From positions 3,988,088 through 4,052,087 of the forward strand of contig NZ_CP036268.1 of the NCBI RefSeq assembly GCF_007744515.1: a DNA stretch of 64,000 nucleotides, given 5' to 3'. This DNA comes from Stratiformator vulcanicus. GTDB lineage: Bacteria; Planctomycetota; Planctomycetia; Planctomycetales; Planctomycetaceae. The position numbers and the translations under genes were made by a program. This document shows positions 1 through 64,000 of the stretch, in pieces; the stretch's first letter is position 1, and every line of letters starts with the position of its first letter. The notes beneath the pieces were generated by a model, which had not been told where the DNA came from, searched no databases, and worked only from the letters and a program-made list of their open reading frames with translations.

Positions 1-787
1 CAGTGCAAACCTGCAATTCCGACCGAGGGACGTCTTCATGACGTCTGAAACATGGACGATGCTCCGAACAGATCGTCCCCTGACTTTAGCCTTGGTGGTC
101 AGCAGCACCTTCTGGTTTTTAGGGGCCATGGTGCAACTCGCGATCACCCAGTTCGGCGTGCAACAGTTAGATATCGGCGAACTGCGCACCAGCATCATGA
201 GCGGCACGCTCTCGGTCGGCATCGCAATCGGTTTTGTCGTCGCCGGCCGGCTGTCTGAAGGAACGATCCGCTTTTCGCTTCTCAAATACGGAGCCTGCGG
301 GATTGCCGCTTCAATGATCGGCATCGCGGTCGTCGCCGTGTTGCCAATCGTTTGGGGGCTTAAATATGCGGCGCTGCTGTTCGTGTTTCTGACGTCCGGC
401 TTTTCGACGGGGTTATTCGCGCTACCGATCACCACTTATCTGCAGGTGAGACCCCCGTCCGATCAAAAGGGACGGGTGATCGCGGCGATGAATTTATTCA
501 ACTGGATCGGTATCTGCTTTGCGGGCTTCGCCTATTTCGCCTGCGTCGCACTTCTAACCGCTTTCAAACTGCCGATGAGTTGGACCTTCGCAATTATCGG
601 TTTGCTCATGGTTCCGGTTCCCCTGCTATATCATCCGCCCAACGAAAATATCGAAGCGGAAGACGATCAGCTTTGCCCGTCGTGCGGCGAAAGAAATCGG
701 GCCGATGAATCAACGTGCGGCATGTGCGGCGCACCGCTCGACCCGCAAGACGAGGCCGTCGAAACTTCGGCCAGCCCGGCATCGTAG
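1..787 (+). CDS. MFS-type permease, C-terminal half, with zinc-ribbon tail (5' partial)
   Basis: The frame is open from the first bases of the window, so the gene starts upstream; the ATG at 38 is probably internal. About six hydrophobic segments follow (roughly residues 17-200 counting from that ATG), matching the C-terminal six-helix half of a major facilitator superfamily transporter, loosely of the lysophospholipid-transporter (LplT) type seen in planctomycetes. The last ~40 residues leave the membrane and carry two Cys pairs, CPSC and CGMC, forming a zinc ribbon, which is unusual for an MFS permease and probably cytoplasmic. Substrate cannot be told. Convergent with the cold-shock gene. 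Confidence 0.7.
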   Translation, partial: SANLQFRPRDVFMTSETWTMLRTDRPLTLALVVSSTFWFLGAMVQLAITQFGVQQLDIGELRTSIMSGTLSVGIAIGFVVAGRLSEGTIRFSLLKYGACGIAASMIGIAVVAVLPIVWGLKYAALLFVFLTSGFSTGLFALPITTYLQVRPPSDQKGRVIAAMNLFNWIGICFAGFAYFACVALLTAFKLPMSWTFAIIGLLMVPVPLLYHPPNENIEAEDDQLCPSCGERNRADESTCGMCGAPLDPQDEAVETSASPAS

Positions 788-898
788 GCAATCGATTTCG
801 GGACGCTGAATACGAGAGTCGGGCCGCGCAATAGAAACGCCTTCGCGAAGATCGGGAAGGCGTTGTTGCGGTGTCGAATGAACTGAACTCGCCGCTGT

Positions 899-1096
899 TC
901 AATCAACCGGGCGGATGTCTTCGGCGCGCGGGCCTTTGGGGCCTTGGCCCTCATTGTATTCGACCTTTTGACCTTCCTGAAGCTCCTCGAAAGTCACGCC
1001 TTCGAGTGCTGAGAGGTGAAAGAACAGGTCGCCTTTGTCCGTGCCGATAAATCCGAAGCCTTTGTCTGTCAGTTTCTTAATTGTTCCCTGAGGCAT
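899..1096 (-). CDS. Cold-shock domain protein (CspA family)
   Basis: A 65-residue single OB-fold protein beginning MPQGTIKKLTDKGFGFI. The RNP1-like motif KGFGFI and the RNP2-like motif DLFFH, which bind single-stranded nucleic acid in the family, are both present. The frame is open further upstream, but the ATG at 1096 matches the family N-terminus and has AGGAGA 12 nt before it. Expected role: RNA chaperone and antiterminator. It is monocistronic. The following ~280 bases upstream (1097-1378) hold no gene that I can support; any csp-type 5' leader would lie there. Confidence 0.93.
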   Translation of the reverse strand: MPQGTIKKLTDKGFGFIGTDKGDLFFHLSALEGVTFEELQEGQKVEYNEGQGPKGPRAEDIRPVD

Positions 1097-1378
1097 GGCT
1101 GCCCGAATCTCCTGCAATCCCCCAAAAATCCGCGGGCAATTCGCGTCGCCGTTCCGCACAGAAATTAAGAAGCGTTGCGCCCCTTCGTACCCTCTGAGCC
1201 GTCAGCAAGACGGGACGTACGAATCCCCGTCAGAACGCACTTTCCTCCCGCCGCCGGACCCATCGGATCGCTGTTCGGTCCGGCTGTGGAGCGACCGGAA
1301 CAGACCGCCCATTCCGTGATCGCCATAGTTCCGAATGGTAACCAGCGAAATTGCGACATGTAACCCTAATCTCAGGGA

Positions 1379-2071
1379 TTACCCGATGGCCGGCCACAGT
1401 TCGAGGAGCTCATCGACGGCTTCGAAATCTTCGGCCAGATAGTCGGGAGCATGTTCGGCGAGTTGGTCACTCGAATAGACACCGGTCGCGACGGCGACAA
1501 CTTTGGCACCGATCGCTCGTCCACATTTCACGTCGGCAGGGGTATCGCCGATGACCCACAGCCGCCGCAGATCGATCTGTTCAGGATGCCGATGTGCTTT
1601 TAGCGTGTTGAATGCGACACGGGCGACTTCGTCACGATCGGCATGCGTGTCTCCGAAACCGCCGAGGGCGAAATCGAAATAGGCATCCAAATGGTAATGG
1701 CGAAGTTTTAAGCGGGCGCCTTCAATGAAATTACCGGTCAGCAAACCGAGAATCACATCTTCACGCTGGTGCAAATGCGCGAGCAATCGTTCGACCCCGG
1801 GCAGCACCAGTCCGGGGGATTGGCCGAGCATTTCGTCGAGATGCTCAACGTATCGGCCGAGAAAGTTTCGCAGCGCCGCGTCGCCGAAGTCGAGTTCATA
1901 GTGGCGAAAAATGTCGGCGACGATCGCACGGTCAGTGCGACCGGCATAGGGGATGTCGAGGGGGCGGTCCGACCCATCGGTCAACTCACCGACCGCCCGC
2001 TCCATCGCCAAAGCACCGGCACCGCCGGTATTCAATAGCGTACCGTCAATGTCGAACAGACAGACGTGCAT
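1379..2071 (-). CDS. HAD-superfamily hydrolase, phosphoglycolate phosphatase-like
   Basis: 230 residues with the HAD signatures in order: motif I DIDGTLLNTGG near the N-terminus (nucleophile and acid Asp), motif II Thr in GLLTGNF, and motif IV GDTPADVKCG near residue 185. An alpha-helical cap of subclass I lies between motifs I and II. Family members hydrolyse small phosphate esters such as 2-phosphoglycolate; the actual substrate is not visible. Only about 65 nt separate it from the upstream TPR gene on the same strand, so co-transcription is possible. Confidence 0.85.
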   Translation of the reverse strand: MHVCLFDIDGTLLNTGGAGALAMERAVGELTDGSDRPLDIPYAGRTDRAIVADIFRHYELDFGDAALRNFLGRYVEHLDEMLGQSPGLVLPGVERLLAHLHQREDVILGLLTGNFIEGARLKLRHYHLDAYFDFALGGFGDTHADRDEVARVAFNTLKAHRHPEQIDLRRLWVIGDTPADVKCGRAIGAKVVAVATGVYSSDQLAEHAPDYLAEDFEAVDELLELWPAIG

Positions 2072-2136
2072 AAAAGTTCGCTCGGCGGGTGCGTTTGCAA
2101 CGGCACGAGTATAGACCGGACGGAGAGATTTGTCCG

Positions 2137-3585
2137 CTACTGCAATGCGAACTTCGCACCGCGATAGGCCGAAAGGTGTTGCTGGTTGGTTGAAAGTGTC
2201 TTTTGGAATTCGGCCTTGGCCGCAGCGGTCTGACCGTCACGCAACAATTTTCGCCCGATGAAGTAGTGAGCTTCGGCCGATTGTGGCGGATTCGTCTTCG
2301 CATCCCCACCTACGGCCGCGAGCAACTCCTCGGAGGAGATACGCCCGAATTCGAAATTAATCAAAGAGTCGACCCAATCACGTTGATCCGGTGACTGGGC
2401 CAGACTCTCGGCGAAGTCGGAACCGGTCGGCTCGGGCTGCTGCCCCAACGCCCGGAGCGCTTCGATCTTCCATGGCAGCAGATGCTTAAATCCCGGCTCC
2501 AGTTCGCGGGCGGTATCGAAACTCTCGATCGCCCGCTTGAAATCCCCGGCGAAGAAGTAGGCGAAGCCCAGATCGGCGTGCGCCACCGCGCTCTTAGAAA
2601 CCATCGAGACGGCACGGCGATGATCGTCGATCGACTTTTGAAACTCGCCCTGCGCCAAGTACGCAGTTCCGCGAAAGCCGTAAACCATCGGCTGCCGCGA
2701 ATTCAGTTTGAGCGACGAGTTAAAGTCCGCTTCGGCGGCGCTGACCTGATTTTGCTTCAGCAGCGTGTAACCACGATTCGTGTAGGCGTAGAAGAAATTG
2801 CGATCGAGTTCGAGCGCCCGTGTGAAGTCGGCGACCGCGGCGTCCAACTCATCCTGCTGCTGTAAGAACATCCCGCGATTGTTGTACACGAGCGGGTTGT
2901 CCGGAAAGGAGCGGACGGCCCGGTCGAAAGCCGCCTTCGCCTTCACGGGTTGCTCAGAGCGAGCGTAGAGGTCGGCCAGTGCGGTGAATGCGGCCAGCAT
3001 TTTCGGGTTCAGGCGAATCGCCTCATCGAAAGCCGCGACGGCCTCGTCTTGTTTCTTCAGGTAGGAGAGCGCCAGTCCTTTCTGATAGAGGAGATTGGCT
3101 TTCTCTTCCGGCTTGATGCCTGCGCGACCGACGGTCTGTTCGGCGATTTGGACGGCGACCTCGGCATGGTCGTCCCGCTCTTCGATGATCGAAAGATTCG
3201 TCATCCCGTATAGGTACGGCAAATAGTAGATGACCAACTCGCGGCCCCGCAGCCGAATCGCTTCGCGGGCATCGGCAATGCCCTCGCGGACCGAGTCGGC
3301 CTCGCCCGAGCGGAGTCCCTGTTCAATTTTGGCGCTCCCGCGGAGATAGTAAGCGACATCATCTTTGGGCTGCCGGCGCAGGCGGGAGTCGGTCAGTTCG
3401 ACGACACGATCAAATTCGCCCCGCTGATAGGCCTGCTCGGCATCACGGTTGGGGTTCTCCGCCGCGGGAGGGGCATTGCGCGTCTGTGCGAAAGCGTACT
3501 GAGTTTCCAGAAGGCCGAACGAGATCGCGGCGAGGGCTGCAGCGTGCAGACAACAAGAGCGGGCACAGGCCGACACATTACACAT
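2137..3585 (-). CDS. Secreted TPR-repeat protein
   Basis: 482 residues from the ATG at 3585, which has GGAGAG 5 nt upstream; the frame is open 27 codons further but that part looks non-coding. A signal peptide of ~35 residues ends near YAFAQ. The rest is tetratricopeptide repeats, seen as recurring 34-residue units such as ALADLYARSEQPVKAKAAFD, YNNRGMFLQQQDELDAAVAD and YTNRGYTLLKQNQVSAAEAD. It is predicted to be a periplasmic protein-interaction scaffold. No catalytic domain is visible. Confidence 0.8.
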   Translation of the reverse strand: MCNVSACARSCCLHAAALAAISFGLLETQYAFAQTRNAPPAAENPNRDAEQAYQRGEFDRVVELTDSRLRRQPKDDVAYYLRGSAKIEQGLRSGEADSVREGIADAREAIRLRGRELVIYYLPYLYGMTNLSIIEERDDHAEVAVQIAEQTVGRAGIKPEEKANLLYQKGLALSYLKKQDEAVAAFDEAIRLNPKMLAAFTALADLYARSEQPVKAKAAFDRAVRSFPDNPLVYNNRGMFLQQQDELDAAVADFTRALELDRNFFYAYTNRGYTLLKQNQVSAAEADFNSSLKLNSRQPMVYGFRGTAYLAQGEFQKSIDDHRRAVSMVSKSAVAHADLGFAYFFAGDFKRAIESFDTARELEPGFKHLLPWKIEALRALGQQPEPTGSDFAESLAQSPDQRDWVDSLINFEFGRISSEELLAAVGGDAKTNPPQSAEAHYFIGRKLLRDGQTAAAKAEFQKTLSTNQQHLSAYRGAKFALQ

Positions 3586-3748
3586 AATATCTCTCCGGCG
3601 AATCACGCGAACCTGAATAATCAATGGCGTCAGCCCACGCTGATGCGGGCTGAAAGCACCGTTCAATAAGTCTGTTTATCCAAATACTAAGTCGGATTGT
3701 ACCGCAACGGCATCGCCCGGAAAGCCGAAGCCCTCACTTGCGTGCCGC

Positions 3749-3775
3749 TTGACAGCGAAAAACCTCGTGGATAAC
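3749..3775 (+). promoter_or_regulatory. Possible sigma70-type promoter of the nusA leader
   Basis: TTGACA at 3749-3754 is a perfect -35 box; GATAAC at 3770-3775 matches four of six -10 positions at a short 15-nt spacing. It points toward the terminator at 4022-4060 and then nusA. The spacing is not ideal and the match could be chance. Confidence 0.25.
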
Positions 3776-4021
3776 TTTCGGGGTTCGAATGCACCCGTGT
3801 CGGCGGAGCTTTCTGTCGATTGTGGGTGCCGGTGCGTTGTCGTTGTGCCGCAAAGAGACTTCGGTCTCTATCGTGGTTTCGACATGCAATGCATTGATTA
3901 CTCGGTCGTACGGGATCGTCCAGTGATGTGATTGTCCTTGCTTGAATCCATTTCGGATGGCTGTTGCGGTCGGTGAGGGGATTTCGTCCTCAAACTGGCG
4001 CAATGCCTGTTACCGAAGATC

Positions 4022-4060
4022 AAGGCGGGCGAGACGGTCGACCTCTTGCCCGCTTTTTTT
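4022..4060 (+). terminator. Intrinsic terminator within the nusA leader
   Basis: A GC-rich stem (GCGGGC at 4025-4030 pairing with GCCCGC at 4048-4053, extended inside by GAG/CTC) is followed by seven T residues at 4054-4060. It reads on the plus strand, yet no plus-strand gene lies upstream; the nearest downstream gene is nusA, 330 nt away. It may therefore end a small RNA or act as an attenuator. Confidence 0.7.
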
Positions 4061-4389
4061 GTTGCCGGACTTCGGTGACGGGACCGGACGCGGCGGGCGG
4101 GAATCGGGATCGCAAGAGTAACTTTCGAGCATAAAAAATCATTGTTTCAGCAGGCAGGGTCAGAAGTCAGGGTCAACGGATGAATGTGCGGCATAGACCG
4201 GGCGGATCGGCGAGCATGTCAGCGACGACATGATTTGCGATCGGTCGGCCACACTGTCGCAGGGACCGGCAAGAGTCAGAAGAGCCATCAATCGGAAGAA
4301 TCGTCCGAGTCGATTTCCGCCGAGCCGCGAGAGCGGCCCGTTCGGCAATCCCGGCCCCGGCGGCCGACGAGACGAGTTGAGGTAAGTCA

Positions 4390-6036
4390 ATGAAGGGCAC
4401 GGAAATCCTGCGGATCGTCGATGCGATCCATCGCGACAAGAGCATCGACCAGAACATCGTCTTCGAGGGGATCGAACAGGCGATCGCTTCGGCTGCGCGC
4501 AAGCACTTCGGCGAAGAAGAAGAGGTTGAAGTCGCAATCGATCGGGTTAGCGGCGATGCCGCCGTCAGTGTTGCCGGCAAAGCACTCGATGCCGACGAAA
4601 TCGGTGACCTGCTTGGCCGGATCGCCGCGCAGACCGCCAAGCAGGTGATGATCCAAAAGATCCGGGAAGCCGAACGGGATAGCCTGCACGACGAATACAC
4701 ACAGCTTCGCGGTCAGATTGTGAACGGTCAGATCGCCCGGATCGAAGGCGGCGGAACGGCCGCCGTCAATCTCGGCAAGGTCGAAGCGATTCTGCCACGC
4801 GGTGAGCAGATTCCCGGCGAGCAGCATCACGTCGGCGAACGCGTTCGCTCCGTCGTTATGGAAGTCCGCAAAGCGGGAAGCCGCGTCAAAATCATTCTTT
4901 CGCGCAATCACCCCGAGTTAGTGCGGCGACTCTTCGAGATCGAAATCCCCGAAGTCGCCGAGCACGTCATCGAAGTTCGCTCGCTCTCCCGCGAGGCCGG
5001 TTATCGCTCAAAGGTCGCGGTCTCCTGCTACGACCCGAAGATCGATTGCGTCGGTGCCTGTGTCGGCGTCCGCGGAGCTCGGATTCGCAATATCGTCGAA
5101 GAATTGGCCGGAGAGCGGATCGACATCGTCCGCTGGAACGACTCTTTGCAGGTGTTGGTGCCCAACGCGCTTCAACCGGCCGAAGTTGAAGACGTCATCC
5201 TCTGCCCTCAACTGGGCAAGGTGATCGTGCTCGTGCAAGACGATCAGTTGTCGCTGGCGATCGGCAAGAAGGGCCAGAACGTTCGCCTCGCCTCGAAGCT
5301 GGTCGGTTGGGACATTCAGGTTCTCACTCAGGAGCGGCTCGACGTTCAAATCGACAAGTCGCTCGCCGGGTTCACACAGGTGCCGCACATCACTGATGAA
5401 CTGGCGGAAAATCTCGTCGCGCAAGGCTTCTTCACCTTCGACGAACTATCGATCATCGAACCCGATCAGCTGGCCGAGATGGGCGGACTGACCGAAGAAC
5501 AGGTCGACGTAATTGTCGCCTATGCCGATGTCGAATCGTTGAAAGCCGAAAAGCAGGAGAAAGAGGATCGCGACCGCCGTCGCAAAGCGGCGGCACTGGG
5601 CGAAGTCGCGGAATCCAACAAGGCATCGGCTCCCCCGGAGACCACGGAAGCCGCAAAGCCGGAAGGAGACGACTCCGAAAGCGACAAGACATCGTCGCCG
5701 GAAGGAGAGTCTGCTGCCGAGAGCACGCCTGAGTCCGAGTCGGAAGCCGCGACGACCGACGATGCACCCGCTGCGGAAGAAGTCGCCGAAACACCCGTCG
5801 CCGACGCGAAGACGGATTCGGAGATGGAAGTGAAGATCGAAGAGACAGAATCAGCCGCTTCGGCTGTTGAAGTCGAGGTGGCTGAGGAGACCAAACCGGT
5901 CGAGGCGGCCGCAGAAGCGACGGAGACTGAGACTTCGGAGGAGTCGAGCGAGTCCGACGCGACATCGGAAGCCGACTCAGCGGAGCCGGAGATCGTCGAG
6001 GAGACACCCGCCGGTTCATCGGAGGGTCGAAGTTAA
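4390..6036 (+). CDS. nusA: Transcription termination/antitermination factor NusA
   Basis: 548 residues. Domains in order: N-terminal RNA polymerase-binding domain (1-~125), S1 domain (~130-200), then KH1 and KH2 (~215-345) containing [18 protein letters not shown] and [17 protein letters not shown] helix-hairpin-helix-like segment (~355-390) follows, then an acidic Glu/Ser/Ala-rich tail of ~150 residues without clear domains. The core matches NusA, which binds RNA polymerase and nascent RNA and modulates pausing and termination. A GAGG element precedes the ATG. First gene of nusA-infB-rbfA, without rimP. Confidence 0.97.
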
Positions 6037-6179
6037 TGTCATTTGTTTTGCACGCATCGGTTTTGAACCTGTTGGTTTCAAACCGTTTGAAATCGAACCA
6101 CACGATTCAGGTCGCGGGCCCTTTCTAATGGGTGTGCGATTTCGTCGACAACGCGTTTCGGAGCAGTCGGGAGAACCTG

Positions 6180-9074
6180 TTGAAGATACGGATTTTCGCT
6201 CTGGCCAAAGAACTGGGCCTGGACAGCAAAGAGTTGATCGAACACGCCAACGCGGCGGGAATTTCGGTCAAGAATTCTGCGCTCGCCAGCATTTCGCCGG
6301 AGGAAAAAGACATCATCCTCGAGCAGCTCAAGAGCGGCTCGTCATCGACCGCAACGGCAGTGGCGGACGAACCGGCTGCGCCTGCGCCGCCGCCACCGGA
6401 TCGCTCGGGAAAAGTTCGAAAGCTCGATCAACCGGCAAAGCGTGCGGCGGCAAAAGCTGAGCCGATCCAGGAAGAACCGGCTCCCGAAGAGGAAGCACCG
6501 CAGCAAGCGGCGGAAGAACCGGAGGTAGAACAACCGGTCGAGCAGACGGCCGAACCGGTCGCCGAAGCGGACACTGAAACGGTCGTCACAGAAGATGCCG
6601 AAGCCGACACGCCAGCGACTGCAGAGGAAGTAGAATCGCCGGTTGCCGAGACGGCTGAGGTCGAAGTCCCCGCAGCCGAGCCGACTGCCGAAAGTAAGGC
6701 CCCTAAAGCCGCCGATGACAATGCGGACAAAGTCGAAGAGACGAAGGCCGAGTCTGCCAAAGAGAAGTTGAAGCAGAGCGGTTCTGGCGGGCTCTCACCG
6801 GACGAATACGTCCCGTCGCCTCACGCATCGCGGGGCAAAAGCTCGCCGCGTGAGATGCGGCCGGTCGGAACGGTGCAGTCGAACGAGCAGCGGGCCCGCG
6901 GCGAACGCGAAAAGAAGCGTCCGCAATTGGCGCGACCAGCCGTGGCGGCGCCGCCGAAAGTTCCGGTCAGCAAGCCGAAGCCGAAAGCTGATGAAGCGCC
7001 GGCACAGAAGCCGGAAATGCCGCTGACGCCGGAGATGCTCGATCGTCAGAGTCCGCTCTCGGCGCACATGGCGCAGCGGACGGCCGAGAAAGACGGAGTG
7101 AAACGACCGCGGCGCGGATCGACGCGAATGATCGATTCGCCCGATGATGCCCAGAAGCAGAAGCGATCGAGACGGCCTCGCCGGGGGCGGGATGATGATG
7201 ATGTGCCTTACGGGTCTCGCCGACGAACGTTGACCCGCCGGAAGCGGACGGGGCCGGTCGAATATAGTGATGCCGCCGTCGTCGAATTGCCGATGACGGT
7301 CCGCACGCTCTCGGAAGCAATGGGGCGCCCTGCCAATCAGATCATCGGCACCCTGATGAAGCAGGGCGTGATGGTTCGCATCAACGATGCATTGACCGAA
7401 GAGCTAGCGCTCGAAGTCGCGATGGAGCTCGGCGTCGAACTCGAAATCAAGCGGGAGCGCGACCTCGAGGATGAACTCGCGGCTATGCTTTCGGATGAAT
7501 ATGACGAAGGGGCCGAGCTCGAACCGCGGCCCTGTATCGTGACCATCCTCGGGCATGTTGATCATGGTAAGACCACGATGGTCGACAAACTTCGCTCCGC
7601 CAGCGTGGCGGCCGGCGAAGCCGGAGGTATCACGCAGCACATTGCCGCCTATCAGGTCGATCACGGCGACCATCGCATTACGTTCGTCGACACCCCGGGC
7701 CACGCGGCCTTCGGTGAGATGCGGGCTCGCGGTGCGAACGTGACCGACATCGTCGTTTTGGTCGTCGCGGCCGACGACGGTGTGATGCCTCAAACCGAAG
7801 AGTGCATCAGCCACGCTAAGGCAGCCGGTGTGCCCATTATCGTCGCGCTCAACAAGATGGATCTCGAGGGCATCGACGATCAGAAAATTCTGCAGCAACT
7901 CGCCACCCGCGAGCTGTTGCCGTCGGAGTGGGGCGGTGATACCGAAGTCATCCGCACGTCAGGCGAAACGGGCGCAGGGCTCGACGAACTACTCGACACG
8001 ATCAACATCACGAGCGAACTGCAGGAGCTGCAAACCAACCCGGACCGCGACGCCGTCGGGGTCTGTCTGGAAGCATTCCGCGACGAGGGTCGCGGCGTGA
8101 TTTCATGGCTCATCGTGCAAAAGGGAACACTGGAAGTCGGCGACGTCATCTTATGCGGTTCGGCGCACGGCCGCATTCGCTCGATGTTTGATGAGCATGA
8201 CAACGAAATCGAAGCCGCCGGCCCATCGACACCGGTAAAAGTCACCGGTCTCGATAAAGTACCGGAGACCGGCAGCCACTTCTTCGTACTCGATGAGATC
8301 GAAGAAGCTCGGGAAGTCGCCGAGAAGCGTGGTCACACCGGACGCAGCGCGTATCTTGCGGCGACGGCGCGACGACCACAGACGCTCGAAGACATTCTCG
8401 ATCAGGCCCGTGGCGCGACAGTCAAAAACCTGCCGCTGATTATTAAGGCTGATTCCCCCGGATCGATCGAAGCGATTCGCGGCGAAATCGAAAAGTTCGA
8501 ACATCCTGAGGTGCGAACGGCGGTTATCCACAGCGGTGTGGGGGGCGTGAACGAAAGCGATGTCTCACTGTCGGCGGCATCGGGCGCGGTGATTCTCGCC
8601 TTTCACGTGATCGCCGACGATCGTGCCGCATTGCTCGCCGATCGCGAAGGCGTCGAAATTCGCCGCTACAGCATCATCTACGAGGTCATCAACGACATTC
8701 GTGATGCCCTCGAAGGCTTGCTCGATCCCGAGCGACGCGAGGTGCAGACCGGCCGTGCGATCGTCCTGCAAACGTTCAAGACAAGTCGTTTCGGCATGAT
8801 CGCCGGTTGTCGCGTGCTCAGCGGAAAAGTGGAACGCAACAACCGGGTCCACGTGATCCGCCAGCAGACGTTGGTCAATACCTACCCCCTCGCCTCGCTG
8901 CGTCGGGAAAAGGACGACGTCAAAGAAGTGCGAGAAGGAATGGAGTGCGGTATTCGCCTTGATGGCTTCAACGACATCAAGGAAGGCGATCTGCTCGAAG
9001 CGTTCAAAATTGAAGAACACAAACGAAAGCTCGAAGACGTTCCCAAGAAAACGGAAGAAGACGCCGAAGTGTAA
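6180..9074 (+). CDS. infB: Translation initiation factor IF-2
   Basis: 964 residues from a TTG at 6180 that has GGGAGA 5 nt upstream and gives the family N-terminus (M)[18 protein letters not shown]; an in-frame GTG at 6132 would add 16 unsupported residues. Domains: IF2_N at 1-50, a long Pro/Glu/Ala- then Lys/Arg-rich linker (~60-370), a second IF2_N-like segment (~375-430), and a G domain with GHVDHGKTT (~residue 458), DTPGHAAF and NKMD. C-terminal beta-barrel and initiator-tRNA-binding domains follow. It delivers fMet-tRNA to the 30S subunit. The 143-nt gap after nusA has a short TTTCAAA palindrome but no terminator. Confidence 0.96.
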
Positions 9075-9199
9075 CGAAACGCGAACTGGACTCCGCTGAG
9101 GTTCGTTCGACCTTGGCATTCCGATGTCTCGGCTCAGCATTTCGTCTCGATCGGTTCTTCTCTCTCCGCCAGCCGCACCAATCAAGTCACACGCGTCCG

Positions 9200-9712
9200 A
9201 TGAGCGACCGCCGCCTCGCCAAAATGTCCTCCGCTATTCGTCAGGTCGTCAGTTCGTCGATCCTGACGGAGCTGCGCGACCCGCGCGTCAAGAACGTGAC
9301 GGTCATGGGGGTCGATGTCGATGGCGACCTGCGCGGGGCCAAGGTGAAGGTCTCAATCATGGGCGACGAGAAGACGGAACGGCTCTGCCTGAAGGGCCTG
9401 CACTCTTCGCGGGGCTATTTGCAGTCACGGCTCGCCGACATGCTCGAAATGCGATACACGCCGGTGCTGCGATTCGAGGTCGACCGGGGCGTGAAAAGAA
9501 GCCTTGAGACCTCACAACTGCTGCGGACCGAAATCGGTGGCGGATCGGATGACGGGCCGGCAGACGGCGAACTCACCGAGGAGGGAGTCGAAAAGGAAGA
9601 TGTCACGGCGGATAATGTGACAGACGAAATTGATGGCCCGGTCTCAGCCGAATCAGATGACCCGGGCGACACGAAGGTAGCGAAATACGGCGGCGGCGAG
9701 TCGCTTGAATAG
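9200..9712 (+). CDS. rbfA: Ribosome-binding factor A
   Basis: 170 residues from the ATG at 9200 (MSDRRLAKMSSAIRQVVSS). The KH-like RbfA fold spans residues 1-~110, with conserved ELRDPRV, a beta segment and LEMRYTPVLRFEVDRGV. RbfA binds the 30S subunit during 16S rRNA maturation and cold adaptation. The C-terminal ~60 residues are an acidic, low-complexity extension. No clear Shine-Dalgarno is visible. Third gene of the nusA-infB-rbfA order, typical for bacteria. Confidence 0.92.
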   Translation: MSDRRLAKMSSAIRQVVSSSILTELRDPRVKNVTVMGVDVDGDLRGAKVKVSIMGDEKTERLCLKGLHSSRGYLQSRLADMLEMRYTPVLRFEVDRGVKRSLETSQLLRTEIGGGSDDGPADGELTEEGVEKEDVTADNVTDEIDGPVSAESDDPGDTKVAKYGGGESLE

Positions 9713-9772
9713 GTGCTCGGTCGATCGACGTCCGGCCTAATGAAGAAGCAACCCTGAATTGCGATCCGACGA

Positions 9773-10687
9773 ATGAAAGCCTCCGAGAAGCAACAGGTCG
9801 CCCGCAAGATCGTCGCGTTCTTGAAAAAAGAACTTCCGGCTCCTCCCAAGAAGCCAGAAGAACGCAACGTCATTGAGACGTTGCTGTACGCCGTCGGCTA
9901 TGAGAATGCGACGTTAGCCGAGTCCGATCTGGCGGCGAAGAAACTCGACGATGATTTCTTCGACCTGAACGAACTCCGCGTCAGCACGATCACCGAGTTG
10001 CGGCAGCCGTTCGCGCACCTCGATGATTCGGCTCTCCGTGCGCACCGCGTTCGTTGCATCCTGCAGGGAACATTCGAAGACCAATACAACTTCGATCTGG
10101 ACGGGATGCGGAAGAAGACCCTCGATCAGGCGTTGAAACAACTGAAGAAAATCCGGGATCAATCGCCGTTCGTCCGCCTCTACTGCCTGAAAGAGGCGCT
10201 CTCGGCGCACGTGGTGCCGCTCGACGACCTGTCGTGCAATGCCGCAATCTGGTGCGGACTGATCGATGTCGGAACAAAGCCCGAACAGGGAGCCGACGTG
10301 TTGAAGTCGGTCGTCCGAAAACCCGATGCGTCCGAGTTCTTCCACTACCTGCATGATCTCGCTTCGGCGAAGCGAGACGTCTTTCACCCCGATCAATTCG
10401 TAATTCCGGAAGAGGGCTTCGACCCGGGCAATGTGACGTCACGCCTCCCGGAGCTGTTCGGCAGCCCAAAGAAGACGGCATCTGCCAAGCCCGCAGCCAA
10501 GAAGTCGCCGGCCGAGGGTACGGCGAAGAAATCAGCGGGATCGAAAAAGGCTACGACGAAGAAATCGGCCAAGAAGAAACCGGCATCGAAAAAATCGACG
10601 AAGAAAGCCGCGACGAAGTCTTCCAAATCCGCCGGCGATGCAAAGTCGAAGAAAAAAGCGACGAAGAAAGCCAAAGCCTCGTCCTGA
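9773..10687 (+). CDS. HhH-GPD (endonuclease III-like) protein with histone H1-like Lys/Ala tail
   Basis: 304 residues. Residues ~25-160 follow the plan of the endonuclease III fold: ERNVIETLLYAVGYENATLA, a helical region, then a segment ending HVVPLDDLSCNAAIWCGLID that resembles the family's catalytic VDTHV..RLG stretch. The canonical catalytic Lys of the hairpin and the C-terminal Cys4 iron-sulfur loop are not seen, so base-excision activity is doubtful. Residues ~230-304 are almost only Lys, Ala, Ser and Thr (KKSAGSKKATTKKSAKKKPA), like histone H1 tails and expected to bind DNA. It lies 60 nt after rbfA. The domain call is by resemblance. Confidence 0.6.
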   Translation: MKASEKQQVARKIVAFLKKELPAPPKKPEERNVIETLLYAVGYENATLAESDLAAKKLDDDFFDLNELRVSTITELRQPFAHLDDSALRAHRVRCILQGTFEDQYNFDLDGMRKKTLDQALKQLKKIRDQSPFVRLYCLKEALSAHVVPLDDLSCNAAIWCGLIDVGTKPEQGADVLKSVVRKPDASEFFHYLHDLASAKRDVFHPDQFVIPEEGFDPGNVTSRLPELFGSPKKTASAKPAAKKSPAEGTAKKSAGSKKATTKKSAKKKPASKKSTKKAATKSSKSAGDAKSKKKATKKAKASS

Positions 10688-10934
10688 CCGGTCTCTTCCT
10701 CAGTTGGTGCAGTTTCCGATCGATGGCTAAAATGACTCGATTGCGTCAGGTTGGGTCAAATTCAGGTTGGTTCGAAAGCTGTGAAGAGGACCACTCCGGC
10801 TCAGCACGCGGTCCGTATCGCGACCCTGAGCGAAACGAGCGCGTCTCTTTTTGGCGTCGGGCTTTTGGCCGTGAAGGAATCACCAGACTCGTGACGAATA
10901 ACGGCGCGGGTCTTCCTGTCGAAGGAACCATCCG

Positions 10935-13232
10935 ATGAAAATCGATTTCCGAGGTCGCAATACTTCGACGAGGTGGCCGCACGGCCTGGTCCTCGGAGTC
11001 GTTTCCCTGTTGATCGCGCCGCTGCTTTCGCCGCAAACGTTTGGCAGCGAAACCGATCCCAGCGAGCCGAATCCCGCTGAAACAGTGAGCGGTGAGAATG
11101 AGCCGACCGATTCGGGCTCCGGCAACCCTTCGCCTATTCCCGCGTTGGTGCCATGGGAGGATCCCCCGGAACGACTCGAACCGGTCAATCCTGAACCGGA
11201 ACAAGCCAAATCAGCGCGCGACGCGCAAGCTTGGTTCGCTGTCGGTCGAGTCCGCGAATCGCGCAACGACTTCCGGCAGGCTTTGGATGCGTACCGGAAG
11301 GCGATTGAACTGGCGCCGCAGCAACCCCGCTATTATAAGTCGCTCGTTCCGCTCGCATTCAGTCTGAATGAATCGGAAATGGGGCTGAAATACGCGTTAC
11401 AACTCGTTGAACTCGACCCGAGTGATTTCCGGCTGCTGCGGCAACTCGGCACCCTGATGGCGGCACGAAATGACATCGAGAAGGCGATCGACCTGTTGGA
11501 GAAAGCGGCCGAAGTCGATGGCGTCGACCATCTGGAGTCGCCGTATGTACTGCTCCAGCGAGATCTGGGGGTCCTCTATCAGGCGACCGACGATCTGGCA
11601 AAAGCCGCCGACTCGTTCGAGATCGTGCTCGAAGCACTCACCCGCCCGGAACTATACCGATTAAACCTGCCGGCGCGGGCGGCGCTGCTAGCCGATGCCG
11701 AGTCGACGTTCGAAAAAATGGGGGACTTGTTTGTCACCGCCGAGCGTTACGAATCAGCCATTAAGGCGTTCGAAGAGGCCGATCGGGCGCGTCGCGGTCG
11801 ACCGGCCATCTTAAAATTTAACGTCGCCCGCATTTACGAAAAGACGAACAAGCACAACGAAGCACTCGCCGCGATTGAAGAATATATCAAGTCCGGAAGC
11901 ACCGAGCGCGGGGCAGCCGCGTACGAACTGTTCGGTCAAATTCTAAAATCGCTCGAGCGTGAAGACGAAATCGTCGGACGCCTCCAATCGATCGCCGACA
12001 AGTCGCCCCGTAACGCCGCTGTGCGTCTGACCCTTGCCGACCTGCTGATCGAACAAGACCGGCTCGACGATGCTTCACAGATCCTCGGTGAAATCGCACC
12101 GCGCGAATCCGAATCGCAGGTGCATTTTGCGCTAGCGCGCATCGCGGCAAAACGCAACGACGCGGCTGTCCTGCTCAGCGAATTAGAACAGGCCACCAGC
12201 GAATCAGAAGACCTGCAATCGTTGGCGGAATTCCTGAAGTCGATTTCTGAAAACGAATCACTCTTAGCATCGCTCGTCAAAATCGGTCGAGAGCGTGTCG
12301 CCTCGGATGACGCGCAATTGTCGTTTCGTCAAAGTTATCTCTTGGCGAAATTGGCACGCGAAGCCGAACAGGTCGATGAAGCGGTCGAGTTTTATCAAGT
12401 CGCCATGGCCTCGGCCGGCGAACGCGAGTTAGTGATCGCCCAAGAGTTCGCCGATTACCTGCAGTCGAATGATCAGCTGGCCGAGGCGGCTGATGTCTTA
12501 GCTGAAGCACTAAAGAGTGCGAACGCCGAAGGACCCGCTCGAGCGCAACTTCTGTTTCGACGCTCTGAAATTCTGGAGTCTGCCGGACGAACTGAAGAAG
12601 CCATTAAGTCGATCAGTGACGCGCTGACGATACTCCCGGGCAATCCGACGCTCGAATTCCAACGGGCGTGGATCTATTCGCACGCACGACGTGACGCCAA
12701 AGCGGTGCAACTCTTTCGAGAGTTCATCAACGCCCATCCGGAAGCTCCGCCGCTGGTTCGTCAGGCAAAATTTATCTTGTCGAACGTGCTGGTCCGTTCC
12801 GGGCAGCTGGACGAAGGCGTGCAGGTTCTTGAGGAAGTCTATGAGAACGACCCGGACGACCCCTCGGTTAATAACGACCTCGGCTACCTCTATGCCGACC
12901 AAGGCATTCAACTGGAAAAGGCTTTGAAGATGGCGAAGCTGGCGGTCGAGTCAGAACCGGACAACGCCGCTTATCTCGACACGCTGGGCTGGGCTTTATT
13001 TAAACTCGGCCGATTCGAAGAAGCGGTCAAACACCTTTCGAAAGCGGTCACCTTTGAAAGCGGGCAAGATGCCGTGCTGTACGACCACCTGGGCGACGCC
13101 CAATCGGCATTGGGCAACACGGACGCCGCCGAGCAGGCTTGGCAAAAGGCACTCGACTTCGCCGAAAAACAAAGCGTGCCCGATCCTGAACTCATCGGGA
13201 AGCTCAAGTCAAAGCTTAATACTGAATCTTAA
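10935..13232 (+). CDS. Secreted TPR-repeat protein
   Basis: 765 residues; AAGGAA lies 9 nt before the ATG. The N-terminus is a long signal peptide (hydrophobic core LVLGVVSLLIAPLLS) ending near TFGSE, followed by a Pro/Glu-rich linker. From ~residue 95 onward the protein is tandem TPR units, for example AWFAVGRVRESRNDFRQALD and DLGYLYADQGIQLEKALKMA near the C-terminus. Predicted periplasmic or outer-membrane scaffold, resembling the BamD/LapB style of TPR proteins without a specific match. Separated from yebC by 53 nt. Confidence 0.8.
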   Translation: MKIDFRGRNTSTRWPHGLVLGVVSLLIAPLLSPQTFGSETDPSEPNPAETVSGENEPTDSGSGNPSPIPALVPWEDPPERLEPVNPEPEQAKSARDAQAWFAVGRVRESRNDFRQALDAYRKAIELAPQQPRYYKSLVPLAFSLNESEMGLKYALQLVELDPSDFRLLRQLGTLMAARNDIEKAIDLLEKAAEVDGVDHLESPYVLLQRDLGVLYQATDDLAKAADSFEIVLEALTRPELYRLNLPARAALLADAESTFEKMGDLFVTAERYESAIKAFEEADRARRGRPAILKFNVARIYEKTNKHNEALAAIEEYIKSGSTERGAAAYELFGQILKSLEREDEIVGRLQSIADKSPRNAAVRLTLADLLIEQDRLDDASQILGEIAPRESESQVHFALARIAAKRNDAAVLLSELEQATSESEDLQSLAEFLKSISENESLLASLVKIGRERVASDDAQLSFRQSYLLAKLAREAEQVDEAVEFYQVAMASAGERELVIAQEFADYLQSNDQLAEAADVLAEALKSANAEGPARAQLLFRRSEILESAGRTEEAIKSISDALTILPGNPTLEFQRAWIYSHARRDAKAVQLFREFINAHPEAPPLVRQAKFILSNVLVRSGQLDEGVQVLEEVYENDPDDPSVNNDLGYLYADQGIQLEKALKMAKLAVESEPDNAAYLDTLGWALFKLGRFEEAVKHLSKAVTFESGQDAVLYDHLGDAQSALGNTDAAEQAWQKALDFAEKQSVPDPELIGKLKSKLNTES

Positions 13233-13285
13233 TTATCGCGGCCGCAGGCACTTGATGCCCGGCTCTTAAAGTCGCTGAGGTCCGT

Positions 13286-14038
13286 ATGGCTGGTCATTCC
13301 CATTGGGCGAACATCGCCCGCGCGAAGAGCGTTGTCGACAAAAAGCGGGGCAAGCTGTTCGGCAAATTAAGTCGAGCCATTATCGTCGCCGCGCGAACGG
13401 GCGGGGCCGATCCGGCAATGAACCTCCGGCTGCGGTACGCAATCGATAAAGCTCGCAAAGCGAGCATGCCGAAAGACAACATCGAGCGAGCCGTTAAAAA
13501 AGGAGCGGGAGAAACAGACGGGGAAAATTACGAAGAACTGCTCTACGAAGGTTATGGCCCCGGCGGCACCGCGATCCTTTGTGATATTTTGACGGAAAAC
13601 CGGAACCGCACCGCCAGCGAAGTGCGGAAGATTTTCGAAATCCACGGCGGTAACCTCGGCACAACAAACTGTGTCGCCTGGATGTTCGACCTGAAAGGCG
13701 TGCTGCGCGTTCCCGCTGAAAACGTCGAAGAAGACCGGCTATTTGAAGTCGCCTTAGAAGCCGGGGCAGAAGACGTGCGTCGAGACGGCGAGTTCTTCGA
13801 AGTCCATACGCCGCCGGAAATCTTTCAGCAGGTTTGCGACGCCTTTGAGGAGGCGAAAGTCCCAACCGACTCGGCGGAGACCACCCGCGTCCCGCAAAAC
13901 ACCGTCGATTTGGACGGGGATGATGCCCGCAAGCTACTCAAGCTGCTGGACGGACTTGAAGATCAGGACGACATTCAGACGGTCACGGCGAACTTTAACA
14001 TTTCGGATGAATTGATGGCAGAGGTGGGGGCCGAGTGA
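13286..14038 (+). CDS. YebC/PmpR-family regulator or translation factor
   Basis: 250 residues starting MAGHSHWANIARAKSVVDKKRGK, the near-invariant start of the family. All three family domains are present over the usual length (~240-250 residues), including YEGYGPGGTAILCDILTENRNRT and GGNLGTTNCVAWMFD. Members were described as transcription regulators (PmpR) and, more recently, as factors that help ribosomes through difficult stretches. GAGG precedes the ATG by about 6 nt. In many bacteria yebC neighbours ruvABC; here ruvB is 3 kb downstream, which fits. Confidence 0.95.
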   Translation: MAGHSHWANIARAKSVVDKKRGKLFGKLSRAIIVAARTGGADPAMNLRLRYAIDKARKASMPKDNIERAVKKGAGETDGENYEELLYEGYGPGGTAILCDILTENRNRTASEVRKIFEIHGGNLGTTNCVAWMFDLKGVLRVPAENVEEDRLFEVALEAGAEDVRRDGEFFEVHTPPEIFQQVCDAFEEAKVPTDSAETTRVPQNTVDLDGDDARKLLKLLDGLEDQDDIQTVTANFNISDELMAEVGAE

Positions 14039-14112
14039 ACCGGGTCGCCTTCTGATCCGTTCGCCGTTAAGTCACCTTGAGAGTTTTCTTCGAGCCGTTG
14101 AGAGATTCGTCC

Positions 14113-14628
14113 ATGCGCGAGGGAAAAGTCGAGTTCCGCTGCGACACCTGTGAGAAGTTGCTGAGAACCGACGCATCGCACATCGGGGACGAGACGGCTT
14201 GCCCGTCGTGCGGAGCGGCGCTCGTCGTGCCGGATTATGAACCCGCCTTCGCCGATGATACGGCCGAGCCGTTGGAACATGCCGGCTTCGATCAGGCACC
14301 GGAGACGGCATGGCATCAGCAGACCTCGGACCCTGCCGCCCCCGTAAATCGTTCAGCTTCAAGTAATGCCGGGCGATTGAAGCCGCACCGTGGGGTCGCC
14401 GTGCTGATTCTCGGAATTTTCAGTTGGTTTACCGGCATCCCGTTTCTCGCCGTTGCCGGGGTCGTGATGGGGGCATCGGATCTCAAAGCGATGGACCGTG
14501 GCACGATGGACCCCTCCGGACGAGACATGACCCGTTGGGGCTACTGGATCGGACTCGCCCACCTGATTTTGGTCGGCGTGATCCTGGTACTCGTGTGCGG
14601 TGGAGTTTTGGTCGCTATTATCGCGTAG
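14113..14628 (+). CDS. Zinc-ribbon membrane protein, DUF4190-like
   Basis: 171 residues from ATG 14113; a TTG at 14077 is open but less likely. The N-terminus is a zinc ribbon (FRCDTCEKLLRTD ... CPSCGAALVVPDYE, residues ~7-40). A variable linker follows, then two transmembrane helices (~100-125 and ~150-170) separated by SDLKAMDRGTMDPSGRDMTRW, a layout resembling DUF4190. It is the first of three consecutive zinc-ribbon membrane proteins. Function unknown; the ribbon probably faces the cytoplasm. Confidence 0.75.
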   Translation: MREGKVEFRCDTCEKLLRTDASHIGDETACPSCGAALVVPDYEPAFADDTAEPLEHAGFDQAPETAWHQQTSDPAAPVNRSASSNAGRLKPHRGVAVLILGIFSWFTGIPFLAVAGVVMGASDLKAMDRGTMDPSGRDMTRWGYWIGLAHLILVGVILVLVCGGVLVAIIA

Positions 14629-14763
14629 AGCGAATTTCCGTTAAGTGTAGCGGTTTCCGGCGACGATTCTCCAAAATTGCGGGCATTCTGCGCTCGAAAG
14701 CCGCTACAGATAGCAGGAATCTGCTCCAAGCATCATCGGCCTGACTTCTGTCGAGTCCGCACC

Positions 14764-15912
14764 ATGGCGATCGAGTTCCGTTGTCCGTCCTGCAACAAAT
14801 TACTGCGCACACGCGATGACAGAGCCGGGGCCACGGCCAGTTGCCCCGACTGCGGTTCATCAGTGACCGTCCCCGACGACAACGCCCAGCCCGAAGCCGG
14901 CCCGGACGACTTCGGTTCCGACTTCGACACGCCCGCTGAGACGGCGTTCGCCGGTTCAGTCTCGTCGCCCTCCGCTCCACGGTCGCCAAGATCCCCAAGC
15001 GGTAGGATGATCGACTGCCCGATGTGCGGCGCGTCGGTGCCGGCGGGATCATCGACGTGTCACGCCTGCGGAGAAGAACTCAGGCCGTCGATTGCGGAGG
15101 AGGACACCGGGGGAGAAATCGATTTTAGCGAGTGTTTCCGAGAAGGATGGGAGAAATTTACGAGCAATCTCGGTCCGGCGGTCGGGTTTACGCTCCTTTC
15201 GGTCTTCGCCGGTTTCTGTGTGATCCTTCCGATCGTGGCTGTCCAGATCATCGGGCTGTTCATGGCGGAGCAAAACGGGATCCCGGCGATCGTCGATCTG
15301 GCAATCAATCTTGGCGGAGCCGTCGTTGGGATCCTCATTCAAACGTTCTTTGTCGCCGGACTGACGCGCTTCCTGCTGCTGCTCGTTCGAGATCAGGAAG
15401 CCGGTATCGAAGAACTGTTCTCCGGCGGTCGCTACTACGGCGCGGCCATTCCCAACGCGCTTGTCTTCGGCTTGGCGACTCAGGCCGCGCAGCTTCTGGC
15501 GAGCCCGTTTCAACGTGAAAATGCCGATGTGGAAATGCAACTTATCGCGGGGCTTCTTTCAATAATCGGTTTGATCGTTTCATTGGTGCTGACGTGCTAC
15601 TTCTGGTCATACATGTATATCATCGTGGACGATCGCCAGCCGAAGTACGAAGGGCTGGGCTACCTCAAAGCCGCAGCCGGGTTGTCCAAAGGGAGTCGGC
15701 TGATCTTTTTCGCATTGATTATTGTGCTCGGTGCGATCAACCTCGCCGGGGCCGTCGCGTGCCTTCTGCCGGTCCTTTTCACGATGCCATTGACGCTCAT
15801 CCTGATGACGGTCGCTTACGAGCAGCTCAGCAATCACGGCCGCAGGCATGCTCCGTCCGCGACGATTTCCGAAGCCGACTGGGCTGATTCACCTGAGGAC
15901 GGCATCCGCTGA
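14764..15912 (+). CDS. Double zinc-ribbon polytopic membrane protein
   Basis: 382 residues from ATG 14764. Zinc ribbon 1 at residues 4-40 (FRCPSCNKLLRTRDD...CPDCGSS), a disordered Ser/Pro linker, zinc ribbon 2 (IDCPMCGASVPAGSSTCHACGEE, ~83-108), then a ~250-residue membrane domain with about six hydrophobic helices. The membrane part recalls DUF4013/DUF975-type integral proteins. It overlaps the next gene by one base (TGATG), so the two are probably translationally coupled. Paralogous to the following gene over the whole length. Role unknown. Confidence 0.75.
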   Translation: MAIEFRCPSCNKLLRTRDDRAGATASCPDCGSSVTVPDDNAQPEAGPDDFGSDFDTPAETAFAGSVSSPSAPRSPRSPSGRMIDCPMCGASVPAGSSTCHACGEELRPSIAEEDTGGEIDFSECFREGWEKFTSNLGPAVGFTLLSVFAGFCVILPIVAVQIIGLFMAEQNGIPAIVDLAINLGGAVVGILIQTFFVAGLTRFLLLLVRDQEAGIEELFSGGRYYGAAIPNALVFGLATQAAQLLASPFQRENADVEMQLIAGLLSIIGLIVSLVLTCYFWSYMYIIVDDRQPKYEGLGYLKAAAGLSKGSRLIFFALIIVLGAINLAGAVACLLPVLFTMPLTLILMTVAYEQLSNHGRRHAPSATISEADWADSPEDGIR

Positions 15913-17123
15913 TGGCCATCGAATTCCGCTGCTCCGGTTGCGACAAACTGCTCCGCACGCCCGAAGACAAGGCCGGCAAGTCGGCGAATTGCCCGGAGTG
16001 CGGCCATCGCGTCACCGTTCCCGCGGTCGCACCTCCGCCGGAGGTCGCTTTCTCCCCGGCTGATTCTAATGCATCCGGCCCGGGCGAGGATGATTTCGAC
16101 AGTTCGTCTGACTTCGACCAAAACGTCGACGGCGGGGATGATGGCTACGATCCGAACTGGGATCTGACACGTGAGCGGCAGAGCACTCCGGATGGAGACC
16201 AGACCTGTCCGATGTGCGGCACTGTATCCGGCCCGGAGTCCTCTCGCTGCCGGGCCTGCGGCGAAGATCTGAGCATCTCGAATTTGAATGCCCGACCCGG
16301 ACGCCAATCGATCGACATCGGCGAGGCGATGCGGGACGGCATGGAGTGGCTCAAGCCCGATCTCAGCATCATGATCGCCGCGACGCTGATCTTCGGGATG
16401 CTGTTCTGGTTTATCTATATGGTCGCCTATTTCAGCAGCCTCATTCTGGCCGGCTTAGTCGCCGCGATGGTGCAGGGGGGAGGCGGGGGTCGACCCGCTG
16501 ATGAGACGCTATTCGGTATGATCGTTTTTCTTGGCGGCGGATCTCTGATGACGATATTGCTCGGACCGCCTTACACGTTTTTGACTCTCGGATTCACACG
16601 GCTGACCTTCAACGTCCTCCGCGGAAACACGGCCGATCTGACCGACCTGTTTCGCGGCGTCCAAGGATTTCTACCGGCGATCATCATCAACCTGTTCTAC
16701 GGCGTGTTGGTCCTCGTGACCTCCGGCCCCGCGATGGCGCTGTTCATGTTTGGTGCCTTGGCCGAAGACGAAGTGGCAGGCAGTGGTGTCGGCCTGATAC
16801 TACTTAGCGGAACGATTTTTCTGATCGGTAGCCTGTTGCAACTCGCATTCTGCGTCTATCTGTGGCCCTACTACTGGGTGTTGGTCGATCGCAATACCGG
16901 CGTCGGCGAAACGATCGGGCTTTCGTTGGCAATTACGCGGAAGAGCCGCCTCACCGTACTCGGTCTGATGCTGATCTACGGCTTCATTTGGACCATCGCT
17001 TACACGATGTGCAGCCTTCCGCTCTTGTTCGCTTATCCCTACCTCGTGATGATGATGGGGGCGGCGTACATTCAGGTCCGCAACAACTCCGGCACCATCG
17101 ACGCCTCAACCGACCCCGTATAG
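15912..17123 (+). CDS. Double zinc-ribbon polytopic membrane protein (paralogue of preceding gene)
   Basis: 403 residues, starting in the TGATG overlap with the upstream gene. Same architecture: zinc ribbon MAIEFRCSGCDKLLRT...CPECGHR at the N-terminus, an acidic linker, a second ribbon (CPMCGTVSGPESSRCRACGED, ~100-120), then about six hydrophobic helices. The first ~35 residues are close to those of the neighbour, indicating a tandem duplication. The gene ends 36 nt before ruvB. Function unknown. Confidence 0.75.
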   Translation: MAIEFRCSGCDKLLRTPEDKAGKSANCPECGHRVTVPAVAPPPEVAFSPADSNASGPGEDDFDSSSDFDQNVDGGDDGYDPNWDLTRERQSTPDGDQTCPMCGTVSGPESSRCRACGEDLSISNLNARPGRQSIDIGEAMRDGMEWLKPDLSIMIAATLIFGMLFWFIYMVAYFSSLILAGLVAAMVQGGGGGRPADETLFGMIVFLGGGSLMTILLGPPYTFLTLGFTRLTFNVLRGNTADLTDLFRGVQGFLPAIIINLFYGVLVLVTSGPAMALFMFGALAEDEVAGSGVGLILLSGTIFLIGSLLQLAFCVYLWPYYWVLVDRNTGVGETIGLSLAITRKSRLTVLGLMLIYGFIWTIAYTMCSLPLLFAYPYLVMMMGAAYIQVRNNSGTIDASTDPV

Positions 17124-17159
17124 TTGCGCCCGCCGGGAAGCAGGCCCAGAGGCAACAGG

Positions 17160-18254
17160 ATGCCCCGAGAAACCAAATACCGCCGCACCACCGCAGCCGA
17201 TGCCGAGATTGACCTGCCGGACGAATTGACCGATCCGCCGGCGCCGAGCAATCGCGTCCTCGACGAACAGCGGACGTTCGACGAGCAACTCCGCCCGACC
17301 CGCCTCTCGCAGGTGATCGGTCAGCGCAAGGTCAAAGAGCGGCTGCAGATCGTGCTCGACGCGACCCGCATGCGTCAGACGCCGCTGGGGCACTTACTCC
17401 TCGATGGCCCGCCCGGTCTCGGCAAGACGACCCTCGCCACAGTCATTCCCCGGGAACTCGATACCGAAATTCAATTTACCTCCGGTCCGGCCCTCAAAGC
17501 CCCGAAGGATCTCGTCCCGTACCTGACGAACGCGATCAGCGGATCAGTGCTGTTCATCGACGAAATTCACCGGCTCCCCCCCGCGGTTGAAGAATACCTC
17601 TACTCGGCGATGGAAGACTTTCGCGTCGACATTGTGCTGGGCGAGGGGACCAACGCCCGCACGCTGAGCATCGACCTCAAGCCCTTCACGGTTATCGGTG
17701 CGACGACCCGCAGCGGAATGCTGACCGCGCCGCTCCGCGACCGTTTCGTCCACCAGGAACGGCTCACCTATTACGACACCGCAGAGCTCACCGAGATTGT
17801 GCAGATCAATGCAAAGAAGCTGAGCAGCGACATCTCCGATGACGCCGCCCGTGAGATCGCGATCCGCTGCCGGGGGACGCCCCGCCGAGCCAACAACCTG
17901 CTCCGCTGGGCCCGCGACTACGCCGAGGTCCACGGCGGCGGCACCATCACCGACGACATCGCCAATCGAGCTCTCGAAATGCGAGAGATCGACAAGCACG
18001 GGCTCGACGAACAGGACCGCCGCTACCTGACGACCCTCATCGACGTCTTCACCGGCGGCCCCGCGGGCCTGTCGACCCTCTCCCATTCCCTCAGCATCCC
18101 CGCCGATACCTTGGAGGACGAGGTCGAACCGTTCCTCTTAAGAACGGGTTTAATCCGCCGTACGCCCAGAGGCCGCACCGTCACCCCGGCGGGCTGGGAG
18201 CATGTAGGGCGGGCAAAGCCCGACAATGACGGTGATCGGAGTTTGTTCGGTTAG
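17160..18254 (+). CDS. ruvB: Holliday junction branch-migration ATPase RuvB
   Basis: 364 residues from ATG 17160 (AACAGG just upstream). Walker [10 protein letters not shown], Walker [11 protein letters not shown], sensor/arginine motif [17 protein letters not shown], and the C-terminal winged helix with [15 protein letters not shown] are all in place. RuvB forms the hexameric motor that drives branch migration with RuvA. ruvA and ruvC are not in the window. The N-terminal ~45 residues extend beyond the usual start. A 26-bp inverted-repeat element begins 22 nt after the stop. Confidence 0.96.
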
Positions 18255-18628
18255 TCGACTTTCGAAGCGGTTTCCAACAAGCCACGCACGAAGTAAGCGG
18301 ATCATCCCACTACGGCAGACGTCGCCAAACGAAGCGACGCACTCCCGCCAATATCCGCTTACTTCGTGCGCGGCTTGTAGCGTGACATCCGCTTTGCGCC
18401 GTCGTGCCGCGTTCAGAAGGGGCCCACTCACGGGAGACCGACAGCCGCAGCAAGATGAACAGGGAGGAATTAAAAGAGGCGGTGGAGGAACAGAGGGAGT
18501 AAAAGACGCAAGAGAGTGCTGTGTGCTTAAGGGAAAACTGTCTTTGCGGGTGGCGCGGACATTGGTCGAGGCGATCTCAAAATCGATGAAGTCGCTCGGC
18601 TTACGCCTCGGTTTTGTGCTGTTGTCGA
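18255..18628. other. 374-base intergenic region
   Basis: It carries the inverted-repeat element at 18277-18378, followed by ~250 bases in which I see no gene. A plus-strand open frame runs through here to 19266, but it lies opposite the channel pseudogene and shows no family. Confidence 0.6.
18277..18378. repeat. Inverted-repeat element, copy 1 (26-bp arms, 50-nt loop)
   Basis: Arms at 18277-18302 and 18353-18378 are complementary at 25 of 26 positions. The same arms, with slightly different bases and an 18-nt loop, occur at 63776-63845. Both copies begin about 20 nt after the stop of a plus-strand gene. There is no T-tract, so it is not a canonical intrinsic terminator; it resembles a REP/MITE-like palindrome. 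Confidence 0.85.
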
Positions 18629-19903
18629 TTAATTCACGCGGTGCTCTTCAACGGCTTGTTTTAATTCGTCGCGATTCATCTTGCTGCGACCGTCGATTTC
18701 GAGGCGCTTCGCCTCTTCATAGAGTTCCTGCTTGGTGGGTTCGTCATTGCGCGAACGGAAGTGCTGGTAGAGGGCCCGCGCGAGTTTCCTCTTGCTCATG
18801 CGGCTGCGCCCCGAAATGCGTTCGGAGCGGGCGATGTCTTCGAGGTCGCTCTTGTCGAGCTGCCGAAGTTGTTCCTCACGCAATTGCGATACGTCGCGGG
18901 AGTCGCCCTGATCCTCCTTTTCGCCTGTTCGCAGCCAGCCTCTTCGATCGCCAGCGCGACGAGTCGCCGCCGGGTTTCGCGGTATTCCTCGATGACTTCG
19001 CCGGTGTCGACGTCGGGATTCGGTCGCAGGCCGACTTCTTTAATCGCTTCGAGGTCGAGGTGGGCGATTTCCTGGTCGCCTTTGATCGAACCTGGCATGA
19101 CAATTCCCGCCGTCGCCAACTCGGCATAGTCGCGGATCGTCTCGTCCGCGACGTACAACAGGCCGGCGGGCGGTCTTCTTTAGCGACGAAGTGTCGCATT
19201 AAGAAAACGGCATCCGACAGAACCAGGATGGCTCGGCTGCTCGACTTCGATTTTGTGCGGCTGTGAAAGAAATTGAGAATCGGGTAGGCGAGATGTTGAT
19301 GCGAGTGCTGACCGAGCTGCCCGAGCGTCGTTAAAACGTAGGAGTCGATTCCTCCGGGCGTCCTGCCGATCGCGAAGATCGTTTCGGCGAGGGCTTTCTT
19401 TTCAACGGCCGACGAGACAACCTGCAACAGATACGAGAGGGATGTTGTAATGACGAGCGTCGCCGATAACGTGGCATAATTTCCGAAGAGCGTCCAAGGA
19501 AACCGCGACGGCACGAAGTCGCCGTACCCGAGCCCCGATAGCGTGACGCCGGTGAAATATAGTTTTTCCAGCAATGTCGAAGATGCCTCGTCTTGTAACT
19601 TTATGACCGAGTCGGCATGCGACGCGAACACGAGATACCAACCCAGGTTCATAAGGGCATACCACACGATCACTGTCCCGATCAGCATAAAGGGACCGAG
19701 CAGACTTAGCAGCTGGTGGATTGCCCAACGACGGTGAAGGCGAGGCCGCAGTACCACACGGCTCCCGTCCAGAGCCGCGTGAGCGGCCCCGCGCCCTGGG
19801 TGCTTAGCACCGTGATCACGGCGTCATAGATCGTGAAGTAGAGGATCGCGACGCCAGCGGTCAGGATCACAAAGGACATCTTCAGAGATCGATTGCGGTT
19901 CAA
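18629..19903 (-). pseudogene. Two-TM potassium-channel-like gene with Rho_N-like tail, broken by three frameshifts
   Basis: Four consecutive minus-strand frames together spell one protein. 19903-~19706 gives an N-terminal TM segment (MNRNRSLKMSFVILTAG...). ~19757-~19170 gives the pore with SGLGYGDFVPS, equivalent to the TVGYGD selectivity filter. ~19170-~18930 gives a cytoplasmic part (YVADETIRDYAEL). 18883-18629 gives two Rho_N/SAP-like motifs (ARSERISGRSRMSKRKLARA and AKRLEIDGRSKMNRDELKQA). Each junction needs restoring a single missing base, all in the same sense. Decay, or local sequence error, is possible; neighbouring genes are intact. Confidence 0.7.
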
Positions 19904-20101
19904 TCTGACGTTGGCAGCTGTATCATCGATTGTCGAACGGTTTTTGCGTCGGATGTGTGCGACAATCCTGGAAGTTAAAGTCGTCTATTTCAACCCAACG
20001 CACCACCGGATAAAACCCGATCGGAGCCCCGGCGTTACACCTGCCTGAGCTGATACTGCGACTCGTTCTTCGCGCCGAGCAATCCCAAGGACGCCGCGAC
20101 C

Positions 20102-20194
20102 GTGACCACGATCGAACATGCCGCCGCGAAGATTCGAGCAGCCAAGTCGCTCGCGATCCTCACAGGCATCGGGCTTGTGTTCTCGAAGTCTTGA
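20102..20194 (+). pseudogene. 5' fragment of a sirtuin (Sir2-family) gene
   Basis: From GTG 20102 the frame reads TTIEHAAAKIRAAKSLAILT then GIGLV and stops at 20192. IRAAKSLAILTG is the typical first helix and beta strand of a Sir2 deacylase (usually LTGAGIS follows). Sixteen bases here (20151-20166) are identical to 21463-21478 in the intact sirtuin downstream. It is either a leftover of a second sirtuin or the 5' part of one gene displaced by insertion of the intervening DUF1559 segment. Confidence 0.45.
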
Positions 20195-20225
20195 AACTGC
20201 TTCTAGAACCAAAAAGTCAGCTGCG

Positions 20226-20267
20226 AAAAAGGTGGCGGCTCAGACGGCGTGTGTCTGAACCACCACC
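20226..20267 (-). terminator. Intrinsic terminator of the DUF1559 gene
   Basis: Read on the minus strand, arms 20253-20267 and 20231-20245 form a 15-bp stem (two G-U pairs) with a 7-nt loop, followed by five T (20230-20226). It lies 22 nt after the stop of the DUF1559 gene. Confidence 0.85.
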
Positions 20268-20288
20268 CTGGCTTCCCATTCTATGACG

Positions 20289-21095
20289 TCAGATGCTCTC
20301 GAAACCTTGTTTGATCACGATCGTTTGAGGAAGCGACGCTGCTTGATAAAGCCGAGTGTGAGGGCCTTCGAAATCGAGTTGAATACCGTCATTATCAAAT
20401 TCAATGGTAATGCACTCCTTCGCACTCAGCGATATGACAGAACCGTCCGCCATTAGGATGTTCATCGATTTATTAAAGGCACCGTGAATGAACCCTCCCG
20501 GCCCGAAGGTCTGGTATTCGGTCTCCACGGGGTCAACGAGATAGGCTGTCATCGAAGAGGTCACTTCCTGCGTTGTCGCACCATTAACATCTGGCTCGCC
20601 CCATGGTGTGGTCAGCCCGTTTTCAAAATATTTGTCGGACAGAAAAGGAATGATATTGCTACCGACTTGTGATTGCTCCAGAGTTTTCTCCCGCATGACG
20701 CCAATTGTCGGGAATGGAGCCGAATATGTACTGTCAACCGCTTCTAAAGAGGTGTTGTCGACGAACCAATTAGTAATGACGTTGGGCCACGTCTGGTCTT
20801 CGCTCGTTGGGCATAGCATTGCCCCCAGACCGATGTCTGGATCATCGTTAATGTCAATCAGCCCCAGCTCAATCATAGCCGAATACCAATTTCCGCCGCG
20901 TATGAAGCGACCCGCGCTATCGTCTTGTGCCACAGTATGAAACGCTATCCCGAACTGCCTCATGTTGTTTTTGCATTGGGCGGCGCGGGCGCTTTCGCGG
21001 GCAGCAAAGACTGCCGGCGTAACAAGCGCGACAAGAATGGCAATAATGGCAATGACAACCAGCAATTCGACTAAAGTAAAGCCCACTCTTCTCAT
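20289..21095 (-). CDS. DUF1559 protein with type IV pilin-like N-terminus
   Basis: 268 residues from ATG 21095, with GGGAG 8 nt upstream (a TTG at 21098 is also open). The N-terminus [20 protein letters not shown] is the prepilin signal and hydrophobic helix, cut after Gly by prepilin peptidase (gene at 56738). It continues with the DUF1559 core [20 protein letters not shown] and ends with the [17 protein letters not shown] block. DUF1559 proteins are heavily expanded in Planctomycetes; their role (pseudopilin-like surface proteins) is inferred. Base composition is more AT-rich than its neighbours. It lies between a sirtuin remnant and an intact sirtuin. Confidence 0.88.
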
Positions 21096-21413
21096 CAATA
21101 ACTCCCGATGGTTGATTCCTGTTTACCAAACGCACCGTCGACCATATCGCCAATCATTAAGCCAATATTAAGCAGTCGCTAAACACGAAAAAAAACTTTT
21201 GTCCATAAGTACTTTACAAGGCATTGTTTTGCGCGGAATACGGTGACAACCCTTATGTAACTTTGACCAGACGACATGGTGCGTAATCTTAATGCATTAT
21301 TGGGGATGCTCGATGATGTTCTCAACATCACTATTTCCGATGTGGAACCGGCGGATGCGCCGAATCTTTGAAGTGTTCCGTTACCTCGGCGTCCGTGAGA
21401 ACGGTACTTAATC
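21096..21413. other. 318-base AT-rich region between divergent DUF1559 and sirtuin genes
   Basis: No gene supported. It should hold the divergent promoters. The AT-richness contrasts with the GC-rich surroundings, and a minus-strand open frame at 21179-21475 shows no family resemblance. Confidence 0.5.
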
Positions 21414-22142
21414 ATGTCAATATATAAGCGTATCTCATCGCGAATTTCTTCGGCCGGTTTTGTCGCGATCCTCACAGGGGCGGGTGTCTCCGCACCGAGC
21501 GGGGTGCCGACGTTCCGCGATCCCGGCGGGTTGTGGCGGAACTATCGCCCCGAGGACCTGGCCACGCCGGAGGCGTTCGCGCGGGATCCGAAACTGGTGT
21601 GGGAGTGGTACGAACTGCGGCGGGCGGGAATTGCGAAGTGCCTGCCGAACGCGGCACACCGGGTCATCGCCGAGTGGCAGCGGACGCGGCCGAACGTGAC
21701 TTTAATTACGCAGAATGTCGACGGCTTGCACGAAGCCGCGGGATCGGACGACATCGTTCGGCTGCATGGGTCACTGTGGCTCATCCGCTGCAGCACCGGT
21801 TGTTCCGCCGAACGCTGGGATCGCACGGTGCCGCTTCCCGAGCTTCCCCCGAGATGTGCCAATTGCGGGGCATTCGAACGTCCTGGCGTGGTGTGGTTCG
21901 GAGAGCGGCTCAATGAAGAATCGCTGCATCGGGCTGCGACCGCTTGCGAGGCCGACGTCTTTCTCAGCATCGGAACAAGCTCGCTTGTCTCCCCCGCAGC
22001 CTATCTTCTGCCACGTGCTAAAGAACTCGGAGCCTATACGATCGAGATCAATCCGGAGGCGACCGGGCATAAGTCAACCGTTGATTTGGCAATGCCGGAA
22101 TCGGCTGACACCGCCCTCTCGGCAATCAATGATTTATTATGA
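21414..22142 (+). CDS. Sirtuin, NAD-dependent protein deacylase (Sir2/CobB family)
   Basis: 242 residues. NAD-binding GAGVSAPSGVPTFR (22-35), TQNVDGLH (99-106), catalytic His118 in VRLHGS, zinc cysteines C126/C130 and C148/C151, then RPGVVWFGE and GTSSLVSPAA. The zinc first pair is CSTGC (three residues between) rather than CxxC. It removes acyl groups from lysines using NAD+. Family length is usual. The N-terminus (SIYKRISSRISS) is short, and a remnant of similar sequence lies 1.3 kb upstream. Confidence 0.93.
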   Translation: MSIYKRISSRISSAGFVAILTGAGVSAPSGVPTFRDPGGLWRNYRPEDLATPEAFARDPKLVWEWYELRRAGIAKCLPNAAHRVIAEWQRTRPNVTLITQNVDGLHEAAGSDDIVRLHGSLWLIRCSTGCSAERWDRTVPLPELPPRCANCGAFERPGVVWFGERLNEESLHRAATACEADVFLSIGTSSLVSPAAYLLPRAKELGAYTIEINPEATGHKSTVDLAMPESADTALSAINDLL

Positions 22143-22182
22143 GCGTTCATAAATCTGGCTTAGATATCCGAGGCGATGTAAC

Positions 22183-22524
22183 ATGCCTGAAAAGAAGCCG
22201 CCTCGACTCTATCAACTTCTCGTCAAGTTGAACCTTAACGACAAACCGGGTGTCGTCGGAGACCCTTGTCTCGGATTTGACCTTCTTGGGTGGGTTTCGT
22301 CGCTCATTGGGATCGTGACCGCTGCGACAGTCACGCTTTTGGAGACTTTAATATTTGAGCTTCACCAGTCGAAAAACGGAATGACCGGGGCATTTCTGTT
22401 ATTTATGATTGGGTTTCCGCTGATCACCGCTATCGTCGATGATAAATTCATTGAACCGACCCGGACCGAAATTCGCAAAGCGAAAGCGACTGCCAGGCGA
22501 AGTCGGTTGGCATCTGAGAATTAA
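22183..22524 (+). CDS. Small two-helix membrane protein, unknown function
   Basis: 113 residues; GAGG is placed ~10 nt before the ATG. Two hydrophobic segments (~35-58 and ~67-84) flank a short polar turn, with a basic C-terminus (RKAKATARRSR). Not recognised. It follows the sirtuin by 40 nt on the same strand and may be co-transcribed; the tandem array starts about 60 nt later. Confidence 0.55.
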   Translation: MPEKKPPRLYQLLVKLNLNDKPGVVGDPCLGFDLLGWVSSLIGIVTAATVTLLETLIFELHQSKNGMTGAFLLFMIGFPLITAIVDDKFIEPTRTEIRKAKATARRSRLASEN

Positions 22525-22589
22525 GACCTATTCGCGCTCAGACTGCTTAACGAGATTTGATTTAAGTCGACTTATCAACGCTTCAAACC

Positions 22590-23960
22590 CGCGAATGCTG
22601 CCGCAGGCGCAAAGGCACGCAGTGCCCCCTCTCCGCTTGGGAGAGGGTTGGGGTGAGGGGGTGCGGCGGCTGTTCATCGAACAGCCGCGGCAAGATGCTC
22701 TTTCGCGTGAAATTAAGAGCAAACAGCGGTGCCGTTGGATCAACGCCCCACCAGCCCCTCATCCGGCCTATCGGCCACCTTCTCCCGAGGGAGAAGGCCC
22801 GTGGTTGCTGCCGCAGGCACAAAGGCACGAAGTGCCCCCTCTCCGCTCGGGAGAGGGTTGGGGTGAGGGGGTGCGGCGGCGGTTCATCGGACAGCCGCGA
22901 TCGAATGCTCTTTTGCGCGAAGTTAAGAGCGAACGGCGGTGCCGTTGGATCAACGCCCCACCGTCCCCTCATCCGGCCTTCGGCCACCTTCTCCCGAGGG
23001 AGAAGGCCCGCGGTTGCTGCCGCAGGCACAAAGGTGCGCAGTGCCCCCTCTCCGCTCGGGAGAGGGTTGGGGTGAGGGGGTGCGGCGGCAGGTTGATGGA
23101 CAGCCGCGATAGAATGCTCTTTCGCATGAAATTAAGAGCAAACAGCAGTGCCGTTGGATCAACGCCCCACCTGCCCCTCATCCGGCCTATCGGCCACCTT
23201 CTCCCGAGAGGAGAAGGCCCGTGGTTGCTGCCGCAGGCACAAAGGTGCGCAGTGCCCCCTCTCCGCTCGGGAGAGGGCTGGGGTGAGGGGGTGCGGCGGC
23301 GGTTCATCGGACAGCCGCGATCGAATGCTCTTTTGCGCGAAGTTAAGAGCGAACGGCGGTGCCGTTGGATCAACGCCCCACCTGCCCCTCATCCGGCCTA
23401 TCGGCCACCTTCTCCCGAGAGGAGAAGGCCCGTGGTTGCTGCCGCAGGCACAAAGGTGCGCAGTGCCCCCTCTCCGCTCGGGAGAGGGTTGGGGTGAGGG
23501 GGTGCGGCGGCGGTTCATCGGACAGCCGCGGTAAGACGCTCTTTCGCATGAAATTAAGAGCAAACAGCAGTGCCGTTGGATCAACGCCCCACCGTCCCCT
23601 CATCCGGCCTTCGGCCACCTTCTCCCGAGGGAGAAGGCCCGTGGTTGCTGCCGCAGGCACAAAGGCACGAAGTGCCCCCCTCTCCGCTCGGGAGAGGGTT
23701 GGGGTGAGGGGGTGCGGCGGCGGTTCATCGGACAGCCGCGATCGAATGCTCTTTTGCGCGAAGTTAAGAGCGAACGGCGGTGCCGTTGGATCAACGCCCC
23801 ACCGTCCCCTCATCCGGCCTTCGGCCACCTTCTCCCGAGGGAGAAGGCCCGTGAATGCTGCCGCAGGCACAATGGCACGCAGTGCCCTCATCCGGCCTGC
23901 GGCCACCTTCTCCCCAGAGGAGAAGGCCCGTGAATGCTGCCGCGGGCACAAATGGCACGA
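22590..23960. repeat. Tandem array of ~210-bp units (six and a half copies plus partials)
   Basis: The unit marker GCTGCCGCAGGC occurs at 22597, 22807, 23016, 23227, 23438, 23647, 23857 and, without its last A, 23936 (spacings 210, 209, 211, 211, 209, 210, 79). Each unit contains several hairpins, for example CCCTCTCC..GGAGAGGG and CCTTCTCC..GGAGAAGG, plus GCGGC...GCCGC. Neighbouring units differ by point changes and one-base indels. Long open frames on both strands inside the array are by-products of the periodicity. It ends against the 3' end of the SDR gene. Confidence 0.93.
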
Positions 23961-23967
23961 AGTGCCC

Positions 23968-24711
23968 TTAGCCTTCCATTAGGTTTGCTTCGACGATGTT
24001 TTCCGCGAAGCCGGAATAGGCTTCGCCGACCTGTTTCGCCATGGTGTCAGGAAAGAGGTGGAAGCGACCGTCGGCGAGGGCGGCGACGATGCCGTCGGCC
24101 ACGACTGAGGGCGGCTCCGCCATTTCGGTGAGGCCGGCGCTATCGGCCATGTCGGTGCCGATCGGCCCGGGATGCACGCTGAGTACCTGCGTGTTCTGGT
24201 CGGCCAGTTTGTCGCGTAGCGCCTGCGTGATGGAGTACGAAGCCGCTTTGGAGGCAGAATAGGTCGCGAAGTCGGCGAAGTTCTTGATCGACGCGACCGA
24301 ATTCAACTGCACCAACGCGCCGCCGCCGTTGGTTTTCAGCACCGGGGCGAACGCTTGGGCCATGTGCATCAACCCGTGCACATTGACCTTCATCTCGAAG
24401 TCGAGTGCGTCGAACGCGGCGGGATCGAGCGGATCGGCCGTTTTCAAAACGCCAGCATTATTGACCACGAGTTCGACATCCTCCGCCTGCTTCGCCGCGG
24501 CGGCGATCGTCGCCGGTTTGGACAGATCGATTTCGAGCGGTACGACCTTTTCGCCATGTTCCTTCACCAATCCTTCGACCGAAGAAGTGTCACGCACAGC
24601 GGCGTAGACCTTCGACGCTCCTTCGGCGAGCAGCGTTTCCAGAATGACCTTCCCGATGCCGCGATTCGCTCCGGTGACCAGCGCGACTTTGCCTTGAACG
24701 TCAAATCCCAT
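23968..24711 (-). CDS. Short-chain dehydrogenase/reductase
   Basis: 247 residues, classical SDR. Rossmann motif TGANRGIG (14-21), NNAG (~88), catalytic Ser in LNSVAS and Tyr/Lys in YSASK (~150), then HPGPIGTDM. Substrate is not predictable. The stop lies 8 nt from the tandem repeat array. It begins ATGGGATTT with no strong Shine-Dalgarno. Monocistronic, divergent from nothing close. Confidence 0.9.
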
Positions 24712-24871
24712 GACTGTGCTCCGTTTAAAAAATAGTTCTGCGATCGAAAGTTCGGCCTCGAACGCTTTTCAACGCGTCCGCCGGCTATGTTACGCGTCGG
24801 GGCGGCAAGGTGTTTGTTAAAACAAATAAAATATCGGGAAAGTGGTGTCTTCGATGCAGATTTGCGGTCGG

Positions 24872-25822
24872 CTATCCTTCCGAAATCGGTTTCGACGGCT
24901 GTGGTCCGAGTCGTTCCGACTCCAGGTAGATGTGCCGGAACTGAGGAAATTCCGCGGTAATGGCCGCCTCGAATCGGTCCACGGCTGCTTCAATTTCGTC
25001 GGAATCGAGCCCGTCGACGAACTCGACATTGAGCGCGAGCAGCACGTGATCAGGGCTGAAGTGCAGCGTCATCGGTCGGCCGATGCGGGCGATGCTCTCC
25101 CGTTCGCCGGCCATCTGCTTGATCCGCTCGACGATTTCCGGGGCGGCTCCTTCGCCGATCAACAGGCCCCGCGCCTCCCGCATCAGCAGCAGTGCGACCC
25201 CGGCCAGGATGACTCCGATCAGAATGGTGGCCGAGGCGTCGATCAGCGGCTCCTCGAACAGGTGAGCGAGGAAGATTCCGATCGCGGCCACGATCAGGCC
25301 GAGCAGGGCGGCCGTATCTTCGAACAGCACGGCAAAGGCGGTCGGGTCTTTGCTCTTGCGGATCGCTTCCCAGACCGAATCGGTTTTCCCCTTGGCCTTC
25401 TGAAAGCCCGTCCAAGCGAGCCACCACGCGACGCACTCGAATACGGCGGACAAACCGAGCACGATGTAGTTCGGCAGGGGATTGCCGAGTTCCCCCGGAT
25501 GAATGACGTGCTTAACGCCCTCGTAGACAGAGACCCCGCCGCCGACACCGAAGATGAGAATCGCCACGATCAGCGTCCAGAAGTAGAGTTCCGGCCCGTA
25601 GCCGAACGGGTGATTATCATCCGCGGGGCGCTTGCTGAGCCGAATCCCCAATAGCAGCAGGCAGCCGTTCCCGGAGTCGACCAGCGAGTGAATCCCTTCG
25701 GCAATCATCGCCGAACTGCCGGTCAGGGCCGCCGCGATAAACTTCGTCACACAGATCAAAGCGTTCGCCGCAATTGCGGCGTAGATGGCGGTCTTGTGTG
25801 AAGGTGCGGCCACGGCGTTCAT
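24872..25822 (-). CDS. Cation diffusion facilitator (CDF) family transporter
   Basis: 316 residues with about six TM helices over residues 12-210 and a cytoplasmic C-terminal domain. The metal-site signatures are HSLVDSGN in helix 2 and FEDTAALLG in helix 5, with NHPFGYGPE after helix 2. The family exports Zn2+, Fe2+ or Mn2+ in exchange for protons. Helix 2 and 5 sites are HxxxD and (F)EDxx(A); metal choice cannot be read. The C-terminal part has MTLHFSPDHVLLALNVEF, as in other CDF regulatory domains. Confidence 0.9.
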   Translation of the reverse strand: MNAVAAPSHKTAIYAAIAANALICVTKFIAAALTGSSAMIAEGIHSLVDSGNGCLLLLGIRLSKRPADDNHPFGYGPELYFWTLIVAILIFGVGGGVSVYEGVKHVIHPGELGNPLPNYIVLGLSAVFECVAWWLAWTGFQKAKGKTDSVWEAIRKSKDPTAFAVLFEDTAALLGLIVAAIGIFLAHLFEEPLIDASATILIGVILAGVALLLMREARGLLIGEGAAPEIVERIKQMAGERESIARIGRPMTLHFSPDHVLLALNVEFVDGLDSDEIEAAVDRFEAAITAEFPQFRHIYLESERLGPQPSKPISEG

Positions 25823-26032
25823 CCTGCGGGCAAGAGGTCAATCATCAGGTGGCGTCACGCTACGGCGGGAGTGCCGACAGTGCGACCGCAGCGGCGGCAG
25901 AACCGATGAATATCGGGAAAGTCTTGACCTTATTCGATCGGTTGGTTGATCGCTCCGCACGATTCGGCTTGACGCTCAGACGTGCTTGCGGTCCATTGCC
26001 GCTGTGAAATTCCATCAGCAGGAGACTTCGGC

Positions 26033-27196
26033 ATGGCGGCCGTGATTCACGTGATGTCTTTCTCCGACAAACCGGGGCGGGGCGTCTTCAGCGGAGCGGA
26101 GAATCATCTGTTCGACCTGATGCGCGGGCAGCGTGACCGCGGTTTGCAGCCCTCGTTGGCGATGCTCAACTTTCGCCCGGGACCAAGACTCTCAGCCAAA
26201 GCAGCTCAGTTGCGCGACGAGGGCTTTGAAGTGTTCGAGCTATCGGCTCCACTCTCATGGCGACCGATTCGCGATCGCTACTTCCGCCGCAGCCTCCGAA
26301 AGCTATTTCAATCGCGTCCTGAGAGCATCGTTCACACGCACATTGAACATGCCGATTATCTCGGCAAACTCGCGGCGGGCGATGCCGGTTGTCGGCAGGT
26401 CGTGACCACGATCCATAACGACGCTCCGAAGTATGCGATCGATCCTTGGCGTGGCCGCTATCAAAAGACCGACCCCGTCACGAGCCGCTATATCGCGATC
26501 ACCGATTCGGTCGGAAAATTCGCCATCGAAAAGATTGGGCTGCCCGCGGAGAAAATCGTCACGGTCCGTCACGGGATCCCCGAACCGAAATTGATCCGCG
26601 GCCGCAACGAGGTGCGCGACGAACTGGGGCTGCCGCGTGACGGCTTTATTGTCGGCTTTGTCGGCCGGATGACGGCGCAGAAGAATCTGCCCACACTGCT
26701 CGACGCGATGAAAGAACTGCCAACCTTCCACGCTGTGTTGATCGGAAGCGGGAAAGAAGAGGACTCGTTAAAGGCTCACCGCGATCGGCTCGGCCTTAAG
26801 AACGTGCATTTTCTCGGCCAGCGCGATGGCGCCGCCGACCTAATGCCCGGCTTTGATATTCTCTGCCTGCCGTCGACGTGGGAAGGCTTCGGCATCGTGC
26901 TCTTGGAGGCGATGTTTCGCAACGTGCCGATCATCGGTTCGACAGGGGGCGCGATTCCGGAAGTTCTTGGCGACGGCCGATTCGGACGGGTCGTCGATTG
27001 TTCCTCGGCGGACAATCTTGCCGCCGCAATCCGGGACGCCGCCGCTGATCCGCAAGCAATGCTTGATCTCGCCGAACAGGCGTTAGGGCACGCTCGCGAG
27101 CAGTACAGCCTGACGGCGATGTTGGACGGAACCCTGAGCGTTTATCGAGATGCGCAAGCCGATGGCCCCGCGCACTCGCAAGATGTCGCCGCATAG
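26033..27196 (+). CDS. Glycosyltransferase, GT4-type
   Basis: 387 residues from ATG 26033, which has AGGAGA 8 nt upstream. The N-terminal Rossmann domain starts VIHVMSFSDKPGRGVFSGAE. The C-terminal domain carries IVGFVGRMTAQKNLPTLLDA and the donor-sugar site CLPSTWEGFGIVLLEAMFRN (EGFGIVLLEA is the GT4 EX7E motif). It transfers a nucleotide-activated sugar with retention; acceptor unknown. No other envelope-sugar genes are adjacent. It is followed by dispersed 26-bp repeats. Confidence 0.9.
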   Translation: MAAVIHVMSFSDKPGRGVFSGAENHLFDLMRGQRDRGLQPSLAMLNFRPGPRLSAKAAQLRDEGFEVFELSAPLSWRPIRDRYFRRSLRKLFQSRPESIVHTHIEHADYLGKLAAGDAGCRQVVTTIHNDAPKYAIDPWRGRYQKTDPVTSRYIAITDSVGKFAIEKIGLPAEKIVTVRHGIPEPKLIRGRNEVRDELGLPRDGFIVGFVGRMTAQKNLPTLLDAMKELPTFHAVLIGSGKEEDSLKAHRDRLGLKNVHFLGQRDGAADLMPGFDILCLPSTWEGFGIVLLEAMFRNVPIIGSTGGAIPEVLGDGRFGRVVDCSSADNLAAAIRDAAADPQAMLDLAEQALGHAREQYSLTAMLDGTLSVYRDAQADGPAHSQDVAA

Positions 27197-27500
27197 CAAT
27201 ATCGGGCAGACCGTCGGCAACGCGTTCGACTATTGATCCGCCAAGCGGTACGAGCAAAGCCGATCGCCGTACACGATAGCCCGATAGCCCGACGCGCAAG
27301 CGAGGGAGACACCAACCCCAACGCCTGATAGCCCGACGCGCAAGCGAGGGAGTCATCAACCCGACTTCTTTAGGAAATAGACCTAACAAGCACGCTCGAT
27401 ACGTCTTCAGTCATGAATTAATTCGCTACAAAATATCCACACCCTCGCTGGCGCGTCGGGCTATCGGAATACCGATTGGCGATATCGCAAGTGCTTCCCA
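27197..27500. other. 304-base convergent intergenic region
   Basis: Apart from the repeats at 27283-27465 I see nothing coding. The region between the direct and inverted copies (27353-27441) is AT-rich. Confidence 0.6.
27283..27465. repeat. Dispersed ~26-bp repeat: two direct copies and one inverted copy
   Basis: Direct copies at 27283-27308 and 27327-27352 are identical (core CCCGACGCGCAAGCGAGGG). An inverted copy with one change lies at 27442-27465. Together they could fold into a large stem. They occupy the gap between a plus-strand glycosyltransferase and a minus-strand operon end, so they may also block read-through. Confidence 0.85.
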
Positions 27501-28385
27501 TCACGGCCAGTGCTCAGCAATTTTCGTTCTTAAGAACTGCACGCTGCGACTGAGCTCGTGAACCCCATTCTCCCCGTCTTCAATACTGACCCAGCCATCG
27601 AACCCGACCTCTTTTAAGGTTGAGAAGATGGCGTCGAAATCGTTCATGCCTTGGCCGATTTCTCCGTGCGAGAGCCGTTTTGCGTAGCCTTCGGTCGTTT
27701 CTTCCCGCCGGAGGTCTTCGATCGTGCCCTCTTTCAAGTAGCGATCCGAAGCGTGCATCGTCACGACGCGATGCTTTACCAGTTCAAGGACTGCGAGCGG
27801 ATCCTCGCCCGCGAGAATGGCATTCGAGGGATCATAATTCACACCGAAGTGCGGCGAATCGATCTGCTCAATGATCTCGACGAATAAATCGGACGCCTGT
27901 GCAAACTCCGGATAGGTCCAGTAGCCGTCCTTGTAATGGTTCTCCATGATCAAAGTCACGCCGACCGCTTCGGCGACCGGCAGGCATTGCTCGATCGCAT
28001 CGACCGTGTAACGAATCCCCTCTTCGCGCGAGACCTCCGGACGCCGCTGCCCCGAGAGGATACGGCAATATTCGCAGCCAAGCTCGGCGGAGAGCTTGAT
28101 GAAATCGGTTTCGATTTCGATTTGCTCGGCACGAAAACTCAGATCAGGGTGCGTGAAATCAGGCGAGCAGCACAACATCGGAATCGGCAGACCGTACGAC
28201 TCGGCGATCGTTCGGTAGTGCTTCGCGGCTCCGTCTGTTTGCAGGTCGAGAAAGCCGCTGTAAAACTCGAGCCCGTCGACTTCGAGTGTCGCGGCCAGTT
28301 CGATCCACTCCACCAACTTCATCTCACCCGTCTTACAAAGCGGGTCCAACCACGCCTTTGGAAATGCAGCAATTTTCGGCATCAT
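27501..28385 (-). CDS. TIM-barrel sugar-phosphate isomerase/epimerase
   Basis: 294 residues (two ATGs, 28385 and 28382; AGAAGGA just upstream favours the second). AP-endonuclease family 2 fold. Metal ligands fit EGVTL..MENHYKDG, NYDPSNAILAGEDP, HASDRY and the final SIEDGENG. Similar proteins isomerise or epimerise ketose-phosphates or inositols (for example UlaE, IolE). Last gene of a four-gene operon: sulfatase, HPS-like, dehydrogenase and this protein, with intervals of 20, 59 and 35 nt. The exact substrate is not known. Confidence 0.85.
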   Translation of the reverse strand: MMPKIAAFPKAWLDPLCKTGEMKLVEWIELAATLEVDGLEFYSGFLDLQTDGAAKHYRTIAESYGLPIPMLCCSPDFTHPDLSFRAEQIEIETDFIKLSAELGCEYCRILSGQRRPEVSREEGIRYTVDAIEQCLPVAEAVGVTLIMENHYKDGYWTYPEFAQASDLFVEIIEQIDSPHFGVNYDPSNAILAGEDPLAVLELVKHRVVTMHASDRYLKEGTIEDLRREETTEGYAKRLSHGEIGQGMNDFDAIFSTLKEVGFDGWVSIEDGENGVHELSRSVQFLRTKIAEHWP

Positions 28386-28420
28386 TTTTCCTTCTCAACT
28401 ATCGACCATCGACTCTCTAC

Positions 28421-29446
28421 TTAAGGAGTCAACACCGCCTTTGCGATCGACCCACCGTGCATCGTTTCGAAGGCTTCGTGCCAATCTTCGAGCGACCACA
28501 CACCACCAATGAGAGGGCCGACATCGAGCGTGCCGTCGGCCATCATGCGAATGACCGCCTCCCAGATCGGCCAATTGTGACTGAAACTCCCTTGCAGTGT
28601 GACGTTCTTCTGCACAAGCGGGTCGAGCGAGAACCCAACCGGATCACGGCCCCAGCCGACCTTGCTGATCCATCCGGCGGGGCGAACGCAATCGAGCGCA
28701 ATCTTTAAGGTGGCCGAAACGCCCGCTGCGTCGACAACACCCTCAACCCCGAGTCCGTCCCCCGACATCGCCCATTCGCGCGGGTCATCAATTAAGGTCT
28801 CGCAGCCGTATTGTCGGGCAATCGCGAGCCGGGCTTCGTCCCGCTCTAATCCGGCGACGGCAACGCGGGCCCCTCTTAATTTGGCCATCACTCCGCACAG
28901 TATCCCGATCGGCCCCGGGCCGAGCACCAACACGCGGTCGCCCGGATTGACGCTGACGTTCCCCACCACCGCGTTATACGCCACGGCGCAGGGCTCGCAT
29001 AATGCGGCTTTCTCGGCCGGTAATGCACCGGGGATATGATGCAGGCATCGCAGCGGGACCCGCACGAATTTTGTCATCGCGCCATTGACCCCGTACCCGA
29101 ATCCCTTGCGGGAGGGATCAAGGTTATATTTTCCGGCGCGCGTCATCGGGGATGATGGGTCGACGATCGCAGCCGTTTCACTGACGACGCGATCCCCTTC
29201 GCGGAACTGGTCGCCGTCTGTCTTAATTTTTGCAATCGTGCCGCAAAACTCATGACCCAGCACGACCGGATAATTGACCGGCCAGCTATGTAGCGCCTGC
29301 CATTGATGCAGGTCAGAGCCGCACACACCGACGGCGGCGACTTCAACGAGCGCATCCCCGGGGCCTAATTCCGGTTCATTTAAATCTCTTAATTCGACGG
29401 CGCCGGTTTCGTTGGCGTAGTTCACAACGGCGGGCATGTGTGGCAT
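28421..29446 (-). CDS. Zinc-dependent alcohol/sugar dehydrogenase lacking the structural-zinc cysteines
   Basis: 341 residues, medium-chain dehydrogenase. Catalytic zinc ligands appear as Cys in GVCGSDLHQW, His-Glu in GHEFCG and the Glu of LCEPCAVAYN. NAD(P) motif VLGPGPIGILCG near residue 175. The structural-zinc lobe, normally with four Cys, reads VDPSSPMTRAGKYNLDPSRK and contains none. Family members oxidise polyols or sugar acids (threonine, sorbitol, galactitol-P dehydrogenases). Third gene of the operon. Preceding 60-nt gap has no terminator. Confidence 0.88.
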   Translation of the reverse strand: MPHMPAVVNYANETGAVELRDLNEPELGPGDALVEVAAVGVCGSDLHQWQALHSWPVNYPVVLGHEFCGTIAKIKTDGDQFREGDRVVSETAAIVDPSSPMTRAGKYNLDPSRKGFGYGVNGAMTKFVRVPLRCLHHIPGALPAEKAALCEPCAVAYNAVVGNVSVNPGDRVLVLGPGPIGILCGVMAKLRGARVAVAGLERDEARLAIARQYGCETLIDDPREWAMSGDGLGVEGVVDAAGVSATLKIALDCVRPAGWISKVGWGRDPVGFSLDPLVQKNVTLQGSFSHNWPIWEAVIRMMADGTLDVGPLIGGVWSLEDWHEAFETMHGGSIAKAVLTP

Positions 29447-29505
29447 AAGTCACATTCTTTAATGGCGGAGCGCCTCCTGGCGGTCGCGGCTAAACGGACA
29501 TTATA

Positions 29506-30204
29506 TCAAATGGGGATGTCGCCGTAGGCGTGGACGCGATCGCAAATCTCGGTGAGGATTGCATCGAGATCGCTACTTGCGGCCTGAAAGCTGTCGGCAT
29601 CAATTGTGAGCGGCGCCCCCAAAACGACCAGCGGCGCGCCATACTCCGGCGTGCGGATTGAGTCTTCCAGCGACAAGCCGCCGACGGCTTGCACGGGGAC
29701 ATCGACCGCATCGACGACCTGTTTTAGCTGGTCAAGTGGCGACGGCATTCGTTCCCCACGATCGCGGTATTCGTTGCGTTCATCATAGCCGATGTGATGG
29801 ATTACGAAGTCACAGCCGAGATCGGCCAGCAGTTTCGCGCCATCGACCATGCTCTCGCAGCCGAGGTTATCTCCCATCGCCTTAATGCCGTTGTCGTGCG
29901 CGGCCTTCACGACGCAGCGGATCGTGGCGGGATGAGAACGGGCCATCACAACCACATGCGTAGCCCCCGCATTGGCCATCATTTCGGCCTCCAGGTAACC
30001 GCCGTCCATCGTTTTCAGATCGGCCACAATCGGGTGTTCCGGGAACCGCTCTCGAAGCGCCCGCACCCCGTGAAGCCCTTCGGCGAGAATTAAAGGCGTG
30101 CCCGCTTCAAGCCAGTCGACACCGCACCGGACCGCCTGCTCGGCAAGATCGAGCGCTTCGGCTGAAGAGGTGACATCGAGTGAAATTTGTACGATCGGTT
30201 TCAT
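29506..30204 (-). CDS. 3-hexulose-6-phosphate synthase / keto-gulonate-6-P decarboxylase family
   Basis: 232 residues from ATG 30204. Orotidine-phosphate-decarboxylase suprafamily: the DxKxxD motif is VADLKTMDGG (D-L-K-T-M-D), followed by AEMMANAGATHVVVM, then VQAVGGLSLEDSI for the phosphate-binding loop. The sequence near DLKTMDGG looks closer to HPS (formaldehyde fixation onto ribulose-5-P or the reverse) than to UlaD. Second gene in the operon, starting 20 nt after the sulfatase stop. Activity within the operon (HPS vs decarboxylase) is open. Confidence 0.85.
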   Translation of the reverse strand: MKPIVQISLDVTSSAEALDLAEQAVRCGVDWLEAGTPLILAEGLHGVRALRERFPEHPIVADLKTMDGGYLEAEMMANAGATHVVVMARSHPATIRCVVKAAHDNGIKAMGDNLGCESMVDGAKLLADLGCDFVIHHIGYDERNEYRDRGERMPSPLDQLKQVVDAVDVPVQAVGGLSLEDSIRTPEYGAPLVVLGAPLTIDADSFQAASSDLDAILTEICDRVHAYGDIPI

Positions 30205-30224
30205 TGAGTCTTTAAGTTGTGGAA

Positions 30225-31673
30225 TTAGCGGCTCGTATTGAGTGCTGGGAGTCCGGCATCGACATCGGCCAGCCATCGCAGCAGTTTCATTCGCAATCGC
30301 TCAGTCCGGCTCGCTTCCGAACTGCTTAAATTTTCTTGTTCGCTCAAGTCGGCTTCCAGGTTGAACAATTCGTCGCGTCTGTTGGTGAAGTAGTGGAGTA
30401 ATTTCCAATTGCCTTCACGGATCGCCGCGACGGGCGAGGTCGTTGCGTAATAGTGCGGGTAATGCCAATAGAGAGTGCGCTTCGGGGGAGACAGCCCGTT
30501 CCCGGTCATGAGTCCGGCCAAGTCGACACCGTCGCCCGGAAGGTGGTCCTGCATCTTGGTATCGAACCCGGTGAGGGACAGCAGGGTCGGATAGAGATCA
30601 GTTAAGACCACCGGAGTTTCGCAGCGGCCAGCCTTAATGTCGGGGCCGCGAACGATCAGCGGGACGCGAATCCCACCTTCATAGCAGGAGCCCTTACCCG
30701 AACGGAGCGGGGCGTTCGTGGTGACCTGCCCTTGATCTTCCCAGTCGCCGATAAAGCCGCCGTTGTCGGAAGCGAACACGACCAGCGTGTTGTCTTGAAT
30801 CTCGAGTTGCTCAAGAACGTCCAGCACTCGCCCCACATTCTCGTCAAGGCTTGCGATCATCGCGGCGTAAGTCGGATTAAGATCGACGCCGAGCCTGGTC
30901 GCCTTACGGCGATACTTCTCCGCAGCATCTGCCTTGGCCTCGATCGGCAGGTGCGGCGTGTGAAACCACAACTGCAGATAGAAAGGCTCGGGGCGTTTTG
31001 AAACCTCTTCGATCAGTCCGATCGCTTCATCTGTCAGGCGATCTGTTAAATAGTCGCCCGGCTTGCCCAGCCCCAGGCCCGGCACGTACCTGCGACCGTC
31101 TTTCCTTTGCCCCGCGAAGGGACGGAAGAACGTGGTCGGAGCGCCCCAGATCGTGCCGCCGATATTAACGTCGAACCCGTGATTTTCGGGGAAGTTCCTG
31201 GCGTCGCCGAGGTGCCACTTCCCGACGTGTAACGTCGAGTAGCCTGCCGCTTGCAAGCGTTCCGCCAGCGTGTCGAGTTCTGCGGGGAGATCCTTCCGGG
31301 TCACCGGCGGGATCATCGTGCGACGCATGTACGCGGGTGGGTCGCCGGCGGCCTCACGCCAGATGGTCATGCCGAGCCGCGCGGGCGAGCGTCCGGTCAG
31401 CACCGCCGCACGTGTCGGCGTGCAGACGGGGGAGGGGGCGTACGCCTGGCGGAACAGCAGCCCCTCGTCAGCCAGCCGATCGATCCGCGGCGTCTCGTGG
31501 AACTCATTCCCGTAACAGGCGAGGTCAGACCACCCGAGGTCATCGGCGAGGAGCACAACAATGTTCGGGCGATCGGCGGCCAGAGTTGTCAGGCCGATCG
31601 ACAAAGTCAGGCAGAAAACGATCGCCCGCGTAATGATTGCGATCTGCTCCCGATTCCGGGCATGTGCCTCCAC
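30225..31673 (-). CDS. Secreted arylsulfatase-type sulfatase
   Basis: 482 residues from a GTG at 31673 with GAGGGA 6 nt upstream. A signal peptide (hydrophobic AIVFCLTLSIGLTTLA) precedes PNIVVLLADDLGWSD, the metal-site start. Cys84 in VCTPTRAAVLTGR is the CxPxR residue oxidised to formylglycine. A second region contains HTPHLPIEAK and FASDNGG. The protein hydrolyses sulfate esters, probably of algal or other polysaccharides, in the periplasm. First gene of the catabolic operon. Planctomycetes carry many such genes; the substrate is unknown. Confidence 0.94.
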   Translation of the reverse strand: MEAHARNREQIAIITRAIVFCLTLSIGLTTLAADRPNIVVLLADDLGWSDLACYGNEFHETPRIDRLADEGLLFRQAYAPSPVCTPTRAAVLTGRSPARLGMTIWREAAGDPPAYMRRTMIPPVTRKDLPAELDTLAERLQAAGYSTLHVGKWHLGDARNFPENHGFDVNIGGTIWGAPTTFFRPFAGQRKDGRRYVPGLGLGKPGDYLTDRLTDEAIGLIEEVSKRPEPFYLQLWFHTPHLPIEAKADAAEKYRRKATRLGVDLNPTYAAMIASLDENVGRVLDVLEQLEIQDNTLVVFASDNGGFIGDWEDQGQVTTNAPLRSGKGSCYEGGIRVPLIVRGPDIKAGRCETPVVLTDLYPTLLSLTGFDTKMQDHLPGDGVDLAGLMTGNGLSPPKRTLYWHYPHYYATTSPVAAIREGNWKLLHYFTNRRDELFNLEADLSEQENLSSSEASRTERLRMKLLRWLADVDAGLPALNTSR

Positions 31674-31776
31674 GGTCTATCCCTCTCGCCGACACTGGTT
31701 CAAATCCTCGCATAGCCTAAGTCTGATGCGACGGAAAGAAAATCCTTGCCGGTTCGAAGAGGTCGCCCAATAGCAA

Positions 31777-31807
31777 AAGGGCCTCTCCCCCGCGGGGTGA
31801 GGCCCTT
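31777..31807 (-). terminator. Intrinsic terminator of the PDZ-protein gene
   Basis: AAGGGCCTC at 31777-31785 pairs with GAGGCCCTT at 31799-31807, with an inner CCCC/GGGG extension. On the minus strand it runs into TTTTGCT. It lies 40 nt after the stop of the gene ending at 31847. Confidence 0.85.
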
Positions 31808-31846
31808 GCCGCTCTAAAGCGAAGGCTTGTCACGCTACATCCCGGC

Positions 31847-32740
31847 CTAGAGGCTGCCGTCGTTCTCCGCGACCGTGACGGCCTGGGCCGCCGGGCCTGT
31901 TTCGATTACCGAACTCGCGACTTGGCGGGTCCAGCGGTCGAACTCCAACTCATAGTAGGCCGAGGTCTGATTGTCGAGGACAATCAGAGTCACCGTTCGA
32001 TTCGTTTCCGCCATCGCGAAGCCGACGTCGGCCTTCGTCGCGATGCGCAGGTCATTGATCCCGAGAATATAGGTCCCGACCTCGATGCCCATCTCCTCCG
32101 CAATGGAGCCGGGAACGACCGACGTCACGTAGATCCCATAACTCTCCACCGGTTCGCCGAAGATGCCTAACTTCGGACCCCGAGCCGCTGCGTCGGTCAG
32201 CGGTGCCGGAGGATGCGGCGGGCAAACGACGTGCGGGGGACAGGGCGGCTTGATCTCCGGAAGACAGGGCTCGGGCGGACAAATCGGCCTCGGAGGACAG
32301 ATCACTTTCGGAGGACAAGGCTCAACCGGCGGGTAAATCACCGGCGGGCGGATCGGCGGGAGAATGATCTTCGGAGGGCAGGGCCGAACCGGCGGGTGAA
32401 TGACCGGCGGGCGAACGGGCGGAAGAATGATCTTGGGCGGGCAGGGCTTCACGACTGGCGGATGAATGATCTGCGGGGGATGAATCGGCTCGATCCTGCG
32501 CTGCCCGCCGCCAATTCCGATTTGAAACCCCCCGCCACGTTTGTTTCCGATCCCGATTCGAATACCGCCCTGATTGCCGAAGCGGTTTCCCGCGACCGCA
32601 GCCGCCGATTTGAACCCGCCCTGACTAATGCCCCGAACCCAAGGCGGAGCCGCCTCTGCCGTGGCAACTCCCATCGCCGCAAATCCGATCAGCGACACCA
32701 AACCCAAAAAGACCTTGCTCGTTCGCCCCACTCTAGTCAT
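31847..32740 (-). CDS. Secreted Pro/Cys-rich repeat protein with C-terminal PDZ domain
   Basis: 297 residues from ATG 32740; GGGGAAG is ~5 nt upstream. Signal peptide ends near ATAEA. Residues ~85-180 form a repeat of PCPPKIILPP / RPPVIHPPV units, about four to five tandem copies with Cys at regular positions. The C-terminal ~90 residues resemble a PDZ domain (VTSVVPGSIAEEMGIEVGTY ... ILGINDLRI). Predicted periplasmic or surface-anchored. The repeat could be a rod or disulfide-linked spacer. No partner is evident. Confidence 0.75.
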   Translation of the reverse strand: MTRVGRTSKVFLGLVSLIGFAAMGVATAEAAPPWVRGISQGGFKSAAAVAGNRFGNQGGIRIGIGNKRGGGFQIGIGGGQRRIEPIHPPQIIHPPVVKPCPPKIILPPVRPPVIHPPVRPCPPKIILPPIRPPVIYPPVEPCPPKVICPPRPICPPEPCLPEIKPPCPPHVVCPPHPPAPLTDAAARGPKLGIFGEPVESYGIYVTSVVPGSIAEEMGIEVGTYILGINDLRIATKADVGFAMAETNRTVTLIVLDNQTSAYYELEFDRWTRQVASSVIETGPAAQAVTVAENDGSL

Positions 32741-33091
32741 CTGTCTTCCCCGTCTTGAGAAACGTGTGTGTTGATGAATGAGTCGAGAAGCGACGCCTGT
32801 GCCGAACTCTTGCCGCCCCCGCAAAAATCGACGTAATGCACTTCAAAATAAAGGCTTACAACACATCTCTCTCGACACGCCAGAAAACGACCCCGAGTCG
32901 CCTCTGTTATCAATAAGGTGTCACCATCGAATCATATTGTTGTTATTTCGCCCTTTCAACAATCCGATCGATGTCACACTGAAGCACTCGTTTGGACCGC
33001 GATTTTCGTGATTCGTGTCGTCCCGCGAGACCCATTTGGTAGGCTGACGCGTTGGAGTTCGTGTCCGCTCATCCACGCGAGGAAGTCAGCG
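32741..33091. other. 351-base divergent intergenic region
   Basis: No gene, RNA or strong repeat is visible. It separates the PDZ-protein and TIGR04222-like genes, which diverge, so it should hold both promoters. An AT-rich stretch lies around 32900-33000. Confidence 0.5.
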
Positions 33092-34612
33092 ATGGCTCAC
33101 ACGCCCGGCTTGAAGACCAACGATCAAGACCTGCTTAAGGACCTTGACGCCTTCCGGATCGATTCCGGCGATCCGGTCCTCTCATTCGAACGCCGGCTGG
33201 CCAGAGAGAACGGCTGGACGGTGCGCTTCGCTCGCCGCGTCGTCCGGGAATACAAGCGGTTTGCCTTTTTGGCGATGCACGCCGGGCATTCTGTGACGCC
33301 TTCTGAGGAGGTCGATCAGGCTTGGCATCTGCACCTGACATATTCGCGTTCTTATTGGGAGCGATTCTGCCCATTGCTCGGCGGTCCGCTGCACCATTGC
33401 CCGACCCAGGGCGGGCCGGCCGAAGGACGAAAGTTCTTCGAGCAATATGAGCGGACGCTCGCCTCATATCGCGATGTCTTCGGCGAAGAACCCCCGAGCG
33501 ATGTGTGGCCGCCGCCGACCGAACGATTCCAGAATGCGGGAGCCGGGTTATGGGTCGATCAATCGCAATATTGGACGATCCGCAAGCCGCGCTGGTGGAG
33601 CCGTCGGCGAGGCGTCTCGACGTCCGCCGGTCTCGCGCTGCTGCTCGTGCCCGCCGCGGCGGTGTGGAATCCGTTCGACCTCAACGCGATCGAGTTCCTA
33701 ACGTTTTACGGCACTCTAATGATCTCAGGGGCCTTGATCGCACTGATCCTCAAATTCTCGAATGCTTCGACCGGAGAACTGGAGGATTGGCCGCAACAGC
33801 AAGACACGTTCGAGGCCGCCTGCTTGGCGAACGGCCCCGACGGCGCGGCGGCTGCCGCATTGGCCGGGCTGATCCAGAATGGGTCCCTCACACTTGAGCG
33901 AGTGTCCCATCCGGGCCTCGGCGGGATGTTCGGGAAGAAGCTGAACCATATAAAAGTCGCCGGCGACCTGCCCCCGGACGCCTCGTCGATCGAAAGAGAT
34001 ATCTATGCAGCCAGTGCGGTATCGGAAGGGGGAGTCGATTTGAAAACGGTCTTTCACGCCGGCAAGTCTCGTGGCCGGAATATCGAGACCGATTTGCAAG
34101 AGGCTGGACTCGTCCACCCCGATCCGAATGCGAGTGCGTTTCGACGGGCGTTGCCGGCGGGCCTAATGACCGTGGTGACAGTGATTGGCGGAATGCGAAT
34201 TCTGGTCGGGCTCAACCGAGAAGAACCGGTCGGAGCGATCACCGTCCTGACAATTATCTCTCTGATTGTCACGATCGCCCTCGCCGCACGCGGCTATCAG
34301 ACGGCAAGAGGGAATCGCCAGTTGAATCGCCTGAGACTGCAAGCCACTGACCTGAAGTCCGCCTGCCGTAACGCGATCGATCAGCGTTCCGGACGTGACG
34401 TCGCCCTCGCGACGGGTCTGTTCGGAGTTGGCATTCTCAGCACCACCAATCTGAGTGACGTTTCCGACGCAATGACGGCGGACCAACTCATCCGCTCGAG
34501 CGGTTACGGAACGGACGCCGGTGGCGGATGCGGCGATGGAGGATGCGGCGGTGGAGGTTGTGGCGGTGGAGGTTGTGGCGGGTGCGGGGGCTGTGGTGGC
34601 TGCGGCGGGTAA
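33092..34612 (+). CDS. TIGR04222-like membrane protein with Gly/Cys-rich tail
   Basis: 506 residues from ATG 33092 (GAGGAAG upstream). The N-terminal ~150 residues resemble glycine-rich-domain (GRDP-like) proteins (VDQAWHLHLTYSRSYWERFC). Several TM helices follow (~180-230, ~355-410). The C-terminus is a run of GCGGGGCGG-type repeats, ending in CGGCGGCGG. This is the layout of TIGR04222 proteins, whose role is unknown. Tail repeats are GGTGGAGG-like at DNA level. It is convergent with the LRAT-like gene, 27 nt away. Confidence 0.7.
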   Translation: MAHTPGLKTNDQDLLKDLDAFRIDSGDPVLSFERRLARENGWTVRFARRVVREYKRFAFLAMHAGHSVTPSEEVDQAWHLHLTYSRSYWERFCPLLGGPLHHCPTQGGPAEGRKFFEQYERTLASYRDVFGEEPPSDVWPPPTERFQNAGAGLWVDQSQYWTIRKPRWWSRRRGVSTSAGLALLLVPAAAVWNPFDLNAIEFLTFYGTLMISGALIALILKFSNASTGELEDWPQQQDTFEAACLANGPDGAAAAALAGLIQNGSLTLERVSHPGLGGMFGKKLNHIKVAGDLPPDASSIERDIYAASAVSEGGVDLKTVFHAGKSRGRNIETDLQEAGLVHPDPNASAFRRALPAGLMTVVTVIGGMRILVGLNREEPVGAITVLTIISLIVTIALAARGYQTARGNRQLNRLRLQATDLKSACRNAIDQRSGRDVALATGLFGVGILSTTNLSDVSDAMTADQLIRSSGYGTDAGGGCGDGGCGGGGCGGGGCGGCGGCGGCGG

Positions 34613-34639
34613 CGAGAGTGTCGACCCGCGCGGTTGCGA

Positions 34640-35350
34640 TCACGTCTCCGTCTGAGGTCGCCGCTTCGGGGTGGTCGAGCGGGCGAAAATCTCCTCACCG
34701 ACGACACCCAGGCTGAACACGCCCGTTGCGACTCCGGCACCGATGGGACCGCCCACGACGCATCCGACACCGGCGGCCGTGACGAAGCCGGCTCCCCGTC
34801 CGGCGAGCGTCGCTCGCTGTGGGCTCAGGCCGTTCGCTTCGCCCAGCTTTTCGGTTGCCAGTTGCGTCGCGTCAGCCGCCCAGTTCCAAGGAGAGGCGAT
34901 CGACTTCGTGACCGCCTTGACCGCCGATTTGCGAAGGACCGTTCCAGCAACGCCACGGAGCGTCATCCGCATGACAGGCCCCGCTGTCCGCCGAACCTGT
35001 TCCGAACGAGCACTGCCCGAGACGCACCAATTCGCGAAGTGCTCGCAGTTGTTCCAGACCAGACAGTAGCCGGCTTCGCCCACGCGAGAGCGAGCTCGGC
35101 GGAGAATTTCCTCCCGGTCGACCGGGCCGTCATGCCTCACCACCAAGATTTTGTCGACCGGGCCGAACCGCTCCAGAGCGACTTCGCGGATGACCGCTTT
35201 GAACTTGGTACGCACGGACGAATCGAAATGGACGACCTGCCCGTCGCCGACGTAAATGCCGTGGTGGGTGTAACCTCCGGCGAGCCGCGTCGAGGCAAGG
35301 TGGTCGCCCGGCTCGAAGCGATCATCGGTTGAGGCTTTCGGATCGTTCAC
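34640..35350 (-). CDS. LRAT-fold (NlpC/P60-related) protein
   Basis: 236 residues from GTG 35350. The lecithin-retinol-acyltransferase fold is indicated by the His30 in YTHHGIYVGDG and the catalytic Cys102 in WNNCEHFANWC. These proteins are papain-like thiol enzymes acting as acyltransferases or hydrolases. A Gly/Ala-rich C-terminal segment (~185-225) looks like a TM hairpin. The start overlaps the stop of the upstream gene (GTGA), so translation is coupled. Biological role unknown; lipid or peptidoglycan-related work is possible. Confidence 0.78.
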   Translation of the reverse strand: MNDPKASTDDRFEPGDHLASTRLAGGYTHHGIYVGDGQVVHFDSSVRTKFKAVIREVALERFGPVDKILVVRHDGPVDREEILRRARSRVGEAGYCLVWNNCEHFANWCVSGSARSEQVRRTAGPVMRMTLRGVAGTVLRKSAVKAVTKSIASPWNWAADATQLATEKLGEANGLSPQRATLAGRGAGFVTAAGVGCVVGGPIGAGVATGVFSLGVVGEEIFARSTTPKRRPQTET

Positions 35351-35988
35351 GACTGCGGCTCCGCGGGTGGTAATGACTTAGACTCGCATTCTACGTCTGA
35401 AGTGGGATCAGCCAAGGTGTTTGCTTCGAAGGAGGCTGTTAGTTCCTGTCGACTTTGAACCTGCTGCTTCCGCAGGCGGATCATTCCGGCAATCACACAA
35501 ACCGCAATTCCGCCGAGGAATCCGACGGTATAGCTGGTGTTGTGGGCCGTCCAGACGGCTTCAATTTCGTTGCCCAATCTTGAATAAGAGAGAGAACCCA
35601 TCGTCGCCGCGGCGATCGCCGACGTACCGAACAGCCCGGCAACCAACGGCAGAACGTTGCGCAGCGAGAGTTTCGGCCACGGTCCGACCCGGGCAGAAAT
35701 CGCCAGCGGCACGCCGAGCATCAATCCGACCCACCATGTCGCCGCCGTGCCCCAGGCAAGAGCCACGATGTTAGGATTTCGCGATTCAACCAGCACCGGG
35801 TGATAGGGTGGGAAGAAATAGTCGATCGCGATCCGAGCCGTGACCATGTCATGCGCGACGCCATAGGTCATCGCGGCGAGGACCGCAAACAGGACGATGC
35901 CGTACGATTGAAATCGATCGGAATTGAAGAACTTCGACATTGATCGCGTCACCCGTTTAGCCGCGCCCGACAGGAAGCGTGCGACCAT
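35347..35988 (-). CDS. Polytopic membrane protein, unknown function
   Basis: 213 residues from ATG 35988; other starts at 36027 and 35940 are possible. Four hydrophobic stretches (~35-55, ~85-105, ~110-130, ~155-180) and a short charged C-terminus. No family recognised. Translationally coupled to the LRAT-like gene. It follows the DapA-like gene (ends 36049) by about 60 nt. Confidence 0.55.
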   Translation of the reverse strand: MVARFLSGAAKRVTRSMSKFFNSDRFQSYGIVLFAVLAAMTYGVAHDMVTARIAIDYFFPPYHPVLVESRNPNIVALAWGTAATWWVGLMLGVPLAISARVGPWPKLSLRNVLPLVAGLFGTSAIAAATMGSLSYSRLGNEIEAVWTAHNTSYTVGFLGGIAVCVIAGMIRLRKQQVQSRQELTASFEANTLADPTSDVECESKSLPPAEPQS

Positions 35989-36048
35989 AATATAACGGCG
36001 CGCCCCCTCTCGGTCGTGGCTAAACACGAATGCGATTTGCCCGCTGAC

Positions 36049-37071
36049 TTAAATCATCCCGCGGCGCTGTAATTCGGTAACGACCGTCGAAATGACTTCG
36101 GCGATCTCTGCGATGTCGCTCTCCGCCGCATCGCCGACGGGACAGCCGCCGACCGGTTCGTTGGTGAAACCGTGTTCGGCGAGCAGACATTGCAACGTTT
36201 TCCGCAACACTTCGAGATCTGCCGCTTGGGTCTCGGACTGCGGCATCCGCCCTTTGCCCATCTGAAATCCGCGGAGTTCAATTGCGGCGCGGATGCCGTT
36301 AGGGAACTCGGCGTGATAAACGATCGCGTCGAACAGCCGAACGATATCGTACTGCAACCGACGGGCGTCTTCGATTTGATGCGATTGCGTCAGGTCGAAC
36401 AGCCGGGTGACAAGTTCAGGCACGATACCCGCCGAGGCGTTTGTGCCGCCGTCGGCCCCTGCAAGCAGCATCGGCATTAAGGCGGCATCCCAACCGGTGA
36501 GAAAAGAAAACTCGGGCCGGTTCGGGCGGACCGCATCGATCATGCGAATCATGTGCGGCAGATCGCCGGAGCTGTCTTTAATGCCGATAATACGCGGACA
36601 GTCTTCGCTTAATCGCCGCACGGTCGTCACGTCGATCGGCGACGCGAACATCGGAATGTTATAGAGCGTCACGTCGATCGGGGAATTGTTCGCGATCTCG
36701 GCGAAATAGGCGTAAACGCTCTCCGGACCGAGCTTGTAATAGAAGGGGGCGACGATCGCGACTGCCGCCACGCCGAGTTCGGCCGCGTGCTCGCACGCTT
36801 TCAGTGTCTCTTTCACATTGGCCTCAGCCGCGCCGGCGAGAATCGGCACGCGTCCCGCCGTCTGATCGGCCACCATTTCGGCAATACGTTTGCGCTCCTC
36901 GACCGTAAAGCGAGTGAACTCGCCCGTCGAGCCGTTGGGGTACAATCCATGCACCCCTTTGGCGATCAGCCAATCAATATAGCGACGGGTCTCGGCTTCG
37001 TTGACATCGCCGTGCCCGTCATAGCAGACCATATTGGGGACAAAGATGCCGGACAGTTTAGCGGTGGTCAT
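36049..37071 (-). CDS. DapA/NanA-family class I aldolase or synthase
   Basis: 340 residues from ATG 37071. Dihydrodipicolinate synthase/N-acetylneuraminate lyase superfamily. NGSTGEF replaces the GTTGE motif near residue 48, a catalytic Tyr is in TLYNIP (~140) and the Schiff-base Lys is in GIKDSSGD (~170). A C-terminal ~40-residue extension has an unusual Cys-containing stretch. The reaction (aldol cleavage or condensation involving pyruvate) is clear at family level; the substrate is not. Follows the nhaC-like gene by 88 nt. Confidence 0.88.
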
Positions 37072-37159
37072 GGCGAGCTGAGTGACACGAAGGGGCGATT
37101 GAGGGTTTGACCTTAGTTTAGCCGCGACCGCGAGGGAGCGCTCTTGTTTATACCCCGTA

Positions 37160-38857
37160 TCAAACCGACTTCCGACCGAACACACGGATTGTAAGGAATA
37201 TCGTGGCGAAACCGATCGGCAGGAGCAGCCAGGGCGAGACGCCGAAGCCGCTGGGGACATAACCGCACACCAGGGAGATCACCGCGACCGTCACCGCATA
37301 GGGAGCCTGAGTGATCACATGACGCAAGTGATCGCAACCCGAAGCAGCGGATGAGAGGACCGTGGTATCGGAGATCGGCGAGCAATGGTCACCGAAGATC
37401 GCCCCGGCGAGAACCGCGCCCACCGTGCCGAGTTGCACGGCAGAGAACGGCTCCGGCACGCCTCCATTCAGATCCGCGGCGATGGCCATCAAACTCGGGA
37501 TTAAGAGCGCCATGGTCGTCCAACTGCTGCCGATACAGAGCGCAACGACTGCCGCCAACACAAACGCGATGGCAGGAAGCATCGCCGGCGATACGATCCC
37601 CGTGGCGAGTCCACTTAAGTACGTGGCGGTTCCGAGATGATCCGCATCGCATATTGTCGCGATCGCCCAGGCGAGGATCAATACCGTCACAGCTTCGACC
37701 ATACTTTTCACGCCTGTCAGCCAACCGGCGACGAGTTCGGCCAGCGATGTGCTGCGCGTTGCAACACCCATTAAAACGGCAATGGCCGATGCCGCGGCCG
37801 ACGCCAACAGCAGCATCCGCGTGGAGTCGGAGCGATCGAGAATATTTTGGACGGTATACTCGACCGGCTTCGCTTCGAAAGATGAATCTATATTTTCTGC
37901 GGCAATACTCGAAGTGCCGGCCCAGATCATTCCGGCGGTGAGCGAGATTAGAAGCACGGCTAGTGGGACGGCCGCATTCCAGATGTTCGGTCGCGCCTCG
38001 TTTGCATTGTGCTCGACGGAGGGATCAGTAGTCGCAGCCGGGGCTTCTTCAATATCGCGAGCACGAGCTTCCGCCTCTCGCATCGGACCGAAATCGCGGC
38101 CCGTCCAACCAATTAAGAACACGAAGGCGATGAGATAGAGCGGATAGAAGCGATACGGCAGAGTGGCCAGGAAGATCGCGTAGGCGGAGTCTGGATTTAG
38201 CCCGGCCTCCTTGCATCCCTCGCCGATATAACCGATCTCCACGCCGACCCACGTCGACACAATTGCGAGCCCCGCGATCGGGGCAGCCGTGGCATCGACG
38301 AGAAACGCCAGCTTCTCACGCGAGATCTTTAGTCGATCGGTCAGTGGCCGCATCGTGCCGCCGACGAGAATCGTGTTCGCATAATCGTCGAAAAAGATCA
38401 GAAAGCCGGTAGCCGCCGTTAAGACCTGCCCGCGCTCGCGCGTCGTGGCAAATTTCAGCAGCGGCTGAATTAAGCCCGCCGCACCACCGCTCCGAACCAG
38501 CACGCCGACCAGACCGCCGAGGAAAAAGGTCATTAAAATGACCTGCATATAAAACGGATCGGCCGCGGAACCATCGACCGGCACGAGAGCCCCGACAATA
38601 TAGGTGTCGACCGTGCGCACCGCCGCGGTAAAAGGTTGCCAATCTGCAAGTGGCAACGCCCCGGCGAAGATCGCACCGACAAGGGCAACAATCACCTGCC
38701 GCGTCGCAATTGCCAGAATTACCGCCACGATAGCGGGCAGCAGGGAGAGCCAACCGTAATCGGAGATCGCGACCTCTGAGCCATCGGCCGCATTGGCGAC
38801 CGCCGCATTAAGAATGAGGGCACAGAGCCCGATGAGACAGCTGAGTGAGTTTTTCAA
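37160..38857 (-). CDS. NhaC-family Na+/H+ antiporter
   Basis: 565 residues from a TTG at 38857 overlapping the upstream kinase stop (TTGA). A signal-like N-terminal helix precedes about eleven to twelve TM helices. Family signatures include [52 protein letters not shown] and [16 protein letters not shown]. The permease exchanges Na+ (or an organic acid) for H+. A hydrophilic loop ~245-290 is charged. The overlap with a histidine kinase suggests shared expression. Confidence 0.9.
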
Positions 38858-39954
38858 ACGATCGACCCGGACGGAAGCGTCAGCGTGAACTCCGTCTCAT
38901 TCGATTCTTCCAAATATCGAATCGCCCCACCCGCCATCTCCGCGATCCGCCAGGCCTTCGGTAGTCCGAAGCCCAAGCCGCGTCCCGCCTGCCGGCCGGA
39001 GAAGAAGGGGTCGAACAGGTGTCGGCGTTCGACGTCGGTAAATCCGGTGCCGTTGTCTGCCACTTGAATCTGCGTCGTTGCGCGGTCGTCTTTCTCAACT
39101 GAAGTTGCAGCGACTTTAATCGCTCCATTCTCAACGGCGGCATTAATCGCATTCTCAATTAAAGCGGTAATGGCGACCCCGATTTGATTTCGATCCGCAA
39201 AGATTGAAATTGATTCTTCGCATTGAATCGAGATGGTGCAGGGGACCGCCGCCGCGCTCTCTTGCAGTGGCGGCAGAAGTTCTTGAAGCAGGGAGGCGAG
39301 TGGAAAGACCGTGGGTTCCGGCTGCGGCGGACGGGCGAAGAGCATCGCGTCGCCGATCATATCGCGGATGCGATAAGCCTGCGCACCGATCGTGGCGAGC
39401 GATCGCTTTCGTTCCGGATCGGTTTCATCCGCCAACAGCATCCGTGCTCGACCGGCAATCGTCGCGGCGGGGTTGTTAATCTCATGCCCCGCGCCCGCGG
39501 AGAACTCCGCCATCGCTTCGAGCTTCTCTTCGAGCAGGCGACGCTCGAACTCCTCAACCGACGGCCGGCGATCAAGTTCCATTGCCTGTGCGAGCAGCCG
39601 CTCGATCAGCATCCGCTCCGGTTGCTCCAGACTGACGGCTGGGTCGAACGCGAGTCGCCATTCGCCGCCGGGTGTTTGGAGAGCGATCTCCGATTGCAGG
39701 TCGTTCCGCTCGACCTCGTAACCGGCCACGAAGCACGCACGGCCTTCCACCGCCACGACCGCCCGTGCCGATCGACCCGATCGCGACGCCTCGGCCAGCG
39801 TGACCCGATTTGCTGCGAACGCCTCGCGCAACGTTTCTGCTAGTTTCGGAAGGAACTGCTCCGTCGACCGGATCGGCAGCAAACCGAGCAGTGCTCGGGT
39901 TGCATCCCCACGGGTTTCGGGTCGCGGCTCGGTCGACACGGGCCAGTTTCTCAA
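38854..39954 (-). CDS. Sensor histidine kinase without TM segments
   Basis: 366 residues from a TTG at 39954 (a GTG at 39939 is also open). An N-terminal sensory region of ~130 residues is soluble. The dimerisation domain holds His157 in FSAGAGHEINNPA. The ATPase domain has N-box ALIENAINAA, G1 VADNGTGFTD, F-box LFDPFFSGR and G2 GRGLGFGLPKA. Probably cytoplasmic. The last bases overlap the NhaC start. A separate HTH-REC protein is encoded upstream but beyond a terminator. Confidence 0.9.
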   Translation of the reverse strand: MRNWPVSTEPRPETRGDATRALLGLLPIRSTEQFLPKLAETLREAFAANRVTLAEASRSGRSARAVVAVEGRACFVAGYEVERNDLQSEIALQTPGGEWRLAFDPAVSLEQPERMLIERLLAQAMELDRRPSVEEFERRLLEEKLEAMAEFSAGAGHEINNPAATIAGRARMLLADETDPERKRSLATIGAQAYRIRDMIGDAMLFARPPQPEPTVFPLASLLQELLPPLQESAAAVPCTISIQCEESISIFADRNQIGVAITALIENAINAAVENGAIKVAATSVEKDDRATTQIQVADNGTGFTDVERRHLFDPFFSGRQAGRGLGFGLPKAWRIAEMAGGAIRYLEESNETEFTLTLPSGSIV

Positions 39955-39970
39955 GGCTCAATCAATGGGA

Positions 39971-40000
39971 AAAGCCCACGGGTCACAACCCGTGGGCTTT
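39971..40000. terminator. Bidirectional hairpin terminator between kinase and regulator
   Basis: A perfect 13-bp stem (39971-39983 with 39988-40000) and a four-base loop. On the minus strand TTTT follows, so transcription of the HTH-REC regulator gene would end here, 28 nt after its stop. Confidence 0.85.
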
Positions 40001-40027
40001 GGATTTCATCGCAATGACGCGTCCCGC

Positions 40028-40606
40028 TCAAGCCGAGACGGTTTCCATGTCGAGTTGGCGGCAAACGCGGCCGAGCAATGTTTCAACTTCGAACGGCTTT
40101 TGCAGGAACTCATTCGCTCCGGATGCTTTGAGTTCGTCGATCTTGTCCCGCTCGACCATCCCGCTGATGCAAATGATCTTCACGTCATCGAGGCTCGAAT
40201 CGCTGCGGACCCGCTGGCAGACCTCTTTGCCGTTGATGTCCGGCAGCATCACGTCCAGCACAATGATGTCCGGATGATACTCCTTGACCATCATGCCGGC
40301 GTCAAAGCCGTTGTTCGCGGTGCGGATTTCGAACCGGCCGTCCGCGTCGAGCACGTCGGTGATCAGGTCGACCAGTTCCGGATCGTCATCCACGATCAAG
40401 GCCTTGCGGCGACCGCTTTCGAGGGCATCGGTCGGGATGCCGTTGTCCTTCATGAACTTGAACAGCACATCGCGCGGGATGCGGCGGAACCGCGACCCCG
40501 GAACCCGGAAGCCCTTGAGCTGACCGGAGTCGAAGCAACGAATAATTGTCTGTTGGCTGACCTTGCAAATCTTGGCGGCCTCGCCGGTGGTGAAGACGGT
40601 CTTCAT
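40028..40606 (-). CDS. Excisionase-type HTH fused to response-regulator receiver
   Basis: 192 residues. Residues 1-55 form a MerR/excisionase-like winged HTH (TTGEAAKICKVSQQTIIRCF). Residues ~68-185 form a REC domain with acidic pocket D73-D75, phospho-acceptor D118 in IIVLDVMLPD, a Ser/Thr switch (SGMVE) and K170 in QKPF. The HTH-first order is the reverse of usual OmpR-type regulators. Fusions of this type are recurrent in planctomycetes. Its partner may be the kinase just downstream (ending 38854). DNA target unknown. Confidence 0.9.
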   Translation of the reverse strand: MKTVFTTGEAAKICKVSQQTIIRCFDSGQLKGFRVPGSRFRRIPRDVLFKFMKDNGIPTDALESGRRKALIVDDDPELVDLITDVLDADGRFEIRTANNGFDAGMMVKEYHPDIIVLDVMLPDINGKEVCQRVRSDSSLDDVKIICISGMVERDKIDELKASGANEFLQKPFEVETLLGRVCRQLDMETVSA

Positions 40607-40959
40607 GGCACTCCATCGGTCCTAATTCTGGGCCCTGCCCGTCAACAAGTTGAACGGGCTGCGGGGAAAGTTCCCCGATCGGAAGACTCCTCCTTGACGG
40701 GCGACCGCCACCATGCGGCCCGCCGTTCCGATCACCGAAGCCTGCGAACAACGCCGACTCCGTGAAGGTGGGATAATTGAATCGGGTTTGAGGGTCAATA
40801 AGACTTTACCCGATTTATCATTCATACCGATTGTATCTATTCCCCGGCGTTGCAAAAACTTCAACAAGCGGCCGCAACCGCCTCATCCTCGCAAAGCCAG
40901 TTTTCGCAGAGAGTTACGCGAACTACGGCCCTCACGATTTCCGATCGGTCGACAGGAGG
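40607..40959. other. 353-base intergenic region
   Basis: It lies upstream of the HTH-REC gene and downstream of mnmG, both on the minus strand. I see no gene. There is an inverted repeat near 40632-40655 (GCCCGTC...) but no T-tract. Confidence 0.5.
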
Positions 40960-42918
40960 TCACGTCGTCGCACGCGACGGCTCCCGCAAATAAAGCATCA
41001 GCACGGCCAAATCGGCGGGCGTGATCCCGCTGACTCGACCCGCCTGACCGACGCTCGCCGGAGCGACGCGAGCCAGCTTCTCGCGGGCTTCGTGCCGGAG
41101 CTGCGTCACCGCCGCGTAGTTGAAGCTCGGCGGGATGCGAACGTTGTCGATCTTCCGCAACTTCTCGATGTCGGCCTGCTGCCGCTTGATGTAACCAGCG
41201 TACTTCACGTCGGTGACGAATTGCTCCACGGCCCGAGCGGGCAGCCGGAGTTCGCCCAATCCTGGGTCCCGATTGAGTAACTCCTCCCATGTGACGTCGG
41301 GCCGCCTTAGCAGTTCCTCCAGCGTGTGGCCCTGATGCCGGTGCTCTCGGAGGTATTTTTCACCCCGCCCGATCTGGGCCTCGTGCTGCTCCAACTGGCG
41401 GACTCGCTCGCCATCGACGATACCCGCCTCGTGGGCGAGCGGGGTCAGCCGGCGGTCAGCGTTGTCATGCCGCAAAAGGAGCCGATACTCCGCCCGGCTC
41501 GTAAACATGCGATAGGGCTCATCGGTCCCCTTTGTGACGAGATCGTCGATCAGCACGCCGATGTAGGCTTGAGAGCGATCGACCACGAATGGCTCCCGCC
41601 CCGCGACCTTGAGCGCCGCATTCGCTCCGGCGATCAGTCCCTGTGCCGCGGCCTCTTCATATCCGGTGGTTCCGTTGATCTGTCCGGCAAAGTAGAGCCC
41701 GTCGACGCGCTTCGTCTCCAATGTCGCAAACAACTGCGTCGGCGGGGCGAAGTCGTACTCCACGGCGTACCCGTACCGCATGATCTCCGCCCGCTCCAAC
41801 CCGCGGATCGACCGCACCATCACGTCCTGCACATCTCGCGGCAGGCTTGTCGAGATGCCGTTGCAGTAGAACTCGAGCGTGTTCCGGCCCTCCGGCTCCA
41901 GGAAGATCTGGTGCGAGCCTTTGTCGGCAAAGCGGACGACTTTGTCTTCGATCGACGGGCAATACCGCGGCCCGGTCGAATTGATCTGCCCGGAATACAT
42001 CGGGGCTCGCTCCAAATTCGCACGGATGACATCATGGACCCCCTCATTGGTTGCGGTCAGCCAGCAATCCATCTGCGGCTGCGTGATCGCCTCGGTCAAA
42101 AAGGAAAAGGCCCGCGGGTCTTCATCCCCCGGCTGCCGCTCCAATGAGGAGAAATCGATCGTTCGCCCGTTGATCCGGCAGGGCGTCCCCGTCTTGAATC
42201 GCTCCAGCTCGAAGCCCAATTCTCTCAGCGCGCCAGATAACCCTTTCGTTGTCCCTTCGCCAGCCCGACCGCCTTCGGCCTTCGCCTCCCCCGTATGCAT
42301 GATCGCCTGCAGAAAGGTGCCGGTGGTGACCACCACGGCTTTCGCGTGGTATTCGGCGTTGCCTTTGACACGGACGCCTTTGATTTTGGGGCGAGAGTCT
42401 GGAGGCGAGTGTCCAGTGCTCTTGTCCGCTTTCGGCTCTCCGCTTTCCGCTTTCGCGATCTCCGGTCGCTGACGCTCTCGGCTCGCCTGATTTCCCTCTG
42501 GCCTCTCGTCTCTCGACTCTCGACTCTCAACGATCAGTCCCTCAACCGTCTCCTGCCGGAGCGTGAGGTTCTCGTATTCCTCGGCGCGGAGCTTCATCCA
42601 GAATTGATAGGCTTTCTTGTCAGCTTGGGCGCGAGGGCTGTGCATCGCGGGGCCTTTGCCGCGGTTGAGCATGCGAAACTGGATGCCCGTCGCGTCGATC
42701 GCGCGGCCCATCTCCCCGCCGAGGGCGTCGACCTCGCGCACGATCTGCCCCTTCGCCACGCCCCCGATCGCGGGGTTGCAGCTCATCGCCCCGACCTGGT
42801 CGACGTTCATGGTCAACAGCGCCGTCTTCGCCCCCGCCCGCGCCGCCGCGAACGCCGCCTCCGTCCCGGCATGCCCGGCTCCAATGACCACAACGTCGTA
42901 GGTGTAAATGCTTCGCAT
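40960..42918 (-). CDS. mnmG: tRNA U34 carboxymethylaminomethyl-modification enzyme MnmG
   Basis: 652 residues. FAD motif [40 protein letters not shown], the catalytic-Cys motif [11 protein letters not shown], and the C-terminal [18 protein letters not shown]. MnmG with MnmE adds the cmnm5 group to U34 of some tRNAs. A repeat-like stretch of about 45 residues (~131-178) interrupts the FAD domain between LIVE and KIKGVRV; E. coli lacks it. mnmE is not in view. No strong Shine-Dalgarno. Confidence 0.95.
42385..42528 (-). repeat. In-frame repeat-like insertion inside mnmG
   Basis: About 140 nt encoding residues ~131-178 of MnmG (start [20 protein letters not shown]) are made of short repeats such as GAGAGTCGAGAGTC and GAAAGCGGAAAGCGG. 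Related GTTGAGAGTT motifs flank the gene at 42922-42953 and 43018-43048. The insertion preserves the frame and has no stop. Confidence 0.7.
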
Positions 42919-43136
42919 TTGGTTGAGAGTTTGGGGATGAGAGTTGAGAGTCGCACGATTTTAAGTCTGCACGACATCGTACGCGTCAGGCTGTTCGGTT
43001 TGCAGTGACATCGCCTCCCTCTGACCTCTCGTCGCTCAACTCTCAACCGGCTGAGCAACGCTCAGCCCACTCTTGCGACAGCGGATGGACAGCGCATACT
43101 CAAAGCGATCCACTCATTCCAAAGGAGGCTTCTACG

Positions 43137-43646
43137 ATGTCCGAAGTTCGCACCGCTGCTGTCACGCTCAAAGGTAACCCCATCGATTTGGTCGGTCCCG
43201 AGTTGAAACCGGGGGACAAGGCTCCTGATTTCACGCTGCAAAACACCTCACTGGAGGAAGTCTCGCTCGCCGACACGGCGGGCAAAACTCGGATCATCGC
43301 CACGGTCCCCTCGCTCGATACCTCAACCTGCCACACCGAGACGAAGCGGTTCAACGACGAGGCCGCCAAGCTCGATGCCGTGGTCTACGTGGTCAGCATG
43401 GACCTCCCGTTCGGCCAAAAACGCTGGTGCGGAGCCGAGGGCGTCGAGAATGTCCACACCTTAAGCGCCCACCGCTCGACCGACTTCGCCGAAGCCTACG
43501 GCGTGTTAATCAAAGGCGGCCCCCTCGACCGCTGCACCTGCCGAGCGGTGTTCGTGGTGGACGGGGATGGGACTGTGAAGCACGTGGAGTATGTGGGCGA
43601 GATCGCGGATGAACCGGATTATGGGAACGTGTTGGGGGCGGTTTGA
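43137..43646 (+). CDS. tpx: Thiol peroxidase (Tpx)
   Basis: 169 residues from ATG 43137, with AAAGGAGG 8 nt upstream. The peroxiredoxin fold is clear: KAPDFTL, peroxidatic Cys65 in SLDTSTCHTETKRFN, and the resolving Cys98 in KRWCGAEG. Tpx reduces alkyl hydroperoxides using thioredoxin. A longer in-frame start at 43005 is unsupported. Divergent from mnmG. Confidence 0.93.
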   Translation: MSEVRTAAVTLKGNPIDLVGPELKPGDKAPDFTLQNTSLEEVSLADTAGKTRIIATVPSLDTSTCHTETKRFNDEAAKLDAVVYVVSMDLPFGQKRWCGAEGVENVHTLSAHRSTDFAEAYGVLIKGGPLDRCTCRAVFVVDGDGTVKHVEYVGEIADEPDYGNVLGAV

Positions 43647-43707
43647 GTGATCGGCATTCGGGTATCCCAAAACTTAAGAGCCGAGAGGCGGGACAAATCA
43701 ATCACCG

Positions 43708-44622
43708 ATGGCAATTCCTGACTATCAGACCGTGATGCTCCCATTTCTTCAGAACTTAGCAGACGGTAGCCCGAGGCGAACGCCTGAAATGCGTGAATGG
43801 CTTGCCGACCATTTTGAGTTATCTGACGCCGAGAGGGAGAAATTGTTGCCGAGCGGGCAAGAGCCCGTCTTCTCTAACAGGTTTGGCTGGGCGAGGACAT
43901 ACCTAAAGAAATCCGGATTAATTGATTACCCAAGTCGTGGAGTCTACCAGATCACAGACTTGGGTAGGAATGTCCTCGCCGAAAATCCAACCGCGATATC
44001 CACTGAGTATTTGCGACGTTTCGAGCCATTCCGAGAATGGATCGGCAATAGCGGTGACAGCGATTCCAATCTAACTGAATCCACAGAGTCAGACGAATCG
44101 CAAACGCCCGACGAAAAACTCGAAACTGCATATCGGACACTTCGCGACTCTCTCGCGAGCAACATTCTTGAAAAGCTTAAGTCGGCTACTCCCAGCTTCT
44201 TTGAGCGAGCTGTCGTCGAAGTGTTGGTAGCTATGGGCTACGGAGGCTCCATCGCTGACGCCGGGCGTGCCGTAGGACGCAGTGGCGACGGAGGCATAGA
44301 CGGAATCATCAAAGAAGACCGCTTGGGGCTAGACCTAATCTGCATTCAGGCGAAACGTTGGACGAACACTGTCGGCCGTCCAGACATCCAAGCATTCGCT
44401 GGGTCGATGGAAGGTTTCAGGGCTAAGAAAGGTGTCTTTATTACCACATCTGCGTACTCACGCGAAGCATACGCTTACATTGATCAGATTGAACGCAAAA
44501 TTGTATTAATCGACGGTAAGCAGCTCGCACAATTTATGATTGACTTTAATGTGGGGGTCACCCCTGACAGAACTTATATAGTTAAGCAGCTTGATAACGA
44601 CTACTTCGAAGAAGAGGACTGA
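43708..44622 (+). CDS. Mrr-like type IV restriction endonuclease
   Basis: 304 residues. The N-terminal winged-helix Mrr_N domain (1-~90) is followed by an acidic Ser/Glu linker, then the Mrr catalytic domain (~155-285): Glu166 in FFERAVVEVL, D198 in GDGGIDGI, and Q214-x-K216 in CIQAKRW, the PD-(D/E)xK pattern of the family. Mrr enzymes cut methylated DNA. It is stand-alone, with no methylase or partner beside it. AT-richer than its neighbours and followed by dispersed repeats, so it could be acquired. Confidence 0.85.
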   Translation: MAIPDYQTVMLPFLQNLADGSPRRTPEMREWLADHFELSDAEREKLLPSGQEPVFSNRFGWARTYLKKSGLIDYPSRGVYQITDLGRNVLAENPTAISTEYLRRFEPFREWIGNSGDSDSNLTESTESDESQTPDEKLETAYRTLRDSLASNILEKLKSATPSFFERAVVEVLVAMGYGGSIADAGRAVGRSGDGGIDGIIKEDRLGLDLICIQAKRWTNTVGRPDIQAFAGSMEGFRAKKGVFITTSAYSREAYAYIDQIERKIVLIDGKQLAQFMIDFNVGVTPDRTYIVKQLDNDYFEEED

Positions 44623-45145
44623 CGCGAGTCCGGGTAACCCGGACGCTATACGTCCGGGTCGCGCAGCGACAAGAGGTCCCGGAAGGGTGCTGGCACTTCC
44701 GGCCACTGTCTGAGAGCAGATTAAACCCTGAGACCTCTCGCGACGGCGCCGCCCGGTTCTATAGGAACCGGGCCACCCAGATTCAGGGTTGCTCTCGCGC
44801 ATCCCGACGGCTGGCGCCTCGGGCTTGTATCGTGTTTTGTCTCTCACCCCTCACCTCGAAACACTCACCTTTCTCACTGCCTCTCACCTCTCATCCCTCA
44901 CCTCTCAACTCTTAAAAAAAGCCGGACGCGTCCGGGCAGGTATGCCGCGGCATCATCCGCCTCTAACGGCGATGCCAATCGGCACCGCCGCCAGGCGGGT
45001 TCGTGAGGAGGTCGACCATTTCCTCTACCCATTGTGGTCCGGTTGCGCGGCGGCTGATGCATCAAGATCGGCCGATGTCTTGAAAAGAGTGCTGTGGGTG
45101 GTCACGCTGAATTGCGTTCGCAATGTCAGTCAACGAAAGCGTGAA
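44623..45145. other. 523-base repeat-rich region after the Mrr-like gene
   Basis: Several perfect hairpins stand in a row: CCCGGACG..CGTCCGGG (~44638-44658), TTCCGG/CCGGAA around 44680-44700, and CCCGGTTC..GAACCGGG (44751-44771). Then comes a low-complexity CTCTCACC/CTCTCAAC stretch at 44845-44915. I see no gene before the esterase start at 45146. Confidence 0.6.
44638..44790. repeat. Cluster of palindromes after the Mrr-like gene
   Basis: Stem-loops at ~44638-44658, ~44674-44703 and 44751-44771, and a wider inverted repeat pairing AACCCTGA near 44726 with TCAGGGTT near 44783. They differ from the other repeat families in the window. No T-tract follows. They may end transcription or be a compound REP-like unit. 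Confidence 0.65.
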
Positions 45146-45859
45146 ATGATGAAACTGTTGCTCGCCGCGGTGCTGTGTGTTTGGACGTCGCAGTTGGCCC
45201 GAGCCGATGAGGTGGTTCAGGCGGGCGAACCAGCGGGGCCGCATCTGTTTATTTTAAGCGGGCAGTCGAACATGAAGCGACTGATGCCCGAGCAAAACTT
45301 CACACCCGCCATTAAAGAGAAACTGGGCGAGAATACCGTGGTGGTGCACTCGGCCGTCGGCGGAAAGCCGATCCGCATGTGGGTGCATGACTGGAAGTCA
45401 GCCGACGGAAAGCAGAAAGAGAATCAAGGCGACTTGTACGACGCGATGATGCGCGAAGTGCGGGCGGCGATGAAGGACGAGCCGCCCGCTTCAACCGTGA
45501 CCTTCATCTGGATTCAAGGCGAACGAGACGCCAAGGAAGGGCACGGTGACGTCTATGAACGCAGTCTCGGCCAATTGCTATCGCAACTGCGGCGGGATTT
45601 AAAACGGGACGACATTACCTTCGTAATCGGCCGGCTGCATAAATTTGAAAACAACCTCAAGGACTGGGAAAAGATCCGAGAAGCTCAAGTTTCCTATGCC
45701 GAAAGTGAGCCGGCCGCTGTGTGGGTCGATCGCGACGATATAGACCCCAAGCGAAAAAACATCCACCACTCCCGCAAGGGCTACGACATCCTCGGCAAAC
45801 GGCTGGCTGACACGGCGGCGGAAATCGTGCAAGGCAAAGTCGCGGACTCCAGTCAGTAA
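45146..45859 (+). CDS. Secreted SGNH/SASA-type carbohydrate esterase
   Basis: 237 residues from ATG 45146 (ATG 45149 is alternative). A signal peptide ends near LARA. LSGQSNM holds the nucleophile-type Ser of the SGNH/DUF303 (sialate O-acetylesterase-like) family, and IWIQGERDA matches the QGExD block. The C-terminus has NIHHSRKGY, with the catalytic His likely there. It should remove O-acetyl groups from sugars in the periplasm. An open frame begins at 44789 but its early part is repeats. Confidence 0.82.
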   Translation: MMKLLLAAVLCVWTSQLARADEVVQAGEPAGPHLFILSGQSNMKRLMPEQNFTPAIKEKLGENTVVVHSAVGGKPIRMWVHDWKSADGKQKENQGDLYDAMMREVRAAMKDEPPASTVTFIWIQGERDAKEGHGDVYERSLGQLLSQLRRDLKRDDITFVIGRLHKFENNLKDWEKIREAQVSYAESEPAAVWVDRDDIDPKRKNIHHSRKGYDILGKRLADTAAEIVQGKVADSSQ

Positions 45860-45950
45860 GCCGACGCGTCGAATAAGGTCTTTGCCTCTCGCGGGATCGG
45901 CTTCGACCGGTCAGGCTGCCATTGCTTCCGACTTTTTCGATCGGGTGACA

Positions 45951-46112
45951 ATGAGGTCGCGACGCAGGCTCTCGCTGCAGTTCATGTGGTTGTTCGGAAT
46001 CATGGCGTTCTTCGGCACGCTAGCCGCAGGCTTCTACGGCGTGGGAATTGTATGGATGCTGATTGCCACGCCGTTTCTTGCCCGCTGGATCACCAAAGCT
46101 CGGCAAGAGTAA
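45951..46112 (+). CDS. Small single-TM protein, unknown
   Basis: 53 residues from ATG 45951 (or 45882 for 76). One or two hydrophobic segments (MWLFGIMAFFGTLAAGFYGV and beyond) with a basic N-terminus. It stops just before the next open frame. No family recognised, and it could be a chance frame. Confidence 0.4.
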   Translation: MRSRRRLSLQFMWLFGIMAFFGTLAAGFYGVGIVWMLIATPFLARWITKARQE

Positions 46113-46439
46113 TTGCCCGGAACCTTTTGGCCGCCGCCGATACGAGTGCTGATTGTGGCGGTCTCGCTATTGATCGCCGGGGCCGCGGCATGGGGGCTGG
46201 GCGGATTGGGTTTTTATGTGTTCGCGCTGATCGGCTGCAGTTTGGTGCAAGAGCCCGCGGCAGGGCCAGGCTTCGGCGGCACGCGGGACGATATTTTCGA
46301 CGATATCGGTCTATATGGAGGTATCGTGTTCGGACTGTTGGTGGCGGTGGGCGTCGTTACCGCATCGGCCCGCTGGTTGAACTGGTATCTCATGGGCGGG
46401 TCCGCCAGCGAGCCTCGTGCTCCTCGGGAGAAGGAGTAA
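46113..46439 (+). CDS. Small two-TM membrane protein, unknown
   Basis: 108 residues. It begins with a TTG directly after the preceding stop (TAATTG), or a GTG at 46146. Two hydrophobic stretches (~12-42 and ~68-95) separated by a Gly/Asp-rich loop. Seen only as a membrane protein; possibly coupled to the preceding small gene. Confidence 0.42.
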   Translation: MPGTFWPPPIRVLIVAVSLLIAGAAAWGLGGLGFYVFALIGCSLVQEPAAGPGFGGTRDDIFDDIGLYGGIVFGLLVAVGVVTASARWLNWYLMGGSASEPRAPREKE

Positions 46440-46549
46440 GGGGGACGGATCCGTTTGCCTTACCGGAAACACTCACCCGCAGTTAACATCTGAAGGGCTC
46501 GATGGACCGGGCCAATTGCGAAGGCGTGAGTTAAGCTCTGTTTAAAAAA

Positions 46550-47014
46550 CTACTCCTGCGGAATGACAAAGTCGAAATTATTCTCCCCGCTTGGCGAAAC
46601 GTCAGCCGTCAGATCGGATGTTTTCGCCATCGCAAATTGCTCTGGAACCGCTGAGCCGAGGTTATCTTCCTGATCTTTACTCTGGCTGATCGTCACGATG
46701 TTGGGGCCGATGGGAGCTCCCCATTTCCCTTTTTTGTAAAGCATCCGGTAGTTGCCTTCGGCGTCGGTCCGGCCGATCGACAAAACGCCCAGGCTCTTTG
46801 ATTGAAAGCCGATCGACGCGAATTGGACAGGATCGCCGTTTTCGAAGGTCACAGTCCCGGTGGTCTCGGCGATATCGGGCGCATCACTCGGACCACCGCA
46901 CCCGATCAGCGTGAGGGCCAGAAAACCGCACAACGCGATCTGGCCGGGAATGTATCTAAGATGGTGAGTGAAACGCACGGTTTGATCGATCTGGTTCAAC
47001 ACGCTGGAGTTCAT
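46550..47014 (-). CDS. Lipoprotein with carboxypeptidase-regulatory-like domain
   Basis: 154 residues. A signal peptide with lipobox (LTLIGC; Cys39) gives a lipid-anchored protein. The mature part resembles the beta-sandwich of CarboxypepD_reg / transthyretin-like domains (TGTVTFENGDPVQFASIGF ... GNYRMLYKKGKWGA). Such proteins commonly follow DUF1559 genes in planctomycetes; the upstream DUF1559 gene ends 135 nt earlier. A hairpin lies between them. Confidence 0.78.
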   Translation of the reverse strand: MNSSVLNQIDQTVRFTHHLRYIPGQIALCGFLALTLIGCGGPSDAPDIAETTGTVTFENGDPVQFASIGFQSKSLGVLSIGRTDAEGNYRMLYKKGKWGAPIGPNIVTISQSKDQEDNLGSAVPEQFAMAKTSDLTADVSPSGENNFDFVIPQE

Positions 47015-47094
47015 TTGCTGCTCGAAAGATTCGCCAATAAATTTGATGACCGCGAAGGCTTATTTCAGAATCGCGCAATCGCAGTCTGTAAGGG

Positions 47095-47125
47095 CAATTG
47101 GCCCGAACATCGTTCGGGCCAATTG
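47095..47125 (-). terminator. Intercistronic hairpin between DUF1559 and lipoprotein genes
   Basis: A perfect 14-bp stem (47095-47108 with 47112-47125) around a 3-nt loop. No T-tract follows on the minus strand, so it may be a partial terminator or mRNA-stability element rather than a full stop. Confidence 0.6.
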
Positions 47126-47149
47126 ATGGTCTGAACGATCAGAACTGCT

Positions 47150-48157
47150 TCAGAACGTCACAACTTCGCCGCCCGATTTCGTGCTCATGGCGAGGAGCAC
47201 ATCCAGACTGATGTTCTCGCTTAAGAATTGCACGCTGCCGTCGGCCATGACGACATGGCATCCACCGACGTGGCTGCTGCCGATCCAACCGGCTTCCGGC
47301 AACTCTGTCCCCGGATCGACCTTATTGATCCCGAACCGTGAGTTCGAGAAATATCCGACCGAGTAAGCCTGCCAATAAGCCGAGTTCCCCTTGGAATCGA
47401 CCCCTTTCGCCATTTGAGACTCGGCGAACGTAAAGGTGTTGGAAGCGCCGTCGGTGATGTCACGGAAGCGGGCGGCTCCGTTGACCCCGAAGATTCCGAC
47501 GAGCACATTCTTTGAACGGAACCAGTCGTCTGGTCGTCCCCAGTAAAGGAACTGCCAGTTCGCTGCGCCTTGGGTTTCGGTATCGCCGGCATTAGCGACG
47601 TACGAGGTCCGGTAGTAATCTTCGGCGGCGTTCTCGCTGGTGCTCGTTGTCGAAGGCTGGTTCCGCAACGGATCGGACGGGCACCCGTAGACGGGCAAAA
47701 AGACATTCTGCATCGCCGCCTGAAACGTCCCGTTGTTGATGCAATCCGACTTTCCCTTTAATTCGTTGACCGGAATGTTGAAATTGACTTGTTCATATAA
47801 ATTGTCTTGGTCGAGGTACGGCAAAAGGTACAAGTGGGCGACATGATTGCGAATATCTTTATACTCGGCCGGCAGGCTTTTTGATGCCCGTTCATAACCG
47901 CACAGACTGGCCCCGGGCGTCGTCGCGGCGTTCATCGCGCCGATGGGGAAGATGCCGTGGGTGCTATGGTAGTTCGCCATCGCGATGCCCATCTGCTTCA
48001 TATTGTTGCGGCATTCGCTGCGGCGTGCGGCTTCCCGAGCCTGCTGAACAGCCGGCAGTAGCAGCGCGATCAAAATGGCGATGATCGCAATGACAACGAG
48101 CAGTTCGACGAGCGTGAAGCCACGCGATGGACGATGAGTGGAATCGGATAGAGGCAT
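47150..48157 (-). CDS. DUF1559 protein with type IV pilin-like N-terminus
   Basis: 335 residues. The N-terminus [20 protein letters not shown] is a classical prepilin leader (Gly-Phe cleavage) and TM helix, followed by LLPAVQQAREAARRSECRNN, the hallmark of the family. The C-terminus has SSHVGGCHVVMADGSVQFLS. Typical length. Expected surface or pseudopilin role, processed by the prepilin peptidase at 56738. Paired with the lipoprotein downstream. Confidence 0.95.
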   Translation of the reverse strand: MPLSDSTHRPSRGFTLVELLVVIAIIAILIALLLPAVQQAREAARRSECRNNMKQMGIAMANYHSTHGIFPIGAMNAATTPGASLCGYERASKSLPAEYKDIRNHVAHLYLLPYLDQDNLYEQVNFNIPVNELKGKSDCINNGTFQAAMQNVFLPVYGCPSDPLRNQPSTTSTSENAAEDYYRTSYVANAGDTETQGAANWQFLYWGRPDDWFRSKNVLVGIFGVNGAARFRDITDGASNTFTFAESQMAKGVDSKGNSAYWQAYSVGYFSNSRFGINKVDPGTELPEAGWIGSSHVGGCHVVMADGSVQFLSENISLDVLLAMSTKSGGEVVTF

Positions 48158-48540
48158 CGGGTCATTCCTTGGCGGGAGTCGAAGACAGACGTCGGCGGAA
48201 TGCGAAAGGCGGGATGAGTCGCAAACCGGGGTGTGGTGGCTGAAGTATCAGCTTCAATCAATGGTAAAGTGCGGCCACAACACACACTAGAGGGAATCAG
48301 CAAGACCTGCGCCTTTTTCATGGCAATATCACCATGATTTTGGAAATGACTCACAGGGCATGCACACAGAGGACCACTCCGAGCACACGGCGGTAAAAAC
48401 GCCGCTGCACGGCTCGTCTGCGATCCCCAAAACGAAGATCATCGGTCCGGAACGGATCGTCAATTTTCGTTCGACCGGGCCAATGAGCGTCGGGCATTGC
48501 CCGCAAAAAACACAGGCTCGCCCAACGAATGCGCGAGCGG
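48158..48540. other. 383-base divergent-upstream region
   Basis: Upstream of the DUF1559 gene and downstream of the Gfo-like gene (both minus strand). An open frame on the plus strand (48360-48956) overlaps the Gfo-like gene and has no family. I see no other feature. Confidence 0.5.
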
Positions 48541-49443
48541 TCACACCGGCTTCGACAGCCCCGCCCCGGTCGCGGCACGGGCCGCGATCCGAACGTCTTT
48601 CAAGTCGGCTGACGGAATCAGTCCCCCCGCCGCGCGGCGAAGAAAGTGATCGACGAGCACCAACTCAGCGGGGCGATCATTCGACAGAGATTCCTGCCGC
48701 GACTCCCGTCCCGCCGACCAAGCGATGTCAGTCGGACTGGAGAGTTCGGCCCGACCGCGCTGGCATCGAACGGAGAGACTGGGCCAGCGATCTTGAACGG
48801 CCGACGCGGCCATCGTTTCTGTCGAGCATTCGATCGTCAACATGGCCGTTCGCCCGCTGCCGCGACGGGCGAACTGATAGCGAAGGGGCTGATCGCCAGA
48901 TGCGGGCCAGACGCGAACGGGATCCCGCCCGGAAAGGTAGCGGCACCAATCAATAATTTTTGCGACGCGATCGGTCGAAATCGAATGGGGCAACCGGGCC
49001 GTCAATTCCCAAGGCGCGCCCAGACGGGTCACGATCAGTTCTTTGGCTCGAAACGTCGAGGGAGCGAATCGCAGCGGCAAAGCGGGGGTGATTGACGTTT
49101 CGAACTTGTCGGCCGACTTCGCGAGTCGCACAATCGCAGCCGGGTCTGACATGGCCGGCTGCCCCCACAAGACCGGCAGCCTCGATTTTGCGAGCAACTG
49201 GCACGTGGGCAGTGACGCGTGAAGATCGCCCGATAGCAGGATCGCCCGCAACCGGGGAAATCGGGACAGGGCGACTACGCCCGGCGACGCGAACGCCGAG
49301 AGCCGACCCGCTTCGGCATCGGCTCGGCGACGCAGCGGGTCATGCAATACGACGACCTTAACGCGTTCCGCCAGCGCTTCGAGGGCAGGGCGGTAGCGGG
49401 CGTTCCATTGAGGGCCCACTCCAATCACGCCGACGCGGATCAT
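48541..49443 (-). CDS. Gfo/Idh/MocA-like oxidoreductase fold protein, catalytic motif lost
   Basis: 300 residues. The N-terminal Rossmann domain begins VGVIGVGPQWNARYRPALEA with a GxGxxG-like pattern. The usual EKP motif after beta-strand 5 is replaced by WGQPAM, so the conserved catalytic Lys is missing. The C-terminal domain is shorter than the family's usual ~220 residues. It may be a catalytically inactive or divergent member. Lies next to glgC on the same strand. Confidence 0.6.
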   Translation of the reverse strand: MIRVGVIGVGPQWNARYRPALEALAERVKVVVLHDPLRRRADAEAGRLSAFASPGVVALSRFPRLRAILLSGDLHASLPTCQLLAKSRLPVLWGQPAMSDPAAIVRLAKSADKFETSITPALPLRFAPSTFRAKELIVTRLGAPWELTARLPHSISTDRVAKIIDWCRYLSGRDPVRVWPASGDQPLRYQFARRGSGRTAMLTIECSTETMAASAVQDRWPSLSVRCQRGRAELSSPTDIAWSAGRESRQESLSNDRPAELVLVDHFLRRAAGGLIPSADLKDVRIAARAATGAGLSKPV

Positions 49444-49547
49444 CGGTCGCGGCCCTTCGGCGATAAGAGACGTGCGAGGTAAAAAGCGAGCAACGCGGAC
49501 ATGGACGACTCAATTATTAAGCCCGTGCGGCGCTTCTCAGACAGCGA

Positions 49548-50855
49548 TTATCGCGCCTTATCGACCGACCAGCCGTCGGGCAATTCGGCGTGTTTGGGCA
49601 ATACCAGAATTCCGTCGCGCATCAGGACGGGGCCGAATTCGCGATCCTGCTTGTCTCCTTCCGGAGGAACGAGATGCACATTCCGGCCGACGCGGCAGTT
49701 CTTGTCGACGATCGCCCCGTCAATCACGGAACCTTCGCCGATTCCGAGGGGAGGGCGGTTCGACTCCAGATCATAGGCCCGATGCTCGGGCTTCTGATAA
49801 AAGTCGGCCCCCATAATGAATGTGTTCCGGATCGTCGCGTTTCGCCCAACGTGCGTGCGCAGGCCGATCACGCTGTTCTCGATCGTGGTGCCCGGCTCAA
49901 TCACACAACCGTCGGAGATCAGCGAGCGATGATACGCACCGCCCAGCAGCCGACTCGCCGGTAGGTACCGCGACTGCGTGTAGATCGGGGCATCTTCGTA
50001 ATTGAATTCGAACGGCGGATTCGGCCCCGCCAGAGCGAGGTTGGCATCGTAAAACGCCTTGATCGTTCCGATGTCTTCCCAATAGTCGTCGAACAGGTGA
50101 ACGTGAACCTTGTGATCGCTGATCGCCTGCGGAAAGATTTCTTTGCCAAAGTCTTCGTGCGAGGTCGACTTGAGCAGATCGACGAGCAGATCGCGGTTGA
50201 ACAAGTAGATGCCCATGCTCGCGAGGTAGTCGCGGCTGTTGGCGATGATGCCGAAGCTCTTGAGCCACTCGGGATCGGTGCGGACCTGCTCGAGTTGCTC
50301 GTCCGTTTGCGGCTTTTCGACGAAGTCTGTCACGCGGCCCGTCGAGTCGAGCTGCATGATGCCGAAGCCCTTGGCCGCGGCGGCGTTGACGGGAGTCGTC
50401 GCGATGGTGACGTCGGCCTTGGCTCCGCGGTGCGTATGGAGCATATCGTCGAAATTCATCCGGTAGAGCTGGTCGCCGGAGAGGATCAAGACGTGCTCGA
50501 TTCCATGCTGCTCGATATAACGCAGGTTCTTGCGGACGGCGTCAGCGGTGCCCTGATACCAATCTGATTCTGCCTGATCCATCGCCTGCTGGGCAGCGAG
50601 GATCTCGACGAAACCGCCGCTGAAGCGGTCGAATTTGTACGTCTCGCGAATGTGACGGTGCAGACTCACCGAATTGAACTGGGTGATCAGGTAGACGCGA
50701 TTGATACCGCTGTTGAGGCAGTTTGAGATCGGCACGTCGATCAGGCGATATTTTCCCGCCAAGGGCACAGCCGGTTTGGAACGGTCGCGAGTCAGCGGGA
50801 ACAGGCGGGTTCCTTTTCCGCCGCCGAGGATGAGGCTGATCAGGTTGCGATTCAT
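49548..50855 (-). CDS. glgC: Glucose-1-phosphate adenylyltransferase
   Basis: 435 residues. Nucleotidyltransferase signature LGGGKGTRLFPLTRDRSKPAVP, then FGIMQLDSTGRVTDFVEKP and the C-terminal left-handed beta-helix (VIGLRTHVGRNATI). It makes ADP-glucose from ATP and glucose-1-phosphate for glycogen synthesis. Full length for the family. Sequence WYQGTADAVRKN matches the catalytic site. No other glg genes are adjacent. Confidence 0.95.
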   Translation of the reverse strand: MNRNLISLILGGGKGTRLFPLTRDRSKPAVPLAGKYRLIDVPISNCLNSGINRVYLITQFNSVSLHRHIRETYKFDRFSGGFVEILAAQQAMDQAESDWYQGTADAVRKNLRYIEQHGIEHVLILSGDQLYRMNFDDMLHTHRGAKADVTIATTPVNAAAAKGFGIMQLDSTGRVTDFVEKPQTDEQLEQVRTDPEWLKSFGIIANSRDYLASMGIYLFNRDLLVDLLKSTSHEDFGKEIFPQAISDHKVHVHLFDDYWEDIGTIKAFYDANLALAGPNPPFEFNYEDAPIYTQSRYLPASRLLGGAYHRSLISDGCVIEPGTTIENSVIGLRTHVGRNATIRNTFIMGADFYQKPEHRAYDLESNRPPLGIGEGSVIDGAIVDKNCRVGRNVHLVPPEGDKQDREFGPVLMRDGILVLPKHAELPDGWSVDKAR

Positions 50856-51147
50856 AGCGATAGCGTTGATAGATGCGCTCGGTTTGGTTCGGTCGAGCTA
50901 CAAGGCTACAGGTGGCGTCGCGGCCTCGCAATCGCGTCGGCGCTCCACGAAACGCCACATCGGGTCAAGGTACCGGAACGTTCCGATTGAACGCTCTGCG
51001 TTGAGCCAACCGGCGTCGGGGAGATAGACTTGTTCGGCTTGCGAACGCATTCCGCACGCACATTTTCAGGTCGGGTCGATTTCTCGCCCCAAACACAATA
51101 CCCGGCCCGTGGCAACAGCGGGTCGAATCTTGCAAAGAGGCATCATC

Positions 51148-54100
51148 GTGCAGCGCCATGCACTTCTTGTCGGTTCTAGTCTTTTCCTGACAGGTCTATT
51201 CCTGCTCGGTCGTGTCTCGACCGCGGGCGAAGTTGTGCCGGTGTCGCCGGAACAGAATTACGCCCCCGAGATCGCCGAAGCATCCAACGGCGGCGAGTTG
51301 GCGTTGGAGTCGTTCCAAATTCCCGATGGCATGACCGGGAAGGTCACTGCCGCCGAGCCTGACTTGGCCAACCCGGTCGCGTTCTGGATCACGCCCGACG
51401 GGCGGTTTTACGTTTGCGAAACATTCCGCCAGCAAAAAGGGGTCGAAGACAACCGCTATCACCTCTACTGGCTGTCGGACGATCTGAAAGCTCAGACCGT
51501 CGCCGACCGCCGAGCGTATATGCTCAAACATCTCGGCGACGAAGCCGGTCTCTACGAACTCGAGCACGACCGCATTCGACTGCTTATCGACAACGATGGC
51601 GACGGAAAGGTGGAGGAATCGAGAGTCTTCGCCGACGGGTTCAACGACCTCGTCGACGGGACCGGCGCGGGCGTGCTGGAGCACAACGGCAACGTCTACT
51701 ACACCTGCATTCCGAAACTCTATCGACTCGAAGACACGAACGACGACGGCGTCGCCGATCAGCAGGAAACGATGTTCGACGGCTTCGGTGTCCGCTTCGC
51801 CTTCCGCGGGCACGACATGCACGGCCTGACGATCGGACCGGACAACCGGCTCTACTTCAGCATCGGCGACCGCGGGTTTCACGTGATGACCGAAGAGGGT
51901 GAACTGCTCCACAAACCCGACACCGGCGCGATCTTTCGCTGCGAACTGGACGGCTCTGACTTGGAAATCTTCGCTTCCGGTCTGAGGAATCCGCAGGAAC
52001 TGGCGTTCGACAACTACGGCAACCTGTTCACGGGCGATAACAACTCCGACAGCGGCGACCTCGCGCGATGGGTCCACGTCATTGAAGGTATGGATGCCGG
52101 CTGGCGGATGTATTACCAGTACCTCGACGATCGCGGCCCGTTCAATCGCGAAAGGATTTGGTATCCGTACCGGAGTGATCCCGAGACGACCGCGATTCAG
52201 CCGGCCTATATTCTTCCCCCGGTGGCTAACATCAGCGACGGGCCGTCCGGTTTGGCGGCCTATCCCGGGGTGGGGCTTCCGAAGCGATATGACAATCACT
52301 TCTTTCTGTGCGACTTTCGCGGCGGGCCGACAAATAGCGGCGTGCGGTCCTTCGGTGTGAAGCCGAAGGGGGCGTCGTTCGAGTTGGTCGATTCCCACGA
52401 ATTCTTGTGGCGAATTCTCGTGACCGACTGCGACTTCGGTTACGACGGCGGATTCTTTGCGCTCGATTGGGTGCAGGGCTGGGAAGGGCCGGGGAAGGGG
52501 CGAATCTACCGCTTCGCCCACCCGGAATTCGAAGAAGCGGCGGCGAAGTCGGGAGAGATCCTCCGCAACGGCCTCGGCGACATGTCGTCGGCCGAATTGA
52601 TCGGGCTGTTTGAAAATAGGGACAAGCGCGTTCGCCAAGCCGCTCATCTGCAACTGGCGTCCCGGCCGATGTCGGATTGGCCCGACGACAAGATTCGCGG
52701 CGTGGCCTCGACCGACGAAACGATTCCGCGACTGCACCTGCTGTGGGCACTGGGCATTCAGGCACGCGCAGGCAATAGCGACGCGGTTCCCGCGATCACG
52801 GCGCAGCTTTCGTCGAGCGATCCTTGGGTCCGCACGGTCGCATTGCGAGTGCTTCGCGATGTCGTGTGCGGGTCTGACTCGCCTTCCGGCGAGCCGTGCG
52901 ATGCGGCCTCGCCGGCCATCATTCGGCAAGCCGCTTCTCTATTGGCCGACCCGGATGCCCGAGTGAGGGCGGAAGCGGCGCTGCTCATCGGTCGGGCGGG
53001 CGGGCGTTTCATGGGTACCCAAGACGAAGCCGGCACGGCGACTGAGGCGATCGAGCCGCTGCTCAATGTGCTCGTTCAGAACAGCGGTAACGATGCCGCC
53101 TTGAGACACGCAGCCGTCATGGGTTTGACCGGCATCGCCAAGCGAAATGTCGCCCCACTGCTCGAATTTGCCGATCACAAGAATCCGGAAGCCCGCCTCG
53201 GCGTGCTGCTGGCCCTGCGGCGGATGAAGAGCCCGGAAATTGCCGGATTCCTGACCGATGAAGACCCCGGTATTCAACTCGAAGCAGCCCGCGCCGTGCA
53301 CGACCTCGCGATCGACAATGCCGCGGAGAGATTGGCCGCCGTTCGATTCGACCACTCAGACGACGCCGCGCGGGTTGATGCTCTGGCTCGACGAATCATC
53401 GCTGCGAACTTTCGGCTCGGCGGCCGCGAACATGCGGCCCGTGTTCTCTCGACCGCTTCGAATGAAAAGTTGTCGAAATCCCTGCGCCTTGAGGCCTTGA
53501 GTGCTATGGCGGCCTGGCAGGAACCGGGTCCGCTCGATCGGGTGATTAATAAGTATCGCCCGATCGAAAGTCCGCGTCAGACCGAGTTCATGGCCGAACT
53601 ACTCGCGCCACATCTGTCTGACTTCTTCAAAAGCGATGTCGACTTCGCGCGACCGGCGATTGAGTTGTCGGCCCAATACGGTGTGGAGGCCGTTGCGGAC
53701 GAGGTCGCTGCGATCGCGGATGCATCCGACGCCGATCCGGCGACTCGAGAAGCCGCGTTGCAAGCAGCCGTTTCGCTGCGGGGCGATGCAGCTTCGGAGG
53801 TCGTCCGCCGTGCGGTCCGAGCGGATTCCCCGCTTGTTCGCTCCACGGCACGACGCCTGCTCATCAAAATCGACCCGGACGACGCGGTGAAACAACTCAA
53901 GCTCGCGCTTCGTGACGGGACCGTCGAAGAACAGCAGTCGGCCATTGCCGGTCTGGTCAAACTGGAAACGGCCGAGGCCGATGCGGTTCTGCTCGAATGG
54001 TTCGACAAGTTCCTCGCCGGTTCGGCACCGGCCGCGATTCAACTCGATTTAATCGAAGCCGCCGAGCAGCGGAATTCAGTCGCGTTTGAGGACCGGATTG

Positions 54101-54621
54101 CCTCTTATAGTTCGACACTCTCGGACGGCGATCCGATCGCCAAATACCGGGTCAGCCTCGAAGGCGGAGACCCGGAGAACGGCTATGCGATCTTCTTTGG
54201 GCGCAGCGATGCTTCCTGCCGCCGCTGCCATGCCGTCGTCGACAACAAGATTCTGGTCGGGCCGAATCTTGCGGGCATCGGCGCGGAAAAGACCAAGGAG
54301 TATCTGCTGGAATCGCTCGTTCTGCCCGGTAAAGCGATCGCCAAAGGTTTCGAGACGGTGATTGTCGTGACCGCCGAGGGCAAGATCGTCGCCGGGATCA
54401 AACGCTTTGAGGACGACGAGAAACTGATTCTGGTCAAGCCGACCGGCGAGAACGTCACCATCTTGCAGGATGACATCGACGATGTCGCCCCCGGCAAGTC
54501 GGGCATGCCCGAGGACCTGATCAAGTATCTGTCGCGCTCCGACGTCCGCGATCTGGTCGCGTACCTGGCGTCGCTTAAAGACAAGAACGCCACGACGGAG
54601 TCAGCCGCCGGTCACGAGTAG
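51148..54621 (+). CDS. PVC-type propeller / HEAT / cytochrome c protein
   Basis: 1157 residues from GTG 51148 (AGAGG upstream); a GTG at 51109 is less likely. Signal peptide, then a soluble-glucose-dehydrogenase-like beta-propeller (~40-440; FQIPDGMTGKVTAAEPDLAN, GLRNPQELAFDNYGNLFTGD). HEAT-type helical repeats follow (~460-1000). A C-terminal cytochrome c domain has the heme motif CRRCH (C1024, C1027, H1028) and axial Met1120 in SGMPED. This is the membrane- or surface-associated PVC cytochrome protein class, thought to oxidise sugars. Substrate unknown. Confidence 0.93.
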   Translation: MQRHALLVGSSLFLTGLFLLGRVSTAGEVVPVSPEQNYAPEIAEASNGGELALESFQIPDGMTGKVTAAEPDLANPVAFWITPDGRFYVCETFRQQKGVEDNRYHLYWLSDDLKAQTVADRRAYMLKHLGDEAGLYELEHDRIRLLIDNDGDGKVEESRVFADGFNDLVDGTGAGVLEHNGNVYYTCIPKLYRLEDTNDDGVADQQETMFDGFGVRFAFRGHDMHGLTIGPDNRLYFSIGDRGFHVMTEEGELLHKPDTGAIFRCELDGSDLEIFASGLRNPQELAFDNYGNLFTGDNNSDSGDLARWVHVIEGMDAGWRMYYQYLDDRGPFNRERIWYPYRSDPETTAIQPAYILPPVANISDGPSGLAAYPGVGLPKRYDNHFFLCDFRGGPTNSGVRSFGVKPKGASFELVDSHEFLWRILVTDCDFGYDGGFFALDWVQGWEGPGKGRIYRFAHPEFEEAAAKSGEILRNGLGDMSSAELIGLFENRDKRVRQAAHLQLASRPMSDWPDDKIRGVASTDETIPRLHLLWALGIQARAGNSDAVPAITAQLSSSDPWVRTVALRVLRDVVCGSDSPSGEPCDAASPAIIRQAASLLADPDARVRAEAALLIGRAGGRFMGTQDEAGTATEAIEPLLNVLVQNSGNDAALRHAAVMGLTGIAKRNVAPLLEFADHKNPEARLGVLLALRRMKSPEIAGFLTDEDPGIQLEAARAVHDLAIDNAAERLAAVRFDHSDDAARVDALARRIIAANFRLGGREHAARVLSTASNEKLSKSLRLEALSAMAAWQEPGPLDRVINKYRPIESPRQTEFMAELLAPHLSDFFKSDVDFARPAIELSAQYGVEAVADEVAAIADASDADPATREAALQAAVSLRGDAASEVVRRAVRADSPLVRSTARRLLIKIDPDDAVKQLKLALRDGTVEEQQSAIAGLVKLETAEADAVLLEWFDKFLAGSAPAAIQLDLIEAAEQRNSVAFEDRIASYSSTLSDGDPIAKYRVSLEGGDPENGYAIFFGRSDASCRRCHAVVDNKILVGPNLAGIGAEKTKEYLLESLVLPGKAIAKGFETVIVVTAEGKIVAGIKRFEDDEKLILVKPTGENVTILQDDIDDVAPGKSGMPEDLIKYLSRSDVRDLVAYLASLKDKNATTESAAGHE

Positions 54622-54663
54622 GGCCACTGTTCGCGGCGAGTGAAATATTGATGTGAAATTAAA

Positions 54664-54695
54664 AAGAAGGGCCCGCTCAGTGAGCGGGCCCTTCT
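54664..54695. terminator. Bidirectional terminator between convergent genes
   Basis: A nearly perfect long GC-rich stem (AAGAAGGGCCCGCTC...GAGCGGGCCCTTCTT). On the minus strand a T-rich tract (CTTCTTTTTAATTT) follows; on the plus strand CTTCTTAA. It separates the PVC cytochrome gene and the acidic-repeat gene. Confidence 0.88.
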
Positions 54696-54736
54696 TAACT
54701 ACTGCTGGTTTCACCGCACCCGATGATTGGTCGAAC

Positions 54737-56281
54737 TCAGAACAGGTCTTTGAGCGCCGCAAGGATCGCGCTGGTTCCCGCCGTCGGTTCATCGTAGTGC
54801 CACATCGTGCGAATGAGATCGAACATCATCATTCCGCAAACGGCCAGGGCCGTACTTGTTGCGAAGAGGCCGACGACGGTCATCACACCGAATTCGTGCT
54901 CGACCGGGGCGGCTTTGGCAACCGGAGTGAAATCGCCCTGACTCTCGCCGGCGTGAATCTCTTCCTCGAAGTCTTCGTCGGCCGCATCGAAGACGTCTTC
55001 TTCCTCGTCGCCGAAGTCTTCGTCCGCCTCATCAAATTCATCGAACGATTCATCCGCGAACGATTCATCATCCTCAATGTCGAAGTCGTCCTGATCTTCA
55101 AGCTCTTCGGTCTCTTCGTGATCGGACCGCTTGACGAAGGTGGCCGATTCATCGGTCGCGTCATCGTCATCAAACAGGATGATGTTGTCCGCGCTGTCAT
55201 CATCACCGGTCGCAGCGAGTTCGAACTCGCTATCGCCCGAGACGCCTTCTACCGCAGCCATCTCGAGTTCAGTGTCCTGACGGTCTTCGAACGAACCACC
55301 GGCGGCGTCCATCGCGACGGTCTGACCAAGGTCATCACTGTCGGCTTCAAGAGCAATACCGCTGTCAGCGGGGCTCGACAGGCCGATCCCGCTGCTGCCT
55401 GGGGCGTCGTCATCGAGCAGTGAGATGCCGCTGTCGTCATCGAGCGAGATGAACCCGCTGCCGTCCGCCTCGGGTTCATCATCGGCTGCCAGAGCGATGC
55501 CGCTGTCGTCTCCGACCATGTCGTCGGCGTCGTCATCCTCGATCCGAATGCCGCTGGCTTCTGAAAAGACGACGGAGTCACCTTCCTCGTCTTCGAGCCT
55601 CACGCCGCTGTCGAGTGCTTCGAGCGAAATTCCGCTTTCGGCGTCGAGGTCGCCCAGTTGAATGCCGCTACCGGTGACGGCGATCGTCTCGCTTTCGCCG
55701 TCGTTTGGGTCGTCGAAGACGAGCGACACATCACTGTCGCTACCTGATTGTTCCTCTTCGCGGGGATCCTTAACGATCCGAATATCGCTGGACGTACCCG
55801 CCTTCTCAGAGACGAGTTTGACGTCGCTGTCGCTGCCGGCTCCGGCTGAGTCATCGGCCAATCGCACGTCGCTGTCGCTATCGGAGGCCGGAATCGCGAC
55901 ATCAGGTGCGGAATCGTTGTCGGTACCCGACAGCGGGTCGTCCAGAATCAACCGGACATCGCTGTCGGAGGTCTCCATGCCGAGGTCGTCATCCTCGTCA
56001 TCGAAGACGCTGCCACCGCTGCTGATCACGGTCGCCGAATCTTCCTCGCCGTCGCTATCGGCGAAACCAAGAATCGAATCGTCGTCGAAGATCGGCACGT
56101 CGGGATCGGAGTCGGCCTGCCGGGAGCGGGCGTACTCTTCGACGTCTTCGGCCTTGTATTTGAACGTGCCGCGATCCTTCAAACCGCGGAGAGCCTGCTC
56201 GGAGCGAAGCTTGTTCAAATCTTCCGAGGAGATCCCGAGACGTTCAACGACTTCCTCGTGGCTGAGATATTTTTTCGACAT
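54737..56281 (-). CDS. HTH protein with acidic SDSDVRL-type repeats and C-terminal TM anchor
   Basis: 514 residues from ATG 56281. N-terminal excisionase-like HTH (MSKKYLSHEEVVERLGISSE, ~1-55). From ~60 to ~330 lie about fourteen copies of a short motif, consensus [D/S]S[D/G][V/I]xL, first as SDSDVRL/SDSDVKL then as DSGISL/SSGIGL, in a strongly acidic background. A Glu/Asp-rich linker (~400-460) precedes one TM helix (VVGLFATSTALAVCGMMMF, ~475-495). The HTH part would be cytoplasmic and the anchor would hold it at the membrane. Function unknown. Confidence 0.8.
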   Translation of the reverse strand: MSKKYLSHEEVVERLGISSEDLNKLRSEQALRGLKDRGTFKYKAEDVEEYARSRQADSDPDVPIFDDDSILGFADSDGEEDSATVISSGGSVFDDEDDDLGMETSDSDVRLILDDPLSGTDNDSAPDVAIPASDSDSDVRLADDSAGAGSDSDVKLVSEKAGTSSDIRIVKDPREEEQSGSDSDVSLVFDDPNDGESETIAVTGSGIQLGDLDAESGISLEALDSGVRLEDEEGDSVVFSEASGIRIEDDDADDMVGDDSGIALAADDEPEADGSGFISLDDDSGISLLDDDAPGSSGIGLSSPADSGIALEADSDDLGQTVAMDAAGGSFEDRQDTELEMAAVEGVSGDSEFELAATGDDDSADNIILFDDDDATDESATFVKRSDHEETEELEDQDDFDIEDDESFADESFDEFDEADEDFGDEEEDVFDAADEDFEEEIHAGESQGDFTPVAKAAPVEHEFGVMTVVGLFATSTALAVCGMMMFDLIRTMWHYDEPTAGTSAILAALKDLF

Positions 56282-56737
56282 GAGTTTCCGAGCGAGAACT
56301 TCGCGGTCAGTGGTGCGGCCGGGCACACCGAGCCAATTTGGGAATTGTCCGAGGCGATTTGGCACTTCCCTGCGCGACGTCGACGCCTCAACCAGCATAA
56401 GTGCACAGGCCCCCGATGCAAAGAGGTAGCTCGGCTGATCGGGGCGGGTTCGCACAGAACAATGTCACGATTCCCTACGACCGTACCGATTCGTCCCGTT
56501 CCCGTCTCGAAGATCGGAACATGGTTAAGTCGGCCTCGCGACCGCGAACTTCACTCGAATCCACTTGGCAAGCCCCCTCCGATTCCGTTTCCCTGACGGC
56601 GAAACCGTGAAAGCGATGCCCCGGCCCGGGGGCAAAATTCGCCCCGAAATCGTGCCCAAAATCTGGCATGGGTCTTGGCCTGCGAAGCGCAGAAATTCTT
56701 CATGCTTCGACAAAGTCCAAAGCAATCCGGCCCGATT
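56282..56737. other. 456-base region upstream of the acidic-repeat gene
   Basis: No gene supported. It should contain the promoter of the minus-strand HTH gene and the end of the prepilin peptidase gene. I see no strong terminator. Confidence 0.5.
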
Positions 56738-57955
56738 TCACGCCACGCTAGCCGTTTCAGACGGGATATTGCGAATTTTGACCCGCGCCGCGGCAGCGAA
56801 TAGCAGCAGGCCGAGCCCGGCTGAGGCGATGAGCGAAAGTAATTCGGGAACTCCCCACGTCGTGAGCATCGCCCAGCCACGGTAGTCCGGCCACCAGAAC
56901 TGCATCGTCGACCAATCCCACAGGACGAGCTGCACCAGTGCCGCGGTAGCGAATGCAGCGATGGCCGGAATTGAAACGAGAACAGGGATCATCCGGGTCG
57001 CCGTCTTGAGCGCGACCTCAATCAGACCGGCCAACAGAATCGTCGCCATGATGAATTGCCAGCCGAACGTCAGCCCGACGATCGCGGCGGCGAACGGTAA
57101 CCCGAAGCGGTCCCGACCGCCTACGACGGCGCGCGCCGTAAATCCGATGACCATCCCGACCGTCAGACCGATCACGGCATCGATCACCCCGGCCAATTCG
57201 ATCGTCAATCTGACCGGAGTTTGCCCAAGGACGAACTCCGCCAGCGTGAGCGAGATGCCGTAAACCCACTCCGGACGAGGGTTGAGGAAGCCGATCGGGT
57301 GCAGGTGCTCCCCGAACAGACTCACAATCAGGCCGACCCCGATCCCCCAGCGCCACAGTCCGGCCGGAGTCTCATGACCATCGACGGCCATCAGCGCCGC
57401 CCCGAACAGCAGGGTCATCGCCCAAGCATGAAAGAGGCACGTGCCAATCAGATCCCAAGGCGTCTCCCACATCAGCCACACCAAGGTCTGATCGGAATAG
57501 CGGGCCTGAAACGGCAGATTCCATCCGCCGGCGAAGACCTCGACCGTCGCCAACAATAGAAAGATCAGACCGGTGGAAGCTTCAACGAGCGGGTACCTCG
57601 GCGAAATCGGTTCGCGACAGGCCCGGCAACGTCCGCGGAGAATCAACCATCCCAAAACAGGTATGTTGTCCCGAAGTCGAATGGGCGTCTCGCATTTCGG
57701 GCACCGCGACGGCGGGTGATTGAGCGACAGCCCGGCGGGCATCCGATAAACAACGACGTTCAGAAAGCTCCCGATCGTCGCCCCGAGGCAGAAGACCCAG
57801 CCGACCGTGAAAGCCACGAACAAGAAGTTCATCGAATCAAACGTGGAGTTCGCTTCGCTGTAGCCGCTTTCGCCGGTGATGCCGCAACCACCGAGAGCGA
57901 GCGCGACGACCCCCGTCCAAACCAGGATCAACCTTCGATGAAGTGACGAACCCAT
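56738..57955 (-). CDS. Prepilin peptidase / N-methyltransferase (A24)
   Basis: 405 residues from ATG 57955 (GTG 57973 is also open). The N-terminal DiS_P_DiS domain has ATIGSFLNVVVYRMP then two zinc pairs, CPKC and CRAC. The C-terminal A24 part has the first active-site Asp in MAVDGHETPAG; the second (GxGD) site reads GGRDRFG, so the GxGD pattern is degenerate. The enzyme cuts and methylates prepilin leaders, such as those of the two DUF1559 proteins in this window. Roughly nine TM helices. Confidence 0.85.
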   Translation of the reverse strand: MGSSLHRRLILVWTGVVALALGGCGITGESGYSEANSTFDSMNFLFVAFTVGWVFCLGATIGSFLNVVVYRMPAGLSLNHPPSRCPKCETPIRLRDNIPVLGWLILRGRCRACREPISPRYPLVEASTGLIFLLLATVEVFAGGWNLPFQARYSDQTLVWLMWETPWDLIGTCLFHAWAMTLLFGAALMAVDGHETPAGLWRWGIGVGLIVSLFGEHLHPIGFLNPRPEWVYGISLTLAEFVLGQTPVRLTIELAGVIDAVIGLTVGMVIGFTARAVVGGRDRFGLPFAAAIVGLTFGWQFIMATILLAGLIEVALKTATRMIPVLVSIPAIAAFATAALVQLVLWDWSTMQFWWPDYRGWAMLTTWGVPELLSLIASAGLGLLLFAAAARVKIRNIPSETASVA

Positions 57956-58050
57956 CGGGAAATCGTTTTTCACGGTCAGACGACAGCCAGTTCGATGCCA
58001 GTTCGTTGAACGATATTACCGCGATCGTCGCCACCAACGGCGCAAAAGAA

Positions 58051-58084
58051 AACAGCCCCAGCAGGAAAACCTGCAAGGGCTGTT
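58051..58084 (-). terminator. Intrinsic terminator of tRNA-Asp
   Basis: Nested stems AACAGCCC/GGGCTGTT (58051-58058 with 58077-58084) and GCAGG/CCTGC, then TTCTTTTGCG on the minus strand. It lies 12 nt beyond the tRNA 3' end. Confidence 0.85.
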
Positions 58085-58092
58085 GCGTATTG

Positions 58093-58169
<77 letters not shown>

Positions 58170-58435
58170 GGCTACAATTCGACGGACACACGACGCCGGG
58201 CGCCGGTTCACTGTGTCCTGCCGAAGCAAATGGTATGTTGGGTTTTTCGCAGAGAAGTTTCAAGTAAGCAGCACTGGTCGCAGAAATGTGATGATGGCCC
58301 GCAGTTCCCGGGCTGTTCAAGCATCGCACCAATCGCTGCGGACAAATCCTCTTGGAGTATCGGTCGATTCCCGTGGCAGCTTTGAGCGAATCGCCGCGTG
58401 ATTCACGGTTCGCGGCTCAGAACGACGCGTCCCCC

Positions 58436-60037
58436 ATGACCCACAAAATAGCCGACGACACAGCCCGATCTTATTCGACAGCGAAAGCCGGGGCCGCGGC
58501 GTCATCCGCACGACGATCGATCGCCCTGTTTCATGTCGGAATCGCCGGCCTGTTCGCTACCGGTTGCGGCGAGAAGGCCGAATTGCCGCCGGCCTCCGAA
58601 ACGACGGTGATCGAGTTGCCCGAGCCCAATCCGGCTAACAGCGGCGGATCGGCGGAAGTAATCGAACCACCAGATCCCGTGGAGGGAATCGACCAATCGA
58701 CATCGATCGACGCTGAAACCGCGCCACTCAATGCTGATCCCGCTCTCCAGCAAGATCGACCGCCCTTTACGCAACCGGTATCGCGAGGTGCCGATCGACG
58801 ACCGGTGCTCAACCAAGCGAAGTTAGAACGTGCGGGACTTCGTCATTTCAAATCCCGTCGGCTCAGCATGTATACCGATTCCGAAGCGATGTCCTGCCGA
58901 GATATCCCGGCCGCCGCCGACGAATTGTTTGCCGCATTGGTTGAGTATTTCGGCCCCTTGCCCCCGGCCCGTGACGGCTCCGATTTTCAGGTGACCGGGT
59001 ATCTGATCGACGATCAGGACACGTTCGAACGTCTCGGCTTGATTCCCGTGAATCTGCCGCCGTTTCTGAATGGACGGCACCGCGGGTTGCAGTTTTGGGC
59101 CTATGACCAAAAAGCCGACTACTACCGAGCACATCTCGCTCTGCACGAAGCGACGCACTGCTTTATGACCTGCATCCGCGGCACGTGGGGGCCGTCATGG
59201 TATATGGAGGGAATGGCCGAGCACTTCGCGACCCATCGCCGCTCGCTCGACGGCGATCGAGAGGGAGAGTTTGACTTCGGGGTCATGCCCGCCCGGCCCG
59301 ACGAATTCGAGGAATGGGGCCGCATCAACGTGATTCAGGACACTGTGGCTGAGGGTCGCGCCATCGAAATCGACGAACTTCGCCGCTTGCCCGCCGAGGC
59401 ATTTCTCAAGAATGATCCTTACGCGTGGTCGTGGGCCCTGTGTCACTTTCTGGCGACGCATCCTCGCTATCGGGACCGTTTCCGCGAACTCTCCCCACCG
59501 GCGTTGCGAACGCGACTCAATCAGGAATTCGACCGACTCTTCGCCGACGATTTCCGCGAAATGAACGACGAATGGCGACTGTTTGTCCGAAATCTCTGCT
59601 ACGGCTACGACACTACGCGAGCGGCGATCGATTTCTCCGAGGGGACGACGCTTTCGGCAACGCAGCCTCGAACCGTGACCATTCGCGCGGACCTCGGATG
59701 GCAGTCGTCAGAAATCCATGTCACGGCGGGAGAGCGATACGAAATTGCCGCCGACGGGCAATTCACCCTCGCTCAGCAGCCCAAGCCATGGGTCAGCGAG
59801 CCGCAGGGGATCACCTTTCAATACTCCGCGGGCCGACCGTTGGGACGACTCATCGGCACGATCCGTCCTGATGATGCGACCGCCGGCGGCTTCGGGACGG
59901 ACATCATCAATCTGGGCCGGGGACAAGTTCTCACCGCGCCTCGATCGGGCACGCTGTACTTTCGCCTCAACGACGATTGGGACAAGTTGTCCGACAACCG
60001 CGGCGAGGTCGTTGTGCGAGTCGGAAACCGCTCGTGA
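58436..60037 (+). CDS. Gluzincin-like lipoprotein with C-terminal LecA/PA-IL-like domain
   Basis: 533 residues from ATG 58436; a TTG at 58352 is open. Lipobox ATGC (Cys44) gives a lipid-anchored protein. Pro/Glu-rich stretch, then a peptidase-like region (~140-400): HEATH (237-241) provides HExxH, and WYMEGMAEHF carries the downstream Glu258 in the WxxEGxAE pattern of gluzincins. The last ~100 residues (AGERYEIAADGQF ... GRPLGRLIGTI) resemble the PA-IL/LecA lectin fold. A secreted metallopeptidase on the cell envelope is likely. Confidence 0.75.
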   Translation: MTHKIADDTARSYSTAKAGAAASSARRSIALFHVGIAGLFATGCGEKAELPPASETTVIELPEPNPANSGGSAEVIEPPDPVEGIDQSTSIDAETAPLNADPALQQDRPPFTQPVSRGADRRPVLNQAKLERAGLRHFKSRRLSMYTDSEAMSCRDIPAAADELFAALVEYFGPLPPARDGSDFQVTGYLIDDQDTFERLGLIPVNLPPFLNGRHRGLQFWAYDQKADYYRAHLALHEATHCFMTCIRGTWGPSWYMEGMAEHFATHRRSLDGDREGEFDFGVMPARPDEFEEWGRINVIQDTVAEGRAIEIDELRRLPAEAFLKNDPYAWSWALCHFLATHPRYRDRFRELSPPALRTRLNQEFDRLFADDFREMNDEWRLFVRNLCYGYDTTRAAIDFSEGTTLSATQPRTVTIRADLGWQSSEIHVTAGERYEIAADGQFTLAQQPKPWVSEPQGITFQYSAGRPLGRLIGTIRPDDATAGGFGTDIINLGRGQVLTAPRSGTLYFRLNDDWDKLSDNRGEVVVRVGNRS

Positions 60038-60320
60038 TCCGCCCCCGCTCGATCGGCGGGTGCCGATCTGCGGCTCACACGTGGCTTGTCAGGACGCAGA
60101 TTGACCGGGCAGCAACCACTGCGGCGGCAATCGACGGGTCTCACCGGAAGTGATGCGTCGTTTAACGCTTGATTGACACGATCTGAGCGGTGGGACTCAT
60201 TGGAATGCGCTTTGCGAATAACCATGAGCGGACGTCGCCTTCACTTCACAACGCTTGAAGGCGATCGCGTTCGAACGGTGACCACTATTTGCGATCGAAA
60301 CGAATCAGAAGGAGACCACG

Positions 60321-60860
60321 ATGACTTTTCAATACCTACAAAGAGCCGGAATTTTCGGGACGTTGACCGCACTGGCCGTTTTGGTTGGTTGCCAGGATGC
60401 CGGGACACTGAGTGCGGGCGGTAGCGAAACCGTAACCGACATCGAAAGTGACTCCGAATTAGAAACCAACTCCGCCGAATCGTCGGAAGAAACGGTCACG
60501 TTCGAAGACGTCTACGACCAAGCGAAGAAGACCCTCGGGCTCGCGGGCGAGGCTGCCGCGGACAATCGCGATGAATATCTGGAAAAGCTCAAAGCGCGAA
60601 TGGACGAGATGAAGGCGGAGGTTGCCGAATTGAGAGAGCGCGCGGACGAAAAAGCCGACGAGGTATCCGAGGACATGCAGGAGTCGATCGACGAGGTCGA
60701 ACGGCAGATGGCTGCCACGAAGGAACGGCTCAATAAGCTCGCCGCAGACGGAACGGACGCGTGGGAAAAACTGACCGGGGGTGTCTCCGACGCGATTGAC
60801 GAGTTGGGACAAGCGGTCGAAGATGCGAAAGCCGAGTTCTCTGATGAGTCGTCAGAGTGA
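60321..60860 (+). CDS. Coiled-coil lipoprotein
   Basis: 179 residues; GAAGGAG lies 7 nt before the ATG. Lipobox VLVGC (Cys25) gives a lipid-anchored protein. After an acidic Ser/Glu stretch, residues ~75-165 are charged heptad-like helices (EKLKARMDEMKAEVAELRER ... EVERQMAATKERLNKLAADG), i.e. a coiled coil. Similar small envelope lipoproteins tether outer membrane to cell wall, but no specific family is clear. Confidence 0.75.
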   Translation: MTFQYLQRAGIFGTLTALAVLVGCQDAGTLSAGGSETVTDIESDSELETNSAESSEETVTFEDVYDQAKKTLGLAGEAAADNRDEYLEKLKARMDEMKAEVAELRERADEKADEVSEDMQESIDEVERQMAATKERLNKLAADGTDAWEKLTGGVSDAIDELGQAVEDAKAEFSDESSE

Positions 60861-60979
60861 CGAAGCGTGATAAACTGATCGGGGCGTGTGCGATATAATG
60901 TCGCTCGCGACACGTCGGCACGACCGCAATTTCATCACCGCCGCTTAACTTGAAGCTTTACTTAAAAAGGGCTGATTCG

Positions 60980-61486
60980 ATGTCGACTGCAACGGCGGAC
61001 AGAAAACATTTCCAGGAGATCCTCGGCCATTTTGACGCCGGGATGCTCGTGACTCGATCGAAGACGGACGAGCTGCGCGTGCGACCGATGCTCGTGGCGG
61101 AACTTCAAAGCGATGCGGACCTGCTGTTCTTGACGCGGGCACATTCTGCGTTGGTGGAAGAAATTTCCGAGCACGCCGAAATCGTTATTACCTTTCAAAG
61201 CGACTCGCAGTACCTGTCGCTGTCGGGGACGGCGAAGTTGGAACGCGACGCCGGGAAAATCCAAGATTTGTGGAGCGAAGAGTGGAACAGATGGTTCCCC
61301 GAGGGCAGCGGTGACGAGACACTCGCCATCGTGCACGTTCAAGCGACCCAAGGTGAATACTGGGACGCCGGCCTCGCACACGGCTTGAATTATCTGTTTG
61401 AAGCAGGCAAAGCGATCGTTTCCGGCAAAGACAAGCCGGACGATGAGGCCGCCGAACATGGCAAAGTCGATTTGGGAAGCGAATAG
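60980..61486 (+). CDS. Pyridoxamine-5'-phosphate-oxidase-fold general stress protein
   Basis: 168 residues from ATG 60980, with AAGGG about 10 nt upstream. Split-barrel flavin fold: LGHFDAGMLVTRSK, VRPMLVAELQSDADLLFLT, HAEIVITFQSDSQYLSLSGT. It matches the general-stress-protein 26 group of the PNPOx-like family, which binds FMN or FAD. Exact activity unknown. A slightly longer start at 60950 is open. Confidence 0.85.
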   Translation: MSTATADRKHFQEILGHFDAGMLVTRSKTDELRVRPMLVAELQSDADLLFLTRAHSALVEEISEHAEIVITFQSDSQYLSLSGTAKLERDAGKIQDLWSEEWNRWFPEGSGDETLAIVHVQATQGEYWDAGLAHGLNYLFEAGKAIVSGKDKPDDEAAEHGKVDLGSE

Positions 61487-61596
61487 CCGTCCTGTCCTGT
61501 CCACCAGGCGATGATCATTGATGGTCAATCGACGGCGGTCTTGAATTTGACGGTCCGCGGTGACAGATTGCGGACGCAAGCACGCATCCTCCGTCG

Positions 61597-62655
61597 ATGA
61601 TCCCAATGTCCGCTCCATTGCTCAGGCTCACTCGATTCCTTCCGTTTGCGGTCGTAGCCGCGGCCCTGTTCTATCTGGCGTTCTTCGGGAATGAACGACC
61701 GGCGACACTCGCGTTTCGCGGCGAAACGATGGGCACGACTTATGAGGTCAAAGTCTATTCCGCGGAAGGCTCGAAGCTTCAGGCCGCCCAACAAGAGCTG
61801 AAGCAACAAGCGGATCGGCTGCTCGAAACGATCAACGATCAAATGTCGACCTGGTGGCCCGACTCTGAACTTTCTCGCTTCAACCGCGCGGCTGGCGACG
61901 AACCGTTCGAGGTCTCGCCGGCGACGGCACTCGTTGTTCAGGAAGCGATCCGTGTGTCTCGGCTTTCCGGCGGCGCATTCGATCCGACCGTCGGTCCGCT
62001 CGTGAATCTTTGGAGCTTCGGCCCGGAAGGCAGACCCGAAGAGATCCCGGATGACGAGCAAATCGCGGAGGCCCGATCCTCGATCGGGACCGACATGGTC
62101 GAAGTGAATGATGATCCGCCCACGCTGACAAAACGATCCTCGGCGACGGAGCTCGACCTGTCAGCGATCGCCAAAGGCTACGGTGTGGACGCGATCGGCG
62201 AGTTGCTTTTGGACCGCGGATACGACAACTGGCTCGTCGAAATCGGCGGGGAGATTCGAGCCTCCGGTTTTAAAAAGAACAGTGATCCCTGGGTGATCGC
62301 CGTCGAAAAGCCGGTCGCCGGTGAACGGGCGATCGAACAAGTCGTCGAACTGCCGACGGCTTCTGGCGGCGCGATGGCGACCTCGGGCGACTATCGAAAT
62401 TTCTTCGAACAGGACGGCGTCAGGTATTCCCACACGATCGACCCGCGGACGGGCCGTCCGATTTCTCATCGGCTTGTTTCGGTGAGCGTGATCCACAAAT
62501 CGTGCATGACCGCCGATGCCCTCGCCACGGCGGTGATGGTCCTTGGCCCCGACGAAGGCTACAATCTGCTCGAATCAGAGGGGGTCGCGGCTCTGCTCAT
62601 TTCGCGCGGTGAGGACGGCTTCGTCACCCGAGCGACATCGACGTTCCCTCGATAA
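61597..62655 (+). CDS. apbE: FAD:protein FMN transferase ApbE
   Basis: 352 residues (alternative ATG at 61606). An N-terminal TM/signal anchor, then ETMGTTYEVKVYS, STWWPDSELSRFN, and SGGAFDPTVGPLVNLW. LDLSAIAKGYGVD and HTIDPRTGRPI form the FAD/Mg site. ApbE attaches FMN to Thr in NqrB/NqrC and RnfG. It is followed 27 nt later by nqrM, so its likely target is Na+-NQR. Confidence 0.95.
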   Translation: MIPMSAPLLRLTRFLPFAVVAAALFYLAFFGNERPATLAFRGETMGTTYEVKVYSAEGSKLQAAQQELKQQADRLLETINDQMSTWWPDSELSRFNRAAGDEPFEVSPATALVVQEAIRVSRLSGGAFDPTVGPLVNLWSFGPEGRPEEIPDDEQIAEARSSIGTDMVEVNDDPPTLTKRSSATELDLSAIAKGYGVDAIGELLLDRGYDNWLVEIGGEIRASGFKKNSDPWVIAVEKPVAGERAIEQVVELPTASGGAMATSGDYRNFFEQDGVRYSHTIDPRTGRPISHRLVSVSVIHKSCMTADALATAVMVLGPDEGYNLLESEGVAALLISRGEDGFVTRATSTFPR

Positions 62656-62682
62656 CAAGCCGATTCGAAATCGAGAACCGTG

Positions 62683-63015
62683 ATGGAACTCGTGACTGAA
62701 ATCCTGCCGATCTTACTGATTGTCGCGGTGGCTTTTGGCGCAACGATCGTCGCCATGGCCGTCGGCGTGATCGTGACGCGCAAGCCGATCAAAGGGAGCT
62801 GCGGCGGACTCGCCACAATGACCGATGCGACAGGAAAATCGATCTGCATGGCCTGCGGCGATAGCCCCGACGATTGCGATCGGGACTCACCGCCACCCGT
62901 CGAGGTCTGCGACGGCACGGCCAAATCACCCTGTGAGGGGCTGCAGTGCGACAACGTCGCCGCGTGCCGAGCGAAGTTGGCCGCCGCGGGCGTCGAGGCG
63001 AGCCCCGGGAGCTAA
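62683..63015 (+). CDS. nqrM: Na+-NQR maturation protein NqrM
   Basis: 110 residues from ATG 62683 (GTG 62680 also open). An N-terminal TM helix ([20 protein letters not shown]) then [18 protein letters not shown], the family hallmark, followed by a CMACG Cys motif. NqrM is needed for inserting a metal centre in Na+-NQR. The Cys-rich C-terminal part is longer than the ~70-residue usual NqrM. Pairs with apbE. Confidence 0.88.
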
Positions 63016-63179
63016 ATTGGCTCTACGATTTAGTCCGAAGTCTTTCGCACGAAATGTTCGATCGCAGTGCGATCGAGGAATTTGCCACCCGTGTCGTTCC
63101 CCGGATGCTAAGATTCGTCTCGGGAGCAATGGACGGGATGCTCCGTTCAAACATCACATTTTACTGAGACAGGTCTGAG

Positions 63180-63755
63180 ATGAGCGCCGACACCGCCACG
63201 GCAAAACCGGACGCCGCCAAAGCCCCGAAGAAGTTCGAAGTTCCGCTCGCACTGGTCGCGATCCTCATTGCGGCCGGCGCCATCGGGTATTTCGCAGCAT
63301 TTGTCGTCGGCCGCGATAGCGGCATCGACGGCGGGCTCGCCGTCGGAGAAGTCGCGCCGGAATTGACCGCCGCCGGCTGGCTCAATGGCGAACCGCAGCC
63401 GGTGCAGGGGAACGTGACCGTCGTCAACGGATGGTTCTACAACTGCCCGCACTGCTGGACCGAAGCCCCCGAACTGGCGGCATTGAGCGAACAATTCGAA
63501 GGTCGGAGCGTCCAATTCGTCGGTCTCTCACCCGAAGCTCCCGAATCGATCGAGCAGGTGAAAGACTTCGTTGCCAAGAACGGTCTGAAGTACCCGAACG
63601 GCTACGGAGCGATCCCGACATTGCAGGCGTTCGAGGTCCGGGCCTTCCCGGCCCTCTGGGTTCTCGATCGTGACGGCACCGTGATCTGGAACCGCTCGCT
63701 CGAACATCGCGAAAGCCTCGAAGACGCCATCAACCGCGCCCTCGCCAAATCGTAG
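63180..63755 (+). CDS. Membrane-anchored TlpA/thioredoxin-like protein
   Basis: 191 residues. An N-terminal TM anchor (PLALVAILIAAGAIGYFAAF, ~22-42) precedes a thioredoxin fold with active site C89-P-H-C92 in FYNCPHCWTEAPEL. A cis-Pro follows in RAFPALWVLDRDG. It should reduce or oxidise disulfides in the periplasm, for instance in cytochrome c maturation. CPHC is more DsbA-like than the TlpA WCxPC. Followed by inverted-repeat copy 2. Confidence 0.88.
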   Translation: MSADTATAKPDAAKAPKKFEVPLALVAILIAAGAIGYFAAFVVGRDSGIDGGLAVGEVAPELTAAGWLNGEPQPVQGNVTVVNGWFYNCPHCWTEAPELAALSEQFEGRSVQFVGLSPEAPESIEQVKDFVAKNGLKYPNGYGAIPTLQAFEVRAFPALWVLDRDGTVIWNRSLEHRESLEDAINRALAKS

Positions 63756-63775
63756 CTCGGACTGTTTCCTACAGA

Positions 63776-63845
63776 ACAAGCCGCGCACGCAGTAAGCGGA
63801 TCTTCATCCGCGACGCCTCATCCGCTTACTACGTGCGCGGCTTGT
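63776..63845. repeat. Inverted-repeat element, copy 2 (26-bp arms, 18-nt loop)
   Basis: Arms 63776-63801 and 63820-63845 are complementary at 25 of 26 positions and match the arms of copy 1 at 18277-18378. The loop is unrelated and much shorter. It begins 21 nt after the stop of the TlpA-like gene. The remaining bases to the window end hold short GC-rich repeats but no gene. Confidence 0.85.
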
Positions 63846-64000
63846 CGTCGCGGCTCACCACGCCTCCGCTGCCGCAGGCCCAAAGCCCGGTGACCGGGCC
63901 GTGAGGGGGCCGGGTCGCAATTGAGGGGAGTGGGCTTTATTCTCTGACGCGCGGGCGGGTGGCCGCCGGGGGAGTCTGACGCGAGGAGAAAGAGGGAACG

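Follow-up and report, generated by a model that had tools for sequence, protein, structure and literature searches.

An acidic motif-array protein with a helix-turn-helix head and a predicted C-terminal membrane anchor in Stratiformator vulcanicus and related planctomycetes

The window analysed here, a stretch of 64,000 nt of the Stratiformator vulcanicus genome in which all positions below are given unless another locus is named, contains a gene (54737-56281, minus strand) whose product, the focal protein, combines a helix-turn-helix (HTH) domain, short acidic repeats and a transmembrane (TM) helix. What might such a protein do at the membrane? A sequence-only reading had proposed either a membrane-tethered regulator or a docking platform for a partner that recognises the motif. 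The gene is of wider interest, being seemingly universal in Planctomycetia, mostly single-copy and accompanied by a phylum-wide relative, conserved gene partners and a testable motif. In planctomycetes cell division proceeds without FtsZ, and P. limnophila possesses 108 essential proteins of unknown function that are phylum-specific (PMC10632474). The anatomy of the protein, the constraint on its motifs, its distribution and its gene linkage could be established. Our best reading, to which we give a probability of about 0.5, is a tail-anchored scaffold on the cytoplasmic side of the membrane, with multivalent docking motifs, that forms part of a cell-envelope module. It is preferred because of the tail anchor, the cytoplasmic arm, the slow-evolving array of variable copy number and the envelope-type gene context.

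Architecture of the protein

The gene encodes 514 aa organised as HTH, acidic motif arm and C-terminal membrane anchor, and is present as a single copy in the 5.23 Mb one-contig genome. Its previously assigned coordinates, strand and start are correct, the start M..KKYL being common to all homologues. The AlphaFold model, based on 38 aligned relatives, possesses a confident winged helix at aa 1-54, no structure at aa 61-465 and helices at aa 466-494 and 501-513. Together with hydropathy and the motif pattern, it agrees with the architecture first read from the sequence.

The head of the protein (aa 1-54; 56120-56281, minus strand) is a winged HTH of the MerR/RacA/excisionase type, as seen from the AlphaFold confidence (pLDDT mostly >90) and the Foldseek matches. 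Pfam HTH_17 (PF12728) matched aa 5-54 with E 1.5e-4 and 22.3 bits, against a gathering cut-off of 27 bits; the orthologue L046 reached 38.3 bits, and the relatives L184 and L190 about 30 bits. Foldseek matches included RacA, RdfS, BldC and Pukovnik Xis (E 5e-3 to 0.1), the best PDB match being the RacA DNA-binding domain, with a modest E of 5e-3 and 20% identity. A search of PDB sequences with this profile of the HTH was uninformative, the one good score going to a designed repeat protein, with DafA as a weak match (E 0.27). The earlier term "excisionase-type" is thus suitable for the fold, but nothing ties the focal protein to recombination. The head is a possible but doubtful DNA binder: the nearest solved folds are DNA binders, yet the HTH is nearly neutral in the homologues (median net charge +1), the recognition helix possesses acidic residues at its start in most of them, and the wing contains an invariant Asp.

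The arm comprises about 400 residues with a net charge of about -0.23 per residue, and is disordered in the AlphaFold model. Its later part is a conserved acidic stretch (aa 349-465; 54887-55237, minus strand), predicted to be disordered, which includes SEFEL, NIILFDDDD and DVFDAADEDF.

The arm is followed by a TM helix at aa 466-494, with a hydropathy core at 469-487 (54800-54886, minus strand), and by a C-terminal amphipathic helix at aa 501-513 (54743-54781, minus strand), predicted by AlphaFold and conserved in the homologue alignment. Hydropathy analysis detected exactly one TM, near the C-terminus and with 23-37 residues beyond it, in 89/89 Planctomycetia homologues, and an N-terminal TM or signal in none of the 89. 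One TM, a short C-tail and the absence of an N-terminal signal would correspond to the tail-anchored pattern. Lys-rich C-tails occur in several distant relatives that have two TMs. According to the positive-inside rule, the charge of the flanks indicates the cytoplasmic side, which suggests that both ends of these relatives are cytoplasmic. Since the single-TM versions have little charge bias flanking the TM, the proposed topology rests on the relatives and on the absent signal peptide.

Distribution and gene neighbourhood in Planctomycetota

The search of 392 sampled genomes with a profile of the C-terminal anchor revealed matches in 62 Planctomycetia genomes and one weak match outside the class. 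No member of Planctomycetaceae or Planctomycetia figures among the non-matching genomes listed, and the gene is seemingly universal in the class (62/62), as read from a listing apparently ordered by kinship. Matching records in Planctomycetaceae include Gimesia, Schlesneria, Planctomicrobium and Fuerstiella. The HTH profile found a match in 158 of the 195 genomes of the phylum, nearly always one copy each. All twenty distant relatives that were read outside the class possess the HTH, an acidic linker and one or two C-terminal TMs, with motifs that differ from the SD and SG types described below. In the loci L185-L200 another strongly conserved motif, GSGSGLLDLTRExDDTSLGAELLDEI, was found in the acidic arm.

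Gene-context counts refer to the matches listed, and out-of-class genomes are those outside Planctomycetia with both matches listed. Among the matches listed, a small Pfam-orphan membrane protein is encoded immediately upstream of the HTH gene in 74 of 77 out-of-class genomes, and this protein is also present upstream in most other families of Planctomycetia. Its profile found no match among the listed Planctomycetaceae, including the S. vulcanicus genome. The small protein is predicted to consist of a TM helix, a four-stranded sheet and two helices, the sheet being read as a putative extracytoplasmic beta domain. The fold search gave weak matches only, including parts of beta-propellers (best E 0.06). 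An example at L070:8615-8953 carries the signature VIDPxxRxLxVYxVD...LKSxRNIxxDLxLxEFN.

A gene for an OmpA/Pal-like lipoprotein, with an OmpA domain by Pfam (PF00691), was found directly downstream in 35 of 72 out-of-class genomes from 19 families, among the matches listed; 26 of the 35 had not been used in building the profile. In examples such as L042:8862-9674 and L190:3108-3857, the OmpA-domain lipoprotein also has a coiled-coil-like stretch. In Planctomycetaceae, 13 of 98 loci, many of them incomplete, have an OmpA-family lipoprotein gene immediately after the HTH gene and in the same orientation; the neighbourhood is otherwise not conserved. The module is not intact in S. vulcanicus, where the upstream gene has no match and the OmpA homologue (G000:C1:1524888) is unlinked to the HTH gene. 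The search for a co-occurring gene, suggested earlier as a check, thus yielded two, the small membrane protein upstream and the OmpA lipoprotein downstream.

Other neighbours were observed in particular groups. In several other Planctomycetia families, genes of the ResB and CcsA type, for cytochrome c maturation, are located downstream, and family f5 possesses a divergent MotA/TolQ/ExbB gene and two genes judged ExbD-like by eye (both observations from the loci L065, L204-L210 and L215-L223). In L185, L188, L189, L191 and L200 a same-strand downstream gene resembles, by eye, phosphatidylserine decarboxylase. Within the window, the upstream neighbour (56738-57973, minus strand) matched the prepilin peptidase N-terminal domain only (A24_N, E 8e-34), with no match to the catalytic A24 domain at E up to 1, and the downstream neighbour (51109-54621, plus strand) encodes a large DUF7133/HEAT/cytochrome c protein. 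Neither recurs in the loci read from relatives, and both were rejected as partners and regarded as chance neighbours.

Comparison with known systems

The plan of the focal protein resembles ToxR-type regulators, RacA and RodZ, but those defining features of ToxR and RodZ that were tested are absent. The NCBIfam search with the whole protein detected no family at E up to 0.01, Pfam contains no family model spanning it, and the literature search, which covered mostly open-access literature, found the motif or the plan nowhere described. Within these sources, the sequence-only reading was right that no described system has this plan. To our knowledge, a disordered, membrane-tethered arm with repeated, conserved docking motifs is described in few bacterial proteins.

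A membrane-tethered transcription regulator similar to ToxR/CadC is possible, but we consider it rather unlikely. The HTH would bind promoters, the acidic motifs would contact RNA polymerase or a co-regulator, the small upstream protein would be a periplasmic sensor, and the gene for the OmpA lipoprotein may be a target of the regulator. ToxS is the periplasmic sensor partner of ToxR. Similar to ToxR/CadC with ToxS, the focal protein possesses an N-terminal, probably cytoplasmic winged helix and one TM, and in most of the phylum the gene is adjacent to that of a small membrane protein, here with one predicted TM helix and an extracytoplasmic beta domain. The adjacent outer-membrane-type gene and the fold matches to DNA binders (RacA, BldC, excisionases) also favour a regulator. 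However, the winged helix is MerR-like and not OmpR-like, Pfam gave no match to an OmpR/Trans_reg_C-type winged HTH in the focal protein or the tested relatives, and the 400-residue acidic motif arm is foreign to ToxR/CadC. The periplasmic sensory domain that follows the TM in ToxR/CadC is absent, the C-tail being too short at its 23-37 residues. The near-neutral HTH, the usually acidic start of the recognition helix and the invariant Asp in the wing argue against promoter binding as well.

A chromosome-to-membrane anchor similar to RacA or Noc appears improbable. In such an anchor the HTH would bind DNA at many sites, and the long arm would act as a spacer on which segregation or division proteins dock. 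The best structural match of the head is the DNA-binding domain of RacA, the chromosome anchor of Bacillus, and the gene is part of the core of a class of bacteria whose nucleoids are condensed according to PMC10632474. Nevertheless, the near-neutral HTH with its acidic recognition-helix start casts doubt on DNA binding, the arm would repel DNA by its charge, and chromosome segregation genes were not seen linked in the loci read. RacA, moreover, is not known to carry either a motif array or a TM anchor.

Similar to the focal protein, RodZ possesses a cytoplasmic HTH and a single TM, and the HTH of RodZ is protein-binding. RodZ belongs to another HTH family and lacks a motif arm, whereas the focal anchor is C-terminal with a short tail; Pfam detected neither a RodZ-type HTH nor the RodZ periplasmic domain in the focal protein or the tested relatives. 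In PopZ-like hubs, an acidic disordered region serves as client hub. Unlike PopZ, the focal protein is membrane-anchored and carries repeated motifs. The likeness to OmpA/Pal-family lipoproteins concerns the product of the linked gene (PF00691) and not the focal protein.

Motif arrays and their putative role in docking

The arm contains two motif blocks. The SD block (aa 105-188; 55718-55969, minus strand) possesses five SDSDV[RK]L-type motifs, with S at aa 107, 137, 152, 165 and 183. The SG block (aa 204-312; 55346-55672, minus strand) possesses eight [D/E/S]SGI[SA]L-type motifs, at aa 205, 216, 225, 243, 260, 284, 297 and 307, and GSGFISL. Besides these thirteen strict motifs, two degenerate ones were found, GSGFISL (275) and SEFEL (351), so that the original count of fourteen is fair, the number being 13-15 depending on the forms included. 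The described shift from one form to another along the protein was recovered; the described even spacing is not strict, with a mode of 9-10 residues in the SG block and irregular distances of 11-18 in the SD block.

Composition-preserving shuffles of the arm (n=100) gave a mean of 0.57 motif matches and a maximum of 3. The search for homologues sharing the motif series yielded 89 distinct Planctomycetia homologues, nearly all of them with motifs far above the shuffles, in most roughly 10-20 times, and with medians of 7 SD and 7 SG motifs. In 87 of the 88 homologues having both blocks, the SD motifs come first. The SD consensus (692 motifs) is S(81%) D(91%) S D V(84%) R/K(68%) L(90%) V/I, and the SG consensus (594 motifs) is D/E(92%) S G I(83%) S/A(70%) L(96%) E/D(57%). 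Motif copy number ranges from about 6 to 30, with letters and block order unchanged, as expected of independent docking sites. Arrays are shorter in other families of Planctomycetia, some with SDFEL-type forms.

Selection was compared among nine species of one genus (g56), with motif columns taken as those conforming in at least half of the rows. The motifs had a pN/pS of 0.033 and the linkers one of 0.176; between these values lay the HTH (0.101), the later acidic stretch (0.106) and the C-terminal region (0.166), with similar pS in all parts of the gene. As a control for selection bias, motifs were defined in one species and identity was measured among the other eight, giving 91-99% in the motifs versus 74-78% in the linkers. 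Alignment gaps affected 21/122 linker columns and 1/78 motif columns. No other part of the protein is preserved as strictly as the motifs, which are therefore probably docking sites for a putative partner at the cell membrane. The earlier idea of a docking platform gains support from the slow evolution of the motifs, their kept order and their counts above shuffles.

In the preferred scaffold, the C-terminal TM helix would insert into the cytoplasmic membrane and leave the N-terminus on the cytoplasmic side, and the winged helix would be displayed at the tip of the acidic disordered arm of about 400 residues. Along the arm, short linear motifs in two successive arrays (SDSDV[RK]LV, then DSGI[SA]LE) would offer multivalent docking sites. 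In docking, a motif would probably add a short strand (V/I-x-L) to a basic-rimmed hydrophobic groove of one or two putative cytoplasmic partners. The protein may belong to a cell-envelope module, since its gene is mostly paired with that of a small membrane-anchored protein and often with that of an OmpA-type peptidoglycan-binding lipoprotein. More speculatively, the small membrane protein, the tail-anchored HTH scaffold and the OmpA lipoprotein could form a three-gene, phylum-defining planctomycete envelope module. In these FtsZ-less bacteria the module would link the envelope to the nucleoid or to a cytoplasmic machine, and the array would serve as a platform for clients, differing among lineages in copy number and motif type; we regard this extension as tentative.

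The constraint on the motifs could alternatively reflect phosphorylation sites or fold-back onto the protein's own HTH. The motifs would then dock on the HTH in cis or in trans, or be targets of a Ser/Thr kinase, leading to clustering or autoinhibition. Each motif possesses a conserved Ser among acidic residues, and many copies favour clustering; however, no motif is confidently structured in the AlphaFold model and a kinase gene is not consistently linked in the loci read, and we judge such a switch quite improbable.

Drift in a low-complexity acidic spacer is very improbable and was rejected. The arm is compositionally biased and its copy number variable, but the shuffles, the pN/pS values, lowest in the gene for the motifs, the conserved order and the identity of motifs defined in one species all contradict drift; the homologues do not have the unrelated, motif-free linkers that drift would leave, and their motifs are kept and slow-evolving. 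A C-terminally anchored surface adhesin with serine-aspartate repeats, to which the SD-rich repeats and the C-terminal hydrophobic segment might point, is the least credible and was rejected as well, given the N-terminal HTH, the lack of an N-terminal signal or TM in all 89 homologues, and the nature of the repeats, which are motifs with a hydrophobic end rather than SD dipeptides.

The search of the S. vulcanicus genome with the strict pattern found no second protein with a motif array. Some Planctomycetaceae (L056, L058, L059, L060) possess, beside the main gene, a paralogous subfamily with the sequence MxxKFLTAxEV... and with a DSG array only or a mixed one.
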